From contig OY282370.1 in assembly GCA_958295745.1 (NCBI GenBank), positions 62,001 through 126,000 on the forward strand: 64,000 bases of DNA, read 5' to 3'. This stretch comes from an uncultured Acidimicrobiia bacterium. Its GTDB lineage: Bacteria > Actinomycetota > Acidimicrobiia > Spongiisociales > Spongiisociaceae. The translations under genes were made by a program, and so were the position numbers. Each line of letters begins with the position of its first letter. The first letter of the stretch is position 1. Of the stretch, positions 1 to 64,000 are shown piece after piece. The notes under the pieces were generated by a model. It worked only from the letters and a program-made list of their open reading frames with translations, did not search any database and had not been told where the DNA came from.

Positions 1-1048
1 CGGCCAGCGGAGACAGGTCGAGTCCCTTGTTCCGCCCCCCCGCTATCAACACCACCGAGGGATAGCAGCGGACGGCGGCCAGAGCGGCATGGGGGTTGGT
101 GGCCTTGGAATCGTCGATCCAGGTGATGCCGCCCCCCCGCCCCACCACCTTCCGGCGGTGGGGGCTGTGGCGGAACCGGCGCACCACCCTGGCGACCGGC
201 CCGAGGCCGGCCCCCATCTCCATGGCGGCGGCCGCGGCCGCCGCCAGGTCGATCCGGTAAGCCGGATCCACGACCGGAACATCCCGCAGCGGGATGCTCC
301 CGCCGGGCAGCACCAGCCGGTCCGGCCCCACCCCGAATCCCCCGTTCGGTAGAGGTTCGGAACCGTAGATCGGCGCCTTGCGGCCGGGGGCGCCGGCCGC
401 AAGGGCCGCCGCGCCCGGATCGTCGGCGCCGTAGACCAGCAGGCCGTCGGGGGGCAGCCGCCGGAAAATCCCGGCCTTGGCCGCCCGGTAATCATCCGGC
501 GATCCGTGCCAATCGAAGTGGTCAGCGGCCACGTTGAGCAGCACCGCCACCCGGGGGGCGAGGGTATGACAGTAAACCAGCTGGAAGCTCGACACCTCCA
601 GCACCACCGCGTCCCAATCGTCTAGGGCGATCTCGGCAACGGTCCGCCCTATGTTGCCGGCCGCCGCGGCGCGGATGCCCGACTCCAGCAGCATCTCGGT
701 GGTCTGTTCCACCACGGTGGTCTTTCCGTTGGTGCCGGTCACCGCCACCAGCGGACACCCGAGCCGGCGGACGGCCAGCTCCACTTCGCTCCATATCGGG
801 ATCTCCGCCGCCAAGGCGGCCCTGATCGGATCGGAACCGGGGCTGAAACCCGGACTGGCCACCACGAGGTCCACCCCGGCCAGGGCGGAGGGGTCCCAAT
901 CCCCGGAGAAGGTCTCGACGCCGGAGGAGGCCAAGGAGGCGAGGGCGGCGGGGTTCCGGTCGTAGACCGCATGTTCCACGCCCAGGCGCGTCAACAGGTT
1001 GGAGGCTCCCTGACCGGAAACCGCCGCGCCCAGCACCAACGCCTTCAT
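1..1048 (-). CDS. murD: UDP-N-acetylmuramoylalanine--D-glutamate ligase MurD (C-terminal end cut by window)
   Basis: Cytoplasmic ATP-dependent ligase that adds D-glutamate to UDP-MurNAc-L-Ala in peptidoglycan precursor synthesis. The reading frame starts at an ATG overlapping the mraY stop by four bases (ATGA), which implies translational coupling, and runs open to the window edge (about 349 codons; the family is usually about 450). Visible Mur-ligase features are an N-terminal nucleotide-fold start (KALVLGAAVSGQG), the ATP-binding loop VTGTNGKTT near residue 110, EVSSFQL, the DHFDWHG motif and DDSKATNPHA. The position after mraY is normal for a dcw cluster. Only the last part of the C-terminal glutamate-binding domain is missing, because of the window edge. 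Confidence 0.95.
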   Translation of the reverse strand, partial: MKALVLGAAVSGQGASNLLTRLGVEHAVYDRNPAALASLASSGVETFSGDWDPSALAGVDLVVASPGFSPGSDPIRAALAAEIPIWSEVELAVRRLGCPLVAVTGTNGKTTVVEQTTEMLLESGIRAAAAGNIGRTVAEIALDDWDAVVLEVSSFQLVYCHTLAPRVAVLLNVAADHFDWHGSPDDYRAAKAGIFRRLPPDGLLVYGADDPGAAALAAGAPGRKAPIYGSEPLPNGGFGVGPDRLVLPGGSIPLRDVPVVDPAYRIDLAAAAAAAMEMGAGLGPVARVVRRFRHSPHRRKVVGRGGGITWIDDSKATNPHAALAAVRCYPSVVLIAGGRNKGLDLSPLA

Positions 1049-2124
1049 CCGGAACCCTCCACCACTAGGCCGTCCACCCCGCCCCCGGCCAGAAAGTCTC
1101 CGTAGAAGAGGCCCAGACCCAGGGCGACGCCGATGGCGGCCAGTATCCAGAACCGGGTGATGACGGTGGTCTCCGGCCAGTTCTTCAGCTCGAAATGATG
1201 ATGGATGGGCGCCATGCGGAACACTCTCCGCCCGCCGAACCATCGGAACCCCACCACCTGGATCACCACCGAGAGGGTCTCCACCACATAGAGGCCGCCG
1301 ATGACCACGAGCAGCAGGTGGGTGTTGGTGAGCAGGGCCAGGGCCGCCATCCCCCCGCCCAGCGCCTGGGAGCCGACATCGCCCATGATGATCCGGGCCG
1401 GGGCGGCGTTCCACCAGAGGAACCCGAGCGAGGCGCCCAGCATGGCGGAAGCCACGGAAGCCAGCTCGAGGCTTCCCTCCACCTGGTAGATGGCCGGATG
1501 CCGGAATATCCAGAAGCCGATGATCACGTAGGCGCCGGCTACCAGGGCGGTGGATCCCGACGCCAGGCCGTCCAGCCCGTCGGTGATGTTGACCGCGTTG
1601 GCGAACCCGGTGATCATCAGCAGCACCCAGACCGCGAACAAGCCCACCCCAAGGTTCACCGTTATAGGGCGGATGAACCCGATCGAGGTGGCCGTCCCGG
1701 AGGCCACCGCCCCCCAGGCGAAGAATCCGGCGATGGCCAGCTGCCCGATGAGCTTGGCCGCTATGCCCAGCCCCTGGTTCCGATACCGGGACAATTTCTG
1801 ATAGTCGTCTATGAAACCGATGACCCCCATCCCTACGACGGCGCCCACCGCCAGCAGGCCCGCGGCCTCGAATTCTCTTACGGTCCACCCGATCCCTTCC
1901 TCTTGGACCTGCAGGCGGAGATGCGAAGCGGCGTATCCGGCCACCACCGCCAGCACGATGACGATGCCCCCCATGGTGGGCGTGCCGCGCTTGTGCATGT
2001 GGCCCTCCAGCTCCTCCTGGATGAACTGGCCTACGTTCCAGGCGCGAAACAGGCGAATCGCATAGGCGGTGCCGAATATGGTCACCGCGAAGGCCACCGT
2101 CGCCGAGGAGAGCATGGCGATCAC
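1045..2124 (-). CDS. mraY: phospho-N-acetylmuramoyl-pentapeptide transferase MraY
   Basis: Integral membrane enzyme that transfers phospho-MurNAc-pentapeptide to undecaprenyl phosphate, giving lipid I. The 359-residue product has about ten hydrophobic segments. Family motifs are GFIDDYQK (catalytic DD pair, near residue 105), NAVNITDGLDG near 175, the GDVGS loop and the late PIHHHFEL motif. The start is GTG overlapping the murE stop (GTGA); an internal ATG three codons later is an alternative. It follows murE directly, whereas murF normally sits between them. Confidence 0.97.
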   Translation of the reverse strand: MIAMLSSATVAFAVTIFGTAYAIRLFRAWNVGQFIQEELEGHMHKRGTPTMGGIVIVLAVVAGYAASHLRLQVQEEGIGWTVREFEAAGLLAVGAVVGMGVIGFIDDYQKLSRYRNQGLGIAAKLIGQLAIAGFFAWGAVASGTATSIGFIRPITVNLGVGLFAVWVLLMITGFANAVNITDGLDGLASGSTALVAGAYVIIGFWIFRHPAIYQVEGSLELASVASAMLGASLGFLWWNAAPARIIMGDVGSQALGGGMAALALLTNTHLLLVVIGGLYVVETLSVVIQVVGFRWFGGRRVFRMAPIHHHFELKNWPETTVITRFWILAAIGVALGLGLFYGDFLAGGGVDGLVVEGSG

Positions 2125-3602
2125 GGGCGGGGCCTTCCGTCTCGAAGGTAGGAGGCGGCTGCCGTCCGGTCGTCAAAAGGTATGATCTCCGCGCCGAGAT
2201 CCTGGAACTGCTCGTGGCCCTTTCCGAGGATCAACACCACATCGCCCGGACGGGCCCTGTCCACCGCCAACCCGATGGCCGCCTTCCTGTCCACCTCCGC
2301 TATCACTTCGGCTCGGCCGCCTGCGGCTCCGGCCGCTACTTCACCGACCAGCGCATCCGGATCCTCGAAACGGGGATTGTCCGATGTGATGACCGCCAGA
2401 TGGGCCCGGGCGGCGGCCGCCCCGATCAACGGGCGTTTGGAGGGGTCGCGCCCGCCGGCCGCTCCGACCACCACCGTGACCGATCCTCTGCTGTGGTCGA
2501 GGGCGGCGCTCACCACCGATTCGACCGCGGCCGGGGTGTGGGCGTAATCCACCAGCACGGTGAACGGCTGTCCTTCTTCGACCGGTTCGAGCCTGCCCGG
2601 GATCCGCTCGACCGCTTCCAACCCCTCGACCGTTTCGTCCATCCCGATCCCCGACTGCCGGGCGCAGGCGGCCGCCACCGCCGCGTTGCGAACGTTGTGA
2701 AGGCCGCCGGGCCGTATCCTCGCCTCCGCCTCCTCGCCGCCCGCCCGGAATGTGAAACGGGCGCGGGTCAGACCCACCTCGACGGCGGTGACCCCCACAT
2801 CGTGGCCTTCGCCGAAACCAACCGTGACCACCGGGCCGCGCGCCGATCGAGCCAGGCGGCGCCCGGGCGGATCGGTCACGTCGATCACATGGGCGGCGGC
2901 GCGTCCGTCGAACAGCAGCCTCTTGGCGGCGAAGTACTCGTCCATGCTCCCGTGGAAGTCGAGGTGATCCTGGGACAGGTTGGTGAAGGCGGCCACCGCG
3001 AACGAGGCGCCCTCCACCCGATGGAGGGCCAGGGCATGCGACGACACCTCCATCGCCGCCAGCGTGACCCCCCGTTCCACCATGACGGCGAACATCCGCT
3101 GGAGGTCGGAACCCTCCGGAGTGGTGCGGTCGAGCGGCTCGCCGTCTCCGAACAGCTCGCCGTCTCCGAACAGCCGGGCGCCGAGCGTGCCCAACCTGCC
3201 GAAGGGCCGGCGCGCCGCACGGGCTATGGACTCGAGCATGATCGTGACGGTGGTCTTCCCGTTGGTGCCCGTGACCCCTATGACGTCCAGCCGGCGGCTC
3301 GGGTCGCCGTGAACCAGGGCTGCGGCCGGCCCGAGCGCCCTGCGCGTGTCCGGCACCCTTATCTGAGGCACCGGAAGAGGGGCGAACTCTTCGACCAGCG
3401 CCGCCGCCGCGCCGCGGGAAACCGCTTCATCTATGTAGGTGTGACCGTCTGCCTCGATACCGCGGATGGCGGCGAACAGACAACCGCGAACCGTCCGGCG
3501 GCTGTCATGGGTGACGTCGCATATCGAGGCGCCGCCGCCCCCCCTGAGGTCACCGCCGATCCGTCCTGCCACGGCAGAGAGCTTCACCGGCTCAGCGGGC
3601 AT
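2121..3602 (-). CDS. murE: UDP-MurNAc-tripeptide synthetase MurE
   Basis: Cytoplasmic ligase adding the third peptide residue to UDP-MurNAc-L-Ala-D-Glu. The 493-residue product has VTGTNGKTT for ATP binding, a Mur central-domain NLSQDHLDFH motif and DNPR near residue 408. DNPR is the signature of meso-diaminopimelate-adding enzymes, so DAP-type peptidoglycan is inferred. Its start overlaps the ftsI 3' end by 11 bases and its stop overlaps mraY. The protein is normal MurE length, so it is not a MurE-MurF fusion. It carries an in-frame doubling of LFGDGE in the region after the P-loop. Confidence 0.96.
   Translation of the reverse strand: MPAEPVKLSAVAGRIGGDLRGGGGASICDVTHDSRRTVRGCLFAAIRGIEADGHTYIDEAVSRGAAAALVEEFAPLPVPQIRVPDTRRALGPAAALVHGDPSRRLDVIGVTGTNGKTTVTIMLESIARAARRPFGRLGTLGARLFGDGELFGDGEPLDRTTPEGSDLQRMFAVMVERGVTLAAMEVSSHALALHRVEGASFAVAAFTNLSQDHLDFHGSMDEYFAAKRLLFDGRAAAHVIDVTDPPGRRLARSARGPVVTVGFGEGHDVGVTAVEVGLTRARFTFRAGGEEAEARIRPGGLHNVRNAAVAAACARQSGIGMDETVEGLEAVERIPGRLEPVEEGQPFTVLVDYAHTPAAVESVVSAALDHSRGSVTVVVGAAGGRDPSKRPLIGAAAARAHLAVITSDNPRFEDPDALVGEVAAGAAGGRAEVIAEVDRKAAIGLAVDRARPGDVVLILGKGHEQFQDLGAEIIPFDDRTAAASYLRDGRPRP
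3138..3173. repeat. 18-bp perfect tandem duplication inside murE
   Basis: Two identical adjacent 18-base units (3138-3155 and 3156-3173) encode LFGDGE twice in MurE. The frame is kept. This is probably a slippage duplication in a surface loop. Confidence 0.85.
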
Positions 3603-5355
3603 CCGGCCTCACTCCCATCTGGTGGAGTGAAGCCTCCATCACCTCGGAGAACAGGGGGGCGGCCACCGCCCCTCCGGTGCGTTCCAGGACGCTGTCGCCC
3701 TGGGGGGAGTCGATCACCACCGCTATGACGAGCCGGGGATCCTCGACCGGCGCCATCCCCACGAAACTGGCCACGTAATCATCCGTATAGACACCGAGAT
3801 CCTGGTCGAATCTTCGGGTGGTGCCGGTCTTGCCGCCCGCCGTATACCCCCGCACCGCCGCCTTGGTCCCGGTGCCGTCGTCGACCACCGTCTTGAGCAG
3901 CAGACGAACCCGGCGGGCCGTGTATTCCGAGAGTATCCGTTCCGAAGGGCTGGACGGCAGCCGGTTCACACCGTTGCCGTCCACGATCCCGGTCACCAGC
4001 CGGGGCGTCATCCGCACCCCCCCGTTGGCGATGGTGGCGTACACCGCCGCCATCTGCAGGGGGGAGACGGACAGTGAGTAGCCGATCGAGGCGGATGCGG
4101 GGCAGGTCAGGCATCCGTTGGGCAGGTTGACCGCACCCTGGGCTTCGCCCGGGAAGTCGATGCCGGTGACCCGGCCGTATCCGAAAGAATCCAGGTAGTG
4201 GGCCAGGTGCGTCGAACCCAGATCCTGTCCGATCTTGACCGTACAGACGTTGGAGGAATACCGGACGCAGTCCCTCACGGTCATCAACTGGGGTTCATGC
4301 GGGCTGAAGTCGTTGAAGCACCCGATCACTTCCTCGTTCTCGCAGGCGCCGTCCACCACCTCGATGTTGTCCTGTACCAGATACTGGGTATCCCAATCGA
4401 CTACTTCCTCCTCCAACGCGGCAGAAACCGTGACCGCCTTCTGGGTGGATCCCGGCTCGTACACGGAGCGCACCGCGGTGTTGATGAGTATCCCGCTGGC
4501 AGCATCTAGTTCGGAGCGGTCCGATGGATCGAAGGAAGGGGCCACCACCATGGCCAACACCTCGAAGGTGTCAGGATCCAGTACCACGACGGTGCAGCGC
4601 TTCGCCCCCGTTTTTTCCAGGGTTTCCAGGCACTCTCGATAGGCTACGAACTGCACCTCGCGGTCGAGCGAGGTGAGCAGGTCGGCGCCCGGAACGGCCG
4701 GCTGCACTTCATAACGACCATGCGGGATAACGTGGCCCCCCGGTGCACGCTCGGCCAGGACGCGGCCCGGAATACCCGTCAGCAGCTCGTCGTACTGTGA
4801 CTCCAGCCCTTCGATCCCCTTGGAGTCGATGTCCACGAAACCCACCGTGTGGGCGGCCCGAACACCCGACGGGTACACGCGCTTGGGCTCGACCAGGAAA
4901 TGGATGCCTGCCAGGTCCAGCTCTTCCACCCCGGCGGCCTGTTCCGCCTCGACCTGGCGGGCCACGAACACGAAGGTGGAATCGGAATCGAGCCTATCCC
5001 GCAGCCGGTCGATGTCCAGATCGAGGATTCCTCCCAACCGCAAGGCGGCTTCCACCGGGTCCCGGATCTGTCTCGGATTGGCATAGATGGATCGTGATTC
5101 GATGCTCACCGCAAGCTTGCGGTGTTCACGGTCGTAGATGGTTCCCCGGGCGGCGGAGGTCTCCTCCACCCGCACCCTCTGCTCCTCCGCGGCTTCCCTG
5201 TATCCGGCGGCGTCCACCACCTGTATCTGGAACAACCGGTATCCGATGGTCGCCCAAGCTCCGATGAACAACAGCACGACCGTGAGCAGGCGGATGTCGA
5301 TGGAACGACCGGCCGCCCGCTTCTTTACTCCGATACCCGTCTTCTGCCCCTTCAA
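3592..5355 (-). CDS. ftsI: FtsI, septal peptidoglycan transpeptidase (class B PBP)
   Basis: Division-specific DD-transpeptidase that cross-links septal peptidoglycan outside the membrane. The 587-residue product has a basic cytoplasmic N-terminus, one membrane anchor at about 22-42, a PBP dimerisation domain, and the penicillin-binding domain with the serine motif STQK (about residue 305), SSN (about 370) and KTGT (about 510). It lies between the ftsL-like gene (11-base gap) and murE (11-base overlap), the standard dcw position. Confidence 0.96.
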   Translation of the reverse strand: MKGQKTGIGVKKRAAGRSIDIRLLTVVLLFIGAWATIGYRLFQIQVVDAAGYREAAEEQRVRVEETSAARGTIYDREHRKLAVSIESRSIYANPRQIRDPVEAALRLGGILDLDIDRLRDRLDSDSTFVFVARQVEAEQAAGVEELDLAGIHFLVEPKRVYPSGVRAAHTVGFVDIDSKGIEGLESQYDELLTGIPGRVLAERAPGGHVIPHGRYEVQPAVPGADLLTSLDREVQFVAYRECLETLEKTGAKRCTVVVLDPDTFEVLAMVVAPSFDPSDRSELDAASGILINTAVRSVYEPGSTQKAVTVSAALEEEVVDWDTQYLVQDNIEVVDGACENEEVIGCFNDFSPHEPQLMTVRDCVRYSSNVCTVKIGQDLGSTHLAHYLDSFGYGRVTGIDFPGEAQGAVNLPNGCLTCPASASIGYSLSVSPLQMAAVYATIANGGVRMTPRLVTGIVDGNGVNRLPSSPSERILSEYTARRVRLLLKTVVDDGTGTKAAVRGYTAGGKTGTTRRFDQDLGVYTDDYVASFVGMAPVEDPRLVIAVVIDSPQGDSVLERTGGAVAAPLFSEVMEASLHQMGVRPDAR

Positions 5356-5366
5356 CGCGGTTCACC

Positions 5367-5813
5367 TCATTCCACCCGCCCGGGGACCGCCGCCTCTCGT
5401 CCGGCGTTCGACCGGGAAACCTCCCCCGGGGGCCTCTCCGAAGCGCCGCCGACGTCATTTACCGCAGCCTGCCGCCGCGGCGCGGCGACCGGTACAACGT
5501 CTTCGGGCAGCACCATGCCCAGCATCCCTTCGGCGATCGGGATGATCTCTCCGGGGGACTCGAGGCGGGTCTTTTCGAGCTGCAGCCGGTGCTGCCGATC
5601 CATCTCGACCTCGATCCGGCGATGCATCTGGCGGATCTCGAAAGCCGACTCGTCGGCCGCGCCGCGCAAAAAGAACAAGGACAGGAAGGCCGCCACCACG
5701 GCCGCCGTGTAGAGAACCCACCCGAAGGCGGAGGTAAAGGACAGCCGACGTCCGCTGATCACACGGAGGGATGACCGGGTGACCTCGACGGAACGCAGCG
5801 GACGGACGGTCAT
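5367..5813 (-). CDS. ftsL: FtsL-like division protein
   Basis: Small bitopic protein of 148 residues: basic cytoplasmic N-terminus, one strongly hydrophobic segment at about 30-50, then an external stretch rich in charged residues (EIRQMHRRIEVEMDRQHR) likely to form a coiled coil, as in FtsL/DivIC. FtsL bridges FtsQ and FtsI in the divisome. Sequence conservation in this family is low, so the call rests on size, topology and position between rsmH and ftsI. The ATG overlaps the rsmH stop by four bases. The tail after about residue 105 is low-complexity. Confidence 0.75.
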   Translation of the reverse strand: MTVRPLRSVEVTRSSLRVISGRRLSFTSAFGWVLYTAAVVAAFLSLFFLRGAADESAFEIRQMHRRIEVEMDRQHRLQLEKTRLESPGEIIPIAEGMLGMVLPEDVVPVAAPRRQAAVNDVGGASERPPGEVSRSNAGREAAVPGRVE

Positions 5814-6748
5814 GCGGCCTTCTCCGCGGCGCGCAGGCGGGCGCTGCGGGCCCGGGGATTGCGGGCCACCTCCTCGGGATCGGGGCGCATGGGCCTAGGG
5901 GTGAGCACGACCAGCTCGACCGGAGGCGCAACCGGAAGGACGGGTTCCGACGACCGGCCCTCGCCCCGGCGGAACCGATGTTTGACCAGCCGGTCTTCCA
6001 GGGAGTGGTAGGCGATGGCCACACATCGGCCCCCCGGTCGGAGGACGCGGATGCCGCGGTCCAGACCAGACGAAAGAGCGGCCAGCTCGTCGTTGACCGC
6101 CATCCTCACCGCCTGGAAGGTCCGCCGGGCCGGATGTCCGCCGGAACGGCGGGTCGCCGCCGGGATGGCCTTCTTGACCACCGCGGCCAGGTGCTCGGTG
6201 TCCGTGATGGGTCGGGCGGCTGCGATGGCCCGGGCTACCCGGTGGGCGAACCGCTCCTCGCCGAGGTTGCGGATGATGCGGGCGAGCTGGGGGGCGGGTG
6301 TCCGGTTCACCACTTCTTCGGCGGAATCGGCGGCGTCCGGCCCCATGCGCATGTCGAGCGGTCCTTCCCGGCGGTAGGAGAACCCGCGCCGGGCGGTGTC
6401 CAGCTGGTGACCCGATACGCCCAGGTCGAAAAGCACCCCGGCGACCTCGCTGATCTCCCGCATCCTCAGTATCTCATCGATCTCGCCGAAGTTTCCGACC
6501 GCCAGATCGAGCCGTGAGCGCCCTGGGGCCCGCTCGATCGCCTCCGGATCCCGATCGATGCCGAGCACGCATATGCCTTCCCCCAGCCCGTCCAGCAAAG
6601 CTGCTGCATGACCGCCTCCGCCGTAGGTGGCGTCGACGACCACCCCGCATTCCAACGGCCGGAACAGGTCGACCACCTCTTCCAGCATCACGGGAAGGTG
6701 GTATGGCCGACGATCTGCGGTATATTCGATATCAGACACCTGGCTCAT
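5810..6748 (-). CDS. rsmH: 16S rRNA (cytosine-1402-N4)-methyltransferase RsmH
   Basis: S-adenosylmethionine-dependent methyltransferase acting on C1402 of 16S rRNA. The product (about 312 residues) begins with the family signature HLPVMLEEVV followed by DATYGGGGHA, the SAM-binding loop; later motifs are GVLFDLGVSGHQLD, RRTFQAVRMAVNDEL and AYHSLEDRLVK. The start was set at the ATG preceded six bases upstream by a run of six G; a TTG nine codons further upstream is possible but has no clear ribosome site. It follows mraZ as usual, with a gap of about 125 bases. Confidence 0.95.
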   Translation of the reverse strand: MSQVSDIEYTADRRPYHLPVMLEEVVDLFRPLECGVVVDATYGGGGHAAALLDGLGEGICVLGIDRDPEAIERAPGRSRLDLAVGNFGEIDEILRMREISEVAGVLFDLGVSGHQLDTARRGFSYRREGPLDMRMGPDAADSAEEVVNRTPAPQLARIIRNLGEERFAHRVARAIAAARPITDTEHLAAVVKKAIPAATRRSGGHPARRTFQAVRMAVNDELAALSSGLDRGIRVLRPGGRCVAIAYHSLEDRLVKHRFRRGEGRSSEPVLPVAPPVELVVLTPRPMRPDPEEVARNPRARSARLRAAEKAA

Positions 6749-6874
6749 TGCCAGCCCCCCGGGATGTGATACCAAGTAGAGTGCGGGCGGAGTAGGGGCA
6801 ATCCATTGGTTGTCCGGAGGGCTGGCGATGAGCAGGTCATCGATACGCCGGAATCGCGGGTTTGGTGTTCTAGA

Positions 6875-7306
6875 TCAGATGCCGTATTCCGAAAGCGCCT
6901 CCTCGATGTTCGCGTAGTAGTCGTCGGCCTGCTCGTTGTATTCCTTCCAAGCCTCCGGGTCCCATATCTCGGCGAGTTCCCCCGAGCCGGTAACCACGAC
7001 CTGTCTGCCCAGGCCGGCGTAGTCCCGCAGCAGCGCCGGGAGATGCACCCGGCCGGCCGCATCCAGGTTCTGGTGAACGGCCCCGGCGAAGAAAGCCCGT
7101 ATCATCCGCCGGACGCGGGCATCCGTGCGGGGCAGCTTCTGGTATTTCTCCACTTCCCGGTCCCATATGTCCATCGGGTAGATGTCGAGGCACCGTTCCC
7201 TGCCTTTGGTGATGGCGCAACCCTTCTCCAGCCGGTCGCGATACCGGGCCGGGAGCACTAACCGCCCCTTCCCGTCTACCGTGTGCCGGTATACGCCGAG
7301 AAACAT
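6875..7306 (-). CDS. mraZ: transcriptional regulator MraZ
   Basis: DNA-binding ring protein that controls the division and cell-wall cluster it heads. The 143-residue product has the two AbrB/SpoVT-like half-domains: FLGVYRHTVDGKGRLVLPARYR at the start and the second repeat NLDAAGRVHLPALLRDYAGL near residue 80. It is the first gene of the minus-strand cluster running through rsmH, ftsL, ftsI, murE, mraY and murD. MraZ binding boxes lie just upstream, so autoregulation is likely. Confidence 0.96.
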   Translation of the reverse strand: MFLGVYRHTVDGKGRLVLPARYRDRLEKGCAITKGRERCLDIYPMDIWDREVEKYQKLPRTDARVRRMIRAFFAGAVHQNLDAAGRVHLPALLRDYAGLGRQVVVTGSGELAEIWDPEAWKEYNEQADDYYANIEEALSEYGI

Positions 7307-7386
7307 CTGTCACTGTCCCTGTTCCCTGTATCGATCTCTGGCGGCCTCTGGCGGTCGAACCGGGGGCCACCCCATGGACTTCTCTA

Positions 7387-7439
7387 CCACTATACCCCAC
7401 TTCGATCCACTTTGTACCACTTTTTGCCGTTTCGTCCAA
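7387..7439 (-). promoter_or_regulatory. mraZ promoter overlapped by four MraZ boxes
   Basis: On the minus strand GTGG occurs four times at exactly 10-base intervals (plus-strand CCAC at 7387-7390, 7397-7400, 7407-7410 and 7417-7420), the two upstream copies preceded by AAA. This matches the known MraZ operator of spaced GTGG-type repeats. A possible promoter overlaps it: TTGGAC (7434-7439), 17 bases, TACAAA (7411-7416). The boxes cover the -10 region, as expected for repression by MraZ. Confidence 0.8.
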
Positions 7440-7827
7440 ATATCCGCCCCTGCAGCCCCTCCGAATGGGACGCAGGGCGCCGAGAAATGGGTTCCTGACC
7501 GCGTGGGACGACCCAGGGGGAGGCAGAAGGACGATGCGGACGCAACCGGGCCGCCGGCTTGGAGTTCCGGGGAGCGTGCCAAACACGCCAACTCGGAGCG
7601 CGGGTTCCCAATTCGGTTGCTACAATGGGAAAGCGGCGCCGAGAAGACCGGGCAGCTGGTTCATCCGGTCTTGCCCCACCCAGCACAGCTGCGTCCGGCT
7701 AACGGCATTGAGGGTGCTGAGCAACAAACCGGGGCGGCCCGGTCGGTCGATTATGAATGCACCGGCCGGCGAGCGGGCAGCCGACAGCAATCGCCCTTGT
7801 TCAGCAACCTTCTTGCGGGAGGGTTCC
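7440..7827. other. divergent intergenic region upstream of mraZ and the Fur-type gene
   Basis: No convincing gene is seen. A TACAAT at 7621-7626 could be a plus-strand -10 element for the Fur-type gene, but no matching -35 lies at normal spacing. Open frames crossing this stretch lack a ribosome site and resemble no known protein. Confidence 0.5.
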
Positions 7828-8310
7828 ATGGTCAGCCAACAGATCGATCGGCAGATCGCGGCGCGCCTGGCCGCGTCCGGCATCCGCTACACGAGCGGGC
7901 GTCGAAGGGTGGTCGGGGTACTGGCCGCGGCCGACGGCCCCCGGTCGGCCGCGGAACTGCACGACGACTTGGGTCGGAAGGTGCCCCTCTCGTCTCTCTA
8001 CCGCTCCCTTTCCGTGCTCACCGACGCGGGCGTGCTCGCCCCCCACCATGGAAGCGGGAGGATCGTCCGCTACGAGCTCGCCGAATGGCTGATGGGTCAC
8101 CACCATCATCTGGTGTGCGCCGACTGCGGCGCGGTAGATGACGTGGAGCTGCCGGAGCCGTGGGAATCGGCTCTCGCCGTCCTGGTGTCGGAAGCGACCG
8201 CACCGCAGGGTTTCATCGCCGCCAGCCACACGCTCGAGATCGGGGGGCTCTGCCCCGGTTGCCTGAACCCGGAGCAGGGTACGCGGTCGAAGGGAGCGGG
8301 CATCGGGTAA
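7828..8310 (+). CDS. Fur-family metal-responsive transcriptional regulator
   Basis: The 160-residue product has an N-terminal winged helix (RYTSGRRRVVGVLAAADGP, SLSSLYRSLSVLTDAGVL-like region) and a C-terminal metal-binding domain: GHHHHLVCADCG, and a second Cys pair in GGLCPGC near the end, the usual structural zinc site. Members repress iron, zinc or peroxide genes; the specificity (Fur, Zur or PerR) cannot be read here. The start was set at the ATG after GCGGGAGGG; a long upstream extension of the frame has no family similarity. It is divergent from mraZ with no evident operon partner. Confidence 0.85.
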   Translation: MVSQQIDRQIAARLAASGIRYTSGRRRVVGVLAAADGPRSAAELHDDLGRKVPLSSLYRSLSVLTDAGVLAPHHGSGRIVRYELAEWLMGHHHHLVCADCGAVDDVELPEPWESALAVLVSEATAPQGFIAASHTLEIGGLCPGCLNPEQGTRSKGAGIG

Positions 8311-8401
8311 CTTGTTTCGGCAAAGACGCCGGGGCGGGGCTCATGAAAGTCGGGCTTTCTGTCCGGGCTGGTATCGTTGCATCCCGCACCGGAACGGAGA
8401 A

Positions 8402-8899
8402 ATGGCCGAGCGAGCATTGGTCCTCAACGCAACCTACGAACCGTTGTCTGTCGTGAGCGCACGCCGGGCCGTGGTCTTGGTCTTGCGCGCCAAGGCGGAA
8501 ACCGTGGCCGCCGCCGACCGGACCTGGCGCACCACCGAACGCGCCTTCGAGGTTCCTGCGGTGGTGCGGCTGCGTAACTATGTCAAGGTCCCCTATCACC
8601 GGCGGGTCCCGCTCACCCGAACCGCGGTGTTCGCCCGCGACGGCCACCGTTGCCAGTACTGCACGGCGCCGGCGGAGAGCCTCGACCATGTAGTTCCGAA
8701 ATCCAACGGCGGCAAGCACACCTGGGAGAACGTGGTGGCCTGCTGCCGCCGATGCAACATGCGCAAGGGAAACCGGCTTCCGAGACAGGCCGGCCTCAAG
8801 CTCACCAGAACGCCGACCACCCCGAGCTACCAGGGATGGCTGTACGCCGCCCTCGGGAAGTCGCGCGATCCTCGCTGGGCCCCGTACCTGCTTGCCTAG
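8402..8899 (+). CDS. HNH endonuclease-domain protein
   Basis: Protein of 165 residues beginning with RALVLNATYEPLSVV, typical of a small HNH family widespread in actinobacteria. The C-terminal half has the HNH module: a Cys pair (CQYC), LDHVVPKSNGG with the catalytic His, then NVVACCRRCNMRKGNR with the second zinc-binding Cys pair. The start was chosen at the ATG just before the conserved N-terminus. Presumed DNA nuclease; its cellular role is not established. It stands alone between the Fur-type regulator and the redoxin gene. Confidence 0.85.
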   Translation: MAERALVLNATYEPLSVVSARRAVVLVLRAKAETVAAADRTWRTTERAFEVPAVVRLRNYVKVPYHRRVPLTRTAVFARDGHRCQYCTAPAESLDHVVPKSNGGKHTWENVVACCRRCNMRKGNRLPRQAGLKLTRTPTTPSYQGWLYAALGKSRDPRWAPYLLA

Positions 8900-9006
8900 G
8901 CGGCCTAGACGGCCTGTGCGATGAGGAACGGATCGAGGTGTTACCGCGTTCCGATAACTTGGAAACTACCCTTGTGGAACCATTCCCTATCCAACGGAGC
9001 CAGCCG

Positions 9007-9579
9007 ATGTCTTTAGTTTCTTCCACGATGTTGGCGCTCGGTACTCCCGCCCCCGACTTCGATCTGCTCGATACGGTGAGCGGAAACCGGGTCAGCCTCG
9101 CCGGCCAGGCCGGACACAAGGCGCTGGTAGTCGTATTCATGTGCAACCATTGCCCATACGTGGTGCACATACAAGAGGGCCTGGCCGATTTCAGCCGCGA
9201 CTACGCCGACTCGGAAGTATCCATCCTCGGCATCAGCGCCAACGACGCCGATAACTACCCCGACGACGCACCCGACCGGCTCGCCGCGGTAGCTCGCGAA
9301 AGGGGATACGGATTTCCGGTCCTGTACGACGAGACCCAAGAGGTGGCCAAGGCGTATACGGCGGTATGCACCCCCGACTTCTTCCTGTTCGGACCGGATC
9401 GGACCCTCGTCTATCGGGGTAGGTTCGACAGCTCCCGGCCCGGTTCGGGAGTGCCTGTAACCGGACAGGACCTGCGGGCGGCGGTAGAAGCCGTCCTCGA
9501 AGGGCGGCCGGTATCGGAACCCCAGTACCCGTCGATGGGTTGCTCCATCAAGTGGAAACCCGGCAACGACCCCCACTGA
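9007..9579 (+). CDS. thioredoxin-fold redoxin (AhpC/TSA-type) protein
   Basis: Cytoplasmic thiol-disulfide protein of 190 residues. ALGTPAPDFDLLDT is a typical AhpC/TSA redoxin start; VVVFMCNHCPYVVH places a CxxC-like CNHC motif at the end of the first core strand. The rest matches the thioredoxin-like family with a DNYPDDAPDRL insertion and the YPSMGCSIKWK end, which carries another Cys. The substrate is unknown; thiol peroxidase or resolvase activity is plausible. There is no signal peptide. Confidence 0.85.
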   Translation: MSLVSSTMLALGTPAPDFDLLDTVSGNRVSLAGQAGHKALVVVFMCNHCPYVVHIQEGLADFSRDYADSEVSILGISANDADNYPDDAPDRLAAVARERGYGFPVLYDETQEVAKAYTAVCTPDFFLFGPDRTLVYRGRFDSSRPGSGVPVTGQDLRAAVEAVLEGRPVSEPQYPSMGCSIKWKPGNDPH

Positions 9580-9614
9580 CCTGCCTCGACCCCGATCTGC
9601 CCCGGTTATCTGCA

Positions 9615-9747
9615 AAGTTTCGGTTGGGGTGGGTAAGAGGCGTTGGTTGCGAGGTGTGGATGTGTTGCGCCTACGGCCTTACCTACCCGCGTCTCTTGTA
9701 GACCACCGAGGGGGCGATATTCGGTTCCCTTCACCCCACCCCCAACG
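9615..9747. repeat. dispersed intergenic repeat, family A copy 1
   Basis: Begins TTTCGGTTGGGGTGGG and ends TTCCCTTCACCCCACC. The edges GTTGGGGTGGG (9624-9634) and CCCACCCCCAAC (9735-9746) are near-perfect inverted repeats. Related copies lie at about 14403-14545 and 21585-21700; shared internal words include GAGGTGTGGATGTGT. Confidence 0.6.
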
Positions 9748-10054
9748 CCCCGTCCACGACAATCTCATCGACGGATCAACGCATCAGGCTCAGGTTCGGT
9801 TTCGCAACTACCGTAACTACTCCGCCCGCCGCCGTTGCGGTGGAGGTTCTGCGGGCGCGTTCATCCGGCCCGCGCCCTGATTCGGGCCCGGACCGTCCTG
9901 CTCCCCCGTCGGCGGGGCGCCCGGGGGGCCGCCCTCCGGAGCGGGGTCTGGGATCTGACCGCCGCGGCCGAGACCGGGCGGCGATTTCTGTGGTATCGAT
10001 CGCTTTTCATCATCGGGCGGGAAGGTCGGCCGCCGTCGCGAGGCCGACCCCCGA
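9748..10054. other. intergenic region, no gene seen
   Basis: GC-rich stretch between repeat copy A1 and the end of the DUF222-HNH gene. Open frames here are antisense or GC-driven shadows without ribosome sites or recognisable motifs. Confidence 0.5.
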
Positions 10055-11320
10055 TCAGGGACCGTCCCGAGGTTGGGCCTGCCAGCCGTTTCCCACCCGC
10101 CGAACCACCAGGTTCTGGTCGGCGATCCAACGGTGATGGCGGGGGCATACCGCCACCAGGTTGTCCACGTCGGTGCGGCCCCGGTCGCGGCGCCACTCCT
10201 GGGCGTGGTGGAGCTGACAGCGGTGCATCGGCATCCCGCACTCGAAACATCCCCCGTCCCTGACAGCCACCGCCAATCGCTGCGGGGCGTTCGCCAAACG
10301 GGTCTTGCGCCCCATCCACAGGACGCGGCCCGGACCGGAAAAGATCGTCGAAACCAGCTCGGTATCGGGGGAAAGGGTCCGCAGCACCTCGCGCGGTACG
10401 GGGCCGGCGCCGATGACTTCGACCTGTCCGGTCGGGTTCACTCCATCCAGCTCGGCCAGGTCGACCTTGACCACCATCATGGCAGGAGAGACGGCTCTGC
10501 CGCCTCCGGCTGCGGTGTCGGGGAGAGGAAGATGGGTCGAAGCATCTCGACCGGTGACGATCTCGAAGAAGGCATCCGCCAGCCGCTGCTCCGTTGTGCG
10601 TACTTCGTTCGGGTTCTGATCGGCGCCGGCGTCGGCCATCCTGAGCTTGTGGTAGCGGACGTCGATCGTCTCCTCTACCAGGCCGGCGCTCACCGGGTCC
10701 ATCTCGAAACGAAAGACCCTCATCCCGTTCAGGCGGTCGGTCCAGACCGACCCCCGGCGGCACTTGCGTTGATGCTCGAGTATATCCGTACCCGCCTGAA
10801 GCACTTGTCGAGCGGTCCACGCCCTCGTCCGCCGCCGGAACAGATCGACCGGCATCCGGGTGGCCATCTCCATCAGCTCGGCGGAGCTGTCCACCACCTC
10901 GGGATCCAGTTTCTCGGCGGCGTCCGCCATGACCGCGGCATGGCCCAAGGTCATGTCCCCGGACGCAAAGCGCTCCTCCACCTCGGGCATGTCCGGCAGA
11001 TGCTCGGTTACCCGGGTCACCTTCCTCGTATCTCGGGCGGCCAAACCGGTAGCCTGGCGCAGCATCTCCCCTGCGTCGATCCCCGGGGCGGCGTCTTCTG
11101 CCCACTGCGCCACCCTGCACAACAGCCAGTCCGACTTGGCCTGCAACCGGCCCAGCCCGGCGGCCAACGCCGCCAGCTCTTCGACGGACATGCCTTCGCC
11201 CGAGACGCCGTCCAACATCCGGAACGCCGCATCCACCAACCCGCGAGCGGAAACTCCGTCATCCTGCTCGCGCCAACCCCTGCTGCGGGGTTCACGATCA
11301 CCTGTCGAACCCGTTTCCAT
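10055..11320 (-). CDS. DUF222 / HNH endonuclease protein (13E12-repeat type)
   Basis: Actinobacterial family protein of about 421 residues. The N-terminal two thirds is the helical DUF222 domain (GLAARDTRKVTRVTEHLPDMP; MTLGHAAVMADAA), with the conserved RVFRFEMDPVSA segment mid-way. The C-terminus is an HNH nuclease module: DGGCFECGMPMHRCQLHHAQEW, then NLVAVCPRHHRWI. The start was placed at METGSTGD; an upstream extension encodes an odd Tyr-rich stretch. Such genes are often multicopy; their function is unproven, and a DNA nuclease role is inferred. Confidence 0.85.
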   Translation of the reverse strand: METGSTGDREPRSRGWREQDDGVSARGLVDAAFRMLDGVSGEGMSVEELAALAAGLGRLQAKSDWLLCRVAQWAEDAAPGIDAGEMLRQATGLAARDTRKVTRVTEHLPDMPEVEERFASGDMTLGHAAVMADAAEKLDPEVVDSSAELMEMATRMPVDLFRRRTRAWTARQVLQAGTDILEHQRKCRRGSVWTDRLNGMRVFRFEMDPVSAGLVEETIDVRYHKLRMADAGADQNPNEVRTTEQRLADAFFEIVTGRDASTHLPLPDTAAGGGRAVSPAMMVVKVDLAELDGVNPTGQVEVIGAGPVPREVLRTLSPDTELVSTIFSGPGRVLWMGRKTRLANAPQRLAVAVRDGGCFECGMPMHRCQLHHAQEWRRDRGRTDVDNLVAVCPRHHRWIADQNLVVRRVGNGWQAQPRDGP

Positions 11321-11538
11321 CACTCCAACACCTCGAGACCTGTACTCATACTTATACAATAAATATAGGAACCCAACAACCCCTATCATTCAGACTGGGA
11401 AAAGTATTTCAACTATCGGTGAGTTAAGAACGAAAAGTGCCGAGCAACACGGGCCGGCAACGATCTTCGTCGTTCATCACCCTCCCAGATATCCGAATCG
11501 GCTGCCCGCCGACAGAAGGAGCGGCGGCAACCGCCCTC

Positions 11539-11787
11539 CTACGACGACCTCCTCATGCTGCGCCGCCAACGCAGGAAATCGACCATCTCCCCCGGCGGCG
11601 GGATGGAATCGCCGCGGCCGTATGCGGTCGTCATCCGCCAATCCCGATAGGAGGGCGCCGGACGCGGCAGGAAAGGGAACCTGCGGGCCCACCCGGGTGC
11701 CGCAGCCGCCGCCGCCAGCCGCACGGCTTCGACGCCGATACCGGGATGGCGGACCGCCACCCGCAGGAACACCCTCACCAAACCCAC
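11539..11787 (-). CDS. small conserved actinobacterial hypothetical protein
   Basis: Protein of 82 residues, Arg/Pro/Trp-rich, with the order RLAAAAAAPGWARRFPFLPRP, then YRDWRMTTAYG and a VDFLRWRR end. This pattern (xPGWxRRxPFLPxP ... YxxWRxxTAYG ... DxxxFLRWR) is familiar from small uncharacterised proteins found across actinobacteria, so the frame is likely real although no function is known. It is followed (in its own direction) by the AT-rich spacer before the DUF222 gene, and the MITE-like element lies just upstream. Confidence 0.55.
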   Translation of the reverse strand: MGLVRVFLRVAVRHPGIGVEAVRLAAAAAAPGWARRFPFLPRPAPSYRDWRMTTAYGRGDSIPPPGEMVDFLRWRRSMRRSS

Positions 11788-11824
11788 GGACGACGGCTCG
11801 ACCGCCGCCGCCCCTCGGCGGCCC

Positions 11825-12065
11825 CTAGACAGATAGTTCCAAGGGATGAGGGTATGCCTCTGCGCTAGAGGGCCCCGCCCTGCCGGGGAAGGGTTTCCAG
11901 ACCGGCTCGACCCGCCGGGGCCGCCTCATCCGGCCGCCGCCGCGCTGTCCGCACCGGCGCCGGACGGATGCGATGCGCCGCCCTTCGCGGTTCATTTGTG
12001 CTTTGGTGATGGTGAAGGGGCGCCGGATGCGAACATCGGGAGCGGCCCCGGAACCACCCATCTAG
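11825..12065 (+). mobile_element. MITE-like element, copy 1 (complete)
   Basis: A 241-bp non-coding element bounded by inverted repeats: CTAGACAGATAGTTCC at the left and, reversed, CTAGATGGGTGGTTCC at the right. The interior matches copy 2 at both ends: GGGATGAGGGTATG inside the left end, and GGTGATGGTGAAGGG plus GAACATCGGG before the right end. It has no transposase. The right terminus supplies the TAG stop of the merR-type gene. Confidence 0.75.
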
Positions 12066-12556
12066 AAGCCGCCCGCCCCCGCAACCTGGCTGCGAACCTC
12101 TTCTTCGCTGCCCCGGAGGATGTCCAGGAAGCGGTCGCGGTCCAGCTCGAATTTGCTCACGTCCTCTTCGACGCTGCTGGTGATCTTGCCCAGCTCCACG
12201 AACAGCGCCAGCTGCCCTTCCCGGAGTGCATCGAGCATCTCGTCGCTGTCCGGCGTGATCCCGTAGATCGATACCCCGTCGGTGACGAACTTGACCTTGC
12301 GGGGGTCCACCCCCTGCCGGATCAAGTACCCCCATGCCCGCCTGATCCGCTGGAGGGACATCCCGTTGTCCTTCATGCTCCTCACTACCCGGAGCCGCAC
12401 CAGATCCTGAAAAGAATACAGGCGTGGAACGCCGGGGCGCCCTCCCGTCCGCTGGACGGATGGTTGGACCAGCCCGACGCTGTCCCAGTATCGGAGCTGC
12501 GCCGGTGTACATCCCGTCAGCCTCAACGCCTGATCGGCAGTGAATCCTTTCTGCAA
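12062..12556 (-). CDS. MerR-family transcriptional regulator
   Basis: Regulator of 164 residues. The N-terminal winged helix reads FTADQALRLTGCTPAQLRYWDSVGLVQPS, and the wing includes VPRLYSFQDLVRLRVVRSM; these are MerR-type DNA-recognition features. The C-terminal part has a helical, acidic tail without the clustered Cys or His of metal sensors, so the effector is unknown; a resemblance to actinobacterial single-gene MerR regulators of cell-cycle genes is possible but unproven. Its stop codon lies within the terminal repeat of the adjacent MITE-like element, so the last residue or two may not be ancestral. Confidence 0.85.
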   Translation of the reverse strand: MQKGFTADQALRLTGCTPAQLRYWDSVGLVQPSVQRTGGRPGVPRLYSFQDLVRLRVVRSMKDNGMSLQRIRRAWGYLIRQGVDPRKVKFVTDGVSIYGITPDSDEMLDALREGQLALFVELGKITSSVEEDVSKFELDRDRFLDILRGSEEEVRSQVAGAGGF

Positions 12557-12712
12557 AGCTATCTCCCTCGTATCCAGGGGGATGCCCCGCAGGACACCCC
12601 TGATTCCCTATGCGCACCGCGCCGTTGTAGCGCATATGACACGAGCGGATTAGACCAATAAGTGGCTAAGCCCATCTCCGCCTCAGGGGTTCATCTTACT
12701 TGGAGAGTTTCC

Positions 12713-13045
12713 TCAGCGACGGAAAGGCCAGCGAGAGTTTCTCGCGTTCTGCAAGAAATTTCGGGGGAAGCCGCCTAGGGCCCCGCCGGAGCCTCGGCGC
12801 ATCTGGATCAGCGCGCTCACCGAGAGCACCATCAGACCGAACCCTCCAAGAGCCAGCACCGTGTTGAACGAGAAGGTGACGAGCAGCGTCAGCAACCCGA
12901 TCACCGCCCCGGCGATCGGAAGGCGGAGCCTCCTCTGCGCCAGACGGGACAGAGACGATGTCTTACGGGTGAACTCGGGATCCTCGTCCAGGAACTGCCG
13001 TTCGATCTCGTCGAGAATCTGCTGCTCCCGCTCGTTCAATGGCAT
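12713..13045 (-). CDS. DUF3040 membrane protein
   Basis: Small inner-membrane protein of about 110 residues. The start MPLNEREQQILDEIERQFLDEDPEF is the DUF3040 signature; two hydrophobic segments follow at about 45-65 and 68-88, with a basic tail. The ATG was chosen because GGAG lies eight bases upstream and the family begins there. Function is unknown; the family is common in actinobacteria, often near division genes. Confidence 0.85.
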   Translation of the reverse strand: MPLNEREQQILDEIERQFLDEDPEFTRKTSSLSRLAQRRLRLPIAGAVIGLLTLLVTFSFNTVLALGGFGLMVLSVSALIQMRRGSGGALGGFPRNFLQNARNSRWPFRR

Positions 13046-13172
13046 AGAAGCTGCTCCACTCTGCTCCAAGTCGCCGCCGCGCCCAGTATACGCCCCGGAC
13101 GCGCCATAGCGAAGCGAACCCTACCCACCCTCACCACATCGGGGCCGGCCGCCGGCGCCATACGGTCCGGAT

Positions 13173-14369
13173 TCATCTGCGGGAGGCGCCGCCCGACCGG
13201 CCGGGCCGCAGCCTGGCGGGCGCTACGGCCCCGCGCCCGAACCTGGCCCGCACCTCGTCGACCGCATCCGCCGCATCCTCCCATCGGGAACCGGAATCGA
13301 TGGTCATCTGGCGCGGCCCGTCTTCGGGTTCCAGACCGCTGACCGCCACCCCGAGCAACCGTACCGGGCGCTCCCCCACCCCGGCCCGATCGAGCAGGCG
13401 GCAGCAGGCCCGGTAGATGTCCCTCGTCACATCGGTGGCGTCCGCCAGCGTCTCTGAACGGGTAACGGTCTTGAAGTCGGAGAATCGAATCTTGAGAGAT
13501 ACCGTGCGCCCCGACATTCCCGCCCGGCGAAGCCGCCATGCGACCCGATCGGCGTGGCGCAGCAGCTCGGCGCGCAGCCATTCCATTCCCGTGATGTCTT
13601 CCCCGTAGGTATGTTCGGCGGAGATCGACTTGGCGGCCCCGTACGGCGAAACAGCGCGCTCGTCGACCCCGTTGGCCAGCCGGTGTAGATGCGCGCCCAC
13701 CGCCTTTCCGAGGCGCCGCTCGAGCAGGGGCGCCGGGATACGCGCAAGTTCCGACACCGTCTCCACCCCCATCTCGGACAGCCGGCGCCGGGTGGCCTTC
13801 CCGACTCCCCACAGCTCCCTCACCCCCAGCCCGTGCAGGAACGACATCTCGCTGCCGGCCTCTACGATATATATGCCGTCCGGCTTGGCCCGGCCTGAGG
13901 CCATCTTGGCCAGATAGAGGGTTGCGGCTGCGCCCACCGAGGCCGGAAGCCCCAGGTCGGCCCTTATCCGGGCTCGAACGTCCTCCGCCGCCGCCCGGCT
14001 GTCCCGATAGTGCCACCGCAAACCGCGGATGTCCAGGAAGGCCTCGTCGAGGGACAACCCCTCCACCAGCGGCGTGAAGCTCCGGAAGATAGAGAACAGC
14101 TGCCCCGCCACTTCTCCGTAACGCCCATGGCGGGGCGGGGCGACCACCAGGTCCGGGCACCTTCGGAGGGCGGACACCATAGGCATGGCCGAATGGACCC
14201 CTGAAGCCCTGGCCTCGTAGGAAGCGGAGGCGACCACCCCCCGGCGCCCCTTCCCCCCCACCGCTACGGGGCGGCCGCACAGGCCCGGATCGTCCAGACG
14301 CTCGACCTCCACGAAGAAGGCGTCCATGTCCACATGCAGGATCGGCTCGGCGATACGGGGTTCGGCCAT
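13173..14369 (-). CDS. dinB: DNA polymerase IV (Y-family, DinB)
   Basis: Error-prone translesion polymerase of 398 residues. Catalytic carboxylates are seen in ILHVDMDAFFVEVE and SLDEAFLDI; VASASYEARASGV is the conserved finger motif, ELWGVGKATRRRL the helix-hairpin-helix, and the C-terminal little-finger domain includes SISAEHTYGEDI. The start was set at MAEPRIAEPILHVDMD, matching the family N-terminus; an upstream in-frame extension runs into a dispersed repeat. The C-terminus is Arg-rich and shows no obvious clamp-binding peptide. Confidence 0.93.
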   Translation of the reverse strand: MAEPRIAEPILHVDMDAFFVEVERLDDPGLCGRPVAVGGKGRRGVVASASYEARASGVHSAMPMVSALRRCPDLVVAPPRHGRYGEVAGQLFSIFRSFTPLVEGLSLDEAFLDIRGLRWHYRDSRAAAEDVRARIRADLGLPASVGAAATLYLAKMASGRAKPDGIYIVEAGSEMSFLHGLGVRELWGVGKATRRRLSEMGVETVSELARIPAPLLERRLGKAVGAHLHRLANGVDERAVSPYGAAKSISAEHTYGEDITGMEWLRAELLRHADRVAWRLRRAGMSGRTVSLKIRFSDFKTVTRSETLADATDVTRDIYRACCRLLDRAGVGERPVRLLGVAVSGLEPEDGPRQMTIDSGSRWEDAADAVDEVRARFGRGAVAPARLRPGRSGGASRR

Positions 14370-14402
14370 CCCCGCCAACATAGCGGCTACTCTCGACCCT
14401 GA

Positions 14403-14545
14403 TCGTTCATGAGGTTCGATTGGGGTGGGCCGGGGCGCCGGTCTACGAGGTGTGGATGTGTCGGGACTGAAGACCGAAGACCTGACCCGTTGCCAGCATC
14501 TCTCTATATCCCCCAAGGGCCGTGTACTTTCCCTTCACCCCATGG
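14403..14545. repeat. dispersed intergenic repeat, family A copy 2
   Basis: Begins GTTCATGAGGTTCGATTGGGG and continues GAGGTGTGGATGTGTCGGG to TTTCCCTTCACCCCA, matching the copies at 9615 and 21585. It lies between the divergent dinB and phosphatase genes. Confidence 0.6.
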
Positions 14546-14682
14546 ACGGCGATTCCGACCGAGGACGAGGATAAACGTGCCGTTACGACCGATGACCCCG
14601 GTTCAAGATGGTTGCTCTCATGACGGCTGCCCGCGGCTGTTGCCGCCCGCTCCAACACCGGCCATGAAGGATCGGGGTTGAC

Positions 14683-15282
14683 ATGGCCTCCGTGGTGCAT
14701 CTGATCCGACACGGCGAAGTCGACAACCCTCACCACACCGTATACGCCGACCTGCCCTGCTTCTATCTCAGCCGACGAGGGCGGCGCCAGGCTGCTTGGG
14801 CGGGAAATCACCTCGCCCCCCGCCCTATCGAAGCCGTCTATTCCTCTCCGCTCGACCGGGCGGTGGAGACGGCGGGGGTGATCGCCGCCCGCCGGGGCCT
14901 GGAGGTGGAAACCGTCCCGGACCTGACCGAGTGGGCGCTGATGGGGCGGTGGAGCGGCCTGCCATGGCCTGACCTCGACTCCCACTTTCCCGGCGAGCTA
15001 GAGGTGTACCTCACCCGTCCGCTCGAGATGGATTTCACCCCCGAGTCGGTGGGGCAGCTCGCCGACCGGGTGGGGGGCGCCGTCTCGTCCCTGGCGGCCG
15101 CGCATCCCGCAGGAGAGATCGCGGTGGTCTCCCACCAAGACGCCATCCAGGCGGCCCGGCTCCTCCTCACCGGCAGCAGCCTCCGCCTACTCCACGAAAC
15201 CAAGCCCAGACACTGCGAGATAATCACGCTGAATCGGGGAGAAGCATGGCGAGAAACCTCCCGTCTGGCGCCTGACTTCTGA
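14683..15282 (+). CDS. histidine phosphatase (phosphoglycerate mutase-like) family protein
   Basis: Cytoplasmic enzyme of 199 residues. The phosphohistidine motif is HLIRHGEVDN at residues 6-15; AVYSSPLDRAVETAGVIA and a late SHQD provide the other active-site His and positive charges. Most relatives read SHGG at the late motif, so SHQD is a variant. The substrate is unknown; relatives include phosphoglycerate mutase, alpha-ribazole phosphatase and broad phosphatases. It is an isolated gene following a dispersed repeat. Confidence 0.85.
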   Translation: MASVVHLIRHGEVDNPHHTVYADLPCFYLSRRGRRQAAWAGNHLAPRPIEAVYSSPLDRAVETAGVIAARRGLEVETVPDLTEWALMGRWSGLPWPDLDSHFPGELEVYLTRPLEMDFTPESVGQLADRVGGAVSSLAAAHPAGEIAVVSHQDAIQAARLLLTGSSLRLLHETKPRHCEIITLNRGEAWRETSRLAPDF

Positions 15283-15367
15283 CCACCGGCACAACCTCCG
15301 GCGGCGGCTCCCACACCACATCAGGCCCCCGCATCGGCAAGGCCGCCACAGGCAGACGGCGGCTCTT

Positions 15368-15952
15368 CTACCGCCTCGGCGAACCCGGCGCGGCGTCGAT
15401 GTCGATGATCCCCCTCCCGTCCGGATCCTCTCCGCGCATCTGCTCGATGAGGGCGGCGTCCGTCTCGAAGGCCAGCTCGGGAAGATCGTCCAGGGCAAAC
15501 CACCCGAGATCCACGGCGTCGGACCCCGGCGCCTGCTCCCCGCCCAGTACCACGCCGGCGAACCAGATGCACACGCTGAGCTTCACCGGATCGTGGAAGT
15601 TGGCCGCCGCGAAGACCGGACGACGACCCAGTTCCACCACCAGACCGGTCTCCTCCAACACCTCGCGCATCCCGGCCTCCCGCACCTCTTCCCCGTAGTC
15701 CATGTAACCCGCCGGGAACGACCAGAGGCCGGGGCGGGAAGACCCGGGACCCCGCTTGACCATCAAAATGCGCCCCTCCCCGTCGCTCAGCACCACGGCC
15801 ACCGCTACCGAAGGGGAACGAAAATCGACTCTCCCGCAACGGGGGCACACCCCGCGCTCCCGGCCGTACCGCCTGGCGCGCTCGAGTCGCTCCCCGCAGT
15901 CAGAACAGAACAGGGCCTCTCCCGGCCACGGGGTGTCTCTTCGGGGGACCAT
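15368..15952 (-). CDS. Nudix hydrolase with N-terminal zinc ribbon
   Basis: Enzyme of 194 residues. Two CxxC pairs (CSDC near 16 and CPRC near 36) form a zinc ribbon, followed by the Nudix domain with the complete box beginning GYMDYGEEV and containing REVLEETGL near residue 100. This domain order is that of NADH pyrophosphatase-like and ADP-ribose-type Nudix proteins. The substrate is likely a nucleotide diphosphate derivative but is not determined. The C-terminus is short and low-complexity. Confidence 0.87.
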   Translation of the reverse strand: MVPRRDTPWPGEALFCSDCGERLERARRYGRERGVCPRCGRVDFRSPSVAVAVVLSDGEGRILMVKRGPGSSRPGLWSFPAGYMDYGEEVREAGMREVLEETGLVVELGRRPVFAAANFHDPVKLSVCIWFAGVVLGGEQAPGSDAVDLGWFALDDLPELAFETDAALIEQMRGEDPDGRGIIDIDAAPGSPRR

Positions 15953-16046
15953 TCTCTTCCATCATACCGGCGCCGTACCACCGGATCGGCCCCCCTCCCC
16001 GGCGTCCGATGCGCCAAACCGGGCATCGATGCGCCAAAATAGGGAG

Positions 16047-16808
16047 ATGCCACTCAAGGTGACCATCTCGGCGGCCTCCATCCTCACCGGCGGCCTGTTG
16101 TGGGCAGGCCGGCTGCTGTTCGGAACGTCTCCCTGGAGTACGCCCGCCTCCTCGCTGACGGCGATCGGGCTCGTAGCGGTCACCGCCGTCACCGTGGTGG
16201 CGATGGTGCTTTCGCCGGGCCGATGGGTCCGCAACTCGGTCGGGGCGGTCGGAGGGGCGTGGGCTTCGATCGCGGCGGCGGTTCCGGTCGATCCGGTGTG
16301 GATCATCGCCTTCGCGGTAGGCGGCGCCGGCATAGCCCTGGCCTGGCTTCGACCCTTGGACGAGTGGTTTCACCAGATCAATCCGCACCGGGTTCCGCCG
16401 AAGGCCGCGGTGCTCGCCCTCGGCCTCATATGGATGCCGCTCCTGGTGGGCGGCCTGGGTGTGCCGGACGTGACGCCCGGCGGATGGGCCGCGGCCGCCT
16501 TCGGGATAACAGGCGGCTGGGCCTACGCACGGGCGCTGCCCGGCGCCCTCTGGACGGTCAGGCTCGCCTTCCCGATACTGGGGGCGGCCTCGGTCATCGG
16601 CCTGCGCTTTCCCGCCGCCGCCGGATTGCTGGCGGTGACGGCCTTCCTCACCCATCTCGCCTGGACGGAGGAGGCCCGCCTAGCCGTCCAGCCGCCCGCC
16701 CCGCGCCGTGTGAAGCCCGTTTCGATCCTTCCGGAAGTCACCCCTCCCGGCCTCCTGGAATCGGCCGGATACGACCGGCGGGGCCGCCCCCTGGAAGAAG
16801 CGGACTGA
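16047..16808 (+). CDS. polytopic membrane protein of unknown function
   Basis: Protein of 253 residues with about seven hydrophobic segments, Ala/Gly/Val-rich, plus a soluble tail of about 40 residues ending RRGRPLEEAD. I do not recognise the family. A polar loop (LRPLDEWFHQINPHRVPPK) separates the two halves. AGGGAG touches the ATG, an unusually short spacing, so a GTG four codons downstream is an alternative start. It is followed immediately by two more small membrane-protein genes, probably one operon. Confidence 0.7.
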   Translation: MPLKVTISAASILTGGLLWAGRLLFGTSPWSTPASSLTAIGLVAVTAVTVVAMVLSPGRWVRNSVGAVGGAWASIAAAVPVDPVWIIAFAVGGAGIALAWLRPLDEWFHQINPHRVPPKAAVLALGLIWMPLLVGGLGVPDVTPGGWAAAAFGITGGWAYARALPGALWTVRLAFPILGAASVIGLRFPAAAGLLAVTAFLTHLAWTEEARLAVQPPAPRRVKPVSILPEVTPPGLLESAGYDRRGRPLEEAD

Positions 16809-16809
16809 G

Positions 16810-17106
16810 ATGGCCCGGCTTCGCTGGACCTTCGCCATACCGGTGCTGGCGGCCGGCGCGGCGGGGGGTTTCATCGGCTGGGCTGTTGCCAGGGTGGGGT
16901 GCCTGGACGGTTCGTGCGGCCCGGCCGCGGTCTTCGTCATCGGCCTGGTTTCGGGCCTGGTAGCGGCGGTGGGTGTGGGAATAGTCGTAGTCCTGGCCGA
17001 CCGCTCCCTGCGGGAATGGCGGGAGTGGCCGGGCCGCGCCGAATCACGGAACGAAAAGGGCGCCGAACCCGAAGGAGGGGAGGGCGGGGATGAACGAACC
17101 CCCTGA
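16810..17106 (+). CDS. small membrane protein
   Basis: Protein of 98 residues with two hydrophobic segments (about 8-28 and 40-62) separated by a short loop with two Cys (GCLDGSCG), then a charged cytoplasmic-type tail rich in Glu, Arg and Gly. No family is recognised. It starts two bases after the preceding stop and overlaps the next gene by 17 bases, consistent with a three-gene membrane operon. Confidence 0.65.
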   Translation: MARLRWTFAIPVLAAGAAGGFIGWAVARVGCLDGSCGPAAVFVIGLVSGLVAAVGVGIVVVLADRSLREWREWPGRAESRNEKGAEPEGGEGGDERTP

Positions 17107-17350
17107 CGGCAGGAGCACCCTCGCCGACTTCGGACTGACAGCCCTGGTGATGGGCGGAGGGGCCGCGTTCCTGCTCGGACTGATCACCATCGGAGTGGGC
17201 GCCCTGACGGGAAGGATACCGCTCCTCCTGGGAATCCTCCTGGGCCTCACAGCCCTGGTTGCGGTTGCCGGCTTGGTGATCACGATCGTCACCGTCCGGA
17301 GTGGAAAACCTCCCCGCCGACCGGCGGCCGGCCGGAGCGGGGACCTCTGA
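17090..17350 (+). CDS. small membrane protein
   Basis: Protein of 86 residues with two hydrophobic segments (about 15-38 and 44-68) and a basic tail. The start lies after GGGGAGGGCGGGG, a good ribosome site. It overlaps the preceding gene. The family is not recognised. It is the last member of the membrane-protein operon; decayed mobile-element sequence follows. Confidence 0.6.
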   Translation: MNEPPDGRSTLADFGLTALVMGGGAAFLLGLITIGVGALTGRIPLLLGILLGLTALVAVAGLVITIVTVRSGKPPRRPAAGRSGDL

Positions 17351-17399
17351 CAACGCTGCGGTTGAAACATCGGACTTCCCCTTGGTGGCGGGGTTGAAA

Positions 17400-17627
17400 T
17401 CGAATACCGCAGATGAAAGAACAGCATCGCCCGTTTGCCGGTCGGTACTCGACCCCACCCCAAGGCACCCCGCACACCGCGTCGGCGTCCGCTGACATCA
17501 CCTTCTCGGCGAACACCACCACCATCCCCCTCAGCAGATCCACATCCTCGGTCTCCAACAACCGGCGCAGATCCGCCACCCCCCGTACACCACGTCCGTG
17601 GACTCGACTCACCACCGCCCGCCCCAT
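17400..17627 (-). pseudogene. IS256 (mutator)-type transposase N-terminal remnant
   Basis: The minus-strand frame reads LLRGMVVVFAEKVMSADAD then AVCGVPWG and ANGR, matching the start of IS256-family transposases (helical stretch, ADA-x-CGA-x-YG, R-x-NGYR). The catalytic DDE region is absent and similarity is lost after the NGYR position, so it is a dead fragment. It abuts the fabF-end remnants. Confidence 0.5.
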
Positions 17628-17882
17628 CCGGAGGCTTACCAGGCTCTCTACGCCCCCGGACCGAATATCAGCGACCCAAATATCCGCGATGCGTTGTGGC
17701 CGCCGAACCCAAAAGCCAAACCCAGAAACAAAAACTAGTCATGGCGCACCCGACCCCGGCCGGACGCGCCTCACTGGCCACAAAATCAATACCGCACACG
17801 GGATCCGGGGCGGTGCAACTGACCGCAGGCGGTACGACACCATAGTCCACAGCCGGCAAACAAAAGACCGCTTCACCCCCCG
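17627..17882 (-). pseudogene. decayed copy 1 of the fabF 3' end
   Basis: The frame ending near 17668 aligns with the last part of FabF: DYGVVPPAVSCTAPDPVC and DFVASEARPAGVGCAMTSF against GVIPPTINYTTPDPECD and DYVPNEARPSEVGYAMTNSF. The DNA matches extend into the sequence downstream of fabF. Inserted bases after AACCCAAAAG and after ATATCAGCGA break the frame. It is one of two partial copies in tandem with the real fabF end. Confidence 0.75.
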
Positions 17883-18046
17883 CCCATCCAGAGACATACC
17901 AGACTCTCTACACCCCCGGACCGAATATCAGCGACCCAAATATCCGCGATGCGTTGTGGCCGCCGAACCCAAAAGCCAAACCCAGAAACAAAAACTAGTC
18001 ATGGCGCACCCGACCCCGGCCGGACGCGCCTCGTTGGGCACATAAG
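17883..18046 (-). pseudogene. decayed copy 2 of the fabF 3' end
   Basis: Shorter partial copy, over its core essentially identical to copy 1 (shared insertions after ATATCAGCGA and AACCCAAAAG), lying 255 bp after copy 1 and 205 bp before the real fabF end. It ends at GTTGGGCACATAA, which matches fabF more closely than copy 1 does there. It is not translatable as FabF. Confidence 0.75.
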
Positions 18047-18114
18047 CTGCATGACCGACTCAACCCCGCTCATCCACCCCCCCGCCCCACCCATCCGGCG
18101 GCTTACCGGGCTCT

Positions 18115-19371
18115 CTACACCCCTGGGCCGAATATCAGCGATACGTTGTGGCCGCCGAACCCAAAAGAGTTGGTCATGGCGTACCCGACCTCGGACGGAC
18201 GCGCCTCGTTGGGCACATAGTCGAGGTCGCATTCGGGATCCGGGGTGGTGTAGTTGATCGTAGGCGGTATGACACCGTGGTTCATGGCCAGCAGACAGAA
18301 GATCGATTCGATCGCCCCCGCCCCGCCCATGAGGTGCCCGGTCATCGATTTGGTGGACGAGATCGGAACCGTCCGCGCCGCCTCATCGCCGAAGGCGAGC
18401 TTGATGGCCAGCGTCTCGGTGACGTCATTTGCCCTGGTAGAGGTTCCATGGGCGTTGATGTAGTCCACCTGCTCGGGCTGCAGTCCGGCGTCCTTCAAGG
18501 CCGCCTGCATCGCCCGCGCCGCTCCCCTGCCCCCGGGCCGCGGCAGGGTGACGTGATAGGCGTCCGACGTCATCCCGTACCCGATCACTTCGCCGTAGAT
18601 GCGGGCGCCCCGCGACACGGCCCGTTCCCAGTCTTCCAGGATCAGGCAGGCGCCCCCCTCCGACAGCACGAACCCGTCCCGTTCCAGGTCGAAGGGCCGG
18701 GAGGCCCCGGTCGGATCGTGGTTGCGGGTGCTCAGGGCCCTGCTCTTGTTGAAGGACCCGATGCCGAACTCGCACACCGTCGCTTCGCACCCCCCCGCCA
18801 GCATCACGTCGGCCGCCCCGCGGCGAATGATCTCGGCGGCGTCCCCGATGGCGTTTGCCGAAGCCGCGCAGGCGGTCACCACACAGGTCACGGGCCCCCG
18901 CATGTTGAACCGGATCGACGCCACACCGGCGGCTTCGTTGGGAATGATCATGGTGACGGCCAGCGGGCTGATCCGGTCGGCGCCGCGGCTCACCATCACC
19001 TTGACCTGGTGATCGAAGGACATCATTCCGCCCAATCCGGACCCGACCACCACTCCGGCCCGGTCGGCGGCCTCCCCGCCGTCGGTGAAGTCGATTCCGG
19101 CGTCGTCCACCGCCTGCTGGGCGGCGCCGATGAACAGCTGGGCGGACCGGTCGAGACGGCGCGCCTCCCGCTTGACGATCACGGATTCCGGATCCCATCC
19201 GCTGACCTCTCCGGCGAAGGTGGTCTGCACGCCGGACGGATCGAACTGGGTGATGGGCCCGATGCCGGATGCCCCGGCCAGGGCGGCCCGCCAGGTCTCG
19301 TCTATCGAGTGTCCTAGGGGGGTGATGGCGCCCATACCGGTCACCGCCACCCGCCTTGCTCCATCACGCAT
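18115..19371 (-). CDS. fabF: 3-oxoacyl-[acyl-carrier-protein] synthase II FabF
   Basis: Condensing enzyme of type II fatty-acid synthesis that elongates acyl-ACP with malonyl-ACP. The 418-residue product has the catalytic triad context: Cys in VVTACAASANAIGDA (near 165), His in INAHGTSTRAND (near 305) and His in STKSMTGHLMGGAGAIE (near 340), with GFGGHN near the end. It is last in the fabD-fabH-fabG-acpP-fabF set, starting 33 bases after acpP. Its 3' end has been copied twice just downstream. Confidence 0.96.
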   Translation of the reverse strand: MRDGARRVAVTGMGAITPLGHSIDETWRAALAGASGIGPITQFDPSGVQTTFAGEVSGWDPESVIVKREARRLDRSAQLFIGAAQQAVDDAGIDFTDGGEAADRAGVVVGSGLGGMMSFDHQVKVMVSRGADRISPLAVTMIIPNEAAGVASIRFNMRGPVTCVVTACAASANAIGDAAEIIRRGAADVMLAGGCEATVCEFGIGSFNKSRALSTRNHDPTGASRPFDLERDGFVLSEGGACLILEDWERAVSRGARIYGEVIGYGMTSDAYHVTLPRPGGRGAARAMQAALKDAGLQPEQVDYINAHGTSTRANDVTETLAIKLAFGDEAARTVPISSTKSMTGHLMGGAGAIESIFCLLAMNHGVIPPTINYTTPDPECDLDYVPNEARPSEVGYAMTNSFGFGGHNVSLIFGPGV

Positions 19372-19404
19372 CGGATCGTTCCTCAGATGCCGCCGGCGGC
19401 CCGG

Positions 19405-19647
19405 TCAGGACAGCTTGTCGAGCACCATATCGACCGCCTGGCCGACCGAAGTGATGTCCTCGGCTTCCTCGTCGGGAATCTTCACCCCGAACTCGTCCTC
19501 GAGAGCCATCAGGAGCTCCACGACCCCCAACGAGTCCACCTCCAGATCCTCCTCGAAGGTCGCCTCGTCGGTGATCTTGGAGGGGTCGAGGCCGAGCTCC
19601 TCCACGAGCAGGTCCCGCATCTTGGACTGGACTTGCGAGCGATCCAT
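19405..19647 (-). CDS. acpP: acyl carrier protein AcpP
   Basis: Carrier of growing acyl chains as thioesters. The 80-residue acidic protein has the phosphopantetheine site DSLGVVELLMALEDEFG, with the modified Ser near residue 40. The start is taken at MDRSQVQSKM, which fits family length; the frame extends upstream without similarity, and AAAGGGAGAC precedes this ATG. It lies between fabG and fabF. Confidence 0.96.
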   Translation of the reverse strand: MDRSQVQSKMRDLLVEELGLDPSKITDEATFEEDLEVDSLGVVELLMALEDEFGVKIPDEEAEDITSVGQAVDMVLDKLS

Positions 19648-19712
19648 ATTTGCTGTCTCCCTTTTGTGGTTGTCTTGGTCGTGTGTCTCGGCCGCGGTTG
19701 CGCCCGAAGGAT

Positions 19713-20447
19713 TCAAAGGGCGAGTCCACCGTCGACGACGAGTACTTGCCCCGTTATGTACGAAGCCTCCTCGGAAGCCAGAAAACCTATCGCCGAGGCG
19801 ACTTCCTCGGGACGGCCGAGCCGGCGGAGGCTGGTGCTAGAGCGTACCCTCTCCACCACCTCACTACCCAAACGGGAAGTCAGATCGGTCTCTATGAACC
19901 CAGGGGCGACCACGTTCACGGTGATGGCCCTCGATCCGACCTCCTTGGAGAGGGACATCGAGAAGGCGATGACGCCCGCCTTGGAAGCGGCGTAGTTGGT
20001 CTGCCCCGGATTTCCGGACACCCCCGCCACCGAACCCAGCGACACGATCCTCCCCCATCGGGCCCTCAGCATCCCCCTGATGGCGGCTTTGCTGCACAGG
20101 TACACCGATTTGAGGTTGATGTTCATCACCCGGTCCCAGGCCCCTTCGTCAAGGCGGGCCAGCAGTCCGTCCTCGGTGGTGCCGGCGTTGTTGATCAGTA
20201 TCCCGGGCCGCCCGAAGCGCTCCTCCACCTGAGCGAACAGCCTCTTCACCTCCTCGGGGCGGCTCACATCGGCCCTGAAAGCATGGGCGGTTCCCCCTTC
20301 GGCGAGGATAGATTCGACCACCTCCGCAGCGGCGTCGTCTCTCCTCGCGTAGTTGACCGCCACCGTATGACCCTCGGAGGCGAGCGCCATGGAGACGGCG
20401 CGCCCGATCCCCCGGGAACCGCCGGTCACCAGGGCCACCCTGCTCAT
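19713..20447 (-). CDS. fabG: 3-oxoacyl-[acyl-carrier-protein] reductase FabG
   Basis: NADPH-dependent short-chain dehydrogenase reducing 3-oxoacyl-ACP. The 244-residue product has the cofactor loop VTGGSRGIGRA at 7-17, NNAG near 87, and the catalytic Ser in SVAGVSGNPGQ with YAASK (Tyr and Lys) near 150. The ATG overlaps the fabH stop by four bases (ATGA). The C-terminus ITGQVLVVDGGLAL is typical. Confidence 0.96.
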   Translation of the reverse strand: MSRVALVTGGSRGIGRAVSMALASEGHTVAVNYARRDDAAAEVVESILAEGGTAHAFRADVSRPEEVKRLFAQVEERFGRPGILINNAGTTEDGLLARLDEGAWDRVMNINLKSVYLCSKAAIRGMLRARWGRIVSLGSVAGVSGNPGQTNYAASKAGVIAFSMSLSKEVGSRAITVNVVAPGFIETDLTSRLGSEVVERVRSSTSLRRLGRPEEVASAIGFLASEEASYITGQVLVVDGGLAL

Positions 20448-21523
20448 GCGAGCTCCAAGCGCCCGAAGTAGTCGAAGTTGGGCTGCAGCAGCTCCCACAC
20501 CGTCCGATCCGACTTCGGCAGCTCGTCCTCGATCACCCCCAGGGGCTCGACGCGCTCCCCGAACCGCACCGCCGCCGCCGCCCATGTGAGCCCCCCTCCG
20601 AACGCCGAGAAAACCAGATTGGCGCGGGAGGGAACCCGCCCGGCCTCGATGGCTTCGGTAAGGGCGATGGGAATGGAGGCGGAGCTGGTGTTGCCGTAGG
20701 CGTGGATGTTGAGGAACACCTTGGACGGCGCCAGTTTGAGGCGGCGGGCGGTGGCGTCGATGATGCGCTGATTGGCCTGGTGAGGCAACAGCAGGTCGAT
20801 GTCGTCGAGGCCCCATCCGGCCTGGCGCACCACCGACTCGGAGGCGTCGGCCATGGCTGTTACCGCCCGGCGGAACACGTCCGAGCCGTTCATGACGATC
20901 CTGGTCCGGGGATCGGCCGACCCAGGCTCGATGGTGCCGTCGTTGGGCGCGCAGAGGATGTCGGCCATGGTCCCGTCCACCCCCATCTCGGAACCGCACA
21001 CCCCGGCCTCCCGGTCGGTGCTCTGGATCACGACCGCCCCGGCGCCGTCGCCGAACAGTATGCACGTGGTCCGGTCGGTGTAGTCCATCAGCCGGCTGAG
21101 GCGCTCCACGCCCACCAGCAGCACGGTGTCGGCCGCCCCCGACCTGACCAGGGAATCCACCGTGACGTAGCCGTACACGAACCCCGAGCAGTTGGCGTTC
21201 AGATCCATGGCCCCGGCGTTGACAGCCCCGAGTTTGGCCTGGATGTAGGAGGCCGAAGCGGGGATTATCGACTCGGGGGTGCAGGTGGCGTTGACGATCA
21301 TATCCACCGCCTCGATGTCGACGCCCGCCGCGGCCACCGCCCGCCGGGCCGCCAGCTCGGCCATGTCGGACGCCGGCACGTGAGAGATCCGACGCTCCTT
21401 GATGCCGCTGCGGGTAGTGATCCAGTCGTCGTTGGTCTCCACTATCAGCTCGAGGTCGGCGTTGCTCAGCACGGTGGGCGGAAGGGCCTTGCCCCATCCG
21501 GTGATCTCGGCGTACCTCGTCAC
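20444..21523 (-). CDS. fabH: 3-oxoacyl-[acyl-carrier-protein] synthase III FabH
   Basis: Initiating condensing enzyme joining acyl-CoA to malonyl-ACP. The 359-residue product has the KASIII triad: Cys in DLNANCSGFVYG (near 112), His in LLLPHQANQRI (near 250) and Asn in AYGNTSSAS (near 280). It has a C-terminal extension (DRTVWELLQPNFDYFGRLELA region) of about 25 residues beyond usual FabH. It is separated from fabD by a dispersed repeat and coupled to fabG. Confidence 0.95.
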   Translation of the reverse strand: MTRYAEITGWGKALPPTVLSNADLELIVETNDDWITTRSGIKERRISHVPASDMAELAARRAVAAAGVDIEAVDMIVNATCTPESIIPASASYIQAKLGAVNAGAMDLNANCSGFVYGYVTVDSLVRSGAADTVLLVGVERLSRLMDYTDRTTCILFGDGAGAVVIQSTDREAGVCGSEMGVDGTMADILCAPNDGTIEPGSADPRTRIVMNGSDVFRRAVTAMADASESVVRQAGWGLDDIDLLLPHQANQRIIDATARRLKLAPSKVFLNIHAYGNTSSASIPIALTEAIEAGRVPSRANLVFSAFGGGLTWAAAAVRFGERVEPLGVIEDELPKSDRTVWELLQPNFDYFGRLELA

Positions 21524-21584
21524 TCGTCCGTCTTTTTCTGCATGTTCATCCTTGCCTGCGGCGCCCGATTGTAATTAGCCCTGA

Positions 21585-21700
21585 TTGCTCATGAAGTTTC
21601 GGTCGGGGCGGGTGCGGGCGCCGGCTGCGGGGTGCGGACGCGCCGGGGCTGAAAGACCGGCCCGTCGCCCGCGTCTCACGCATCCCGTCGCGGCCGCCGC
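21585..21700. repeat. dispersed intergenic repeat, family A copy 3
   Basis: Begins GCTCATGAAGTTTCGGTCGGG and continues GGGGTGCGGACGCGCCGGGG then CTGAAAGACCGG, matching the copy at 14403 over its first half. It lies in the fabD-fabH spacer, where a promoter for fabH could also sit. Confidence 0.55.
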
Positions 21701-21730
21701 AGCAGGCGCGGTCCCGAGCACAGGCCATAC

Positions 21731-22690
21731 CTACGCCTCCAGCAGACCGGCGGCTTCTTCGGCCTGCGCGATCGACGACACGACCAGCGTCCTGCATCCC
21801 CTTACCGTCCGCCGGGCCAAACCCGCCGTTACCTCCCCCGGTCCTACGTGAACGAACACCTCCACCCCGGAGGCGGCCATGGAGCGCAGCGAGTCGCCGA
21901 AGCGCACCGGCGCCGTCACCTGCCGGGCGAGCAGGCCGCGGACCTCCCCGGCCCCCATCGGCGCCCCGGTCACGTTGGCCCACACCGGAAAGGCGGCCTC
22001 CCCCAGATCGACTCCGTCCAGAGCCGTCTGCAGCGGTTCCACGGCGGAAGCCATCAGCGGCGAGTGGAAACCGCCCGCCACATCGAGCACGACGACCCGC
22101 CGAATGCCCAGCTGCCGGGCGTTGTCGGCCAGCCATTCGATGTCCTCCTTCCCCCCCGCCGCCGCCACCTGGCCGGGGGCGTTCAGGTTGGCCACCCACA
22201 ACAGGCCGCCGGCGGCCCGGCGGGCGGCGGCCACCTCCTCGATCTTTTCCTCTCCGGCCCCCAACAAGGCCGCCATCCCGGAGGGTTGCCTCCCCACCGC
22301 ATCGGCCATGGCTTCGGCCCGGGCGGCCACCAACCCGAGGCCGTCCTCGAAGGAGAAGACCCCGGCGGCGCCGAGCGCCGTGTACTCACCCAGTGAATGA
22401 CCCGCCGCCGCCGCCGGCGGACGGTTCACCCGGCCGGCCAGCTCCATCCACAGAGCAAAAGACAGCGCGTACAAGGCCGGCTGGGCCCGGTCGGTGGCCG
22501 TCAGCAGCTCCTCCGGCCCCTCCAGGCACACCTCTCGCAGCGGCCAACCGAGAATCCGGTCGGCCGCCTCGACCAGGAGGTCGGGCCGGGCCTCGAACAG
22601 CTCGGCCCCCATACCGACCCGCTGGCTTCCCTGCCCTGGAAAAAGAACCGCGTACTCCACGCTGTCATTCGACCGTTCCGCCCGCCCCAT
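21731..22690 (-). CDS. fabD: malonyl-CoA:ACP transacylase FabD
   Basis: Loads malonyl groups onto acyl carrier protein. The 319-residue product has LFPGQGSQRVGMG, the catalytic serine motif GHSLGEYTAL (near 95), the Arg-containing region RAEAMADA and FHSPLMASA with the catalytic His (near 200). The start was placed at the ATG preceded by GGGGGGTGATCC, an almost complete anti-16S match; a GTG seven codons upstream is the alternative. It follows the MFS gene directly. Confidence 0.95.
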   Translation of the reverse strand: MGRAERSNDSVEYAVLFPGQGSQRVGMGAELFEARPDLLVEAADRILGWPLREVCLEGPEELLTATDRAQPALYALSFALWMELAGRVNRPPAAAAGHSLGEYTALGAAGVFSFEDGLGLVAARAEAMADAVGRQPSGMAALLGAGEEKIEEVAAARRAAGGLLWVANLNAPGQVAAAGGKEDIEWLADNARQLGIRRVVVLDVAGGFHSPLMASAVEPLQTALDGVDLGEAAFPVWANVTGAPMGAGEVRGLLARQVTAPVRFGDSLRSMAASGVEVFVHVGPGEVTAGLARRTVRGCRTLVVSSIAQAEEAAGLLEA

Positions 22691-22700
22691 CGTTACCGGA

Positions 22701-23936
22701 TCACCCCCCACAGGACAGTGACCGACGGCGCGAGCCGACCGTACGGAAGACGGCTATAGCCGCCGCGGCCGCCGCGGCCGTGATGACGGCGCCGTAGAGG
22801 TTGGCCCATACCGCCCCGGCGGCGTCGCCGATCAAACCGGTGATCGGACCGCCCAACGGCCTGGATCCGAGAAACACCACGGTGGACAGGGCCAGCATCC
22901 GGCCGCGCAGACGGGGATCGGTGCGCTGCTGCAACACCACAGTAGAGGTGGTGACCAGCGCGGCGATGGCTATGCCGAAGGGAACCGAGAAAACGAAGAC
23001 CGCCGCGGTGCTGGGCGAGAGCGACACCGCCCCCAGGGTAACGGCCACGGCCAGCGCCGACCCGAATATCCACGAAATGGACACATTGGTCAGTCGGGCG
23101 GTCAGCAGCGTGCCCAGCACGTTGCCGAAGCTCATCGCCGAGAGGAGCCAACCGAACACCGCGTCGTCCTCCATCAGCCGGTGGGTGACCAGCAAGGGAA
23201 ACCCCACCAGATGATTGAAACCGAAGATCGAGACGACGCTGAACAGCACCATGACGATCCGCAGCGCGGGATCGGCCCAAACCGCCCTGAGAGCATCGCG
23301 GATCGGCGTCGCGGAAGGTATTCCTCGCCGGATCGGATACAGCCGCTCGGTGTCTATCCGCGCCGCGGCGGCCAGAAAAACCAGATGGCAGGCCCCGGAG
23401 GCCAGGAACACCCATCCCGTCCCGAACCTGGTGACCATCAAAGCGGCCAGCGCCGGACCGATGATACGGCCCCCCGTGATCACCGAGGCGCCGAGCGACA
23501 CCACGTTGGCCAGATGGTGCTCAGGAACCATCTCGGTCGAGAAGGTCTGCCTGGCCGGGTTGCCGAAGGCGAAGAGCACTCCGGAGATCAGCGTCAGGGC
23601 GTAGAGGATCGGGATGGTCTCCAGGCCGGCCAGATCGACGAGGCCCAGAACCACCCCCGCCAGGCACATGAGCGCTTGGACGACCACGATGAGGCGGCGG
23701 CGGTCCGACCGGTCGACGACCGCCCCGGCGTACATGCCCATCAACAGCAACGGGAGGAACTGACAGGCCACGACTATTCCCAGCTCCAGACCCTCCCCGC
23801 CGAGATGGTGCACCAACAGCACCACCGCGGTGGTCTGCGCCCACATGCCGATCCCCGATATGCTCAAACCTGCGAAGAAGACCCGGACGTTCGGCTCGCG
23901 GAAAGACCGAAGCGGGTTGGTGTCGGAAAGGGTCAC
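22701..23936 (-). CDS. MFS transporter (enterobactin-exporter/EntS-like type)
   Basis: Polytopic protein of 411 residues with about 12 hydrophobic segments. GMYAGAVVDRSDRRRLIV is the MFS signature between helices 2 and 3; FGNPARQTFSTEMVPE and QRTDPRLRGRMLAL are typical of the MFS_3 branch that includes EntS and macrolide exporters. The substrate is unknown. It is upstream of fabD with almost no gap, so it may be co-transcribed with the fatty-acid genes. Confidence 0.88.
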   Translation of the reverse strand: MTLSDTNPLRSFREPNVRVFFAGLSISGIGMWAQTTAVVLLVHHLGGEGLELGIVVACQFLPLLLMGMYAGAVVDRSDRRRLIVVVQALMCLAGVVLGLVDLAGLETIPILYALTLISGVLFAFGNPARQTFSTEMVPEHHLANVVSLGASVITGGRIIGPALAALMVTRFGTGWVFLASGACHLVFLAAAARIDTERLYPIRRGIPSATPIRDALRAVWADPALRIVMVLFSVVSIFGFNHLVGFPLLVTHRLMEDDAVFGWLLSAMSFGNVLGTLLTARLTNVSISWIFGSALAVAVTLGAVSLSPSTAAVFVFSVPFGIAIAALVTTSTVVLQQRTDPRLRGRMLALSTVVFLGSRPLGGPITGLIGDAAGAVWANLYGAVITAAAAAAAIAVFRTVGSRRRSLSCGG

Positions 23937-23998
23937 GCAGAATCAGCGGGGAGGGCCGGCGGGGGCGGGAGTTTTGCGCGCAGGGGCTTCCATCAACC

Positions 23999-24202
23999 CT
24001 AGATGGGTAGTTCCAAGGTCACCCCCGATGTTCATCCGACACCCTTCACCATCACCCGAACACACGACCGCGAAGACGCCCATCACACGCGCCGGCGCGG
24101 GTAACCCCATACCGCCCCAGACCCCGACAGATCAACCCCGCCCCGGCAGGCAAGGCCGTTTTCGCATGGAACATATCCTCATCCCTTGGAACTACCTATC
24201 TG
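23999..24202 (-). mobile_element. MITE-like element, copy 2 (complete)
   Basis: About 204 bp with inverted ends: CTAGATGGGTAGTTCCAAGG at the left and CCTTGGAACTACCTATCTGG at the right. In reverse orientation its interior matches copy 1, including GGGTGATGGTGAAGGG and GATGAACATCGGGG near one end. It overlaps the 3' end of the DUF1232 gene, supplying its last codons and stop. Confidence 0.75.
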
Positions 24203-25081
24203 GGATCCGCTCCGGCGGCGCCGGGAACCGTTGCTCTTCTTGCGAAGCGGGCCCGGCAACAGGTCCGCAACCAACCCGATGAAGCCCAGCGTCATGGCAA
24301 GTTGTCTCTCTGTGCCGTCCCAGTGTTCCCGCACCACATCGGGGCCGGCCGCCCCGATGATGCGGTCCAAGGCCATCGCCACCGCCAGGATGTCATCGGC
24401 CTGGCCGAGCACCGGAATGAACCCCGGCACCAGATCTATAGGCGAAACCGCATAGACAAGCGCCGCGGCGGCGAATACCCGGGACCGCAGCGGCACACGG
24501 GAATCTACCGCCAAACGGCCCAGCAGTTTGGCCAGGTTCGGAAGCAACATCACCAGATCGCTGACCTGTCGGCGCAGAGCCTCGTTGCCCAGCTCCTCCA
24601 ACCGCGTCCTTGCCGCCGCAGAGACCCCGCCGATCCGGCCCTTGACCGCCGACCCGCCGGCCGCGGCCCGGTCTTTGGCCGCGCCGGCCGCCCCGCCGAC
24701 CGCAACAGGCACCCCCTTGAGACCATCTTTGAGGCCGTCTTTCACCGAGGCGGCCGCTCCCCCCGCCCGATTCCCCACCGCCGCGGCGCCCGCCGATCCT
24801 CCGCGCCTCACCGCACCGGCCGCGCCGCCGACCGCAGCAGAGACCCCACCGATCAGGTTCCCGACCACCCCTCTGTCTCCCTCCGCCCGATCCTCCACCG
24901 CATCGGCCGCCTCACCGAACCGGCCTTCCATCACCGACAGAGCTCCTCTGCCCGGATACTCGCCCTGCGTGAAAGCCCCGCCGGACGGATCCTCGGCCGC
25001 GGGCGAAACCCCTTCGGCCTCCGAACGGCCCGGAGCGCCGTCTGCTGCATCCTTCCCGGTTTCCCTGGGTATCCTCGACAT
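24179..25081 (-). CDS. DUF1232 (YkvA-like) protein with long low-complexity N-terminus
   Basis: Protein of about 300 residues. The first two thirds is Ala/Gly/Arg-rich and repetitive (GGVSAAVGGAAGAV, GGVPVAVGGAAGA-like units) with no recognised fold. The C-terminal part is the DUF1232 domain: RSRVFAAAALVYAVSPIDLVPGF then IPVLGQADDILAV, two hydrophobic helices. The start is set at MSRIPRE after GGATGG; an ATG three codons upstream is possible. The last residues (GSQIGSSKG) are encoded by the terminal repeat of the MITE-like element, so the original C-terminus was probably replaced. Confidence 0.75.
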   Translation of the reverse strand: MSRIPRETGKDAADGAPGRSEAEGVSPAAEDPSGGAFTQGEYPGRGALSVMEGRFGEAADAVEDRAEGDRGVVGNLIGGVSAAVGGAAGAVRRGGSAGAAAVGNRAGGAAASVKDGLKDGLKGVPVAVGGAAGAAKDRAAAGGSAVKGRIGGVSAAARTRLEELGNEALRRQVSDLVMLLPNLAKLLGRLAVDSRVPLRSRVFAAAALVYAVSPIDLVPGFIPVLGQADDILAVAMALDRIIGAAGPDVVREHWDGTERQLAMTLGFIGLVADLLPGPLRKKSNGSRRRRSGSQIGSSKG

Positions 25082-25445
25082 GTTTCCCATCCAGACAGGT
25101 TGGCGGGCCGGTGCATGCCCACAAGTTGAGTCCAGGGACGCCCGGCCATCGGATTCTCGACTCGTCGGATGGTAGTAGACGACCCCGGGGATGGAACATC
25201 GGCCGGGATCGGCACAGCGATAGAGCGATACCTGCATCGGCGGATGGGGGCAACTCCAACTGTTGCCGCCGCCTTCGACCGGACGACCGGCAGGTCCGGC
25301 GGGTTCCGGCGGGGCCGGAGAGGGCCGCACCGAAATTCTATAAATATATCGGGAATAAATATGAGTCGGTCTGCCTTAGATTATATAGAAGGAACGCCGG
25401 AGGTATCGCAAGACCGCTTCCGGCTCGCAGAAAGAAAGGCAGAAA
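25082..25445. other. intergenic region with hsp20 promoter area
   Basis: Divergent spacer. From about 25335 the base composition becomes AT-rich, with TATAAATATAT and GATTATATAG stretches that probably hold the hsp20 promoter. No HspR-type or CIRCE-type inverted repeat was found. AAAGAAAGGC before 25446 is the hsp20 ribosome site. Confidence 0.45.
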
Positions 25446-25892
25446 ATGCATATGGTGCTTACCAGACCGCTCAAGCTGTCCCACGACGTGGAAGCCCTCT
25501 TCGACATGCTCCCGCGCCAGGCCGGGCATCTCTTCGGTCGGCGGGACGGACACCCCGCCGACCAGGCGCGGGTCCCGCAGGTGGACATCCTGGAGTCGGA
25601 CGAGAACCTGACCCTCCGCTTCGCACTGCCCGGATTCGCCATCGAGGACCTCGAGGTGAGGCTGGACGACGATGTGCTGACCGTCGAGGGCGCCCGGCAG
25701 ACGGTGACACCGGAGGGGGCCGTATACCGGCGCCGGGAGCTGCCCGCAGGCCGGTTCACCCGCTCGATCCGGGTGGCCGACCACTTCGACCCCGAGCAGG
25801 TCCGGGCGGAGCTCTCCAACGGGATCCTCGAGGTGGCACTAGAGAAGCGCCCGGATGCGCTTCCCCGAACCATCGAGATCCGGCCCGCCTGA
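25446..25892 (+). CDS. small heat-shock protein, Hsp20 family
   Basis: ATP-independent holdase chaperone of 148 residues. The alpha-crystallin domain runs from about residue 42 (VPQVDILESDENLTLRFALPG) to the LSNGILEVALEK motif (A-x-x-x-NG-x-L) near 130. It has the usual N-terminal arm and a short IEIRPA C-terminal tail, a weak I-x-I type motif. There is an AT-rich promoter area upstream and a strong hairpin about 90 bases downstream. Standing alone, it is presumably stress-induced. Confidence 0.92.
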   Translation: MHMVLTRPLKLSHDVEALFDMLPRQAGHLFGRRDGHPADQARVPQVDILESDENLTLRFALPGFAIEDLEVRLDDDVLTVEGARQTVTPEGAVYRRRELPAGRFTRSIRVADHFDPEQVRAELSNGILEVALEKRPDALPRTIEIRPA

Positions 25893-25978
25893 CCGCGGCT
25901 CGGAAAGAACCGCCGGACGCCGGGCGGGTGCGGTAAATACCGCAGACCCTCCTCATCTCCCGCTCCGTCCGGCAAGAG

Positions 25979-26014
25979 GCGAGGGGGGCCCGGCAGGTCC
26001 CGGGCCCCCCTCGC
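25979..26014. terminator. 15-bp perfect hairpin downstream of hsp20
   Basis: GCGAGGGGGGCCCGG pairs perfectly with its complement after a six-base loop (CAGGTC). There is no T-run on either side, so it is either a non-canonical terminator for hsp20 or the 3' end of the minus-strand repeated element that begins just beyond. Confidence 0.5.
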
Positions 26015-26020
26015 CCACCT

Positions 26021-26208
26021 CCGATCCGCACCCACCCGCATATCGAGCGTCGGCAAGTTTCCCGACGCCCGCCCCTTGAACCATCCGCCCGAAAGGGCCA
26101 AAGAACCAGGGCCGGAGCGCCGTTCCGATCACAGCGGCACCGCTGCGATATCTGTACCTCCATATATACAAGAGGGATAAGACAGAAACGGAACCCCCCG
26201 GCCTCCGG
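26021..26208 (-). repeat. structured repeat family B, copy 1 (possible small-RNA gene)
   Basis: About 188 bp, nearly identical (about a dozen differences) to the segment starting at 26414. Read on the minus strand it has a TATATA -10-like box, then CAGATATCGCAG leading into the hairpin CAGCGG-TG-CCGCTG, then GCCC-TTTC-GGGC and the stem GCGTCGG/CCGACGC. It reaches the 15-bp hairpin at 25979-26014. See copies at 26310, 52806 and 58515. Confidence 0.6.
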
Positions 26209-26309
26209 AACAGATATACATCCCCAGCATCCCACTACATCATCCCATCCCCCCTGCCGCTCGAAATACACAACCCTCGAGATCTACAACCTCGGCAAGA
26301 CCATCTCGG

Positions 26310-26601
26310 CAGACCCGGATTTTCGCGCTCTTCGCCCGAAACCTGCCGGCTTCGCCGGGACCCGCCCCCGCCTCCACCTGTCCAGGTCACCGGATGCGGA
26401 AGGACGCGTGGCCCCGATCCGCACCCACCCGCATATCGAGCGTCGGCAAGTTTCTCGACGCCCGCCCCTTGGATCATCCGCCCGAAAGGGCCGAAGAACC
26501 GGGGCCTAGGCGCCGTTCCGATCACAGCGGCACCGCTGCGATATCTGTTCCTCTATATATACAAGAGGGGTAAGACAGAAACGGAACCCCCCCGGCGTCC
26601 G
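26310..26601 (-). repeat. structured repeat family B, copy 2 (possible small-RNA gene)
   Basis: On the minus strand: TATATA box, CAGATATCGCAG and hairpin as in copy 1, then further downstream GGAGGCGGGGGCGGG followed by the hairpin CCCGGCGAAGCCGG and GCGCGAAAA. This end matches the S-layer-flanking repeat (GGCGGCGGGGGCAGGG, CCCGGCGAAGCCGGG, AACGCGAAAAA). The distance from -10 box to end hairpin is about 215 bases in both. Confidence 0.6.
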
Positions 26602-26654
26602 GCGCCGAGCGCACCCCCCCCCCCCGCCTTGCCATGCACCGCGGAAGGCCCGGA

Positions 26655-29318
26655 TCAGGACCCGGAATGCTCCCTCACCAGCTCGAGCAGGTCCTCGCCG
26701 TAGTCGTCCAGCTTCTTGGGGCCGATGCCGCTTACATCCAGCAGCTGACTCTCGGTTCGGGGAAGCGCCGCCGCGATCGCTTCCAGGGTCCTGTCGTGGA
26801 ACACCACGAAAGCGGGGATCTTGCGTTCGGCCGACTCGGCGCGCCGCCAGGCCTTCAGCTTCTCGAGCAGATCCTGATCCACTTCGCGCTCCTCATCGAC
26901 CGGCCGCCGGGGCCCGGGTTTCCCGCCTGCCCGGGGTTCCGCAGCAGCGGAGGCGGACGGGGCGCGGGCGCGGGGCGGCTCGCCCTTCAGCTCGGCGAGG
27001 AACGGGGAAGGCACGGCGGCGTCGGCTGCCAGGAGCACCCGGCGGCGGCCCCTGGTCATCGCCACATGCAGCACCCGGCGCTCCTCCTCCAGGTCGGTGG
27101 ACAGGCTGTGGGGCATCAGCCCGTCGTCCACCCCGAACACCACCACCCGGTCCCACTCCATGCCCTTCACACGATGAACGGTGGAGAGCGTTACCCCCTC
27201 CGCCGCCTCGTCCGGGTCGACGGCCTGCTCCAGGAGCGTTCGCAGCCGCTCCTCGAAGGTCGACAGTTCCCGATATATGTCCGCGGTGCGCCGCAGCGCC
27301 ACCAGATCGTCGGAGTGCGAAGCCCGATCGACCCTGGTCCGCCCCCTGTCGAGCCGCCCGGCGGCGCCTCCGAGGCCCACCTCGTCGAGCAGCACCTCCA
27401 GCAGCGGTCGGGAACGCCCCGCCTCCGCCGCCTTGGCCGCCAGATCGATGCCGGCCATCCAACCCGACCAGGCCTTGAGCTGCCGGTCCTCCAGTTTCCG
27501 GCCCAGCCAGACCAGTTCGTCCGCCGAAATAGTCGGGAAACGGCGGCGGGACAGCAGCTCGGACGAGAGGCGGTTGATCCCGCGCGAAGGCCGGCGGGCG
27601 GCCTCGAGCAGGTCCTCCAGCCTCATCCGGTCGGGATCGGCGGCGAGGCGGATCCAGGCCAGAGCCGCCCTCATCACGGTACGGTTCAGCAGACCGGACG
27701 ACATCCGCGACCGGACCGGGATCCCGGACGCGGTCAGTCCGGCCAGCATCGGGAGCAGGGCCGAATTGACCCGGGCCAGCACCGCTGTCGCGTCGGCGGA
27801 AACACCCTCGTCCAGCCACCCCGCGACGACCTCGACCGCACCGGAGGTGACCCGGTCGTCGGGCGCCTCTAAGATACGAAGCCCCCCGGGGCCCGCACCC
27901 CCCGCACCCGCCGCCGCCCGGATGGTCTTGGGCACCCGCCGCCGGTTGTGCACCAGCAGCGAAGAGGCCGCCTCGACCACCTCGGCCGGGGACCGGTAGT
28001 TCACCTCGAGGGAATGGCATGCGGCCCCCGGGAACAGCCGGTCGAAATCCAAGAGGAAGCCGGGGTCCGCCCCGGCGTATCCGTAGATGGTCTGGTCGTC
28101 GTCCCCCACACCGAACACCGTCAGGGACGGTGAAGACAGCAGGCGGACGAGGAGCAGGTAGGCGGGGGTCATATCCTGGAACTCGTCCACCAGCATGTGC
28201 CGGCAGCGCCCCTGCCATCTGCGCCGGAGAACCGGGTCGGCGAGTAGCAGCTCGACGGCGCCGTATATCTGCTCGTCGTGGTCCACCTCGTCGCGGCGGG
28301 CGAGAACCGCACGGTACGAGGTGAATATACGGGCCAGGTCGGGAACGTCGTCGCGCTCCTGCTCGACGTCGTCCGGGTCCCGGAAACCGATCCGGATGTC
28401 GGCCATCGCCTCCACGTAGGGGCCGATGACGTCGGTGTTGAGCCGGGGTTGCTTCCATACCAGGCCGCCGAGCCGCTCCCGCACCTGCCGTTCATGGAGC
28501 AGCACCGCGTCGGGGCGTACTTCGCGGACGATGCGCCAGCCGAGGGAATGGAGGGTGCGGATCCGGAGGTTTCCCCTCCCCAGCCGGTTTCGCATCTCCG
28601 CCGCCGCCCGGTTGTTGTAGGCCACCGCCGACGCCAGGGACGGCTCCACACCCAGTCGGTCGACTAGGTGGACCAACCGGGCGGTGAGGGTTCTGGTCTT
28701 GCCCGACCCGGCCGGGGCGATGATCCGGGCCGGGCCCGATCGGTGCCGGACCGCGGCCTGCTGGTCGGGCGCCAGACCGGCGGCCGCGCCTTCCGTGGGC
28801 CCCGGTCCGGGCACGAGGGCCAGACGGCCCAGCTCCACCGATTCGTAATGCACCGCCGGGATGTCCAGAGGGGTGCGGGGGCCGCCGTCCACCCAGGCGT
28901 GGGTCCCGTCGGGAAGCACCACGTCCGCCCCGCCGCCTTCCCTGGCGCCCAATCGGGCAGCCTTGCGCCCCCACCACCAGACCGGCCGGCCGCTCCGGCA
29001 GTCCCAGTTGTTGGCCCACACCAGGAAATGCAGACGCTCCGCCAGGAAGGTGAAGTCCTGTCCGAGCACCCACGGCGGGCGTTCTTCCACCACCGGGGCG
29101 CGCAGCTCCTCCTGGTCTATCCCCAGCTCCACCGCCACCCTCCGCCGGGAGACCCATTTCCGGTGGAGAAGCTCGACCGTTTCCCGGAGCCGCCCCTCGT
29201 CGGCCAGTATCCCGGACCGCACCTCCACCCTTTCCAGGCCGTCGAGCGGAGCAGGCGCCGGAGCTCCGGGCGATACGACCACCCCGCGCCCCAGCCGGTC
29301 AGGTCCTGGAAACGTCAT
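26655..29318 (-). CDS. UvrD/PcrA-type superfamily 1 DNA helicase with HRDC domain (UvrD2-like)
   Basis: ATP-dependent 3'-5' helicase of 887 residues for DNA repair. An N-terminal region of about 200 residues with no recognised motor motifs precedes the motor. Motifs: APAGSGKTRTL (Walker A, near 205), VDEFQDM (Walker B), GDDDQTIYGYAGAD, EVNYRSP, STVHRVKGMEWD and LHVAMTRGRRRVLL. The last 75 residues form an HRDC domain (IPAFVVFHDRTLEAIAAALP ... LLDVSGIGPKKLDDYGE), as in mycobacterial UvrD2. The N-terminal extension is unusual. It is a single gene, preceded by the AT-rich methyltransferase island. Confidence 0.9.
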   Translation of the reverse strand: MTFPGPDRLGRGVVVSPGAPAPAPLDGLERVEVRSGILADEGRLRETVELLHRKWVSRRRVAVELGIDQEELRAPVVEERPPWVLGQDFTFLAERLHFLVWANNWDCRSGRPVWWWGRKAARLGAREGGGADVVLPDGTHAWVDGGPRTPLDIPAVHYESVELGRLALVPGPGPTEGAAAGLAPDQQAAVRHRSGPARIIAPAGSGKTRTLTARLVHLVDRLGVEPSLASAVAYNNRAAAEMRNRLGRGNLRIRTLHSLGWRIVREVRPDAVLLHERQVRERLGGLVWKQPRLNTDVIGPYVEAMADIRIGFRDPDDVEQERDDVPDLARIFTSYRAVLARRDEVDHDEQIYGAVELLLADPVLRRRWQGRCRHMLVDEFQDMTPAYLLLVRLLSSPSLTVFGVGDDDQTIYGYAGADPGFLLDFDRLFPGAACHSLEVNYRSPAEVVEAASSLLVHNRRRVPKTIRAAAGAGGAGPGGLRILEAPDDRVTSGAVEVVAGWLDEGVSADATAVLARVNSALLPMLAGLTASGIPVRSRMSSGLLNRTVMRAALAWIRLAADPDRMRLEDLLEAARRPSRGINRLSSELLSRRRFPTISADELVWLGRKLEDRQLKAWSGWMAGIDLAAKAAEAGRSRPLLEVLLDEVGLGGAAGRLDRGRTRVDRASHSDDLVALRRTADIYRELSTFEERLRTLLEQAVDPDEAAEGVTLSTVHRVKGMEWDRVVVFGVDDGLMPHSLSTDLEEERRVLHVAMTRGRRRVLLAADAAVPSPFLAELKGEPPRARAPSASAAAEPRAGGKPGPRRPVDEEREVDQDLLEKLKAWRRAESAERKIPAFVVFHDRTLEAIAAALPRTESQLLDVSGIGPKKLDDYGEDLLELVREHSGS

Positions 29319-29392
29319 CTAAGCCAAGGCCCGCTGTCCTGCACTGCATTCACCAGCCCGGAGTTCCTTCAGCAATAGATAAAAGGAAGACA

Positions 29393-29794
29393 TCATTTCC
29401 TTCTACGATTGGCGAAGAACTCCGGAGGTCTATTGATGGTGTGTTCACCGCTTTTTACACGCTCAATAGCTTCATGAATCAAATCAAACACATCCTTACC
29501 AATACTGTCCTGGTTTACTCTCACCAGAACGGGAAGGGTTCGCCAAGTCAAATGGGTAGCATCCTCAAGCAAATTCGATGCGTGATCCTCCGGCAGAGCC
29601 AAAGCCAACTCGATATCTTCCGGCCTGATGTGGGCTGAGGCGACCATAGTTCGCTCAAAAGTAAAACTAATATAAATGGTCTTTACATCCGGATGGCATC
29701 CATATTTTTCCACAAACAACTCATAGATATCAACCAGTAACGCCTTTACTGAGCTCGGTAGATGATTCGCCAATTTTCGGGCAGCAGGAATCAT
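29393..29794 (-). CDS. DUF5655-like protein
   Basis: Protein of 133 residues. The pattern LLVDIYELFVEKYGCHPDV, TIYISFTFERTMVASAHI, LALALPEDHASNLLEDATHL and a C-terminal helix resembles the DUF5655 domain, which in other proteins is joined to endonuclease-like domains. Low GC compared with flanking genes suggests transfer. It lies 40 bases after the methyltransferase stop on the same strand, so the two are probably co-transcribed and functionally linked. No catalytic motif is visible. Confidence 0.6.
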   Translation of the reverse strand: MIPAARKLANHLPSSVKALLVDIYELFVEKYGCHPDVKTIYISFTFERTMVASAHIRPEDIELALALPEDHASNLLEDATHLTWRTLPVLVRVNQDSIGKDVFDLIHEAIERVKSGEHTINRPPEFFANRRRK

Positions 29795-29833
29795 ATTATC
29801 ATCACTCTCTACCCAAAATATTGTCCTAAAGAG

Positions 29834-30595
29834 CTAAACGGCATGTTTGATCTCCTGATAAGCATCCATCCGCGCCTTGGTAATGGACAAATAATCTTCT
29901 GATTCATCGCACATTATAGCATTGCGATTCAATCTTAGGCACACCTCACCTGTAGTACCAGAACCACACATCGGGTCAAGAACTACATCTTGTTCTCTTG
30001 TTGACATCAGCACTAACGGTTCAATAACTGCCAGCGGCTTCTGAGCAGGGTGGCCGGTCTGCTCTTGCCGCCCGACAAACCCAATATTCAGTGGTGCTTC
30101 AATAACAGACGGAGGGCCGGGTATGAAACGCATCTTTCCACTATTCCATCTATTGATCTGCTCCTTATTCAGAAAATTTTCTGGATATATTGCGGCGTCC
30201 TTTGAGGCAAGATGGAGACAAGTATTCTGTGCTGAACGCCAGCCTCGGATTACAGAAGGGCAGTTCTTATAATACCAAGTAAGCCACGATACTAACGAAA
30301 ATTCACTCGGTATAAGAGGGATCTGATATGCCAGTATTTCAGGAAATCCCCAGACGAATACATGCTGTGAAATTCGGCAGGCCGCCCTGATAATCTGAGC
30401 CAAACAGTCATGATAGTCATCTCTTACACCTCCTACCCCCTTGTTATACCAGGGGTCAAGGATAACCGTCTGCACTTCCGAGACGCCGGTTAGAGTTTCC
30501 ATTACATCAGACGGAGGCAGTATATCCACAGAGGAATTACGAACAACACCTGCTGTAAAGAGTTTTTCCTGCTTTAACAACGGACTATAAGTCAT
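29834..30595 (-). CDS. site-specific DNA methyltransferase (N4/N6 amino type)
   Basis: Protein of 253 residues. The catalytic motif IV reads LDPWYNKG (a DPPY/SPPW-type variant) near residue 47, and the SAM-binding motif I reads LDPMCGSGTTGEV near 207, after GHPAQKPLAVIEPLV. Catalytic motif first and SAM motif last is the beta-class order. There is no linked restriction endonuclease with known motifs, only the DUF5655-like gene downstream. AAAGGAG precedes the ATG. The AT-rich codons contrast strongly with neighbours, a sign of horizontal acquisition. The target sequence cannot be predicted. Confidence 0.85.
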   Translation of the reverse strand: MTYSPLLKQEKLFTAGVVRNSSVDILPPSDVMETLTGVSEVQTVILDPWYNKGVGGVRDDYHDCLAQIIRAACRISQHVFVWGFPEILAYQIPLIPSEFSLVSWLTWYYKNCPSVIRGWRSAQNTCLHLASKDAAIYPENFLNKEQINRWNSGKMRFIPGPPSVIEAPLNIGFVGRQEQTGHPAQKPLAVIEPLVLMSTREQDVVLDPMCGSGTTGEVCLRLNRNAIMCDESEDYLSITKARMDAYQEIKHAV

Positions 30596-30753
30596 CGCCG
30601 TTTCTCCTTTATCAATGCCTCAACCTTTCTGGTCTTGTTTTCGGTTGTCCGACATATTAAAGGGTGGGTGCGACAAATCCAGGCTAGCACGAACGGACCC
30701 ATGGACCATCGAATGGGCAGCCTGCCGCAACGAGAAGAACACCGCGATTCCTG

Positions 30754-31539
30754 TTATCGAATCTCGGAGGCGGCAGGCGCCGGAGGGTGGCTCACCGCCC
30801 GGGCCGTGGCCCGGAAATAACCCACATTGCGGCAGAGGGTGCCCCCGACCCGCCAGGTGTGGGCCTGCGGCTGGTGGATGTCCCCGAAATAGTGGTAGCG
30901 GGGCCGGTAGGCCGCCAGATAGTCGAGCACCACCGGCGAGGAGCGCTCCTCCACCCCCGTTATGACATCCCGGTGTAGGGGCGCCACCGAGGGCGCCGCA
31001 TGGGTGCACAGGATGTCCACCTCCCCCAAGGCTTCCAGCTTCTCGGCCATCACCTCGTGCGGCACCTCGCCGCGCGCCCTGGCCGGGGTGGGCACCCCCC
31101 CGCCCGCGAAGCCCACCGAAAACCCCTCTATCTCGACCACCTCCCCGTCGACGAACCGGGCCGCCCCCTCTAGGCCGGCGCGCATCTCCTCCGGCCAGTC
31201 GACGTTGCCGAAGATGACGTAGGCCTCGGAACCCGCCAGCGCCTTCCGGGCCGCCTCGTACTGATCCAGCACCTCCCGGCGGGTGCGCGCCGCCATCTCC
31301 TCCTCGCGGCCGGCCAGGGTCCGGCGCCACAGGCGGCGGTTGGCTTCCCAGTCCCCGGTCTTCCGGTTGCGGATGAACTCGAGGGCGTGCTCCCGTCCGT
31401 ACACGTCGGCGGCGATCCCCTGCCCCGTCCGGTAATCGACGAAGTTCAGCAGGTCGCCCAACACCAGCAGGGGTTCCCCGAGAGCGGCCACCGCAGCCAG
31501 CTCGGAGAAGGCCGCGTGGACGTCGCTGACGATCAGCAT
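30754..31539 (-). CDS. metallophosphoesterase family protein
   Basis: Calcineurin-like phosphoesterase of 261 residues. Metal-binding motifs appear in order: SDVHAAF (D-x-H) at 4-10, GDLLNFVD (GD) near 32, FGNVDWP (GN-x-D variant of GNHE), THAAPSVAP and GDIHQPQ. No membrane segment or signal. The substrate is unknown. The neighbouring ilvD is divergent, with about 75 bases between starts. Confidence 0.85.
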   Translation of the reverse strand: MLIVSDVHAAFSELAAVAALGEPLLVLGDLLNFVDYRTGQGIAADVYGREHALEFIRNRKTGDWEANRRLWRRTLAGREEEMAARTRREVLDQYEAARKALAGSEAYVIFGNVDWPEEMRAGLEGAARFVDGEVVEIEGFSVGFAGGGVPTPARARGEVPHEVMAEKLEALGEVDILCTHAAPSVAPLHRDVITGVEERSSPVVLDYLAAYRPRYHYFGDIHQPQAHTWRVGGTLCRNVGYFRATARAVSHPPAPAASEIR

Positions 31540-31613
31540 CCCCGCCAGGCTAACCGCTGACCGGCAGGGATGATGCCCCAGCCGCCGCCCCGTCCGCCCT
31601 CTATGATTGCCGC

Positions 31614-33296
31614 ATGTCTAAACCCATCAATCTCATCAGCAGACGCATAACCCAGGAACGGTCACAGGGCGGCTCGCAGGCCATGCTCTACGCCGCCGGC
31701 CTGACCCCCGCGGACATGTCCAAAGCCCAGGTGGGGATCGCTTCCATGTGGTACGAGGGAAACAGCTGCAACATGCACCTCGGCCGCCTGGCCGCCCAAG
31801 TCAAGGAGGGGGTGGAACAGGCCGGGATGGTGGGCATGCGGTTCAACACCATAGGCGTGTCGGACGGGATGTCGATGGGAACCGAGGGCATGTCGTTCTC
31901 CCTCCAGTCCCGGGACCTGATCGCCGACTCCATCGAAACCGTCATGAGCGCCCAGTGGTACGACGCCAACATCTCGATCCCCGGCTGCGACAAGAACATG
32001 CCCGGCTCGGTCATGGCCATGGCCCGCCTCGACCGGCCCTCCCTGATGATCTACGGAGGCACCATCCGTCCGGGGGCGGACCGAAGCGGACGGCCCATCG
32101 ACATCGTCTCGGCCTTCCAGTCGTACGGGGAGCTGATCGCCGGACGCCTGGACGAGGAGGCGCGCCTCGACATCGTCGGCAACGCCTGCCCCGGGGCGGG
32201 CGCCTGCGGGGGGATGTACACGGCCAACACCATGGCGGCGGCCATCGAAGCTCTGGGCATGTCCCTCCCGTACAGCTCCTCCACCCCGGCCGTAGACGAC
32301 CGCAAGACCGCCGAATGCCTGGCGGCCGGGGCGGCGATCCGACGGCTCATGGAGGAGGACATCCGGCCCGGCCGCATCATGACGAGGGCGGCCTTCGAGA
32401 ACGCCATGATCATCACCATGGTTCTGGGAGGATCCACCAATGCGGTGCTCCATCTCCTGGCCATGGCCCACTCGGCAGGGGTGGACCTGGAGATGGACGA
32501 CTTCCAGGCGGTGAGCGACCGCATCCCCTTCCTGGCGGATCTCAAGCCCTCCGGACGCTATGTGATGACCGACCTGGACGCGGTGGGGGGAACCCCGGCC
32601 GTGTTGAAGATGCTCCTGGAGAGGGGCGTCATCGACGGCGGCTGCCTGACCGTTACCGGACGCACCATGGCCGAGAACCTGGCCGACCTGCCCGGCCTGA
32701 CCGACGGCCAGCAGGTGATAGCCCCATGGGGCGACCCCATCAAGGAAACCGGCCACCTCCAGATACTGCGGGGAAACCTGGCGCCCGACGGGGCCGTTGC
32801 CAAGATAACCGGCAAGGAGGGGACGGCCTTCACCGGAAAGGCCCTGCCCTACGACAGCGAGGAGGCCATGCTGGCCGCGCTGGAGCAGGGCGAGATCCGG
32901 CCCGGTTCGGTGATCATCATCCGCTACGAAGGCCCCAAAGGGGGTCCGGGCATGCCCGAGATGCTGACCCCGACCTCGGCCATCATGGGCGCCGGACTGG
33001 GCCGGGACGTGGCCCTGATAACCGACGGCCGGTTCTCGGGCGGTTCCCACGGCTTCATAATGGGCCACGTATGCCCGGAGGCCCAGGAGGGCGGCCCGAT
33101 CGCCTTGGTCGAGCCGGGCGACGAGATATCCATCGACGCCGAGACCCGCGCCATCACCCTGGCCGTCTCCGACGAGGAGCTGGACCGGCGGAGGGCGGCC
33201 TGGACGGCGCCCCCCCTGAAAGCCGTCCGCGGCACCCTGGCCAAATACATCCGCACCGTGGCGCCCGCCAGCACCGGGTGTGTGACCGACGGCTGA
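31614..33296 (+). CDS. ilvD: dihydroxy-acid dehydratase IlvD
   Basis: Iron-sulfur dehydratase converting dihydroxy-acids to the 2-keto acids of valine and isoleucine. The 560-residue product has the three cluster Cys in [19 protein letters not shown] and [19 protein letters not shown], and the C-terminal [14 protein letters not shown] motif. Length is normal. It lies about 4 kb upstream of the ilvBNC-leuAB set, separated by unrelated genes, so it is probably transcribed on its own. No attenuator-like leader was found in the short upstream gap. Confidence 0.96.
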
Positions 33297-33333
33297 TCCG
33301 AGCCCGACGGCGCCTCACTGCGGGGAGAGGGCG

Positions 33334-33555
33334 ATGCGGCAGCTGGGCAACCTCCTGATCCTCGGCGGCGTGATCGCCGTCCTTGCCGGTCTGGCCGCCC
33401 GGTACGGCCTGTTCTCGTGGTTCGGCAACCTTCCGGGCGACATCCGCCGGGTCGGCGGACGGTCCGCCCTGTTCATACCGATCACGTCGATGGCGGTGGC
33501 GAGCGTGGTGCTGACCGTCCTCGTCAACCTGTTGGCCCGGTTCTTCCGCGGGTGA
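33334..33555 (+). CDS. DUF2905 small membrane protein
   Basis: Protein of 73 residues with two hydrophobic segments. GNLLILGGVIAVLAGLAARYG, then FGNLPGDIR and FIPITSMAVASVVLTVLVNLL match the DUF2905 pattern (short helix, LPGDI loop, second helix). Function is unknown. It starts 37 bases after ilvD with GGGAGAGG as ribosome site, possibly in the same transcript. Confidence 0.85.
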   Translation: MRQLGNLLILGGVIAVLAGLAARYGLFSWFGNLPGDIRRVGGRSALFIPITSMAVASVVLTVLVNLLARFFRG

Positions 33556-33654
33556 AGCTCCGCCTCATGACGGCTCGTATACCAAGGGGCCGGCCCCGGG
33601 GCCAGGCCGCTCCCCCGCCGTTTCCTCTCCGGGAGAGAACGCGAAAGAAAGGGG

Positions 33655-33880
33655 TTGACCTTTCCCCGGAAATGGGAGATGCTGCAGGGGTAGGAAGATA
33701 TCCGCCGCTTCGGTCCGGACTGCGGTTGGATGAATACTGAGCCTCGCCTCGTGCTCCGGCCTTCGTGATAGGTAACGGAGACAGAGGCGAGCAGTAGCCT
33801 GAAGCCGAATCAAGACTTCGGATCGGGGTCGGGGCCACGCGCCCGATGCCCCGGTCTGGGCGCAGCGCGGTGGTGGCGGG
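33655..33880 (+). ncRNA. candidate structured non-coding RNA with its own promoter
   Basis: TTGACC (33655-33660), 17 bases, GATGCT (33678-33683) forms a plausible promoter. Downstream lie successive stems: ATCC/CCGC with GCGG/GGAT around 33711-33735, CTCGCCTC with GAGGCGAG enclosing CTCCG/CGGAG around 33745-33805, and CCGAA/TTCGG around 33812-33830. No protein frame fits. I could not assign it to a known RNA class; it may be a degraded element end. Confidence 0.35.
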
Positions 33881-34009
33881 GGAGGGCGACCCAGCGGGGC
33901 GGGGGGTGTGGGGGGTTTTCGCGGTCTTCTGCCGCATTCGGCTGCGGACATTACCCGGAACGAAAGCCCCGAACGACCCCCCGCCTGCAACAGTAGTGAA
34001 CCGACCGCG

Positions 34010-34263
34010 AACAGCGCCGGAACGAAGCCCCGAACACCCGCCCTTCGACCCACTCCACCCCCACATCCCGGACACGGCGGACGAGCAGACCGGGTGCGTA
34101 CCTCGACCTCCAACACTCCGTCCAGGCATTCGCCTACTCCCAGCGCATCTACTCCGCCTAATCCGATTATCACCTCGCACATGCGCGTAGGATTATGCTC
34201 CACAGGGTCCTCCTTTTCTCGGAAGAGCCTGCAACATCCGATTATGGAGTAACCCACCCCCAA
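34010..34263 (-). pseudogene. ISL3-type transposase N-terminal remnant
   Basis: The minus-strand frame has CEVIIGLGGVDALGVGECLDG, LEVEVRTRSARPPCPGCGGGV and GVRGFV, resembling the start of ISL3-family transposases (VVGV motif, then a zinc-ribbon CxxCG). The rest of the transposase is missing, and the frame runs into unrelated low-complexity sequence. Confidence 0.45.
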
Positions 34264-34352
34264 CCCGCGGATTACCCCATCCGCCCCTTCCCCTGCTTCC
34301 CCGTTATTCTCCCCTCATTTCCGTAGAGCCGGTTTGATGGTCCGTGGTCGGG

Positions 34353-35402
34353 TTAGGCGACTACTATTACGGGGGTACCGACGGGGGCCCATTCGAATAG
34401 TTGTTTGGCTTTTTCCTCGCTTTGGCGGACACATCCCGCGGAGCGGAACTGGCCGAGTTCTTCCTCGGTTTGTAATGGTTTACCGTTGCTGTAGACGGGT
34501 ATGTCATGGAAGCCGACCGCAGCTTTGCCTGCCGGCGGCCGTACGAACCGGACCATGTATTCCATGGTGATACCGGCTAGGACGGACCATGCCTGCCGTG
34601 ACTTGGAGAAAACCTGATAGCGGCCCGGATTGGGATAGGTCGCCCTTCCGCTCACCGGGTAGGTGTCGAACAGGGTACCGTCGGCTTCTATGAGCCAAAC
34701 CTGCTGGCCGCCGCGTCCGTACACGATATGTTTGGCACCGGCAGGTCCCACATCCGGGAGCGCAAGAGCAGGACCGGATGGAAGGGCGGCTAGGTCGACG
34801 GCTCGGGCCAAGAAGGTCGCCATCTGTCCTCGGGTCACCGCCGTGTCGGAACAATACCGGACGGGACCGGTGCCACATCCGCCTGTAATGCCCGAGGCGG
34901 CCAGAGCGTTGATGCTATCCGCGTGAGGGTTGTCGTCGATGTCGGCGAACCCGACCGGGCCGGATGGCTCGATACCGAAGGCCTGTACCAGAAACGATGC
35001 CGCCTGTCCTCTGGTAACGATGCCGCCGAGGCAGTTCCAGATCGCGCCGGTGGAACAACTATCGGTTGTCAGCAGGTCGGCGAGACCTTCCGGGAAGGCA
35101 CGATGCGTATCGTCGGGGTCCGGGTCTTGGCCCTCTATTGCCCGTACTATCCAGACAGACATCACCCAGAGCGGCATGGGTTGGTCGGAGCAGAACCGGT
35201 TAGGGGCGCAGTCGGTGCCGTTGAGGATACCCGCTTCGTAAAGGGCTTCTATCGCCGGGCTGTGCGCCCCCTCGGTCACATCCTGGTAGATGCTCTTGGT
35301 CTGATCCGAGGCGGAGATGGCGTTCGGCAAAGCCAACACCGCGACAACAACGCATCCAGCAACCAGCACCCGACGGAACCGCACCATCGACGAAAGAAAC
35401 AC
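34353..35402 (-). CDS. secreted SLH-domain L,D-transpeptidase (YkuD-like)
   Basis: Cell-wall protein of about 349 residues. The start is set at a GTG nine bases after AGGAGG. The signal peptide is VRFRRVLVAGCVVVAVLALP ending near ISASDQ. Three S-layer-homology-like segments follow (YQDVTEGAHSPAIEALYEAG; CLGGIVTRGQAASFLVQAFG; YCSDTAVTRGQMATFLARAV). The C-terminal third is a YkuD-type domain with VGFHDIP and the catalytic loop RSAGCVRQ; the usual SHGC reads SAGC, keeping the nucleophilic Cys. Predicted to make 3-3 cross-links in, or attach proteins to, peptidoglycan while bound to secondary wall polymers. Confidence 0.8.
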   Translation of the reverse strand: MFLSSMVRFRRVLVAGCVVVAVLALPNAISASDQTKSIYQDVTEGAHSPAIEALYEAGILNGTDCAPNRFCSDQPMPLWVMSVWIVRAIEGQDPDPDDTHRAFPEGLADLLTTDSCSTGAIWNCLGGIVTRGQAASFLVQAFGIEPSGPVGFADIDDNPHADSINALAASGITGGCGTGPVRYCSDTAVTRGQMATFLARAVDLAALPSGPALALPDVGPAGAKHIVYGRGGQQVWLIEADGTLFDTYPVSGRATYPNPGRYQVFSKSRQAWSVLAGITMEYMVRFVRPPAGKAAVGFHDIPVYSNGKPLQTEEELGQFRSAGCVRQSEEKAKQLFEWAPVGTPVIVVA

Positions 35403-35821
35403 GGCGCACGACCTCCTAGCCATGCCTGGGAAGACAAATCAAATGCTTATTTTAGCCGATATGCATCCTTCGGTCGGGTATTTCTCGTCCCCTTTATAAC
35501 GACCGAACCCACTGTAGCAGTCGAGCCCACAAACAGACACCGCGACGCCGACCAGTCGATACGGAACTCCACCTAGGCGGCTGACCGTGTCCTCCAACAA
35601 TTGTTGCCCACACGGATCCACCGCAAACGCTACCGCAGTCAGGGAGCGTCCGGATTCGCTCGGTCCACCACTCGAGGAGGCGGGAATATCGGGAAAAGAG
35701 GACTATCCTTGTGCGAGCGAACAGTACCGAGTTCAATCACCCTACTATCCCGCGCCAAATCTGAAATTCAACCGGTTCTACGCTTGAAGCGGGGCAGGGG
35801 CCCTCCTGGTGAATCGGGACA
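35403..35821. other. intergenic region, no gene seen
   Basis: Spacer between two minus-strand genes, with lower GC than the genes beside it. No convincing frame, tRNA or repeat was found. It presumably contains the promoter of the SLH L,D-transpeptidase gene. Confidence 0.45.
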
Positions 35822-37165
35822 TCAGGATTTGAGTATCCACCCTGCTAGGGCTTCGCTCCACAGCACTAGAGACCCCGACCGGGCCGCTTTTTTCTGTATT
35901 TCTTTGTCGCTGGACACCACTACCGCCGACCTGCCCAACCGGGCGGATCGGGCTATCAGCTCGTCGTCGGCGCTGTAACCCCGGCTGGTGAACAGCACCT
36001 CTATCTCGCCTCCCAGGTAGGCGGCGGTGATCCCTCCGGTGTGTTTCGAGTCGTACACCACCGTCACCCTGGGCCTTCCCTTGGCCAGGCCTCTCCACCG
36101 CTTCAGGTCCTCCTCCACCCGCGCCCGCATGGTCGGGGTATGGAACTGGAGATGGCCGCCGACGTGGTAGGCGACGTGGTAGGCCACGTTGTATCCGTCC
36201 ACCAGCAGCGTGTAGGCCCGTTCCAGGCCCAGCAGCCATTCGACCGCCGCCCGGTCGTCGGGGGCCACTCCCGGGGGAAGGACCAGCGGCTCCTCCACCA
36301 TCGGCGGGAGGGTCTCGTTGAAGGTCGATATAGGGGAGAAGGCCTCCGCCACCTCGTCTAGCAGCCGGGCCGCCTCTAGCGCATCCAGATCGGCCCAGGC
36401 GTTCGGACCGGGCTCCGGCGGCGGGGGCCTCTCGATCCGCCGCTCCCGCTCCAGCTCTCGGCGGGTCCGTTCCCACCCCTCCTGCGCTTCCTTCCGCTCC
36501 TCTACCGCCGCCGCCAGCTCCTGCGCCATCCGGCGGTTCTCCCGTGACAGGCCGTCTAGTTCGGCGGCATACTCCTGGCGGGCTTTCTTCGCGGCCTCCT
36601 CGCGCGCCCTGGACACCCGCCGGTCGGCCTTCTGGGCGGCCTGGTCCGCCCTCCGCCGGTGCTGCTTGGCCTGGTTGCTCTTGTCTTTGACATCGGACTC
36701 CAGATCCTCCACTAGGCGGGCCGTCTTCTCCGCCAGGTCGGACCGTTCGGACTCCTCGGCTCGGCGGGCTATCTCCTCCAGGTCGGCTTCCCAGCCGGGC
36801 GGCCGGTACAGGAACAGCGCCCCCGCCTTCTCCCGGAACGCGGCGGCCGCCAGCCCGGGATGGTCATGGGGCCGGTGCAGGAACGACGCGCCCATCTTCT
36901 TCCGGGGATCGGGGGCGTCCATCGAAACCCCGTACTCCTCCGCCACCTGCTCCCGGAACCATTCGTCGTCCTCCAGCTCGCCGAGCAGCCGGCCCTCCCA
37001 TGCCGGCGGCAGCCGCCGTCTGTTCCGGGCGGGCATCCTCCGCAGCCTCTTCGGCATCTCGCTCGGTCCGAGACGGGCCAGCACCCGCCGGGCCACTTCC
37101 ACCACCCGGTCGGCCCCCGCCGCCCGCAGTATCTCATCGGGTCTACGGTCGTTCACGGCTCCCAT
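35822..37165 (-). CDS. NYN-domain (PIN-like) ribonuclease with coiled coil
   Basis: Protein of 447 residues. The N-terminal third is a helical region with ARVLARLGPSEMPKRLRRMP. The middle (about 210-300) is a long charged coiled coil (AEKTARLVEDLESDVKDKSN; AREEAAKKARQEYAAEL). The C-terminal 150 residues form a NYN/YacP-like domain: LLVDGYNVAYHV, VTVVYDSKHTGG, YSADDELIARSA and VVVSSDKEI, which carry the acidic residues of PIN-like nucleases. Start chosen at MGAVNDRRPDE after TGGAG. Possible role in RNA processing; the precise target is unknown. Confidence 0.82.
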   Translation of the reverse strand: MGAVNDRRPDEILRAAGADRVVEVARRVLARLGPSEMPKRLRRMPARNRRRLPPAWEGRLLGELEDDEWFREQVAEEYGVSMDAPDPRKKMGASFLHRPHDHPGLAAAAFREKAGALFLYRPPGWEADLEEIARRAEESERSDLAEKTARLVEDLESDVKDKSNQAKQHRRRADQAAQKADRRVSRAREEAAKKARQEYAAELDGLSRENRRMAQELAAAVEERKEAQEGWERTRRELERERRIERPPPPEPGPNAWADLDALEAARLLDEVAEAFSPISTFNETLPPMVEEPLVLPPGVAPDDRAAVEWLLGLERAYTLLVDGYNVAYHVAYHVGGHLQFHTPTMRARVEEDLKRWRGLAKGRPRVTVVYDSKHTGGITAAYLGGEIEVLFTSRGYSADDELIARSARLGRSAVVVSSDKEIQKKAARSGSLVLWSEALAGWILKS

Positions 37166-37217
37166 GGCTCCAATCGTAAAACCGCCGCCGCCCGCCCGCA
37201 TCCAGGAGGTCGCATAG

Positions 37218-37246
37218 TTGACATACAGGCCGGTTTCCTCCATAAT
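37218..37246 (+). promoter_or_regulatory. ilvB operon promoter
   Basis: TTGACA (37218-37223), 17-base spacer, CATAAT (37241-37246): a near-consensus sigma-70 promoter. Expected transcription start about 37253, so the leader-peptide ATG at 37256 would be at or within a few bases of the RNA 5' end. Confidence 0.8.
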
Positions 37247-37255
37247 CAGACACCT

Positions 37256-37291
37256 ATGGCACACGGCAACCCGGTCCTGGTACTTATGTAG
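37256..37291 (+). CDS. ilvB operon leader peptide (MAHGNPVLVLM)
   Basis: Eleven-codon frame with the regulatory run Val-Leu-Val-Leu (codons GTC CTG GTA CTT) just before its stop. It would be translated from a leaderless transcript given the promoter position. Val/Leu codons before a terminator are the hallmark of ribosome-mediated attenuation of branched-chain amino-acid operons: ribosomes stall when charged Val or Leu tRNA is scarce and the terminator does not form. Downstream are a GC-rich hairpin and an intrinsic terminator, then ilvB. Confidence 0.8.
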   Translation: MAHGNPVLVLM

Positions 37292-37346
37292 CGCACCGTC
37301 GCATCGGCGGCGCGTGCGCTCACAACCCTCCGTCAGGAGGGTTTTC
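37292..37346 (+). terminator. ilvB attenuator: pause hairpin and intrinsic terminator
   Basis: GCGCAC (37292-37297) pairs with GTGCGC (37314-37319) just after the leader stop, forming the first hairpin. The terminator is AACCCTCC, loop GTCA, GGAGGGTTTT (37324-37345). Refolding between the two would allow read-through into ilvB. Confidence 0.75.
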
Positions 37347-37445
37347 ATATAGTAGGAACACCCTTCCGGGATCAAACCCCCCAAGAACAACCTTCCGGGA
37401 ACACCCTTCGGGCAACCATCCGGAGGGTCGGCATAAGGACAACAG

Positions 37446-39146
37446 ATGAGCACCATCACGGGCGCACAAGCACTCATCAAGGCACTCGAACACCAGGAAG
37501 TCGAAGTGGCCTTCGGCATCCCCGGCGGCGCCATCCTCCCCGCCTACGATCCGATGCTCGACGCACGGTTCCGCCACGTCCTGGCCCGCCACGAGCAGGG
37601 CGCCGGGCACATGGCGGCGGGTTACGCCTGGGCCACCGGCAAGGTCGGGGTGGCCGTCGCCACCTCGGGTCCGGGCGCCACCAACCTGGTCACCCCCCTG
37701 GCCGACGCCCTCATGGACTCGGTGCCCATGGTGGCCATCACCGGACAGGTGCCCACCCAGGCGGTCGGCAACGACGCATTCCAGGAGGCCTACACCACCG
37801 GAATCACCATGCCGGCCACCAAGCACAACTACTTCATCACCGATCCGGAGGAGATCGGCCCGGTGGTGGCCGAGTCCTTCCATCTGGCCATCACCGGACG
37901 GCCCGGCCCGGTCCTCATCGACGTGCCCAAGGACGTGCTGAACGCCCGCCTGGAATGGCGCGACCCGGGCCCCATCTCCATGCCCGGATACCGCCCGACC
38001 TTCGAACCCCACCCCAGGCGGATCACCGAGGCGATCCGGCTCATCGAGAGCTCCGAGCGCCCCGTCCTGTACGTCGGGGGCGGGATCATCAAGGCGGGCG
38101 CCTCCGAAGCCCTCCGGTCGTTCGCCGAGATGGCCAACATCCCGGTCATCACCACCCTGATGGGCAGGGGGGCCATCCCCGACAGCCACCCCAACGCCCT
38201 CGGTATGCCGGGAATGCACGGCCTCTACGCCGCCACCACCGCCATGCAGAAATCGGACCTGCTGATAGCGGTGGGCGTCCGGTTCGACGACCGCGTAACC
38301 GGCGACCCCGACAGCTTCGCCCCGTTCGCCAAGGTGATCCACGCCGACGTCGACCCGGCCGAGATCGGGAAGGTGCGGGTGCCGGAGGTTCCGATCGTGG
38401 GCGACGCCCGGCGGATACTCGAAGGGCTGGGCGAAGGCTGGGGAGACAGGCCGGCCCTGGACATCGACAAGTGGTGGCGGACCATAGAAGAGTGGCAGAG
38501 GAAGTACCCGCTCCGCTTCGACCAGACCGCAGACGGGCCTCTCAAGCCCCAGTACGTGCTCACCCGGCTGCGGGAAATGGCGGACGACGACGCCATCGTG
38601 GTGTCGGGGGTCGGCCAGCACCAGATGTGGGCCTCCCAATACTGGGGCTTCGAGCAGCCCCGCCGCTGGATCAACTCCGGCGGGCTGGGGACCATGGGCT
38701 TCGCGGTGCCGGCGGCCATAGGCGCCAAGGCGGGCAAGCCCGGCCAGCAGGTGATCGCGGTCGACGGAGACGGTTGTTTCCAGATGACCTGCCAGGAGCT
38801 GATCACCGCGGCGGTGGAGAAAATCCCCATCAAGGTGGCGGTGTTCAACAACTCCGCCCACGGCATGGTCCGCCAGTGGCAGCGCCTCTTCTACAACGAG
38901 CGTTTCTCCTCCTCCGATCTCGGTATGGATCTCCCCGACTACGTGAAGCTGGCCGAGGCCATGGGTTGCGTGGGGATGCGCGCCGACAGGGCCGAAGACG
39001 TCGACGAGGCGGTGTCCCGGATGCTCGAGATCGACGATCGGCCGGTGGTGGCCGAGTTCGAGGTGGACCGCGACGAGATGGTGTTCCCCATGGTCCCGGC
39101 CGGGGGTTCCAACGACATCGTGCTGACCGGACCGGAGGACCTGTGA
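37446..39146 (+). CDS. ilvB: acetolactate synthase large subunit IlvB
   Basis: Thiamine-diphosphate enzyme of the first common step of valine, leucine and isoleucine synthesis. The 566-residue product has the ThDP-binding Glu region (HEQGAGHMAAGYAWATGK, near 50), FQEAYTTGITMPATKHN, and the cofactor-binding GDGCFQMTCQELITA (near 440) with NNSAHGMVRQWQ. It forms a complex with IlvN, whose gene overlaps by four bases (GTGA). Upstream is a leader peptide and terminator, so expression should respond to Val/Leu supply. Confidence 0.96.
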   Translation: MSTITGAQALIKALEHQEVEVAFGIPGGAILPAYDPMLDARFRHVLARHEQGAGHMAAGYAWATGKVGVAVATSGPGATNLVTPLADALMDSVPMVAITGQVPTQAVGNDAFQEAYTTGITMPATKHNYFITDPEEIGPVVAESFHLAITGRPGPVLIDVPKDVLNARLEWRDPGPISMPGYRPTFEPHPRRITEAIRLIESSERPVLYVGGGIIKAGASEALRSFAEMANIPVITTLMGRGAIPDSHPNALGMPGMHGLYAATTAMQKSDLLIAVGVRFDDRVTGDPDSFAPFAKVIHADVDPAEIGKVRVPEVPIVGDARRILEGLGEGWGDRPALDIDKWWRTIEEWQRKYPLRFDQTADGPLKPQYVLTRLREMADDDAIVVSGVGQHQMWASQYWGFEQPRRWINSGGLGTMGFAVPAAIGAKAGKPGQQVIAVDGDGCFQMTCQELITAAVEKIPIKVAVFNNSAHGMVRQWQRLFYNERFSSSDLGMDLPDYVKLAEAMGCVGMRADRAEDVDEAVSRMLEIDDRPVVAEFEVDRDEMVFPMVPAGGSNDIVLTGPEDL

Positions 39147-39646
39147 ACGAACAGCTGGTGCTCAGCGTGCTGGTCGAGGACAAGCCCGGGGTTCTGGCCC
39201 GGGTATCCCTCCTGCTGGCCAGGCGGGGATTCAACATCACCTCGCTGGCGGTGGGACCCACCGCCGATCAGGGGCTTTCGAGAATGACCATCGTGGTGAA
39301 CGCCCCCGAGCTGGAACAGGTCAAGAAGCAGCTCCACAAGCTGATCAACGTGGTGAAGATCAGCGAGCTCGACCCCGACTCCTCCATCGAGCGGGAGATC
39401 ATGCTGATCAGGGTCAAGGCCGCCGCCGGCCGCCGGAGCGGGGTGCTGGAGCTGGCCGGGATCTTCAACGCCACCGCCGTCGACGTAGCCGCCAACTCGA
39501 TCACTTTCCTGGTGACCGGCGCCCCTGCGAAGCTCAACGACTTCCTGGAACTGATCCGCCCCTTCGGGGTGATGGACCTGGTCAAGTCGGGCCGCATCGC
39601 CATGCGCCGAGAGCCCAAGGCCCGCAAGCTCAAGGCGGTGGGATGA
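39143..39646 (+). CDS. ilvN: acetolactate synthase small (regulatory) subunit IlvN
   Basis: Feedback-regulatory subunit of 167 residues. The N-terminal ACT domain reads [23 protein letters not shown] with [11 protein letters not shown]; the C-terminal ALS_ss domain includes [10 protein letters not shown] and [14 protein letters not shown]. The GTG start overlaps the ilvB TGA, implying coupled translation and balanced subunits. Normal length for the family; valine-binding residues in the ACT domain look conserved by eye. Confidence 0.95.
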
Positions 39647-39731
39647 TGCGCATGCGGGCGGTTTCCGGCCCGGCCCCCCGCCCCGCCCGCAACCGCCCCC
39701 GCAACCTTCCATCGATCCGGGAGAGGTAGAC

Positions 39732-40736
39732 ATGGCATCCATCTTCTACGACCAAGACGCCGACGCGGCCCTCGTCTCGCAGCGCCGGGTGGCGGTGATC
39801 GGCTACGGAAGCCAGGGCCACGCCCACGCCCTCAACCTGCGTGAGTCGGGGGTGGATGTCATGGTGGGCCTGCGCGAGACCTCCCGGCGCCGCACCGAGG
39901 CCGAGGGTGAAGGGCTGGCGGTGGGCGCGGTGCCCGAGGTCTCGGCCTGGGCGGATGCGGTCATGGTGCTGGTGCCGGACCAGTACGCCGCCGACCTGTA
40001 CCACGCCGAGATAGCTCCGCACCTCCAAGACGGCGACGCCCTGATGTTCGCCCACGGGTTCAACATCCACTTCGGGGAGATCACCCCCGCCCCCGGCCTC
40101 GACGTGCTCATGGTGGCCCCCAAGGGTCCCGGCCACCTGGTGCGCCGCACCTACATCGAAGGGTCGGGCGTGCCGTGCCTGCTGGCCGTGCATCAGGACG
40201 CCACCGGCCTGGCCCGCGATCTGGGCCTCTCCTACGCCTGGGGAATAGGGGGAACCCGGGCGGGGGTGCTGGAGACCACCTTCGAGGAGGAAACCGAGAC
40301 CGACCTGTTCGGCGAGCAGGTCATCCTCTGCGGCGGCCTGTCGTCGTTGATCAAGGCCGCCTACGAGACCCTGGTCGAGGCCGGATACCAGCCCGAGTCG
40401 GCCTACTTCGAGACCCTCCACGAGCTCAAGCTGATCGTCGATCTCCTCTACGAAGGAGGCCTGTCGTGGATGCGCTATTCGATATCGGACACCGCCGAAT
40501 GGGGTGACTACAGCACCGGACCCCGCATCGTCACCGACGAAACCCGCCAAGTCATGAAAGACGTGCTGGACGACATCCGTTCCGGGAGGTTCGCCCGCCG
40601 GTGGATGGCCGAGGCCCGCTCGGGGTCTCACAACCTGCTGGAGATGCGGGCCCGCGACCGCAGCCACGAGGTCGAGCAGGTGGGTGCCCGGCTGCGGGAG
40701 CTGATGCCCTTCCTGACTCCGAGGACCCCCGGCTGA
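39732..40736 (+). CDS. ilvC: ketol-acid reductoisomerase IlvC (class I)
   Basis: NAD(P)H- and Mg-dependent isomerising reductase of the branched-chain pathway. The 334-residue product has [19 protein letters not shown] (Rossmann loop), [24 protein letters not shown], and the metal-binding Asp/Glu region [13 protein letters not shown] with [12 protein letters not shown]. The loop that decides NADH or NADPH use ([14 protein letters not shown]) differs from the common GLRxGSxSWxKA form, so cofactor preference is uncertain. The stop overlaps the start of the leuA leader frame. Confidence 0.96.
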
Positions 40737-40837
40737 TGGAGCCCGCCGTAGGCGGCCGCCGCCCCCCTCCCCGCCCGAAGAACCCCAACCGACTCCGAGA
40801 GCTCCTGCTTCTAGCGGGCCTCCACGGCCCCAGATAG
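40736..40837 (+). CDS. leuA leader peptide candidate (33 residues, Leu run)
   Basis: The ATG overlaps the ilvC stop (TGATG). The frame has 33 codons and ends NRLRELLLLAGLHGPR, with Leu at six of its eleven residues LRELLLLAGLH. A stable hairpin overlaps the stop and lies before leuA. Leu-rich leaders before leuA are known attenuation devices in actinobacteria. There is no T-run after the hairpin, so control could be translational or through a different terminator form. Confidence 0.5.
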   Translation: MEPAVGGRRPPPRPKNPNRLRELLLLAGLHGPR

Positions 40838-40850
40838 AGGCTGTGGAGGC
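40818..40850 (+). promoter_or_regulatory. hairpin overlapping the leuA leader stop
   Basis: GCCTCCAC (40818-40825) pairs perfectly with GTGGAGGC (40843-40850), extended inward by GGCC with GGCT. A ribosome stalled on the Leu codons would leave it free, while one at the stop would cover its 5' arm. Confidence 0.55.
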
Positions 40851-40926
40851 GCACCCGCCCGCAACGAACCCCCAGGAAACCCCCCAGGCAACCCCCCAAC
40901 CGAACCTGACACCCGGAGCAGTCCAC

Positions 40927-42450
40927 ATGCCGCAAGACAAGCTGATCATCTTCGACACCACCCTGCGGGACGGCGAGCAGGCCCCCGGAATCGCCCTCAC
41001 CCCCGACGAGAAGCTGGCCATCGCCCGCCAGCTGGCCAAACTCCGGGTAGACGTCATCGAAGCGGGTTTCGCAGCCGCCTCCGAGGGCGACTTCTACGGC
41101 GTCTCCCAGATCGCCAAGCTGGTGGAAGGCCCGGTGATCGCTTCCCTGGCCCGCTGCGTCCCCGACGACATAGACCGCGCCCACGACGCGGTCCGCCACG
41201 CCGCCCGCCACCGCATCCACGTATTCCAGAGCACTTCCCCCATCCACATGGAACGGATGCTCCGCATGACCCCGAACGAGGTGATGCGGTCGATCGTGAA
41301 GTCGGTGCGGCGGGCCCGCCGCTATACGGACGATGTGGAGTTCTCCCCCCAGGACGCCACCAGGTCCGACCCCGATTTCATGATCGCCTGCTGCCGGGCG
41401 GCGGTCCGGGAGGGCGCCTCCACCATCAACATCCCGGACACGGTCGGCTTCGCCACCCCGGAGGACTACGTGGCCCTGCTCGGCCGGGTGTACGACGAGG
41501 TGCTCGAAGGGCGGGACGACGTCATCGTCTCCACCCACTGCCACAACGACTTGGGGCTGGCGGTGGCCAACTCGCTGTCGGCCATCCACGCCGGCGCCCG
41601 CCAGATCGAGGGCGCCGTCAACGGGATCGGCGAGCGGGCCGGCAACACCTCCACCGAGGAGATCATCATGGCCGTCAAGACCCGCCAGGATCATTTCGGG
41701 GTGGAGATAGACGCCAACACCGAGGAGATAGTCCCCACCAGCCGGCTGGTGTCGCGCCTCACCGGCTACCCCATCCAGTTCAACAAGGCGGTGGTGGGGC
41801 GCAACGCCTTCGCCCACGAGTCGGGAATCCACCAGCACGGCGTGCTGCGCGCCCGGGAGACCTACGAGATCATGGACCCCGCCTCGGTGGGCGCCACCAG
41901 CCAGATCGTGCTCGGCAAGCACTCGGGCCGGGCCGGGTTCGCCGACGCCCTAGCCAAGCTGGACATCGTCTTGGAGGACGACCAGTTCGCCGACGCCTTC
42001 CGCCGTTTCAAGGATCTCGCCGACCGCAAGGTCGAGATCAACGAACGCGAGCTGCGCACCATCATCCGCAGCGAGCAGGACCGGATCGACGAAACGATCC
42101 GCCTGGTGTCGATGAGGGTCAGCGGGGGCAGCGATGTATCCCCCTCCGCCTCCGTTAGGGTATCGAGGGGCGCCGAGGCCGAGGAGGAGGAGTTCGAGGG
42201 CGAGGGCGGCGGCATGGTCGACGCCACCTTCACCGCCCTCAAGAAAGCCTTCGGAATCGACGCCCGGCTGCTGGACTATCGGGTGGTTCCGGTAACGGCC
42301 GGAGCAGACGCCATGGCGGAGGTGAACGTGGTCATAAGGGTAGGAGGGTTCTCCCACAACGGACGGGGGGTGTCCACCGATGTGGTGGAAGGGTCGGGTC
42401 ATGCCTTCGTCGAGGCTCTCAACCGGGCGCTGAGCGTTCACGATGGGTGA
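40927..42450 (+). CDS. leuA: 2-isopropylmalate synthase LeuA
   Basis: First committed enzyme of leucine synthesis, joining acetyl-CoA to 2-oxoisovalerate. The 507-residue product starts [17 protein letters not shown] (HMGL-like catalytic barrel), with the metal ligands in [15 protein letters not shown] (near 195) and NGIGERAGN. The C-terminal LeuA dimer domain (from about 400) is the Leu-sensing part. The ATG was chosen because GGAG lies seven bases upstream; a start 28 codons earlier is possible but adds a Pro/Thr-rich stretch. It overlaps leuB by eight bases. Confidence 0.95.
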
Positions 42451-43510
42451 GCGGCGCCACCGGATCGCGGTCATCGCCGGGGACGGGATAGGCCCCGAGG
42501 TCACCGCCCAGGCCCTCAAGTCCATGGAGGCGGCCGCCGCCCGGTGCGGGTTCACCTTCGAGGCCAACCGCTACGACCTGGGCGGGGAACGGTATCTGGC
42601 CACCGGCGAGGTGCTTCCCGACTCGGTGGAAGAGGAGCTGGCAGGCCACGACGCCATCCTGCTGGGCGCGGTAGGAACACCCGACGTGCCGCCCGGCGTG
42701 CTGGAGCGGGGCCTGCTGCTGCGCCTGCGCTTCGACTTCGAGCTGTACGTGAACCTCCGCCCCGTGAAGCTGTTTCCGGGAGTCCCCACCCCCATAGCGG
42801 GCCTGACGCCGGAGCGGTGCGACATGCTGGTGGCGCGCGAGAACACCGAAGGTCCGTACGCGGGCACGGGGGGGACGCTGCGCAAGGGCACCGCCGCCGA
42901 GGTAGCCATGCAGGATTCCGTCAACACCCGCTTCGGCGTGGAGCGGATCGTCCGGTTCGGGTTCGAGCAGGCCCTCGCCCGCCGCCGCCGCCTCGCCCTG
43001 GGCCACAAGACCAACGTGCTCATCCACTCCGGCGGTCTGTGGCACCGCACCGTCTACGAGCTGGCGGAACAGTATCCGGACGTGGAGGTGGACTACGCCC
43101 ACGTGGACGCCATGTGCCTGTACATGGTCAACTCCCCCGAACAGTTCGACGTGATCGTGACCGACAACCTGTTCGGGGACATCATCACCGACCTCGGCGC
43201 CGCGATCCAAGGCGGTATGGGCCTGGCCGCCAGCGGCAACCTGAACCCCGAACGGAACTACCCGTCCCTCTTCGAACCAGTGCACGGATCGGCCCCCGAC
43301 ATCACCGGACGCGGATGGGCCAATCCGGTGGCGGCGGTGCTGTCGGCGGCCATGTGCCTGTCCCATCTCGGCGAGAACGAGGCGGCCGAGGCCGTGGAGG
43401 ACGCGGCGGCGGCGGTGCTGCCGACGATGGAGGCCATGGCCGGCCCCGGGATGGGCGGCACCACCGACAGTCTGGGAGACCGGATAGCCGAGGCGGTCGC
43501 CGGAGGCTGA
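42443..43510 (+). CDS. leuB: 3-isopropylmalate dehydrogenase LeuB
   Basis: NAD-dependent decarboxylating dehydrogenase of leucine synthesis. The 355-residue product has [13 protein letters not shown] at the start, the substrate Arg region [32 protein letters not shown], and the Mg-binding [15 protein letters not shown] (near 245), with [13 protein letters not shown] near 275. It overlaps leuA. leuC and leuD are not in the window. A partial MITE-like element begins right after it. Confidence 0.95.
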
Positions 43511-43522
43511 CCCGATCCGGCC

Positions 43523-43690
43523 CTAGACGGGTAGTTCCAAGGGATAGGGGTATGTTTCCGTGCGAAACCGGTCTCGCCTGCCAGAGGCGGGCTTCGAAGA
43601 CCGGCTCGCCCGCGTCGGCTTGTCCCCATCCGGACCGTCGGGGGTCGGGGCGGTGCGGCGTTGCCCGGGTGGTCGAGGCGGCGGCGGCGG
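43523..43690 (+). mobile_element. MITE-like element, copy 3 (truncated)
   Basis: Begins CTAGACGGGTAGTTCCAAGGG and then GATAGGGGTATGTTTCCGTGCG, matching the left end of the complete copies at 11825 and 23999 (copy 2 reversed). Similarity fades after about 160 bp, and no matching right terminal repeat was found, so it is a degraded copy. Confidence 0.6.
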
Positions 43691-43905
43691 CGAGAGGCCT
43701 GCAGGACCGAGTTGGATATTCGGGGTAGCTTGTTCCAGAAGGGGGTTGATCATGTCATAGATATGCTATATAGTGTTGGATACCAAAACATAAACATCGC
43801 TGCCGAGTTCTAGAGAGGGCGGTGATCATATCGGGATACTCGCCCGGCCCCCTAGGCCGGGGGCCCGGTCCACGCGCCGGTACCGAGATAACGATCTGAG
43901 AGGTG
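43691..43905. other. intergenic sequence between MITE remnant and IS110 element
   Basis: AT-rich piece with CTATATAGTGTTGG near 43766 (promoter-like) and a strong GC hairpin (GGCCCCC ... GGGGGCC) near 43845-43865. No gene seen. The GAGGTGA at 43900-43906 is the presumed right target half of the IS110 element. Confidence 0.45.
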
Positions 43906-43910
43906 AGCTC

Positions 43911-44960
43911 CTATGTCAAGACTTGGTGGGTTTGGGGGGTGTTGGTGTTGTGTTGGAGGTGGGTCCAGACCCGGTCGGAGATGCGTCTTTTGAGGATGCG
44001 GATGGCTTCTTTTTTGGTTTTTCCTCGTTGGAGGAGCCGTTCGTAGTAGCAGCGTCCCTCGGTGCCGGGGCGGGCGATGGGGGTGATGGCCGCGTTGTGG
44101 AGGGCCCGGTTGAGTTGGCGGTTGCCTCCTCGGTTGAGCCTGTGGCGGGTGATCCGTCCTGAGGACGCTTCGATGGGGGCTGTGCCGTTGGCCATGGCGA
44201 AGCGGGCTTTGGTCGGGTACCGGGCAGCGTTGCCGACTTCGGCGATGATCTCGGCTGCGGTCAGGTTCCCGATCCCGTAAATGGTCGTGAGGGAAGTGCC
44301 CAAGGCGGCGACCAGTCGGGTGATCTGGGTGTCGAGTTTTCTGACTTGGCGGAGGAGCCGACGGACGCGTCGGATGCGCTGGCGGGCGATGTCCGCTCTG
44401 GTGGTTCTGTCTGCGGTGATCAGCTTGACGGCCCGTGCCAAGGCCTTGTAAGACAACAACCCCGATCCCAACAGGTTGTGATAGCCCGGACAGAGCAGGG
44501 TGAGGTCGGCGTGGAGGCGGTTGACCTCAGCGGTTCGGGATTCGACCAACTCACGCCGGTAGAACACCAGAGCACGCAGGTCTTCTAGAGCGTCTTGGGG
44601 TCGAGGCGCCGGCAGATCGTCTTCTCGGGCTGCTATCCGGGCTATGGCCAAAGCGTCGATGTAGTCGGACTTGCTGCGGGTCCGCAGGGTCTTTCTGGCC
44701 TGGGCGGTCATCTGGGTAGGAACTTCCACAACCTCTACCTCGCGGTCTTCTGCTATCAGAAACAACGCCAGGGGCCGCCCGTAGCTGCCCGACCCCTCGA
44801 TCCCTACCCGGCCGACGTCATGAGCCTGTAGCCAGGCTGCTGCTCTGCGGTAACCGGCAGGGGTGTTCGGGAAGGTTCGGCGCTCGATGCTCCGTCCCGT
44901 CGGGTCGATGACACATCCCGCCAGGGTGTCTTTGTGGGAGTCTATCCCTGCTGTCGTCAT
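43911..44960 (-). CDS. IS110-family DEDD transposase (recombinase), element 1
   Basis: Protein of 349 residues. The N-terminal RuvC-like domain supplies the acidic residues: TTAGIDSHKD (D), GIEGSGSYG (E) and KSDYIDALAIAR (D..D) near 100. After a central coiled coil, the C-terminal Tnp_20 domain reads TTIYGIGNLTAAEII and ANGTAPIEASSGR, with the candidate catalytic serine. Full length, no frameshift. The 5' non-coding region is about 230 bases, long enough for a bridge RNA. It has no cargo. Confidence 0.93.
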   Translation of the reverse strand: MTTAGIDSHKDTLAGCVIDPTGRSIERRTFPNTPAGYRRAAAWLQAHDVGRVGIEGSGSYGRPLALFLIAEDREVEVVEVPTQMTAQARKTLRTRSKSDYIDALAIARIAAREDDLPAPRPQDALEDLRALVFYRRELVESRTAEVNRLHADLTLLCPGYHNLLGSGLLSYKALARAVKLITADRTTRADIARQRIRRVRRLLRQVRKLDTQITRLVAALGTSLTTIYGIGNLTAAEIIAEVGNAARYPTKARFAMANGTAPIEASSGRITRHRLNRGGNRQLNRALHNAAITPIARPGTEGRCYYERLLQRGKTKKEAIRILKRRISDRVWTHLQHNTNTPQTHQVLT

Positions 44961-44984
44961 CAGGGTGTATCCTTTCGGTTGCTG

Positions 44985-45190
44985 GTCTTACCTTGGGTAG
45001 GCCGGTCCGGTATTGCGCAACCATGCGTAGGGAACACACCCGACACGTGTGGGCCGTTCAGGCTCCTATCAAGCGACAACTACCGAACCCCAGCAGGCCC
45101 GGCGGGGAGGCAATCACCTCAAAAGCCACAGCCATCCCTAGGGATGGCTGGGCAGGCGGCGTTGAGCCATCCCCCGCCGGGGGCCTACCC
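44985..45190 (-). ncRNA. candidate bridge RNA of IS110 element 1
   Basis: In the 5' non-coding part, read on the minus strand: GAGGTGA (45114-45120) is complementary to the right flank just outside the element (43900-43906); ATAGGAGC (45062-45069) equals the element's right end (43907-43914); GGCCTACCCA (44994-45003) is complementary to the left end (45182-45191). The order target guide, left donor guide, right donor guide fits the IS110 model. The left target guide is not clear. A stem CCATCCC/GGGATGG lies near 45132-45150. Confidence 0.5.
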
Positions 45191-45366
45191 ACCAGCAGTT
45201 AAACACGCATGGCGGTGGGGGCTGGGCCCAGAGGGCGGCGGCGCATGGCTGCGATTTTCGCGTTCTGGCTAGACTAGCTAGTCGCCGCCCTGCCGGAAAC
45301 CATATGAACAGCAGGGGCTAGACTCGCGGTCGGTTCTACACCCGACAATTGGATGACCTGCCGCCC

Positions 45367-46530
45367 GTGAACATCGGAGCCCCGCGCCAGCCCGCCCCGG
45401 AGCGCCGGGTCGGCATCACCCCCTACATGGCCCAGCATTTCATAGAGGCCGGCCATCGGATATCCGTCGAACACGGGGCGGGCGCCGAGGCCGGCTTCAC
45501 CGACGGCTGGTACCGGGAAACCGGATGCGATCTGGTCGATTCGGCCTGGGAGAGCGACGCGGTGGTGACCGTCGGGCGCCCCGCCCCGGCCGAGCTCTCC
45601 CGGATGCGGCCCGGCGCCTGGCTGCTCGGTCTGCTCGAACCCCTCGACCGCCCGGAGGCCATGCGGGCGCCGGCCGCGGCCGGGGTCACCGCCATGGCGT
45701 TCGAGACCCTGCCGAGGATCACCCGGGCCCAGTCCATGGACGCCCTTTCTTCCCAGGCCACCCTGGCCGGGTACGGAATGGCCCTGGAGGCGGCCGCCCG
45801 GCTCCCGAGGATCCTGCCGATGATGGTCACCGCGGCCGGGACGCTCCGACCGGCCACCGTGGTGGTGCTGGGCTGCGGGGTGGCCGGACTCCAGGCCATC
45901 GCCACCGCCCGCCGGCTCGGCGCCCGGGTCAAGGGATTCGACGTAAGGGCCGCCGCCGCCGAACAGGTGCGCAGCCTGGGCGCCTCGTTCATCGAGCTCG
46001 ACCTAACCCCTCAGGACGCCGCGGCCTCGGGCGGATACGCCCGCCGGCTGGACGAGGACGAGGAAACCCGGGTGCTGCGGCAACTCGAAGAACACCTAGC
46101 CGACGCCGACGCGGTCATCACCGCCGCCGCCATCCCCGGCCGGGCCGCCCCCACCCTGGTCACGGCAGAGGCGGTGGCCCGGATGAAACCCGGGTCGGTG
46201 GTGGTGGACGGGGCCGCCGCCCGGGGCGGCAACTGCGTCCTCACGGCGCCCGATCAGGTGGTCGAGGCCGGCGGGGTCACCATCGTGGGGCCCACCGACC
46301 TGGAATCCCGCCCCGCCGCCGACGCCTCGAGGATGCTGGCCCGCAACGCCTACGAGCTGATCACCTACCTCACCTCGGACCCGGCCCCCGGGGAGGACGA
46401 CCCCATCCGCGCCGGGGTGACCATCACCCGGGGCGGCGAGGTGGTGCACCCCGAAGTCCTGGCCCGCCTCGAAGCAACACCATCGGGAGCAGCACCATCG
46501 GGAGAGACACCATCGGAAGGAACATCATGA
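45367..46530 (+). CDS. pntAA: proton-translocating NAD(P) transhydrogenase, subunit alpha part 1 (PntAA)
   Basis: Soluble NAD(H)-binding component that passes hydride to PntB. About 387 residues. NIGAPRQPAPERRVGITPYM is the typical start; GYGMALEAAARLPRI, the Rossmann loop VVLGCGVAGLQAIATARRLGA (split here: GCGVAGLQAI) and VKGFDVRAAAAEQV with the NAD-binding Asp are seen. The start is taken as the GTG at the family N-terminus; a TTG six codons upstream is an alternative. The tail is made of repeated PSG/PSE units and overlaps pntAB. Confidence 0.92.
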   Translation: MNIGAPRQPAPERRVGITPYMAQHFIEAGHRISVEHGAGAEAGFTDGWYRETGCDLVDSAWESDAVVTVGRPAPAELSRMRPGAWLLGLLEPLDRPEAMRAPAAAGVTAMAFETLPRITRAQSMDALSSQATLAGYGMALEAAARLPRILPMMVTAAGTLRPATVVVLGCGVAGLQAIATARRLGARVKGFDVRAAAAEQVRSLGASFIELDLTPQDAAASGGYARRLDEDEETRVLRQLEEHLADADAVITAAAIPGRAAPTLVTAEAVARMKPGSVVVDGAAARGGNCVLTAPDQVVEAGGVTIVGPTDLESRPAADASRMLARNAYELITYLTSDPAPGEDDPIRAGVTITRGGEVVHPEVLARLEATPSGAAPSGETPSEGTS

Positions 46531-46805
46531 CGCTGGTCATCGGCATAACCGTCTTCGCCCTGGCCGCCTTCGTGGGCTTCGAGGTGATAACCAAGGTGCC
46601 CCCGCAGCTGCACACCCCGCTCATGTCGGGTTCCAACGCCATCTCCGGCATCACCCTGGTGGGGGCGTTGGTGACGGCCGGACGGGGCGGAACCCTGGCC
46701 TGGGTGCTGGGCTTCCTGGCGGTGGCCTTCGCCGCCGTCAACGTGGTGGGCGGGTTCATGGTCACCGACCGGATGCTGCAGATGTTCCGAAAGGACCGCC
46801 GGTGA
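46527..46805 (+). CDS. pntAB: NAD(P) transhydrogenase, subunit alpha part 2 (PntAB)
   Basis: Small membrane component of 92 residues with three hydrophobic helices. VITKVPPQLHTPLMSGSNAIS is the conserved segment found in PntAB and at the end of single-chain PntA. With PntB it forms the proton channel. It starts on the last codon of pntAA (ATGA) and its stop overlaps the pntB GTG. The split alpha subunit is the form found in many bacteria outside the enterics. Confidence 0.95.
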   Translation: MTLVIGITVFALAAFVGFEVITKVPPQLHTPLMSGSNAISGITLVGALVTAGRGGTLAWVLGFLAVAFAAVNVVGGFMVTDRMLQMFRKDRR

Positions 46806-48172
46806 GCGGAGCCGCCGCATCGTTCCTGTATCTGATAGCGGCCTGCCTGTTCATATTCGGGCTCAAGCGCCTGAGCTCCCCCGTGACCGCCCGGTCCGGC
46901 AACACCCTGTCCGCGACCGGCATGCTGCTGGCGGTGATAGTCACCCTGCTGGACGCCGGCATCGTCGACTACACGGTGATCGCAGCGGGCCTGCTGGCGG
47001 GAGGGGCGGTGGGGGCGGTGCTGGCCCGCCGGGTGGCCATGACCGGGATGCCGCAGCTGGTGGCGGCCTTCAACGGGTTCGGGGGGATCGCCTCGGCCAT
47101 GGTAGTGGCGTCCGAGTTCCTCGTAGATGCGCCGCTGGAGCGCGACGCCGGCATCACCGTCGCCGTCTCCACCATCGTGGGGGTGTTCACCTTCACGGGG
47201 AGTCTGGTGGCGTTCGGCAAGCTGCAGGGGCTGCTCCCGGGCCGGCCCATGGTATTCAGGGGGCAGTTCGCGCTGGACGGCATCCTGGCGGCGGCCGCAA
47301 TAGGGGTGGCGGCCTGGATGGTGACCGCCGGGGACGCCGCCGCCCTGTGGGTGCTGGTGGGCCTGTCCGCCCTGTTCGGGGTGACCCGCACCTTGCCGGT
47401 GGGGGGCGCCGACATGCCGGTGATCGTCGCCTTCCTCAACTCGATGTCCGGGATCGCCGCGGCCTCCACCGGCTTCGTGATCGAATCCGTCGCCCTGATC
47501 ATCTCCGGGGCTCTGGTGGGCGCCTCCGGCCTGGTCCTCACCAACATCATGTCGAAGGCCATGAACCGCTCCCTGGCCAACGTCCTGTTCTCGGGCTTCG
47601 GGGGGAACGGGGAGGCGAGGGCCGCCGCCGCAACAGCCGGAGCGGTGCGGCGGGCCACCGTGGACGACGCCGCCCTGACCCTGGCCTACGCCCGTTCGGT
47701 GATCGTGGTGCCGGGCTACGGGCTGGCGGTGGCCCAGGGGCAGTTCGGGATGCGGGAGCTGGCCGACCGTCTGGAGACGCGGGGGGTCAAGGTGCGGTAC
47801 GCGGTCCACCCGGTGGCCGGACGGATGCCCGGTCACATGAACGTGCTGCTGGCCGAGGCCGACGTCCCCTACGAGCAGCTGCTCGACCTCGACGAGATCA
47901 ACGACGACTTCCCCCTCACCGACGTGGCCCTGGTGGTGGGCGCCAACGACGTGGTGAACCCCGTAGCCCGCGAGGATTCCTCCTCCCCTATCTACGGGAT
48001 GCCGATCCTCGATGTGGACCGGGCCCGCTCCGTGATCGTCGTCAAGCGGAGCCTCTCCCCCGGCTTCGCAGGCATCGACAACCCCCTGTTCTACATGGAC
48101 TCCACCATGATGTTGTTCGCCGACGCCAAAGCCGCCCTAGACGACCTAGCCAAGGCGGTGCGGGAGGCCTAA
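46802..48172 (+). CDS. pntB: NAD(P) transhydrogenase, subunit beta (PntB)
   Basis: Membrane and NADP(H)-binding subunit of 456 residues. About nine hydrophobic helices run to residue 250, then the dIII domain has VIVVPGYGLAVAQGQ, HPVAGRMPGHMNVLLAEADVPY and the NADP-binding VALVVGANDVVNPVA. GTG start overlapping the pntAB stop. Its TAA stop overlaps the stop of the convergent coiled-coil membrane gene by two to three bases. With PntAA and PntAB it supplies NADPH using the proton gradient, useful for the neighbouring biosynthetic pathways. Confidence 0.96.
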   Translation: MSGAAASFLYLIAACLFIFGLKRLSSPVTARSGNTLSATGMLLAVIVTLLDAGIVDYTVIAAGLLAGGAVGAVLARRVAMTGMPQLVAAFNGFGGIASAMVVASEFLVDAPLERDAGITVAVSTIVGVFTFTGSLVAFGKLQGLLPGRPMVFRGQFALDGILAAAAIGVAAWMVTAGDAAALWVLVGLSALFGVTRTLPVGGADMPVIVAFLNSMSGIAAASTGFVIESVALIISGALVGASGLVLTNIMSKAMNRSLANVLFSGFGGNGEARAAAATAGAVRRATVDDAALTLAYARSVIVVPGYGLAVAQGQFGMRELADRLETRGVKVRYAVHPVAGRMPGHMNVLLAEADVPYEQLLDLDEINDDFPLTDVALVVGANDVVNPVAREDSSSPIYGMPILDVDRARSVIVVKRSLSPGFAGIDNPLFYMDSTMMLFADAKAALDDLAKAVREA

Positions 48173-49209
48173 CCAGACCAACAAGACAGTACCACCAGAG
48201 CCTCCGGACATTCACCTGATATATTGTCCCTGAGCAACCACCACAACAAGAAAACCCCTACGAATAGTGCGAGATAGAATATGTAGATGGAAAAGGGCCA
48301 TCTTTTAGGGGAACTAAATGGCCATACTTGAAAGTACGACAAAAGACTAGGCTTCACAGGCTTCACAGGGTTCACGAGCTGCTCGAGCTTCTTCACGAGC
48401 TTATTCACAGGCTTCACGAGCTTATTCACAGGCTTCACGAGCTTCTTCTTGAGCTTCTCGAGCTTATTCTTGAGCTTCTCAGGCTCCTCGAGATTATTCA
48501 CAGGCTCCTCGAGCTTCTTCACATGCTTCTCGAACTTATTCTTGAACTTCTTCTCGAACTTATTCTTGAACTTATTCTTGAGCTTATTCTTGAGCTTCTC
48601 GAGATTATTCTTGAGCTTCTCGAGATTATTCTTGAGCTTCTCGAGATTATTCACAGGCTCCTCGAGCTCCTCGAGATTATTCACAGGCTCCTCGAGCTTC
48701 TTCACATGCTTCTCGAGCTTCTTCTCGAGCTTCACGAGCTTCTTCACAGGCTTCACGAGCTTCTTCACAGGCTTCACGAGCTTCTCGGGCTTCATGTAAT
48801 ATAAATCAGAGAGTTTCAGTTTGCCTTTTACTAATCTATCAACGGAGTTATCATATGAATCCCGATAAACTTGCTCCCATCTGAGAAACCTTATGTCGAG
48901 TATCATGAACAGAAAAACTAGCCCTTGTGCGCTCACAAAATGCATCCAATTGGGCTTTTCTATATTTACTAAAAAAATGGAGAAGGCTGATAAAGCTATA
49001 ACGCACTGTATCTTACAAGCAAAACTGTTTTGTGCCATTCTTGAAATAATATCCTGTAAGATCTTAAGGTGAGTTTGAACAGATGACGATTCGTGGCTAA
49101 GGGTGCGTTCTGTGCATTCTATGCGTACTGTGTATTCTGTGCGTCCTGTGCGTCCTATGCGTACTGTGTATTCTGTGCTTTCTTTGTGTTCCTCTATGCG
49201 TTCCGTCAT
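48169..49209 (-). CDS. membrane protein with long heptad-repeat coiled coil, partner of a TIR-like protein
   Basis: Protein of 346 residues. The N-terminus is repetitive (EYTVRIGRTGRTEYTVRIE). Then comes HLKILQDIISRMAQNSFACK, followed by two hydrophobic helices (about 65-82 and 88-105) and LRWEQVYRDSYDNSVD: this two-helix block resembles membrane proteins encoded next to TIR-like genes elsewhere. Residues about 135-290 are a Lys/Glu/Asn/Leu heptad array (LEKLKNN, LEEPVNN, LVKPVKK units), and a third hydrophobic helix lies near 315-335. AT-rich. It overlaps the TIR-like gene by four bases. Its 3' end overlaps the pntB stop, so the original C-terminus may be lost. Confidence 0.7.
   Translation of the reverse strand: MTERIEEHKESTEYTVRIGRTGRTEYTVRIECTERTLSHESSSVQTHLKILQDIISRMAQNSFACKIQCVIALSAFSIFLVNIEKPNWMHFVSAQGLVFLFMILDIRFLRWEQVYRDSYDNSVDRLVKGKLKLSDLYYMKPEKLVKPVKKLVKPVKKLVKLEKKLEKHVKKLEEPVNNLEELEEPVNNLEKLKNNLEKLKNNLEKLKNKLKNKFKNKFEKKFKNKFEKHVKKLEEPVNNLEEPEKLKNKLEKLKKKLVKPVNKLVKPVNKLVKKLEQLVNPVKPVKPSLLSYFQVWPFSSPKRWPFSIYIFYLALFVGVFLLWWLLRDNISGECPEALVVLSCWSG
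48340..48795. repeat. degenerate 21-bp (heptad) tandem repeats in the membrane-protein gene
   Basis: About 20 imperfect units built from GAGCTTCTTCACAGG, GAGCTTCTCGAGATTATT and GCTTATTCTTGA words, each encoding seven residues on the minus strand. Nearly identical blocks recur inside it (for example at 48485-48530 and 48672-48720). Such an array is prone to length change by slippage while keeping frame. Confidence 0.85.
49099..49200. repeat. 9-bp tandem-like repeats at the 5' end of the membrane-protein gene
   Basis: Variants of TGTGCGTCC, TGTGCATTC, TATGCGTAC and TGTGTATTC recur about ten times and encode Thr-x-Arg triplets near the N-terminus. A longer unit (GCGTACTGTGTATTCTGTG) occurs twice. 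Confidence 0.8.
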
Positions 49210-49703
49210 TGATTGTCTCGAATCCTTATAGCCTCTTCAAGCCAACCTGCAATATTTGACTCAATATGACGATAGACTAGACGGCTTGTATCAAATGGAG
49301 GATCATGGTCCTTGACGATTGTTGAAAGGGATTTACCATCTATTGTAATGTATCTGAAAGGATTTGCTCCTTTAGAGGAGTGATTTCTCTTTTGATCCTT
49401 TAGGTTATGGATATAAATACCTACCACTCCCTTACCTAGATCCCAGGCTTTCTTTATTTCATATTTTATCCACTCTCGAGTCGCCGTTTGTTCACCGATC
49501 AAAACAACAGCACAAGATGACCCTTTCAATTGGCTGTCGATCCACCTTTTGATCGCAACATCTCCATCTCGCTTGGTAGCCTCCCAATCGTTATCCAAGG
49601 CTGGTCGATTCCCCTCCAGCACACCCACATTACGAACCTGGCCGGCGCGCCAGTGATCTCGTTCAAAATGAAAACTGTAGAACACCCTACGCTTGGTTGC
49701 CAT
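49206..49703 (-). CDS. TIR-like (MTH538 / ThsB-type, DUF1863) domain protein
   Basis: Single-domain protein of 165 residues. RRVFYSFHFERDHWRAGQVRN at the start, then IKRWIDSQLKGSSCAVVLIGE with TATREWIKYEIKKAWDLGKGVVGIYIH, match the TIR-like fold of DUF1863, the family of ThsB in Thoeris anti-phage defence. In that system the TIR protein makes a nucleotide signal on infection. A good ribosome site (GGGAGG) precedes the ATG. It is coupled to the downstream membrane protein by a four-base overlap. AT-rich, so probably acquired. No ThsA-like gene is nearby, so a non-Thoeris two-gene module is inferred. Confidence 0.82.
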   Translation of the reverse strand: MATKRRVFYSFHFERDHWRAGQVRNVGVLEGNRPALDNDWEATKRDGDVAIKRWIDSQLKGSSCAVVLIGEQTATREWIKYEIKKAWDLGKGVVGIYIHNLKDQKRNHSSKGANPFRYITIDGKSLSTIVKDHDPPFDTSRLVYRHIESNIAGWLEEAIRIRDNQ

Positions 49704-49925
49704 TTACCTGGAATCCTCCCTCGCTCCAGAAACTATGCGTAACGTTTACCGATGCCCGAAGCCCCTAATGCACCGGTGCCCCTCCTTCTTTCAACGGAAT
49801 ATAACAGCTCGCGGCGGATTGTGCGGGGGAAAGGCGCCTCCGGCCTGCAAGCCGGCGCCCGCCCCGCTTCGTCTTGTGCCGTGCGGGGTAGACGCGCCCC
49901 GGCCGGCGGCGCTACCGTCGGCGCC

Positions 49926-50537
49926 ATGGAGTTCGGCGAGGCGGCCGCCCGGAGGCGGATGGTCCGCAGCTACACGACCGATCCGGTCGACCCGGCCGCT
50001 CTCGACCGGATCGCCCGAGCAGGCCTGCGGGCGCCCAGCGCCGGGTTCTCACAGGGCCAGACCCTGGTGGTGGTAACCGACCCGGACACCCGCCGCGAGA
50101 TCGCCCGCCTGGCCGGCGAGCCCGGCTACGTGAGGCGGGGGTTCGATCCCTGGCTGAGCCGGGCGCCGGTCCACATCGTGGTGTGCACCTCCAGGGAGGC
50201 GTACCTGTCCCGCTACCGGGAACCGGACAAGTCGAGGTCGAGCCTGGCTGAGCCGGGCGTGGGCGCCGACAACTGGCCCGTCCCCTACTGGTGGGTGGAC
50301 GCCGGGGCGGTGCTCCAGAACCTGCTGCTGGCCGCAGTCGACGAAGGTCTGGCGGCCGGCTTCCTCGGCGCCCACGCCATACCCGGCCTGGCCGCCCTGC
50401 TCGGCATCCCCGAACACCACCGGCCCATCGGCGTGGTGACCGTAGGCCGCCCCGCCCCCGCCGCCGGCCTGCCTCCCCGTTCCGCCCGGCGCCCCCGCCG
50501 CCCCGCCTCCGAAACGATCCGAAGGGAGCGGTGGTGA
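49926..50537 (+). CDS. nitroreductase family protein
   Basis: FMN-dependent oxidoreductase of 203 residues. RRRMVRSYTTDPVDPAALDRIARAG is the nitroreductase start (FMN phosphate-binding Arg residues), with RAPSAGFSQGQTLVVVTD, and in the second half DAGAVLQNLLLAAVDEGLAAG then LGIPEHHRPIGVVTVGRP, the usual C-terminal motifs. Substrate unknown. The start is the ATG at the family N-terminus. It is first of three overlapping genes with the SpoU methyltransferase and the YbdK-like ligase. Confidence 0.88.
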   Translation: MEFGEAAARRRMVRSYTTDPVDPAALDRIARAGLRAPSAGFSQGQTLVVVTDPDTRREIARLAGEPGYVRRGFDPWLSRAPVHIVVCTSREAYLSRYREPDKSRSSLAEPGVGADNWPVPYWWVDAGAVLQNLLLAAVDEGLAAGFLGAHAIPGLAALLGIPEHHRPIGVVTVGRPAPAAGLPPRSARRPRRPASETIRRERW

Positions 50538-51448
50538 TGACCGCCTCCCCCGCCATCACCTCGCCGGCCAACCCTGCCGTCAAGCGCCTGGTCAAGATAC
50601 GCAGCAGCCGCCGCCACCGCGACCGAGAGGGCGCCTTCATCATCGAAGGCTTCCGCGAGCTGACCAAGGCCGTAGGAGCGGGCATCGCCATCGACGAGCT
50701 GTACGTATGCGAGGACCTCTTCCTGGGAACCAACGAACCGGCCCTCGTGGAGCGGATCGAGGCTTCGGGGGCCCGCCTTCGCCGCCTGGCGCCGGGGCCG
50801 TTCCGCAAAGCGGCCTACCGGGACCGCCCGGAGGGCCTGCTGGCGGTGGCACCGCACTTAGACACCGGCCTGTCCCGTCTCGACCCGCCCCAAGACCCCC
50901 TCCTGCTGGTGGCCGAAGCCATAGAGAAACCCGGCAACCTGGGGGCCATGCTGCGCACCGCCGACTCGGCCGGAGCGGCGGCGGTGGTTGCGGCCGACCC
51001 GAGCGCCGACCTTTTCAACCCCAACGCGGTTCGCGCCTCCCTCGGATCGCTGTTCACCGTCCCGCTGGCCGCCGCCCCCGCCGACGAGGTGATGGAATGG
51101 CTGGACAGCCGGGGCATCGTCCCCGTTGTAACCTCCCCGGCCGCCCCGTCTCCGCACTGGGAAATCGACTACACCGGGCCGACGGCGGTGGTGGTGGGTT
51201 CCGAACAGTACGGCCTGAGCCGCCCCTGGCTGGACGGACGCTACCCGGCGGCCCGCATACCCATGGCGGGCGCCGCCGACTCGCTCAACACGGCCGCCGC
51301 CGCCGCGGTGGTCCTGTTCGAGGCGGTGCGGCAGCGCCGAGCCGCCAAGTCGGACGCAGCCGCCCGGACACAGCCGCCCGTACGCAAACCCCCCGACGCA
51401 CAGGAACCCGGACACAAATCCCCCGGCGGGCTAGGATCAGGCCCATGA
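50537..51448 (+). CDS. SpoU/TrmH-family RNA 2'-O-methyltransferase
   Basis: Protein of 303 residues. An N-terminal substrate-binding domain (RHRDREGAFIIEGFRELTKAV) precedes the knotted SPOUT domain: EAIEKPGNLGAMLRTADSAGA (motif 1), AVVVGSEQYGLSRPWL (motif 2) and IPMAGAADSLNTAAAAAVVLFEA (motif 3: IPM-x-G-x-x-SLN). Target likely 23S rRNA or tRNA. The start overlaps the nitroreductase stop (TGATG) and the stop overlaps the next ATG. The last 35 residues are Pro/Lys/Ala-rich and extra to the family. Confidence 0.9.
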   Translation: MTASPAITSPANPAVKRLVKIRSSRRHRDREGAFIIEGFRELTKAVGAGIAIDELYVCEDLFLGTNEPALVERIEASGARLRRLAPGPFRKAAYRDRPEGLLAVAPHLDTGLSRLDPPQDPLLLVAEAIEKPGNLGAMLRTADSAGAAAVVAADPSADLFNPNAVRASLGSLFTVPLAAAPADEVMEWLDSRGIVPVVTSPAAPSPHWEIDYTGPTAVVVGSEQYGLSRPWLDGRYPAARIPMAGAADSLNTAAAAAVVLFEAVRQRRAAKSDAAARTQPPVRKPPDAQEPGHKSPGGLGSGP

Positions 51449-52644
51449 TCCAAGAACCGGCCTGGACACTCGGTATAGAAGAGGAGTACCTGCTCGTCGA
51501 GATCGAAACCGGCGCGCTGGTCCGCTCCCAGCCCGAAGGGCTGATGGAAAAGGTCAAGAACCTCCGTTACGGGCTGGTGAGCCCGGAGTTCTTCAGCTCA
51601 CAGATCGAGATCGGCACCACCGTCTGCAACAACGTCCAGGAGCTGCGCGCCGAGATCGGCCTGCTGCGGTTGGCGGTTGCGGAAGCCGCCGCCGACTACG
51701 GCCTGGCCCCCATCGCCGCCTCCACCCACCCGTTCGCCCGTTGGGAGGAACAGCAGGTCAGCGCCGGAAAGCGCTACCAGGAGATCGCCGAAGACCTGCA
51801 GGGCGTGATCCGGCGCCTGGTCATCTCCGGCATGCACGTCCACGTAGGCATCGAAGACCCCGACCTGCGGATCGACCTGATGGGGCAGATCTCCTACTTC
51901 CTTCCCCACCTGCTGGCCCTTTCCACCTCGTCCCCGTTCTGGGAGGGCAAGGACACCGGCCTGAAGAGCTACCGCACGTCGGTGATGGTCACCCTGCCCC
52001 GCACCGGCCTGCCCGAACAGTTCACCTCCTGGACGGAATACCAGCGGCACGTGGACATGCTGGTAGGGGCGGGGATCATCGAGGATTCCTCCAAGATATG
52101 GTGGGACATCCGGCCTTCGGGCCGTTACCCCACCCTGGAGATGCGGGTAACCGACCTGCCCACCAGGATGGACGACGTGGTGTCCCTCGCCGCCCTGTAC
52201 GTCTGCCTGCTGCGGATGCTGTGGCGGCTGCGCATCGAGAACCAGAGGTGGCGCTCCTACTCCAACTTCCTGGTGGCGCAGAACTCCTGGCGGGCGCAGC
52301 GCTACGGCGTGGAAGGACAGCTGGTGGACTTCGGCAAGGGCCTCCTGGTGCCGTTCGAAGATCTGGTCGAGGAGCTCATCGAGGTGGTGAAGCCCGACGC
52401 CGAGGCCATGGGCTGCCTGGCCGAGGTGGAGCATATCCGCACCATCTGCCGCCGGGGCACCTCAGCCGACCGGCAGCTGGCGGTGTACGCAGAAGCCGCG
52501 GCGGCCGGCGCCGAACCCCCGGAGGCACTGCAGGCGGTGGTCCACGCCCTCATCGAAGACACCCTCACCGGACACATCGAAGCCGACCGGCTTCAGAAGC
52601 TGAACTCCTCGAGGGCCCGGCTCAGGTCGATGTCGTCCTCGTAG
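51445..52644 (+). CDS. YbdK-type carboxylate-amine ligase (GCS2 family)
   Basis: Glutamate-cysteine ligase-like enzyme of 399 residues. TLGIEEEYLLVEIETGALV is the family start with the metal-binding Glu cluster; ISGMHVHVGIEDPD supplies metal-binding His residues, then WWDIRPSGRYPTLEMRVTDLPT and RWRSYSNFLVAQNSWRAQRYG. Substrates not certain; weak gamma-glutamylcysteine synthetase activity is known in relatives. The last 25 or so residues (from TGHIEADRL) are encoded by the antisense strand of a hisA 3'-end remnant, so the native C-terminus was probably replaced. Confidence 0.9.
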   Translation: MIQEPAWTLGIEEEYLLVEIETGALVRSQPEGLMEKVKNLRYGLVSPEFFSSQIEIGTTVCNNVQELRAEIGLLRLAVAEAAADYGLAPIAASTHPFARWEEQQVSAGKRYQEIAEDLQGVIRRLVISGMHVHVGIEDPDLRIDLMGQISYFLPHLLALSTSSPFWEGKDTGLKSYRTSVMVTLPRTGLPEQFTSWTEYQRHVDMLVGAGIIEDSSKIWWDIRPSGRYPTLEMRVTDLPTRMDDVVSLAALYVCLLRMLWRLRIENQRWRSYSNFLVAQNSWRAQRYGVEGQLVDFGKGLLVPFEDLVEELIEVVKPDAEAMGCLAEVEHIRTICRRGTSADRQLAVYAEAAAAGAEPPEALQAVVHALIEDTLTGHIEADRLQKLNSSRARLRSMSSS

Positions 52645-52649
52645 AGGGC
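52567..52649 (-). pseudogene. remnant of the hisA 3' end
   Basis: 83 bp matching 58812-58893 with about seven differences. On the minus strand it encodes ALYEDDIDLSRALEEFSF before the same stop position, against ALYEGAIDLSRALAEFSC of HisA. It has the same orientation as hisA and lies at the outer edge of the S-layer block, overlapping the ybdK-like gene. Confidence 0.8.
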
Positions 52650-52749
52650 AGCCGCCCCTGACCTCACCAACAACGAGGCGCCCGGCCTGCGAAGGACAGC
52701 CGACCACCCCTTTCCCCCTACGAAACCAGACGGGCTTCGAAACCAGACG

Positions 52750-52777
52750 GGGGGCCTCCAACGAAGTGGAGACCCCC
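52750..52777 (+). terminator. hairpin downstream of the YbdK-type gene
   Basis: GGGGG-C-CTCCA, loop ACGAAG, TGGAG-A-CCCCC. A stable stem with one internal mismatch and no T-run. Probably ends the nitroreductase-methyltransferase-ligase transcript. Confidence 0.5.
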
Positions 52778-52805
52778 GCCCCTGGCGTTGGGTTGGTATG
52801 CCGTA

Positions 52806-53145
52806 AACGCTTTTGAGGGGGAAGATCGCCAAAAAAGTTTTGGATTGGCGCCGGAAGGGTATTGGTGTTGTCTCATTACTGTTGTATAGTGTTGTACGAG
52901 CAGATATCGCAGTGAATCCGGATACTGCGATCAGAGAGGAATCGAACCGCCCAGGCCGACCGCCTCCCGCAGGGCAGGCAGGCGACCGAAGGGCGGAGCG
53001 GTACGAAGTAGCTGTGGCTGAAAAACGCATCGGGCACGGGCGGTGGTAACACGCCCCCGCAGCCCGAAGACGGTTGGTGGTGGCGGCGGGGGCAGGGCCC
53101 GGCGAAGCCGGGTTTTTCGGCGGGAGAACGCGAAAAACCTCGGCT
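52806..53145 (+). repeat. structured repeat family B, copy 3 (left arm of S-layer inverted repeat; possible small-RNA gene)
   Basis: Promoter-like TTGGTG (52862-52867), 17 bases, TATAGT (52885-52890); then CAGATATCGCAGT with its partner ACTGCGAT forming a hairpin; and an intrinsic terminator CCCGGC-GAA-GCCGGGTTTTT near 53098-53117. This gives a predicted transcript of about 215 nt. Related to the copies at 26021 and 26310, and nearly identical to 58515-58805 in inverted orientation. Confidence 0.65.
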
Positions 53146-53280
53146 TAGCGGATAGGCGGACCGCGGCCGTTCCTGTTCGTAACGCCGGTCAGGATCCAGT
53201 TCGGAACCCCTGGCTACGGCTGTGGGATCATCAACCGCCGCAAGCAGTGTTTTCCCAGGTGAGCATCTATCCGCGCACCC
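53146..53280 (+). repeat. inner part of the left S-layer inverted repeat
   Basis: Continues the left arm; together with 53096-53145 it is inverted and nearly identical to 56850-57038. Ends four bases before the stop codon of the S-layer-type gene. Contains GCGGATAGGCGGACCGCGGCCG and AGCAGTGTTTTCCCAGGTGAG words. No coding content recognised. Confidence 0.8.
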
Positions 53281-53283
53281 TCT

Positions 53284-56200
53284 TTAGGACGTGGAGACCT
53301 CGTAGATATCCATGAACACCCCGCCGATGGGCGACGCCGCGTGGAGGGCATCATCCTCGGTGTCGAAGGCCACCAGGTAGTTGAACATGGTGTCCAGCGA
53401 GGAACCCGTCCCGAGGGGCGTACCGGAGGTTTGAGCCGCCCAATCGCCCGAACCCTTGGCGAAGGCGAACACCTCGCCCCGTTCGAGGGCCGCTACGTCA
53501 CCGCCGCCGGCCGCCGCGACCGTAGCACCGTCCGAGCTGATGGCCACGCTCGACCCCAGTTCGGCATCGCTGTCGGACAACTTGACGACAGTAACTGCGG
53601 CTGCGTTAGCCCAACTGTCGGAAGTGAGCACATACACCGCGTTGCCTCCCGGGGCGCCCACCGCCGCGGCGCTGGCGTCGTCGGCCACAGAGACCGACGC
53701 TCCCAACATCAGTCCCTCCGCATCCGCGCCCGTTTCCACCGGCACCGGAAAGGTAGCTGGCGAGCCAGGCCTGAAAGCGCGGATAGCCCCACCTGAACCT
53801 GCATTGGGAACTCCGAAAAAGGCGGTGCCATTGTTGGCGACAGCCAGGGTGTTAGCACTCCCACCCACGGGGAAAGCATAAGTACCTGTTGATAGGTGAA
53901 CGGTACTAGAAGGAAGAGTCCAGGTAAAGCCGTCAGTGGCTGGGTCGTCTGCGAGTCTCCATCTCACCACCTTGTCATCATACTTGACCGCAATGTAGTG
54001 GTTCGGATCCACGTCGGGGGTGGTGCGGCTGATCGCAACCGCGAGACCTAGTTTATCCACTCCGGAGGGGGTCGACGCTGGAGCAAATGTCATCGTAAGC
54101 CCCGTTCCCCAACCAGAGGCGCCCTTGGAAAAAATGTAGAGCTTCCCTGCGCCCTCGCCCGGAGCGCCGACCACGATGTGGGTGCCGCCGATGCCGATGT
54201 CCACGTCGGCGCCGAACATGCCACCCGCTGTCTCGCCGGGAGATTCCAACGTAACCGGGTCGCCGTAGGCACCATCAGCGTCGGCTTCGTACACGTAGAC
54301 CTTCCCGGCGCCGGCGCACAGCACATCAGCCGTAGCAGGGTCACTGTCAGCGTCGCACATGATGTCGGCGCTGGGAGCGGCGACCACGAACACGCCGTGG
54401 TCTACCGCGTAGTTGGCGCCGGCCTCGGTGTCCAAAGCCTTGCTCCACGGCTCTTCCAAGCTGCTGATCTGGCTGACGTGCTTGGAGGCGTTCCGATAGT
54501 CCGTCGCCGAAGCACGCCCGGCGTTTTTGTCGGCGTCTTTCAGGTCTGTCTCGAACTTGGACAAGGTCGCCGCATCACCGATGGAGGTGAACTGATCGTT
54601 GCTGTCGTACCTGATCAACGACACCTCACCGCCACCGAGTATCACCAGCTGGTTGTTGTCGGTGTCGGTCGCCAGCAGGCGGCCCGAAGCGTCCGCGTTG
54701 TCGCTCAGCTCGTTCGCCCAGTAGTGATAGATACGGTCAGCATCGACCGTTATGGCAGTAGCGCCTGAACCGACCGTGACCGAAGCCAGGATGGTTTCGA
54801 TCCCGCTGTCGGACGACTTCCGGTTGTAGGTAAGGCTGGCCACACCCCGCCGGTTGGTAGTCCGCGTCAAAAGGGCATCAGCATCCTCGAACTGACGCGT
54901 CCCCTTGCTGGACGTATCGAACACCAAAGCTGCGGGCGCTCCCTCTTCGGCGCCTGCTTCGGCGCCGATGCCGTCGGCGTCGTCGGAAGTGAACGCCACC
55001 TTCTGGCGGGACACCGGATCGCCGTACTGATCCACCAAAGTAGCCGTAACCGTATTCGCCGCGCCGCTGCCCGTACCCGACGCCTCATGGAAGGAGACCG
55101 CCTGAGCCAACGTCAGCGTCGCAGCCTTAGCCGCGTCGTCGCGCCAGACCACCGCCGCGTCCTCCTCGGCAGTACGGCCCGCCGGATCTTTCGCCATCTT
55201 CAACGTGGTCTTGTCCACCAGTTCCAAATCCCCGTCGTAGGTGATATCCAAATTCAGCCAGGCCTTATCACCGCCGTTGCCGCTGCCCGTCCGAGGATCG
55301 GTCTGACGGTACGACAGCTCGATCTTCCCCGTATCGTCCGTCTTATGAGCCACCGTGCTGCTGCCCGTCGCCGGGGTCGCATTCGTAGCGGCGCTGGCAA
55401 CCGTCGTACCGGCAAACACAGTCACCGACTCGTCCTTGGTAGCCACCGCATTGCCGTCGTCGTCCACCACCTGAATAGTGAACGTAACCCGATCCCCGAA
55501 CTTCGCCGCCTTAGCGTTAGCAGCCATATCATCGGTGATCTGCAGCTTCGTAGCAGGCTTGGTAACCGTGATCTCCACCGACGCCGACACCGTATCACCA
55601 GCTTTGAACTTAGCGCCCAAATCACCGGTCCACGCCCACACCGTCGCCGAAGCACCAAACGACAAGTCGCCGCCCGTGATCTCCACATCCCCATCCGAGT
55701 TCGTAGTCTCATCCGAAGATGCGATCTCACACTTGCCCGCACCATTCCCCACCGACATCACATCGTCGTTGGAACAGCTTCCATCAGACCCGAACGCATC
55801 CCCCGGATTCGTGGACTTGAACAAATCCACCGAAGCATCCGGCATCGCCATATGCGCCGAATCGCGCAACGACACCACCAAATCCACATCCTGCGACGGA
55901 TCAGCTGCGGTGCCGGCAACCGACAACTTATTCGCCTGCATCGTCAACCCAGCCGGACGGGCCACCGTATGCGCCAACATCCGCGTAATGAACGCCGCCA
56001 TCTGCCCCCGAGTAACCAAACCATCCGGAGAGAACTGACTATCCGACGTCCCCCGCGTAACCCCCACCTCGAACATCCGCCGAATCGCCGAATACTGACC
56101 ACGCGTCACGTTCCCGATATCGGTGAACACGGTGTCATCAGGCGAAACATCCGACAACTTGTCCTCGCCGCCAAAAGCGCCCGCACCCCGCCGGGCCTTA

Positions 56201-56712
56201 CCCAAGAAAGCATCCAACATCTCAGCCATGGTCTTGCGAGACACCGCCGTATCCGGCGAGAACCGGCCGCTGCCCGTACCCGACATGATCTCCAACCCGG
56301 CCATCTGATTGACCGCCGAACGCGTCTCGTCCGACGCATCCCCCAAGTCCGTGAAGTCATCGGCAGGGTCCGCCAACAACGACACACCCGCCGGACCCGC
56401 CGCCCTCGTCAAGAACAACGCCATCTGCCAACGCAACACCGGAGCACCCGGATCATACGTAGTCGCCGTACGACCCTTAGTGATCCCATAATGCCCCAAG
56501 CAGTTCACCGCATCCTCGGCGAACGACCCCTCGACGTCGGTCAAACCCAACGACTCCAACGCCGGACCGACACAAGCCGAGTACACCGCCCCGTTATCCG
56601 CCTCACCATCCGCCGCCGCCGCCGGAACCACCCCGACAGCCAGCAGCGACCCAACCAAACCCAAAACAGCAACAACAGCCAACCACGACCGCCGCACACC
56701 AACCAGATCCAT
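53284..56712 (-). CDS. large SLH-domain surface (S-layer-like) protein with Big-type and FG-GAP-like repeats
   Basis: Secreted protein of about 1142 residues. Signal peptide (RSWLAVVAVLGLVGSLLAVG, cleavage near PAAAADGEA). Three SLH domains at about 55-115, 120-185 and 190-250 (GVTRGTSDSQFSPDGLVTRG; TRGQMAAFITRML). Residues about 250-720 are Thr/Asp-rich beta-sandwich modules of bacterial Ig type (VSRQKVAFTSDDADG). From about 740 come FG-GAP-like propeller repeats (FGADVDIGIGGTHIVVGAPG; LGASVSVADDASAAAVGAPG). Likely wall-bound surface layer or adhesin. The start is the ATG after GGAAGGGG. It is flanked on both sides by inverted repeats. Confidence 0.88.
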   Translation of the reverse strand: MDLVGVRRSWLAVVAVLGLVGSLLAVGVVPAAAADGEADNGAVYSACVGPALESLGLTDVEGSFAEDAVNCLGHYGITKGRTATTYDPGAPVLRWQMALFLTRAAGPAGVSLLADPADDFTDLGDASDETRSAVNQMAGLEIMSGTGSGRFSPDTAVSRKTMAEMLDAFLGKARRGAGAFGGEDKLSDVSPDDTVFTDIGNVTRGQYSAIRRMFEVGVTRGTSDSQFSPDGLVTRGQMAAFITRMLAHTVARPAGLTMQANKLSVAGTAADPSQDVDLVVSLRDSAHMAMPDASVDLFKSTNPGDAFGSDGSCSNDDVMSVGNGAGKCEIASSDETTNSDGDVEITGGDLSFGASATVWAWTGDLGAKFKAGDTVSASVEITVTKPATKLQITDDMAANAKAAKFGDRVTFTIQVVDDDGNAVATKDESVTVFAGTTVASAATNATPATGSSTVAHKTDDTGKIELSYRQTDPRTGSGNGGDKAWLNLDITYDGDLELVDKTTLKMAKDPAGRTAEEDAAVVWRDDAAKAATLTLAQAVSFHEASGTGSGAANTVTATLVDQYGDPVSRQKVAFTSDDADGIGAEAGAEEGAPAALVFDTSSKGTRQFEDADALLTRTTNRRGVASLTYNRKSSDSGIETILASVTVGSGATAITVDADRIYHYWANELSDNADASGRLLATDTDNNQLVILGGGEVSLIRYDSNDQFTSIGDAATLSKFETDLKDADKNAGRASATDYRNASKHVSQISSLEEPWSKALDTEAGANYAVDHGVFVVAAPSADIMCDADSDPATADVLCAGAGKVYVYEADADGAYGDPVTLESPGETAGGMFGADVDIGIGGTHIVVGAPGEGAGKLYIFSKGASGWGTGLTMTFAPASTPSGVDKLGLAVAISRTTPDVDPNHYIAVKYDDKVVRWRLADDPATDGFTWTLPSSTVHLSTGTYAFPVGGSANTLAVANNGTAFFGVPNAGSGGAIRAFRPGSPATFPVPVETGADAEGLMLGASVSVADDASAAAVGAPGGNAVYVLTSDSWANAAAVTVVKLSDSDAELGSSVAISSDGATVAAAGGGDVAALERGEVFAFAKGSGDWAAQTSGTPLGTGSSLDTMFNYLVAFDTEDDALHAASPIGGVFMDIYEVSTS

Positions 56713-56849
56713 CAAGACCAACCCCTTCCCTTTCCATTTCTGAACAACATTCCGACAACTCCGGCCCGGTTCACACCAGCCCTGGGATCCCCATCATAAC
56801 AACAGACTGAGCCGTACCGGGGTTCATCGGGAGACAGTTTCGCATAATA

Positions 56850-57038
56850 GGGTGCGCGGATAGGTGCTCACCTGGGAAAACACTGCTTGCGGCGGTTGAT
56901 GATCCCACAGCCATAGCCAGAGGTTTCCGAACTGGATCCTGACCGGCGTTTACGAACAGGAACGGCCGCGGTCCGCCTATCCGCTAAGCCGAGGTTTTTC
57001 GCGTTCTCCCGCCGAAAAACCCGGCTTCGCCGGGCCCT
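56850..57038 (-). repeat. right S-layer inverted repeat, inner part
   Basis: Inverted copy of 53096-53280, about 189 bp with few differences. It ends at GGGCCCT, exactly where the IS110 element begins; the left arm continues without interruption at the same point. Confidence 0.85.
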
Positions 57039-57040
57039 CT

Positions 57041-57279
57041 TACCGTGTTCTGGCATGTCCCCGTGGGATGATTCGGGGATGGTTGCCCGTCACGGCGGGT
57101 AGGGCTGTCGGGCCCTGTCAGATAGATGACTTGGGGCGTGGTGCCGCCCGCCGTGTTGGGTGTGGTTGACCTCTAACAGGAACATGCTCCCAGGTTCTGG
57201 GGCTTTGTAAGGTGGTTGACGGCAGCTGCGCCCGTGGGCGGGTGACCTGTGGAAAAGCTGATTTCGTTGGAAGGAGACA
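57041..57279 (+). ncRNA. candidate bridge RNA of IS110 element 2
   Basis: The 240-base 5' non-coding region holds four guide-like words in the order known for IS621: CGGGCCCTG (57109-57117), identical to the target across the insertion point; GGGGC (57133-57137), complementary to the right target; ACAGGAACA (57176-57184), identical to the element's right end (58505-58513); GTAAG (57207-57211), complementary to its left end (57039-57043). A stem-loop structure is expected around each pair. Confidence 0.6.
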
Positions 57280-58497
57280 ATGATGGATCCCACAGGGATC
57301 GGGGTGTTCGTGGGTGTGGACATCGCCAAAGAAGAACATTTCTGCCAAGCGATAGGCGCTGGAGGAGCCGAGCTGTTCGCCCGGGCGGTGGGCAACAACG
57401 AGGCAGACCTGGAAGGAATGATCGACCAGGCCGAGGTGTCGGGGCGGGTGGTGCTGGTGGTCGACACCACCAGCTCGGGTGCTCATCTGCTGCTGGCAGC
57501 GGCTGCCCGCCGGCGGATACCCGTGGCGTATGTGAGCGGTCTCCAGATGCGCCGAGCGGCGGAACTGTACGCGGGTTCGGCCAAGACCGACCCCCTGGAC
57601 GCGTGGGTGCTGGCGGACTTCGCCCGCCGCAACGCCGATCGTCTGGTATGGGTCGAGGTAACCGACGAAGTGTTGATCCGGATGCGGGTCCTGTCGGGCC
57701 GCGATGAGGACCTGGCAGCCGACTCGACTCGGACGATCAACCGTCTTCGGGACGCGATGGTGTCTGTTTCCCCTGGTCTGGAGCGTGTTCTGGGTTCCAA
57801 ACTAGTCCAGAGGGGCGTCCGTGAGCTGCTGGTGCGCTGGCCTGTGCCCACAGATCTGCGAGCAGCGGGTAAGACACGGATAAGAAACTTGTTGAAAAAG
57901 TATTATTCCAACAAGCCGCACAAGGCGGTTGAGCTGACAGACCGGATCTGGGCGGCGCTCGGAGCTCAGACCCTCACCCTGGCGGGCGAAGCCACCTGGG
58001 GGGAGGTCATCACCGACCTGGCCAGCACCCTGGAGGGGATATACACCAAACGCGCCCGCCTGTCCGCGGCTATCGAGGAGGCCTTCACCGCTCACCCTTT
58101 AGCCGAGATATTGATATCGGTCCCAGGGATCGGCGTCCGGACCGGCGCCCGTATCCTGACCGAGATCGGTGACCCACACCGGTTCGCCAACGGATCCCGC
58201 CTAGCGTCCTACGCCGGCCTAGCCCCGACCATCCGCCGATCCGGCCGAACCCAAAACACCACCAGACGCAACCCCGGAGGGAACCACCGACTCAAAAACG
58301 CCATGTACTGGACCGCGTTCTCAGCCTCCCAACACGACCCAGCCGCCCGGGCCTACTACCAACGCAAACGAACCGAAGGCAAACGCCACGCCACCGCCGT
58401 CACCCACGTCGCCCGCCGCCGATGCGACCTCATACTCGCCGTACTCAAAAACCAAACCCTCTACAACCCACCCGAACCAGCCCCCGAACCCGTTTGA
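57280..58497 (+). CDS. IS110-family DEDD transposase (recombinase), element 2
   Basis: Protein of 405 residues. RuvC-like domain: GVFVGVDIAKEEHF (D), VVLVVDTTSSGAHL and KTDPLDAWVLADFAR (D..D) near 107. The C-terminal Tnp_20 domain has ILISVPGIGVRTGARILTEIG and RLASYAGLAPTIRRSGRTQN with the candidate catalytic serine near 310. AAGGAG precedes the tandem ATGs. It is intact and differs substantially from element 1, so they are independent arrivals. Only 17 bases separate its stop from the element's right end. Confidence 0.94.
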   Translation: MMDPTGIGVFVGVDIAKEEHFCQAIGAGGAELFARAVGNNEADLEGMIDQAEVSGRVVLVVDTTSSGAHLLLAAAARRRIPVAYVSGLQMRRAAELYAGSAKTDPLDAWVLADFARRNADRLVWVEVTDEVLIRMRVLSGRDEDLAADSTRTINRLRDAMVSVSPGLERVLGSKLVQRGVRELLVRWPVPTDLRAAGKTRIRNLLKKYYSNKPHKAVELTDRIWAALGAQTLTLAGEATWGEVITDLASTLEGIYTKRARLSAAIEEAFTAHPLAEILISVPGIGVRTGARILTEIGDPHRFANGSRLASYAGLAPTIRRSGRTQNTTRRNPGGNHRLKNAMYWTAFSASQHDPAARAYYQRKRTEGKRHATAVTHVARRRCDLILAVLKNQTLYNPPEPAPEPV

Positions 58498-58514
58498 CAA
58501 ACCGACAGGAACAC

Positions 58515-58805
58515 GCCCCCGCCGCCACCACCAACTGTCTTCGGGCTACCTCGGGCGTGTTCACCCGGGGCCGTGCCCGATGCGTTTTCAGCCACAGCTA
58601 CTTCGTACCGCTCCGCCCTTCGGTCCGTTGCCTGCCCTGCGGGAGGCGGTCGGCCTGGGCGGTTCGATTCCTTTCTGATCGCAGTATCCGGATTCACTGC
58701 GATATCTGCTCGTACAACACTATACAACAATAATGAGACAACACCAATACCCTTTCGGCACCAATCCAAAACTTTTTTTGGCGATCTTCCCCCTCAAGAC
58801 GCTCA
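58515..58805 (-). repeat. structured repeat family B, copy 4 (right S-layer arm, outer part)
   Basis: Inverted copy of 52806-53095 with roughly 5-10% differences, including the same promoter-like TATAGT, hairpin CAGATATCGCAGT/ACTGCGAT and GCGGAGCGGTACGAAG words. The terminator of this copy is separated from it by the IS110 insertion, so a transcript from it would run into the element. Confidence 0.8.
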
Positions 58806-58837
58806 ACCGTGACCGGACACATCGAAGCCGACCGGCT

Positions 58838-59551
58838 TCAGCAGCTGAACTCCGCAAGGGCTCTGCTCAGGTCGATGGCGCCCTCGTAGAGGGCCCTTCC
58901 GATCACCGCCCCGTCTATCCCGCGGACCGCCAGGCTGCGCAGGTCGTCCATATCGGCGATCCCTCCGGCCGCCAGCAGCTCGGCGTCGGGCGCCAGCGAC
59001 CGCACCCGGTCGAGCAGCTCCAGGTCCGGGCCGCTCATAGCCCCGTCCCGCAGCACGGCAGTCACCAGGAACTTGGTCACCCCCGCCCCCAGGGCGCCCT
59101 CCACCACCTGCTCGAACCGCCGGCCCTCGTCCAGCCAACCCTCTCCCCCGGCCCTGCCGTCCCGCACGTCGACCGCCGCCATCACCCGGTCGGGAGAGCC
59201 GAGGGCCGCCGCCTGCTCCAGTATCTCGGGGGACCACACCGCGCTGGTGCCCATCATCACCCTGTCGACCCCGCATTCCAGGGCCGACTCGACGTCCTCC
59301 ACCGTCCTTATCCCCCCGCCCGCCTGCACCGACACCCCCCGTCCGGCCACCTTCCGCCAGAGGTTCGGGTCGGATCGGCCCCGGCGGGCGCCGTCCAGGT
59401 CCACCACGTGCACCCATCGGGCGCCGGCCTCCCGCCAGGCGGACACCTGCTCCTCCACCGAATCCCCGTACCTGGTAACGGCGCCGTAGTCACCCCGCAG
59501 GAGGCGCACCACCCCCCCGCCCAGGACATCGACCGCCGGAAATATCTCCAT
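58838..59551 (-). CDS. hisA: HisA, ProFAR isomerase (histidine biosynthesis)
   Basis: Isomerase (beta-alpha barrel) of 237 residues acting on the ProFAR intermediate. MEIFPAVDVLGGGVVRLLRGDY has the catalytic Asp near residue 7; VHVVDLDGARRG, VQAGGGIRTVEDVE and the second catalytic Asp in VTAVLRDGAMSGPD (near 170) are in place, with AAGGIADMDDLR near 195. The start was set at MEIFPAV; an upstream in-frame ATG adds a basic stretch. It points opposite to the other his genes. Its 3' end is duplicated at 52567. Confidence 0.94.
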   Translation of the reverse strand: MEIFPAVDVLGGGVVRLLRGDYGAVTRYGDSVEEQVSAWREAGARWVHVVDLDGARRGRSDPNLWRKVAGRGVSVQAGGGIRTVEDVESALECGVDRVMMGTSAVWSPEILEQAAALGSPDRVMAAVDVRDGRAGGEGWLDEGRRFEQVVEGALGAGVTKFLVTAVLRDGAMSGPDLELLDRVRSLAPDAELLAAGGIADMDDLRSLAVRGIDGAVIGRALYEGAIDLSRALAEFSC

Positions 59552-59631
59552 GTCGTTCTCGCTCGTCCTCCGAGGGAAGGGGATCACCCGGCGCATGCTC
59601 CTGCGAACCCTGAGCCGGAATGGAGTAGTAT

Positions 59632-59662
59632 GTTAGCGTGTTAGTATGCCATAACGCATAAC
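59632..59662. promoter_or_regulatory. inverted-repeat operator candidate upstream of the his genes
   Basis: GTTAGCGTGTTAG and CATAACGCATAAC flank a five-base centre, forming an imperfect palindrome in an otherwise GC-rich gap between the divergent hisA and the TrpR-like gene. A natural site for the TrpR-like regulator to control both directions. TAGTAT-type -10 words overlap it. Confidence 0.5.
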
Positions 59663-59690
59663 AGCTCGGAGCAGGGGGAAAGGAACCCGG

Positions 59691-60002
59691 ATGACCGCCC
59701 GCCGCAGTGACAGCTGGAGAACCGAAGGGCTCGAGGCGCTGTGCCGCGCCCTTCTCACGCTGGAGACCGTGGACGAGGCGGCCCTCTTCCTGCGCGACCT
59801 GTGCACCCGCACCGAGATCGAAGGCATGTCCGGGCGGTGGGCGGCGGCGGTGCTGCTCGATGCCGGCCTCCCCTACCGGGAGATACACGAACGCACCGGC
59901 GTCTCCACCGTCACCATCGGCCGGGTCAACGAATGGCGCCGGCACGGAACCGGGGGATACCGCCTGGCCCTCGACCGCATTGGGGAGACCGCCGATGGAT
60001 GA
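59691..60002 (+). CDS. TrpR-like (YerC/YecD family) regulator
   Basis: Protein of 103 residues, all helical. ALCRALLTLETVDEAALFLRDLCT, then MSGRWAAAVLLDAGLPYREIHERTGVSTVTIGRV is the TrpR/YerC-type DNA-binding fold with a clear helix-turn-helix. Family members are histidine or tryptophan regulators in some Firmicutes; here its place at the head of hisG-hisD-hisB-hisH suggests control of histidine synthesis. GGGGGAAAGG precedes the ATG. It overlaps hisG by eight bases. Confidence 0.85.
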   Translation: MTARRSDSWRTEGLEALCRALLTLETVDEAALFLRDLCTRTEIEGMSGRWAAAVLLDAGLPYREIHERTGVSTVTIGRVNEWRRHGTGGYRLALDRIGETADG

Positions 60003-60867
60003 CCGCACCCTGCGCCTGGCCGTGCCCAACAAGGGCCGCCTGCGGGAACCCGCCCTGCGGTTGCTGCGCGAGGCCGGCCTGGTCTTCGAACAGACCGAGC
60101 GGGCCCTGTCGGTAACGGTGCGCAACGCCGACATCGAGCTGCTGTTCGTCCGCGCCGAGGACGTGGTGGAGCTGGTGTCCGACAGATCCGCCCACCTGGG
60201 AATCACCGGACGGGACCTCCTGAGGGAGGAGTCGATCCGGCTGAAGCGGAATCTCAAGGAGAGCCTGAGTCTCGGATTCGGTCGCTGCGATCTGACCGTT
60301 GCGGTTCCCACCGAATCCGCCCTGGAAAAGACCGAGGACTTCGAAGGCCTGCGCATCGCCACCTCCCACCCCAACCTGACCACACGCTTCTTCTTCAGGC
60401 AGGCAGTCAAAGTCAAGGTGGTGCCGATGAAGGGGTCGGTGGAGGTGGCCACCAAGCTGGGGGTGGCCGACGCAATAGCCGACCTGGTATCCACCGGAAG
60501 CACCCTGAAGGTGAACGGACTCCGCCCCGTTTTTACCATTCTCGAAAGCGAGGCGGTCCTGGTGGATACGACATACACCGACGAGGTGATACCCGACCAT
60601 GAACGGATTCTCACCTCCCTCAGGTCGGTGATTGCCGGGCGCCGCCGCCGGTACCTGCTGCTCAACGCCCCTACGGAGGCTCTGGACACGATCACCGGCC
60701 TGATACCCGGACTCGAAGCCCCCACCGTCATCCCGCTGGCGGAGGACGGCATGGCGGCCGTCCACTCGGTGGTGGAACGGGACGAGGTGTGGAACCTGCT
60801 GCCCCGCCTCAAGGAAGCCGGCGGGCGGGACATCCTGGTGCTCCCGATCGGACAGCTGGTCCCATGA
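59995..60867 (+). CDS. hisG: ATP phosphoribosyltransferase HisG (long form)
   Basis: First enzyme of histidine synthesis, joining ATP and PRPP. The 290-residue product has LRLAVPNKGRLREPALRLL, LGITGRDLL, RIATSHPNLTTRFF, and the PRPP loop in VADAIADLVSTGSTLKVNGL near 165. Residues 215-290 form the C-terminal regulatory domain that binds histidine in long-form, HisZ-independent enzymes. The stop overlaps the hisD start (ATGA). Confidence 0.96.
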   Translation: MDDRTLRLAVPNKGRLREPALRLLREAGLVFEQTERALSVTVRNADIELLFVRAEDVVELVSDRSAHLGITGRDLLREESIRLKRNLKESLSLGFGRCDLTVAVPTESALEKTEDFEGLRIATSHPNLTTRFFFRQAVKVKVVPMKGSVEVATKLGVADAIADLVSTGSTLKVNGLRPVFTILESEAVLVDTTYTDEVIPDHERILTSLRSVIAGRRRRYLLLNAPTEALDTITGLIPGLEAPTVIPLAEDGMAAVHSVVERDEVWNLLPRLKEAGGRDILVLPIGQLVP

Positions 60868-62300
60868 GCACGAACATGAACACCGCAGCGAGCCCCTCCC
60901 CCGCAGCCAGCCCCGCCGCCCAACCCGGTCTATTGCGCACCCGCCGGCTGGCCGACCTCGACCCCGCCGACCGGCGCCGGCTGGTGGTCCGCTCCGCAGT
61001 GCCCGACCGGGCGGTGCGCCGGGCGGCGGCCGAGATATGCCGGAGCATCGAGGCGGGCGGCGACCGGGCCCTGCGGGAGGCGGGCGCCGCCTACGGGGGC
61101 GGGCGGGCCGACCCCAGGGTGGCGCCCGAAGAGATATCCGCCGCCCTCGAGGACACCGGCCGGGCGGTGCGCGAGGCCCTGGAGGCGGCCATAGAGGCGG
61201 TGCGCCGCCACCACCTGCCCCAGATCCCCGCCGACCATTCCCACGAGACCCGCCCCGGGGTGCGGATCGACCGCCGATGGACCCCCCTGCGGCGGGTCGG
61301 CGCCTACATACCCGGCGGCAAGGCCTCCTACCCGTCCAGCCTGGTGATGACCGCGGCCCCGGCCCAGGCGGCGGGGGTGGCGGAGATCGCGGTCGCTTCC
61401 CCCTGCGGCGGGGACGGGCGGCTCGATCCGACCCTGCTGGCCGCCGCCGCCCTGCTGGGGATAGACGAGGTGTACGCCATGGGAGGCGCCCAAGCGGTGG
61501 CCGCCTTCGCCTACGGCACCGAAACCATACCGAGGGTGGACAAGATCGCAGGGCCCGGCAACGCCTGGGTTACCGCCGCCAAGCTGGAGGTATTCGGCGT
61601 CTGCGCCATCGACCTGCCGGCCGGGCCGAGCGAAGTCCTAGTGCTGGCCGACCACACCGCCGACCCGCGCCTGGCCGCCGTCGACCTGCTCTGCCAGGCC
61701 GAACACGGCCCCGACTCCCCGGCGGTGCTGGTAACCACCGACCCGACCCTGGCCGCCGAAGTCGAAGCCGAGATATCGTCGCTGCTGCCCCTGCTCCCCC
61801 GGCGGGATATCCTGCGAACCGCCCTGAGCGCCTACGGGGAGGTACTGATCGCCGAAGACATCGACGAGGCGGCCGCCTTCGCCAACGCCTACGCCGCCGA
61901 GCACGTAACGGTGCTGACCGCCGACGCCGAGCAGACGGCGGAGCGGGTGGTGAACGCCGGATCGGTCTACGTGGGCCGCTGGTCTCCCGAATCGGCCGGC
62001 GACTACGCCACCGGCGCCAACCACGTGCTGCCCACCGGGGGGCTGGCCAGGTCGCACGGCCCGCTCGGGGTGGAGGACTTCGGCTCGTGGCGGCAGGTAC
62101 AGACCCTCACCCGCCGGGGTCTGGCGTCCATCCGCCCCGTCATCGAGGAGCTGGCCGCCGCCGAAGGCTTGGACGCCCATCGGATGGCCGCCGCGGTGCG
62201 CTTCGAAGAGCCGCCCCCTTCCCACCGCCGGAACCCTCCCCCCGCCGATCACCCGACCCACCCGACTCACCCGACCAACCCGACCAATCAGGAGGCTTGA
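60864..62300 (+). CDS. hisD: histidinol dehydrogenase HisD
   Basis: Zinc-dependent NAD enzyme for the last two oxidations of histidine synthesis. The 478-residue product has VGAYIPGGKASYPSSLVMTAAPA, KIAGPGNAWVTAAK, IDLPAGPSEVLVLAD, LCQAEHGPDSPA (zinc ligands) and NAYAAEHVTVL. The last 35 residues (from VRFEEPPPS) are Pro/Thr/His-rich repeats of DHPTHPT type and are not family sequence. That tail was copied into the first hisB. hisC, which usually follows hisD, is absent here. Confidence 0.96.
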   Translation: MSTNMNTAASPSPAASPAAQPGLLRTRRLADLDPADRRRLVVRSAVPDRAVRRAAAEICRSIEAGGDRALREAGAAYGGGRADPRVAPEEISAALEDTGRAVREALEAAIEAVRRHHLPQIPADHSHETRPGVRIDRRWTPLRRVGAYIPGGKASYPSSLVMTAAPAQAAGVAEIAVASPCGGDGRLDPTLLAAAALLGIDEVYAMGGAQAVAAFAYGTETIPRVDKIAGPGNAWVTAAKLEVFGVCAIDLPAGPSEVLVLADHTADPRLAAVDLLCQAEHGPDSPAVLVTTDPTLAAEVEAEISSLLPLLPRRDILRTALSAYGEVLIAEDIDEAAAFANAYAAEHVTVLTADAEQTAERVVNAGSVYVGRWSPESAGDYATGANHVLPTGGLARSHGPLGVEDFGSWRQVQTLTRRGLASIRPVIEELAAAEGLDAHRMAAAVRFEEPPPSHRRNPPPADHPTHPTHPTNPTNQEA

Positions 62301-63363
62301 ATGCCCCGCAACGCCAGATGCCCCCGCGTGTCGGTCGAGATCGAGCTCGACGGCGCCGGAACGGCCCGGGTGGACACCGGGATCGGGTTCTTCGATCACC
62401 TGCTCACCTCCCTCGCCCACCACGCCCTCTTCGACCTGACCATCAGCACGGAAGGCGACGTAGAAGTCGACGACCACCACACGGTGGAGGACACCGCCCT
62501 GTGCCAGGGGGAGGCGCTGTCCGCCGCGCTCGGCGACCGCACCGGCATCCACCGCTTCGGGGAAGCCATCGCCCAAGCCGCAGTGGACATAGGAGGCCGC
62601 CCCTACTGCGTTGCGGCGCTCGATCTGACCACCCCTCACATCGGCGCCCTCACCACCCAGAACATCCCCCACGCCCTCGAAGCCTTCGCCCGCACCGCCG
62701 GAACAACCCTGCACCTGACCGCCGCCGGGCGCAACGACCACCACGTCGCCGAGGCCGCCTTCGCGGTGCGCTTCGAAGAGCCGCCCCCTTCCCGCCGCCG
62801 GAACCCTCCCCCCGCCGATCACCCGACCCACCCGACCCACCCGAACAGCTAGGAGGCTCTAAATGCCCCGCAACGCCAGATGCCAACGCAGCACCAAGGA
62901 GACCCACGTGTCGGTCGAGATCGAGCTAGACGGCGCCGGAACGGCCCAGGTGAACACCGGGATCGGGTTCTTCGATCACCTGCTCACCTCCCTCGCCCAC
63001 CACGCCCTCTTCGACCTGACCATCAGCACGGAGGGCGACGTGGAGGTGGACGACCACCACACGGTGGAGGACACCGCCCTGTGCCTGGGGGAGGCGCTGG
63101 CCGCCGCGCTCGGCGACCGCACCGGCATCCACCGCTTCGGGGAGGCCCGGGTTCCCATGGACGAAGCCGTCGCCCAGGCCGCGGTGGACGTAGGAGGCCG
63201 CCCCTACTGCGTTGCGGCGCTCGATCTGACCACCCCTCACATCGGCGCCCTCACCACCCAGAACATCCCCCACGCCCTCGAAGCCTTCGCCCGCACCGCC
63301 GGAATGACCCTGCACCTGACCGCCGCCGGGCGCAACGACCACCACGTCGCCGAGGCCGCCTTC
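62193..63363. repeat. tandem duplication of the hisD tail plus hisB (570-bp offset)
   Basis: Unit 1 (62193-62762) runs from GCGGTGCGCTTCGAAGAG in the hisD tail through most of hisB; unit 2 begins with the same word at 62763 and runs through hisB copy 2. The join (GCCGCCTTC directly followed by GCGGTGCGC) is the duplication junction. The units differ by an 18-base indel near the start codon, an 18-base deletion in unit 1, and scattered substitutions. Confidence 0.88.
62301..62852 (+). CDS. chimeric, truncated HisB copy (probably non-functional)
   Basis: 183 residues. The first 153 match HisB: GFFDHLLTSLAHH, VDDHHTVEDTALCQGEALS, HHVAEAAF. But the segment RVPMDE after HRFGEA is missing (18-base deletion), and after AEAAF the last helix is replaced by the hisD tail (AVRFEEPPPSRRRNPPPAD). 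Loss of the conserved R-V-P-M-D-E loop and terminal helix probably abolishes activity or assembly. It still has GGAGG and a start, so it may be translated between hisD and the intact hisB. Confidence 0.85.
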   Translation: MPRNARCPRVSVEIELDGAGTARVDTGIGFFDHLLTSLAHHALFDLTISTEGDVEVDDHHTVEDTALCQGEALSAALGDRTGIHRFGEAIAQAAVDIGGRPYCVAALDLTTPHIGALTTQNIPHALEAFARTAGTTLHLTAAGRNDHHVAEAAFAVRFEEPPPSRRRNPPPADHPTHPTHPNS

Positions 63364-63507
63364 AAGGCCCTGGCCCGGGCGCTGCGGGCGGCGGCCGCCC
63401 CCGACCCCCGCCGGATCGGTATGCCCTCTACCAAGGGCATACCCTCCACCGGTGCAAATCCCCCCGCCCCCGCCGGAACCGGAACGGGGCGGGCTGACGA
63501 AACGTGA
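62863..63507 (+). CDS. hisB: imidazoleglycerol-phosphate dehydratase HisB
   Basis: Mn-dependent dehydratase of histidine synthesis. The 214-residue product has the two metal-binding pairs DHHTVED (near 60) and DHHVAEAAFKALA (near 160), plus GEARVPMDEAVAQ and SLAHHALFDL. It is the intact copy. A C-terminal extension of about 35 residues (RRIGMPSTKGIPSTG, Pro/Gly-rich) exceeds the usual length. The stop overlaps the hisH GTG start. It differs from the chimeric copy by an 18-base insertion near its start (residues STKETH). Confidence 0.95.
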   Translation: MPRNARCQRSTKETHVSVEIELDGAGTAQVNTGIGFFDHLLTSLAHHALFDLTISTEGDVEVDDHHTVEDTALCLGEALAAALGDRTGIHRFGEARVPMDEAVAQAAVDVGGRPYCVAALDLTTPHIGALTTQNIPHALEAFARTAGMTLHLTAAGRNDHHVAEAAFKALARALRAAAAPDPRRIGMPSTKGIPSTGANPPAPAGTGTGRADET

Positions 63508-64000
63508 CCTCCCCGCCCCTGATCGCGGTCATCGACCACGGCGCCGGCAACCTGGTGTCTATCGGCCAGGGGTTGGAACGAGCCGGAGCCCGGGTCCACG
63601 TGGTGACCGACCCCGGCGGCCTCGACGGCTCGGACGCCCTGGTGCTTCCCGGAGTGGGAGCCACCGGCGCCGTCATGACCCGCCTCTCCGAGGCCGGCTT
63701 GGTGGAACCCCTCCGAGCCTGGAAAAGGCCGCTACTGGGTATCTGCGTGGGGCTGCAGCTGTTCTACGACACCAGCGAGGAGGACGGCGCCCCCTGCCTC
63801 GGCCTGGAGAGAGGCGCGGTGCGGCGGCTGGCCGGCGCCCCCCTGCTCCCGCACATCGGATGGAACCACCTCACCTTCCCCGGGAACGGAGCGGACCGGG
63901 ACCGGCTGTTCGACGGCATCGCCCCGGACGCCGCCTTCTACTTCGTCCACAGCTACGCCCCGGCGCCCGACGATCCGTCCACCGTCACCGCCTACGCCCA
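63504..64000 (+). CDS. hisH: imidazole glycerol phosphate synthase subunit HisH (C-terminal end cut by window)
   Basis: Class I glutamine amidotransferase that feeds ammonia to HisF. The 165 residues seen include VIDHGAGNLVSIGQGLERAGA, VLPGVGATGAVM, the nucleophile motif LLGICVGLQLF with Cys near 80, and HIGWNHLTF. The terminal His/Glu of the triad lie beyond the edge. GTG start overlapping the hisB stop (GTGA). A hisF gene is expected to follow. Confidence 0.94.
   Translation, partial: MTSPPLIAVIDHGAGNLVSIGQGLERAGARVHVVTDPGGLDGSDALVLPGVGATGAVMTRLSEAGLVEPLRAWKRPLLGICVGLQLFYDTSEEDGAPCLGLERGAVRRLAGAPLLPHIGWNHLTFPGNGADRDRLFDGIAPDAAFYFVHSYAPAPDDPSTVTAYA

What the first reader, a model, noticed from the sequence alone, without database searches (positions are those of the whole stretch)
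57041..57279. Bridge RNA candidate of IS110 element 2 with all four guides in the expected order
Seen: CGGGCCCTG matches the target across the junction; GGGGC is complementary to the right target; ACAGGAACA equals the element's right end; GTAAG is complementary to the left end; order and spacing run target loop then donor loop. Known: IS621 uses a bridge RNA from this position with this guide order. The core dinucleotide is not clean (CT at the left, AC at the right), so details are uncertain. The 9-base matches are unlikely by chance in 240 bases, but GC bias weakens the first.
Basis: partly seen in the sequence, partly recalled or inferred. Interest (0 to 1): 0.8.

Follow-up and report, generated by a model that had tools for sequence, protein, structure and literature searches.

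The report
Bridge-RNA jumping gene targeting REP-like repeats
This is the guide-RNA gene of an ordinary mobile element of the IS110 family; close relatives with altered guides sit at correspondingly altered target sites in the same genome, which shows that the guides are real, and its one oddity is that the two DNAs it joins do not share the usual two-letter core.

Summary
The element is window 57039-58514 (1,476 bp): 241-bp left end, 405-aa IS110 recombinase, 17-bp right end. An uninterrupted copy of its target lies 4 kb away (minus strand, cut point 53093/53094): CCGGGCCCT|GCCCCC. The four guides are present in IS621 order: LTG CGGGCCCT, RTG GGGGC(GT), LDG ACAGGAACA, RDG GTAAGGT.

Chance and shared ancestry are poor explanations. 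Across relatives the target guides change with the flanks (RTG/RT permutation p=1e-5; LTG/LT p<5e-5). The RNA's stems covary (16 pairs with double changes; 0/500 shuffles reach that). In this genome RTG GGGGC, GGGGT and GGGGA sit beside GCCCC, ACCCC and TCCCC. The target is a REP-like hairpin repeat (33 hits, 0 in the control).

A TTGACA box in the right end and TACCGT in the left end, 17 bp apart once circularised, form an IS621-like split promoter.

It differs from IS621 in the core. The target has C-T/C, the donor A-C; RTG and RDG both carry GT, the complement of the donor core. Two copies with the same guides sit at poorly matching sites, and free-RNA folding pairs LTG with RTG. I call it a new member of a known kind with an unusual, non-shared core. 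Expression and activity are untested.

The parts
57039..58514 (+). whole IS110-group element, 1,476 bp (left end CTTACC..., right end ...GACAGGAACAC)
   Evidence: flanks rejoin exactly in the empty paralogous repeat at 53093/53094; same ends in copies L014-L017
57039..57279 (+). left end (LE), 241 bp, encodes the bridge RNA
   Evidence: 100% identical in 3 copies, 89-97% in 3 others
57041..57046 (+). TACCGT, -10-like half of the split promoter
   Evidence: 17 bp from TTGACA across the inferred RE-LE junction; conserved in intact relatives; activity inferred
57057..57080 (+). 5' stem-loop of the RNA
   Evidence: MFE fold
57091..57155 (+). target-binding stem-loop (lower stems 57091-57099/57147-57155 and 57103-57105/57143-57145, upper stem 57117-57120/57127-57130)
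   Evidence: RNAalifold and pair counts with double changes
57109..57116 (+). LTG CGGGCCCT, equals left target CGGGCCCT
   Evidence: empty site; LTG/LT permutation p<5e-5
57133..57139 (+). RTG GGGGC + core/handshake GT, complementary to GCCCC of the right target and AC of the donor
   Evidence: RTG/RT covariation p=1e-5
57159..57232 (+). donor-binding stem-loop
   Evidence: covarying lower stem
57176..57184 (+). LDG ACAGGAACA, equals the right end of the element
   Evidence: 17 of 5000 shuffles match as well
57207..57214 (+). RDG GTAAGGTG, complementary to CAC|CTTAC of the inferred circle junction
   Evidence: tracks LE variants CTTAC/TTTAC in relatives
57280..58497 (+). IS110 recombinase, 405 aa (D14, D62, D104, D107, S321)
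   Evidence: PF01548 + PF02371, NF033542 203 bits, nearest folds IS621/ISCro4
58488..58514 (+). right end with TTGACA (-35-like; overlaps the stop codon of the recombinase) and donor half GACAGGAACAC
   Evidence: conserved in relatives
57020..57038 (+). left target flank: REP-like hairpin CCCGGC-TTCG-CCGGG followed by CCCT
   Evidence: 33 TTCGCCGGGN{2,8}CCCCCGCC hits in the genome, 0 control
58515..58523 (+). right target flank GCCCCCGCC
52813..53281 (-). empty copy of the dispersed 469-bp repeat containing the target

Best explanation
The stretch encodes the bridge RNA of an IS110-group insertion sequence. Inferred cycle: the recombinase excises the element as a circle; joining RE to LE creates a TTGACA-17-TACCGT promoter that transcribes a roughly 180-nt RNA; [quoted passage not shown] the recombinase joins the two DNAs. 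Target choice: a dispersed REP-like hairpin repeat. Shown by sequence: ends, empty site, guide complementarity, guide/target covariation, conserved two-loop fold. Inferred: expression, binding, catalysis, circle. The core is not shared: target C-Y, donor A-C; position 9 is tolerated by U (LTG, LDG) and G (RTG, RDG) through wobble, while position 8 of the RTG pairs with the incoming donor strand, not the target.
For: Empty site splits exactly at the element ends; three identical and several diverged copies in the genome; RTG/RT permutation p=1e-5, deduplicated p=3e-4; LTG/LT p<5e-5; within the genome, differences between copies concentrate in the guides (Fisher p=0.0015 for L016 and 0.00025 for L023); 95% of stem cells pair, 16 double-change pairs, 0/500 shuffles; fold z=-3.06; model of the RNA recovers loci upstream of IS110 recombinases in other Acidimicrobiia; recombinase families and fold; split promoter conserved; target is a repeat family whose linker variants include matches to the L016 and L017 guides.
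Against: No RNA or activity data. Free RNA pairs LTG with RTG. L015 and the second element of L014 carry the same RNA but sit at sites matching LTG poorly. In L017, L053 and L084 the left junction is one base shorter than the LTG register predicts. For the C-rich targets of the wider family the LTG match is mostly CCCC and weak as evidence. Copy L017 alone shows no concentration of changes in guides (p=0.34).
Confidence: 0.93

Rival explanations
1. The left end is a structured 5' untranslated region or regulatory small-RNA region of the transposase gene, and the guide matches are coincidences of a GC-rich sequence.
For: Small RNAs that regulate the transposase are described for ISPpu9, an IS found in REP sequences (PMC8450116 abstract). 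The LTG match alone is reached in 3.8% of shuffles and the 5-base RTG is not significant alone.
Against: RTG and LTG change together with the flanking DNA across relatives; changes between copies concentrate in guides; joint match 0 of 5000.
Confidence: 0.04
2. An IS1111-type element with a seekRNA downstream of the gene.
For: Same recombinase superfamily.
Against: Right end is 17 bp and cannot encode such an RNA; the long non-coding end is upstream, as in the IS110 group (PMC11187229).
Confidence: 0.01
3. A degenerate copy whose RNA is real by descent but no longer active.
For: Some relatives are frameshifted or truncated; the window copy cannot be tested for activity here.
Against: Intact ORF, three identical copies at different sites, promoter halves and all four guides intact.
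Confidence: 0.1

Closest known systems
IS621 bridge RNA system (Durrant et al. 2024, PMC11208160; Hiraizumi et al. 2024, PMC11208158)
   Same: RNA in the long left end, 5' stem-loop then target loop then donor loop, LTG/RTG/LDG/RDG order and strand pattern, promoter reconstituted at the RE-LE junction, REP-type palindromic target, RuvC plus Tnp domains with conserved serine.
   Different: Larger recombinase (405 against about 328 aa), Asp at the second acidic position (D62) where IS621 has E60, GC-rich target, and no shared CT core: target C-T/C, donor A-C; RTG/RDG core bases GT complement the donor core.
ISEc21 and IS110-type seekRNA (Siddiquee et al. 2024, PMC11187229)
   Same: Upstream non-coding region, bottom-strand match 5' of top-strand match, circle-junction promoter, no duplication of target bases.
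   Different: Different recombinase cluster by length (405 against 358 aa) and unrelated target.
IS1111 group
   Same: Same recombinase superfamily and RNA-guided principle.
   Different: RNA would be in the right end; here the right end is 17 bp.

Membership tests
IS110 family, IS110 group | recombinase with DEDD/RuvC-like domain and Transposase_20 domain with conserved serine | tested here: met
   PF01548 121 bits, PF02371 86 bits; NF033542 203 bits over a cut-off of 140; D14, D62, D104, D107, S321-G322 invariant in four relatives (second acid is D, not E)
IS110 family, IS110 group | left non-coding end longer than right | tested here: met
   241 bp against 17 bp, from the empty site
IS110 family, IS110 group | scarless insertion without target duplication | tested here: met
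   junction against empty site
[quoted passage not shown]
   the free RNA also pairs LTG with RTG
bridge RNA | LTG and RTG pair with bottom-left and top-right target strands | tested here: met
   complementarity and covariation across independent insertions
bridge RNA | LDG and RDG pair with the RE-LE donor junction | tested here: met
bridge RNA | promoter formed at the RE-LE junction | tested here: inconclusive
   TTGACA-17-TACCGT sequence conserved; transcription not testable here
bridge RNA | RNA binds the recombinase and is required for recombination | not testable with these tools
   needs biochemistry
IS621-type subgroup | CT core dinucleotide at both ends, shared by target and donor | tested here: not met
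   CT at left, AC at right; AC at right in all other relatives with a readable right end, CC usual at left
IS1111 group | long right end carrying the RNA | tested here: not met
   17-bp right end

The most novel reading that the evidence does not exclude
In this Acidimicrobiia clade the recombination core is not shared by target and donor: position 9 is read by wobble (Y), and core position 8 of the RTG is complementary to the donor, so that it pairs only after top-strand exchange. The core thereby acts as an extended handshake guide, and junctions keep either core after a mismatched intermediate (target core at the left of most copies, donor core at the left of L126).
Probability: 0.35. Interest if true: 0.6.

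Novelty: new member of a known kind. Interest (0 to 1): 0.42.

Why it matters
It is a natural, multi-copy case in one genome in which bridge-RNA target guides and their targets have changed together, with more than a dozen unoccupied target copies present, so it tests the guide rules without engineering. If the non-shared core is real, it relaxes a constraint described for IS621 and gives a candidate recombinase for GC-rich targets with a different core rule.

Tried and rejected
Rfam gathering-threshold search of the window found nothing; no bridge-RNA family was matched, so I built a model. Viral contigs hold no relative. A linear promoter scan of the integrated left end finds none, as expected for a split promoter. 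A longest-match test for the RTG found only a chance 7-mer elsewhere, so RTG rests on covariation. Alternative core registers (core at 57039-57040, or TC/CG) were considered; the register with RD starting at C57039 fits RDG GTAAG-GT and the empty site best, but a blunt exchange with no core cannot be excluded. The tandem remnant in L014 was considered as recombination at the LDG copy; the breakpoint is 6-7 bases away from the expected place, so this is not supported.

Full report
Setting. The window is C1:62001-126000 of a 3.3-Mb genome assembly; its relatives in public records are Acidimicrobiia metagenome-assembled genomes. The finding lies in the left end of an IS110 element whose recombinase is ORF 57280-58497 (405 aa).

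Boundaries and empty site. A BLAST of the region against the window itself shows that the element's flanks are the two halves of a repeat that is uninterrupted at 52813-53281 on the minus strand. Aligned base by base, the left flank ends at T57038 and the right flank begins at G58515: empty site CGGCTTCGCCGGGCCCT|GCCCCCGCCGCC. The element is therefore 57039-58514 with no duplicated bases. The genome holds three identical copies of the left end, diverged copies at 97, 96 and 89% (L023, L016, L017), and a 153-bp remnant.

Guides. LTG CGGGCCCT at 57109-57116 equals the left target exactly. RTG GGGGC at 57133-57137 is the complement of GCCCC. LDG ACAGGAACA equals the right end. RDG GTAAGGTG is the complement of CAC plus CTTAC, i.e. 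the inferred circle junction GACAGGAACAC-CTTACC. In 5,000 dinucleotide shuffles of the left end no shuffle matches all four. The 5-base RTG is not significant alone.

Covariation of guides and flanks. I collected relatives with a covariance model of the RNA. RTG/RT pairs: GGGGC/GCCCC (window), GGGGT/ACCCC (L016), GGGGA/TCCCC (L017), GGGGG/CCCCC (most), AGGGT/ACCCT (L084), TGAGA/TCTCT (L053, four of five). Permutation gives p=1e-5 over 18 pairs and 3e-4 over 9 distinct pairs; LTG/LT gives p<5e-5. Relatives are not independent, but window, L016, L017 and L023 share one genome and differ in guides and flanks together; in L016 and L023 the changes concentrate in guides.

RNA structure. The window RNA folds more stably than shuffles (z=-3.06). 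The consensus has the two stem-loops expected for target and donor loops; of 32 stem pairs 16 show double changes and 95% of cells pair, never reached in 500 shuffles, and slid versions fall to 33-54%. A caution: in the free RNA the LTG and RTG pair with each other. Because both target halves are C-rich, LTG (same sense) and RTG (complement) must be complementary, so this is a consequence of the target rather than evidence against the guides; it may lower activity.

Target family. The target is part of a dispersed repeat: six full 469-bp copies (including the one in the window) and more than 30 partial ones. The hairpin and linker TTCGCCGGG-N-CCCCCGCC occurs 33 times against 0 in the reversed control. 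Linker variants include CCCT|G (commonest), CCCA|G, TTCCC|G and CCCC|T; TTCCC matches the LTG of L016 and CCCC|T matches the LTG and RTG of L017. This resembles the insertion of IS621 into REP elements (PMC11208160).

Exceptions. L015 carries the same RNA but sits at GCGGGTTACCC|GCACC: the RTG fits 4 of 5, the LTG only with a 3-base bulge. The second element in L014 sits within the donor-loop region of another copy, with no clear guide match. These look like off-target events. In L017, L053 and L084 the left junction is one base shorter than predicted.

Core. In IS621 the CT core is shared and pairs in all four guides (PMC11208160, PMC11208158). Here target positions 8-9 are C-T (or C-C) and donor A-C. 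The right junction is AC in the window copy and in the relatives with a readable right end; the left is the target's CT or CC in most, but AC in L126, whose LTG otherwise fits in register. RTG and RDG both carry GT, complement of the donor core, and LTG and LDG carry U at position 9, so C or T at position 9 is tolerated by wobble. Position 8 of RTG thus pairs only with the incoming donor strand, like the handshake guides of IS621 at positions 6-7 (PMC11208158). This reading is inference; a blunt exchange without a core would give the same junctions in most copies.

Promoter. TTGACA at the end of the recombinase gene and TACCGT or TACCTT in the left end are 17 bp apart in the inferred circle in the window, L016, L017, L050, L129, L131, L052 and L142 (L126 TACCAT); decayed relatives lose it. 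This matches the split promoter of IS621; transcription is not shown.

Protein. Domains, catalytic residues and a moderate AlphaFold model (pLDDT 73, from only 4 sequences) point to IS621 and ISCro4 as nearest solved structures, although the superposition is loose (TM about 0.35-0.43).

Verdict. A genuine IS110-group bridge RNA, well supported by natural covariation; a known kind. The non-shared core is the part worth an experiment.

Noticed in passing
window 43911-44960 (-): A second, unrelated IS110-type recombinase (349 aa, 25% identity to the first over part of its length); the genome search lists a second copy of that type at C1:139044.
   Followed up: partly
window 52813-53281 (-) and 56849-58797 (+): Copies of the 469-bp dispersed repeat in inverted orientation flank the S-layer-homology gene 53284-56721; five further full copies lie elsewhere in the genome.
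   Followed up: partly
window 52561-52649 and 58806-58894: A short direct repeat (90% identity over 89 bp) at the ends of two different genes (a glutamate-cysteine-ligase-like ORF and a hisA-like ORF), just outside the inverted repeats.
   Followed up: no
L014 about 3031-4657: A 153-bp left-end remnant of the element directly followed by a complete second copy inserted in the donor-guide region of its RNA gene.
   Followed up: partly
window 26317-26378: Partial copy (81%) of the REP-like target repeat.
   Followed up: no
L126 1501-1644 and L134 1516-1655: Relatives whose left junction keeps the donor core (AC or CAC), unlike all other copies.
   Followed up: partly
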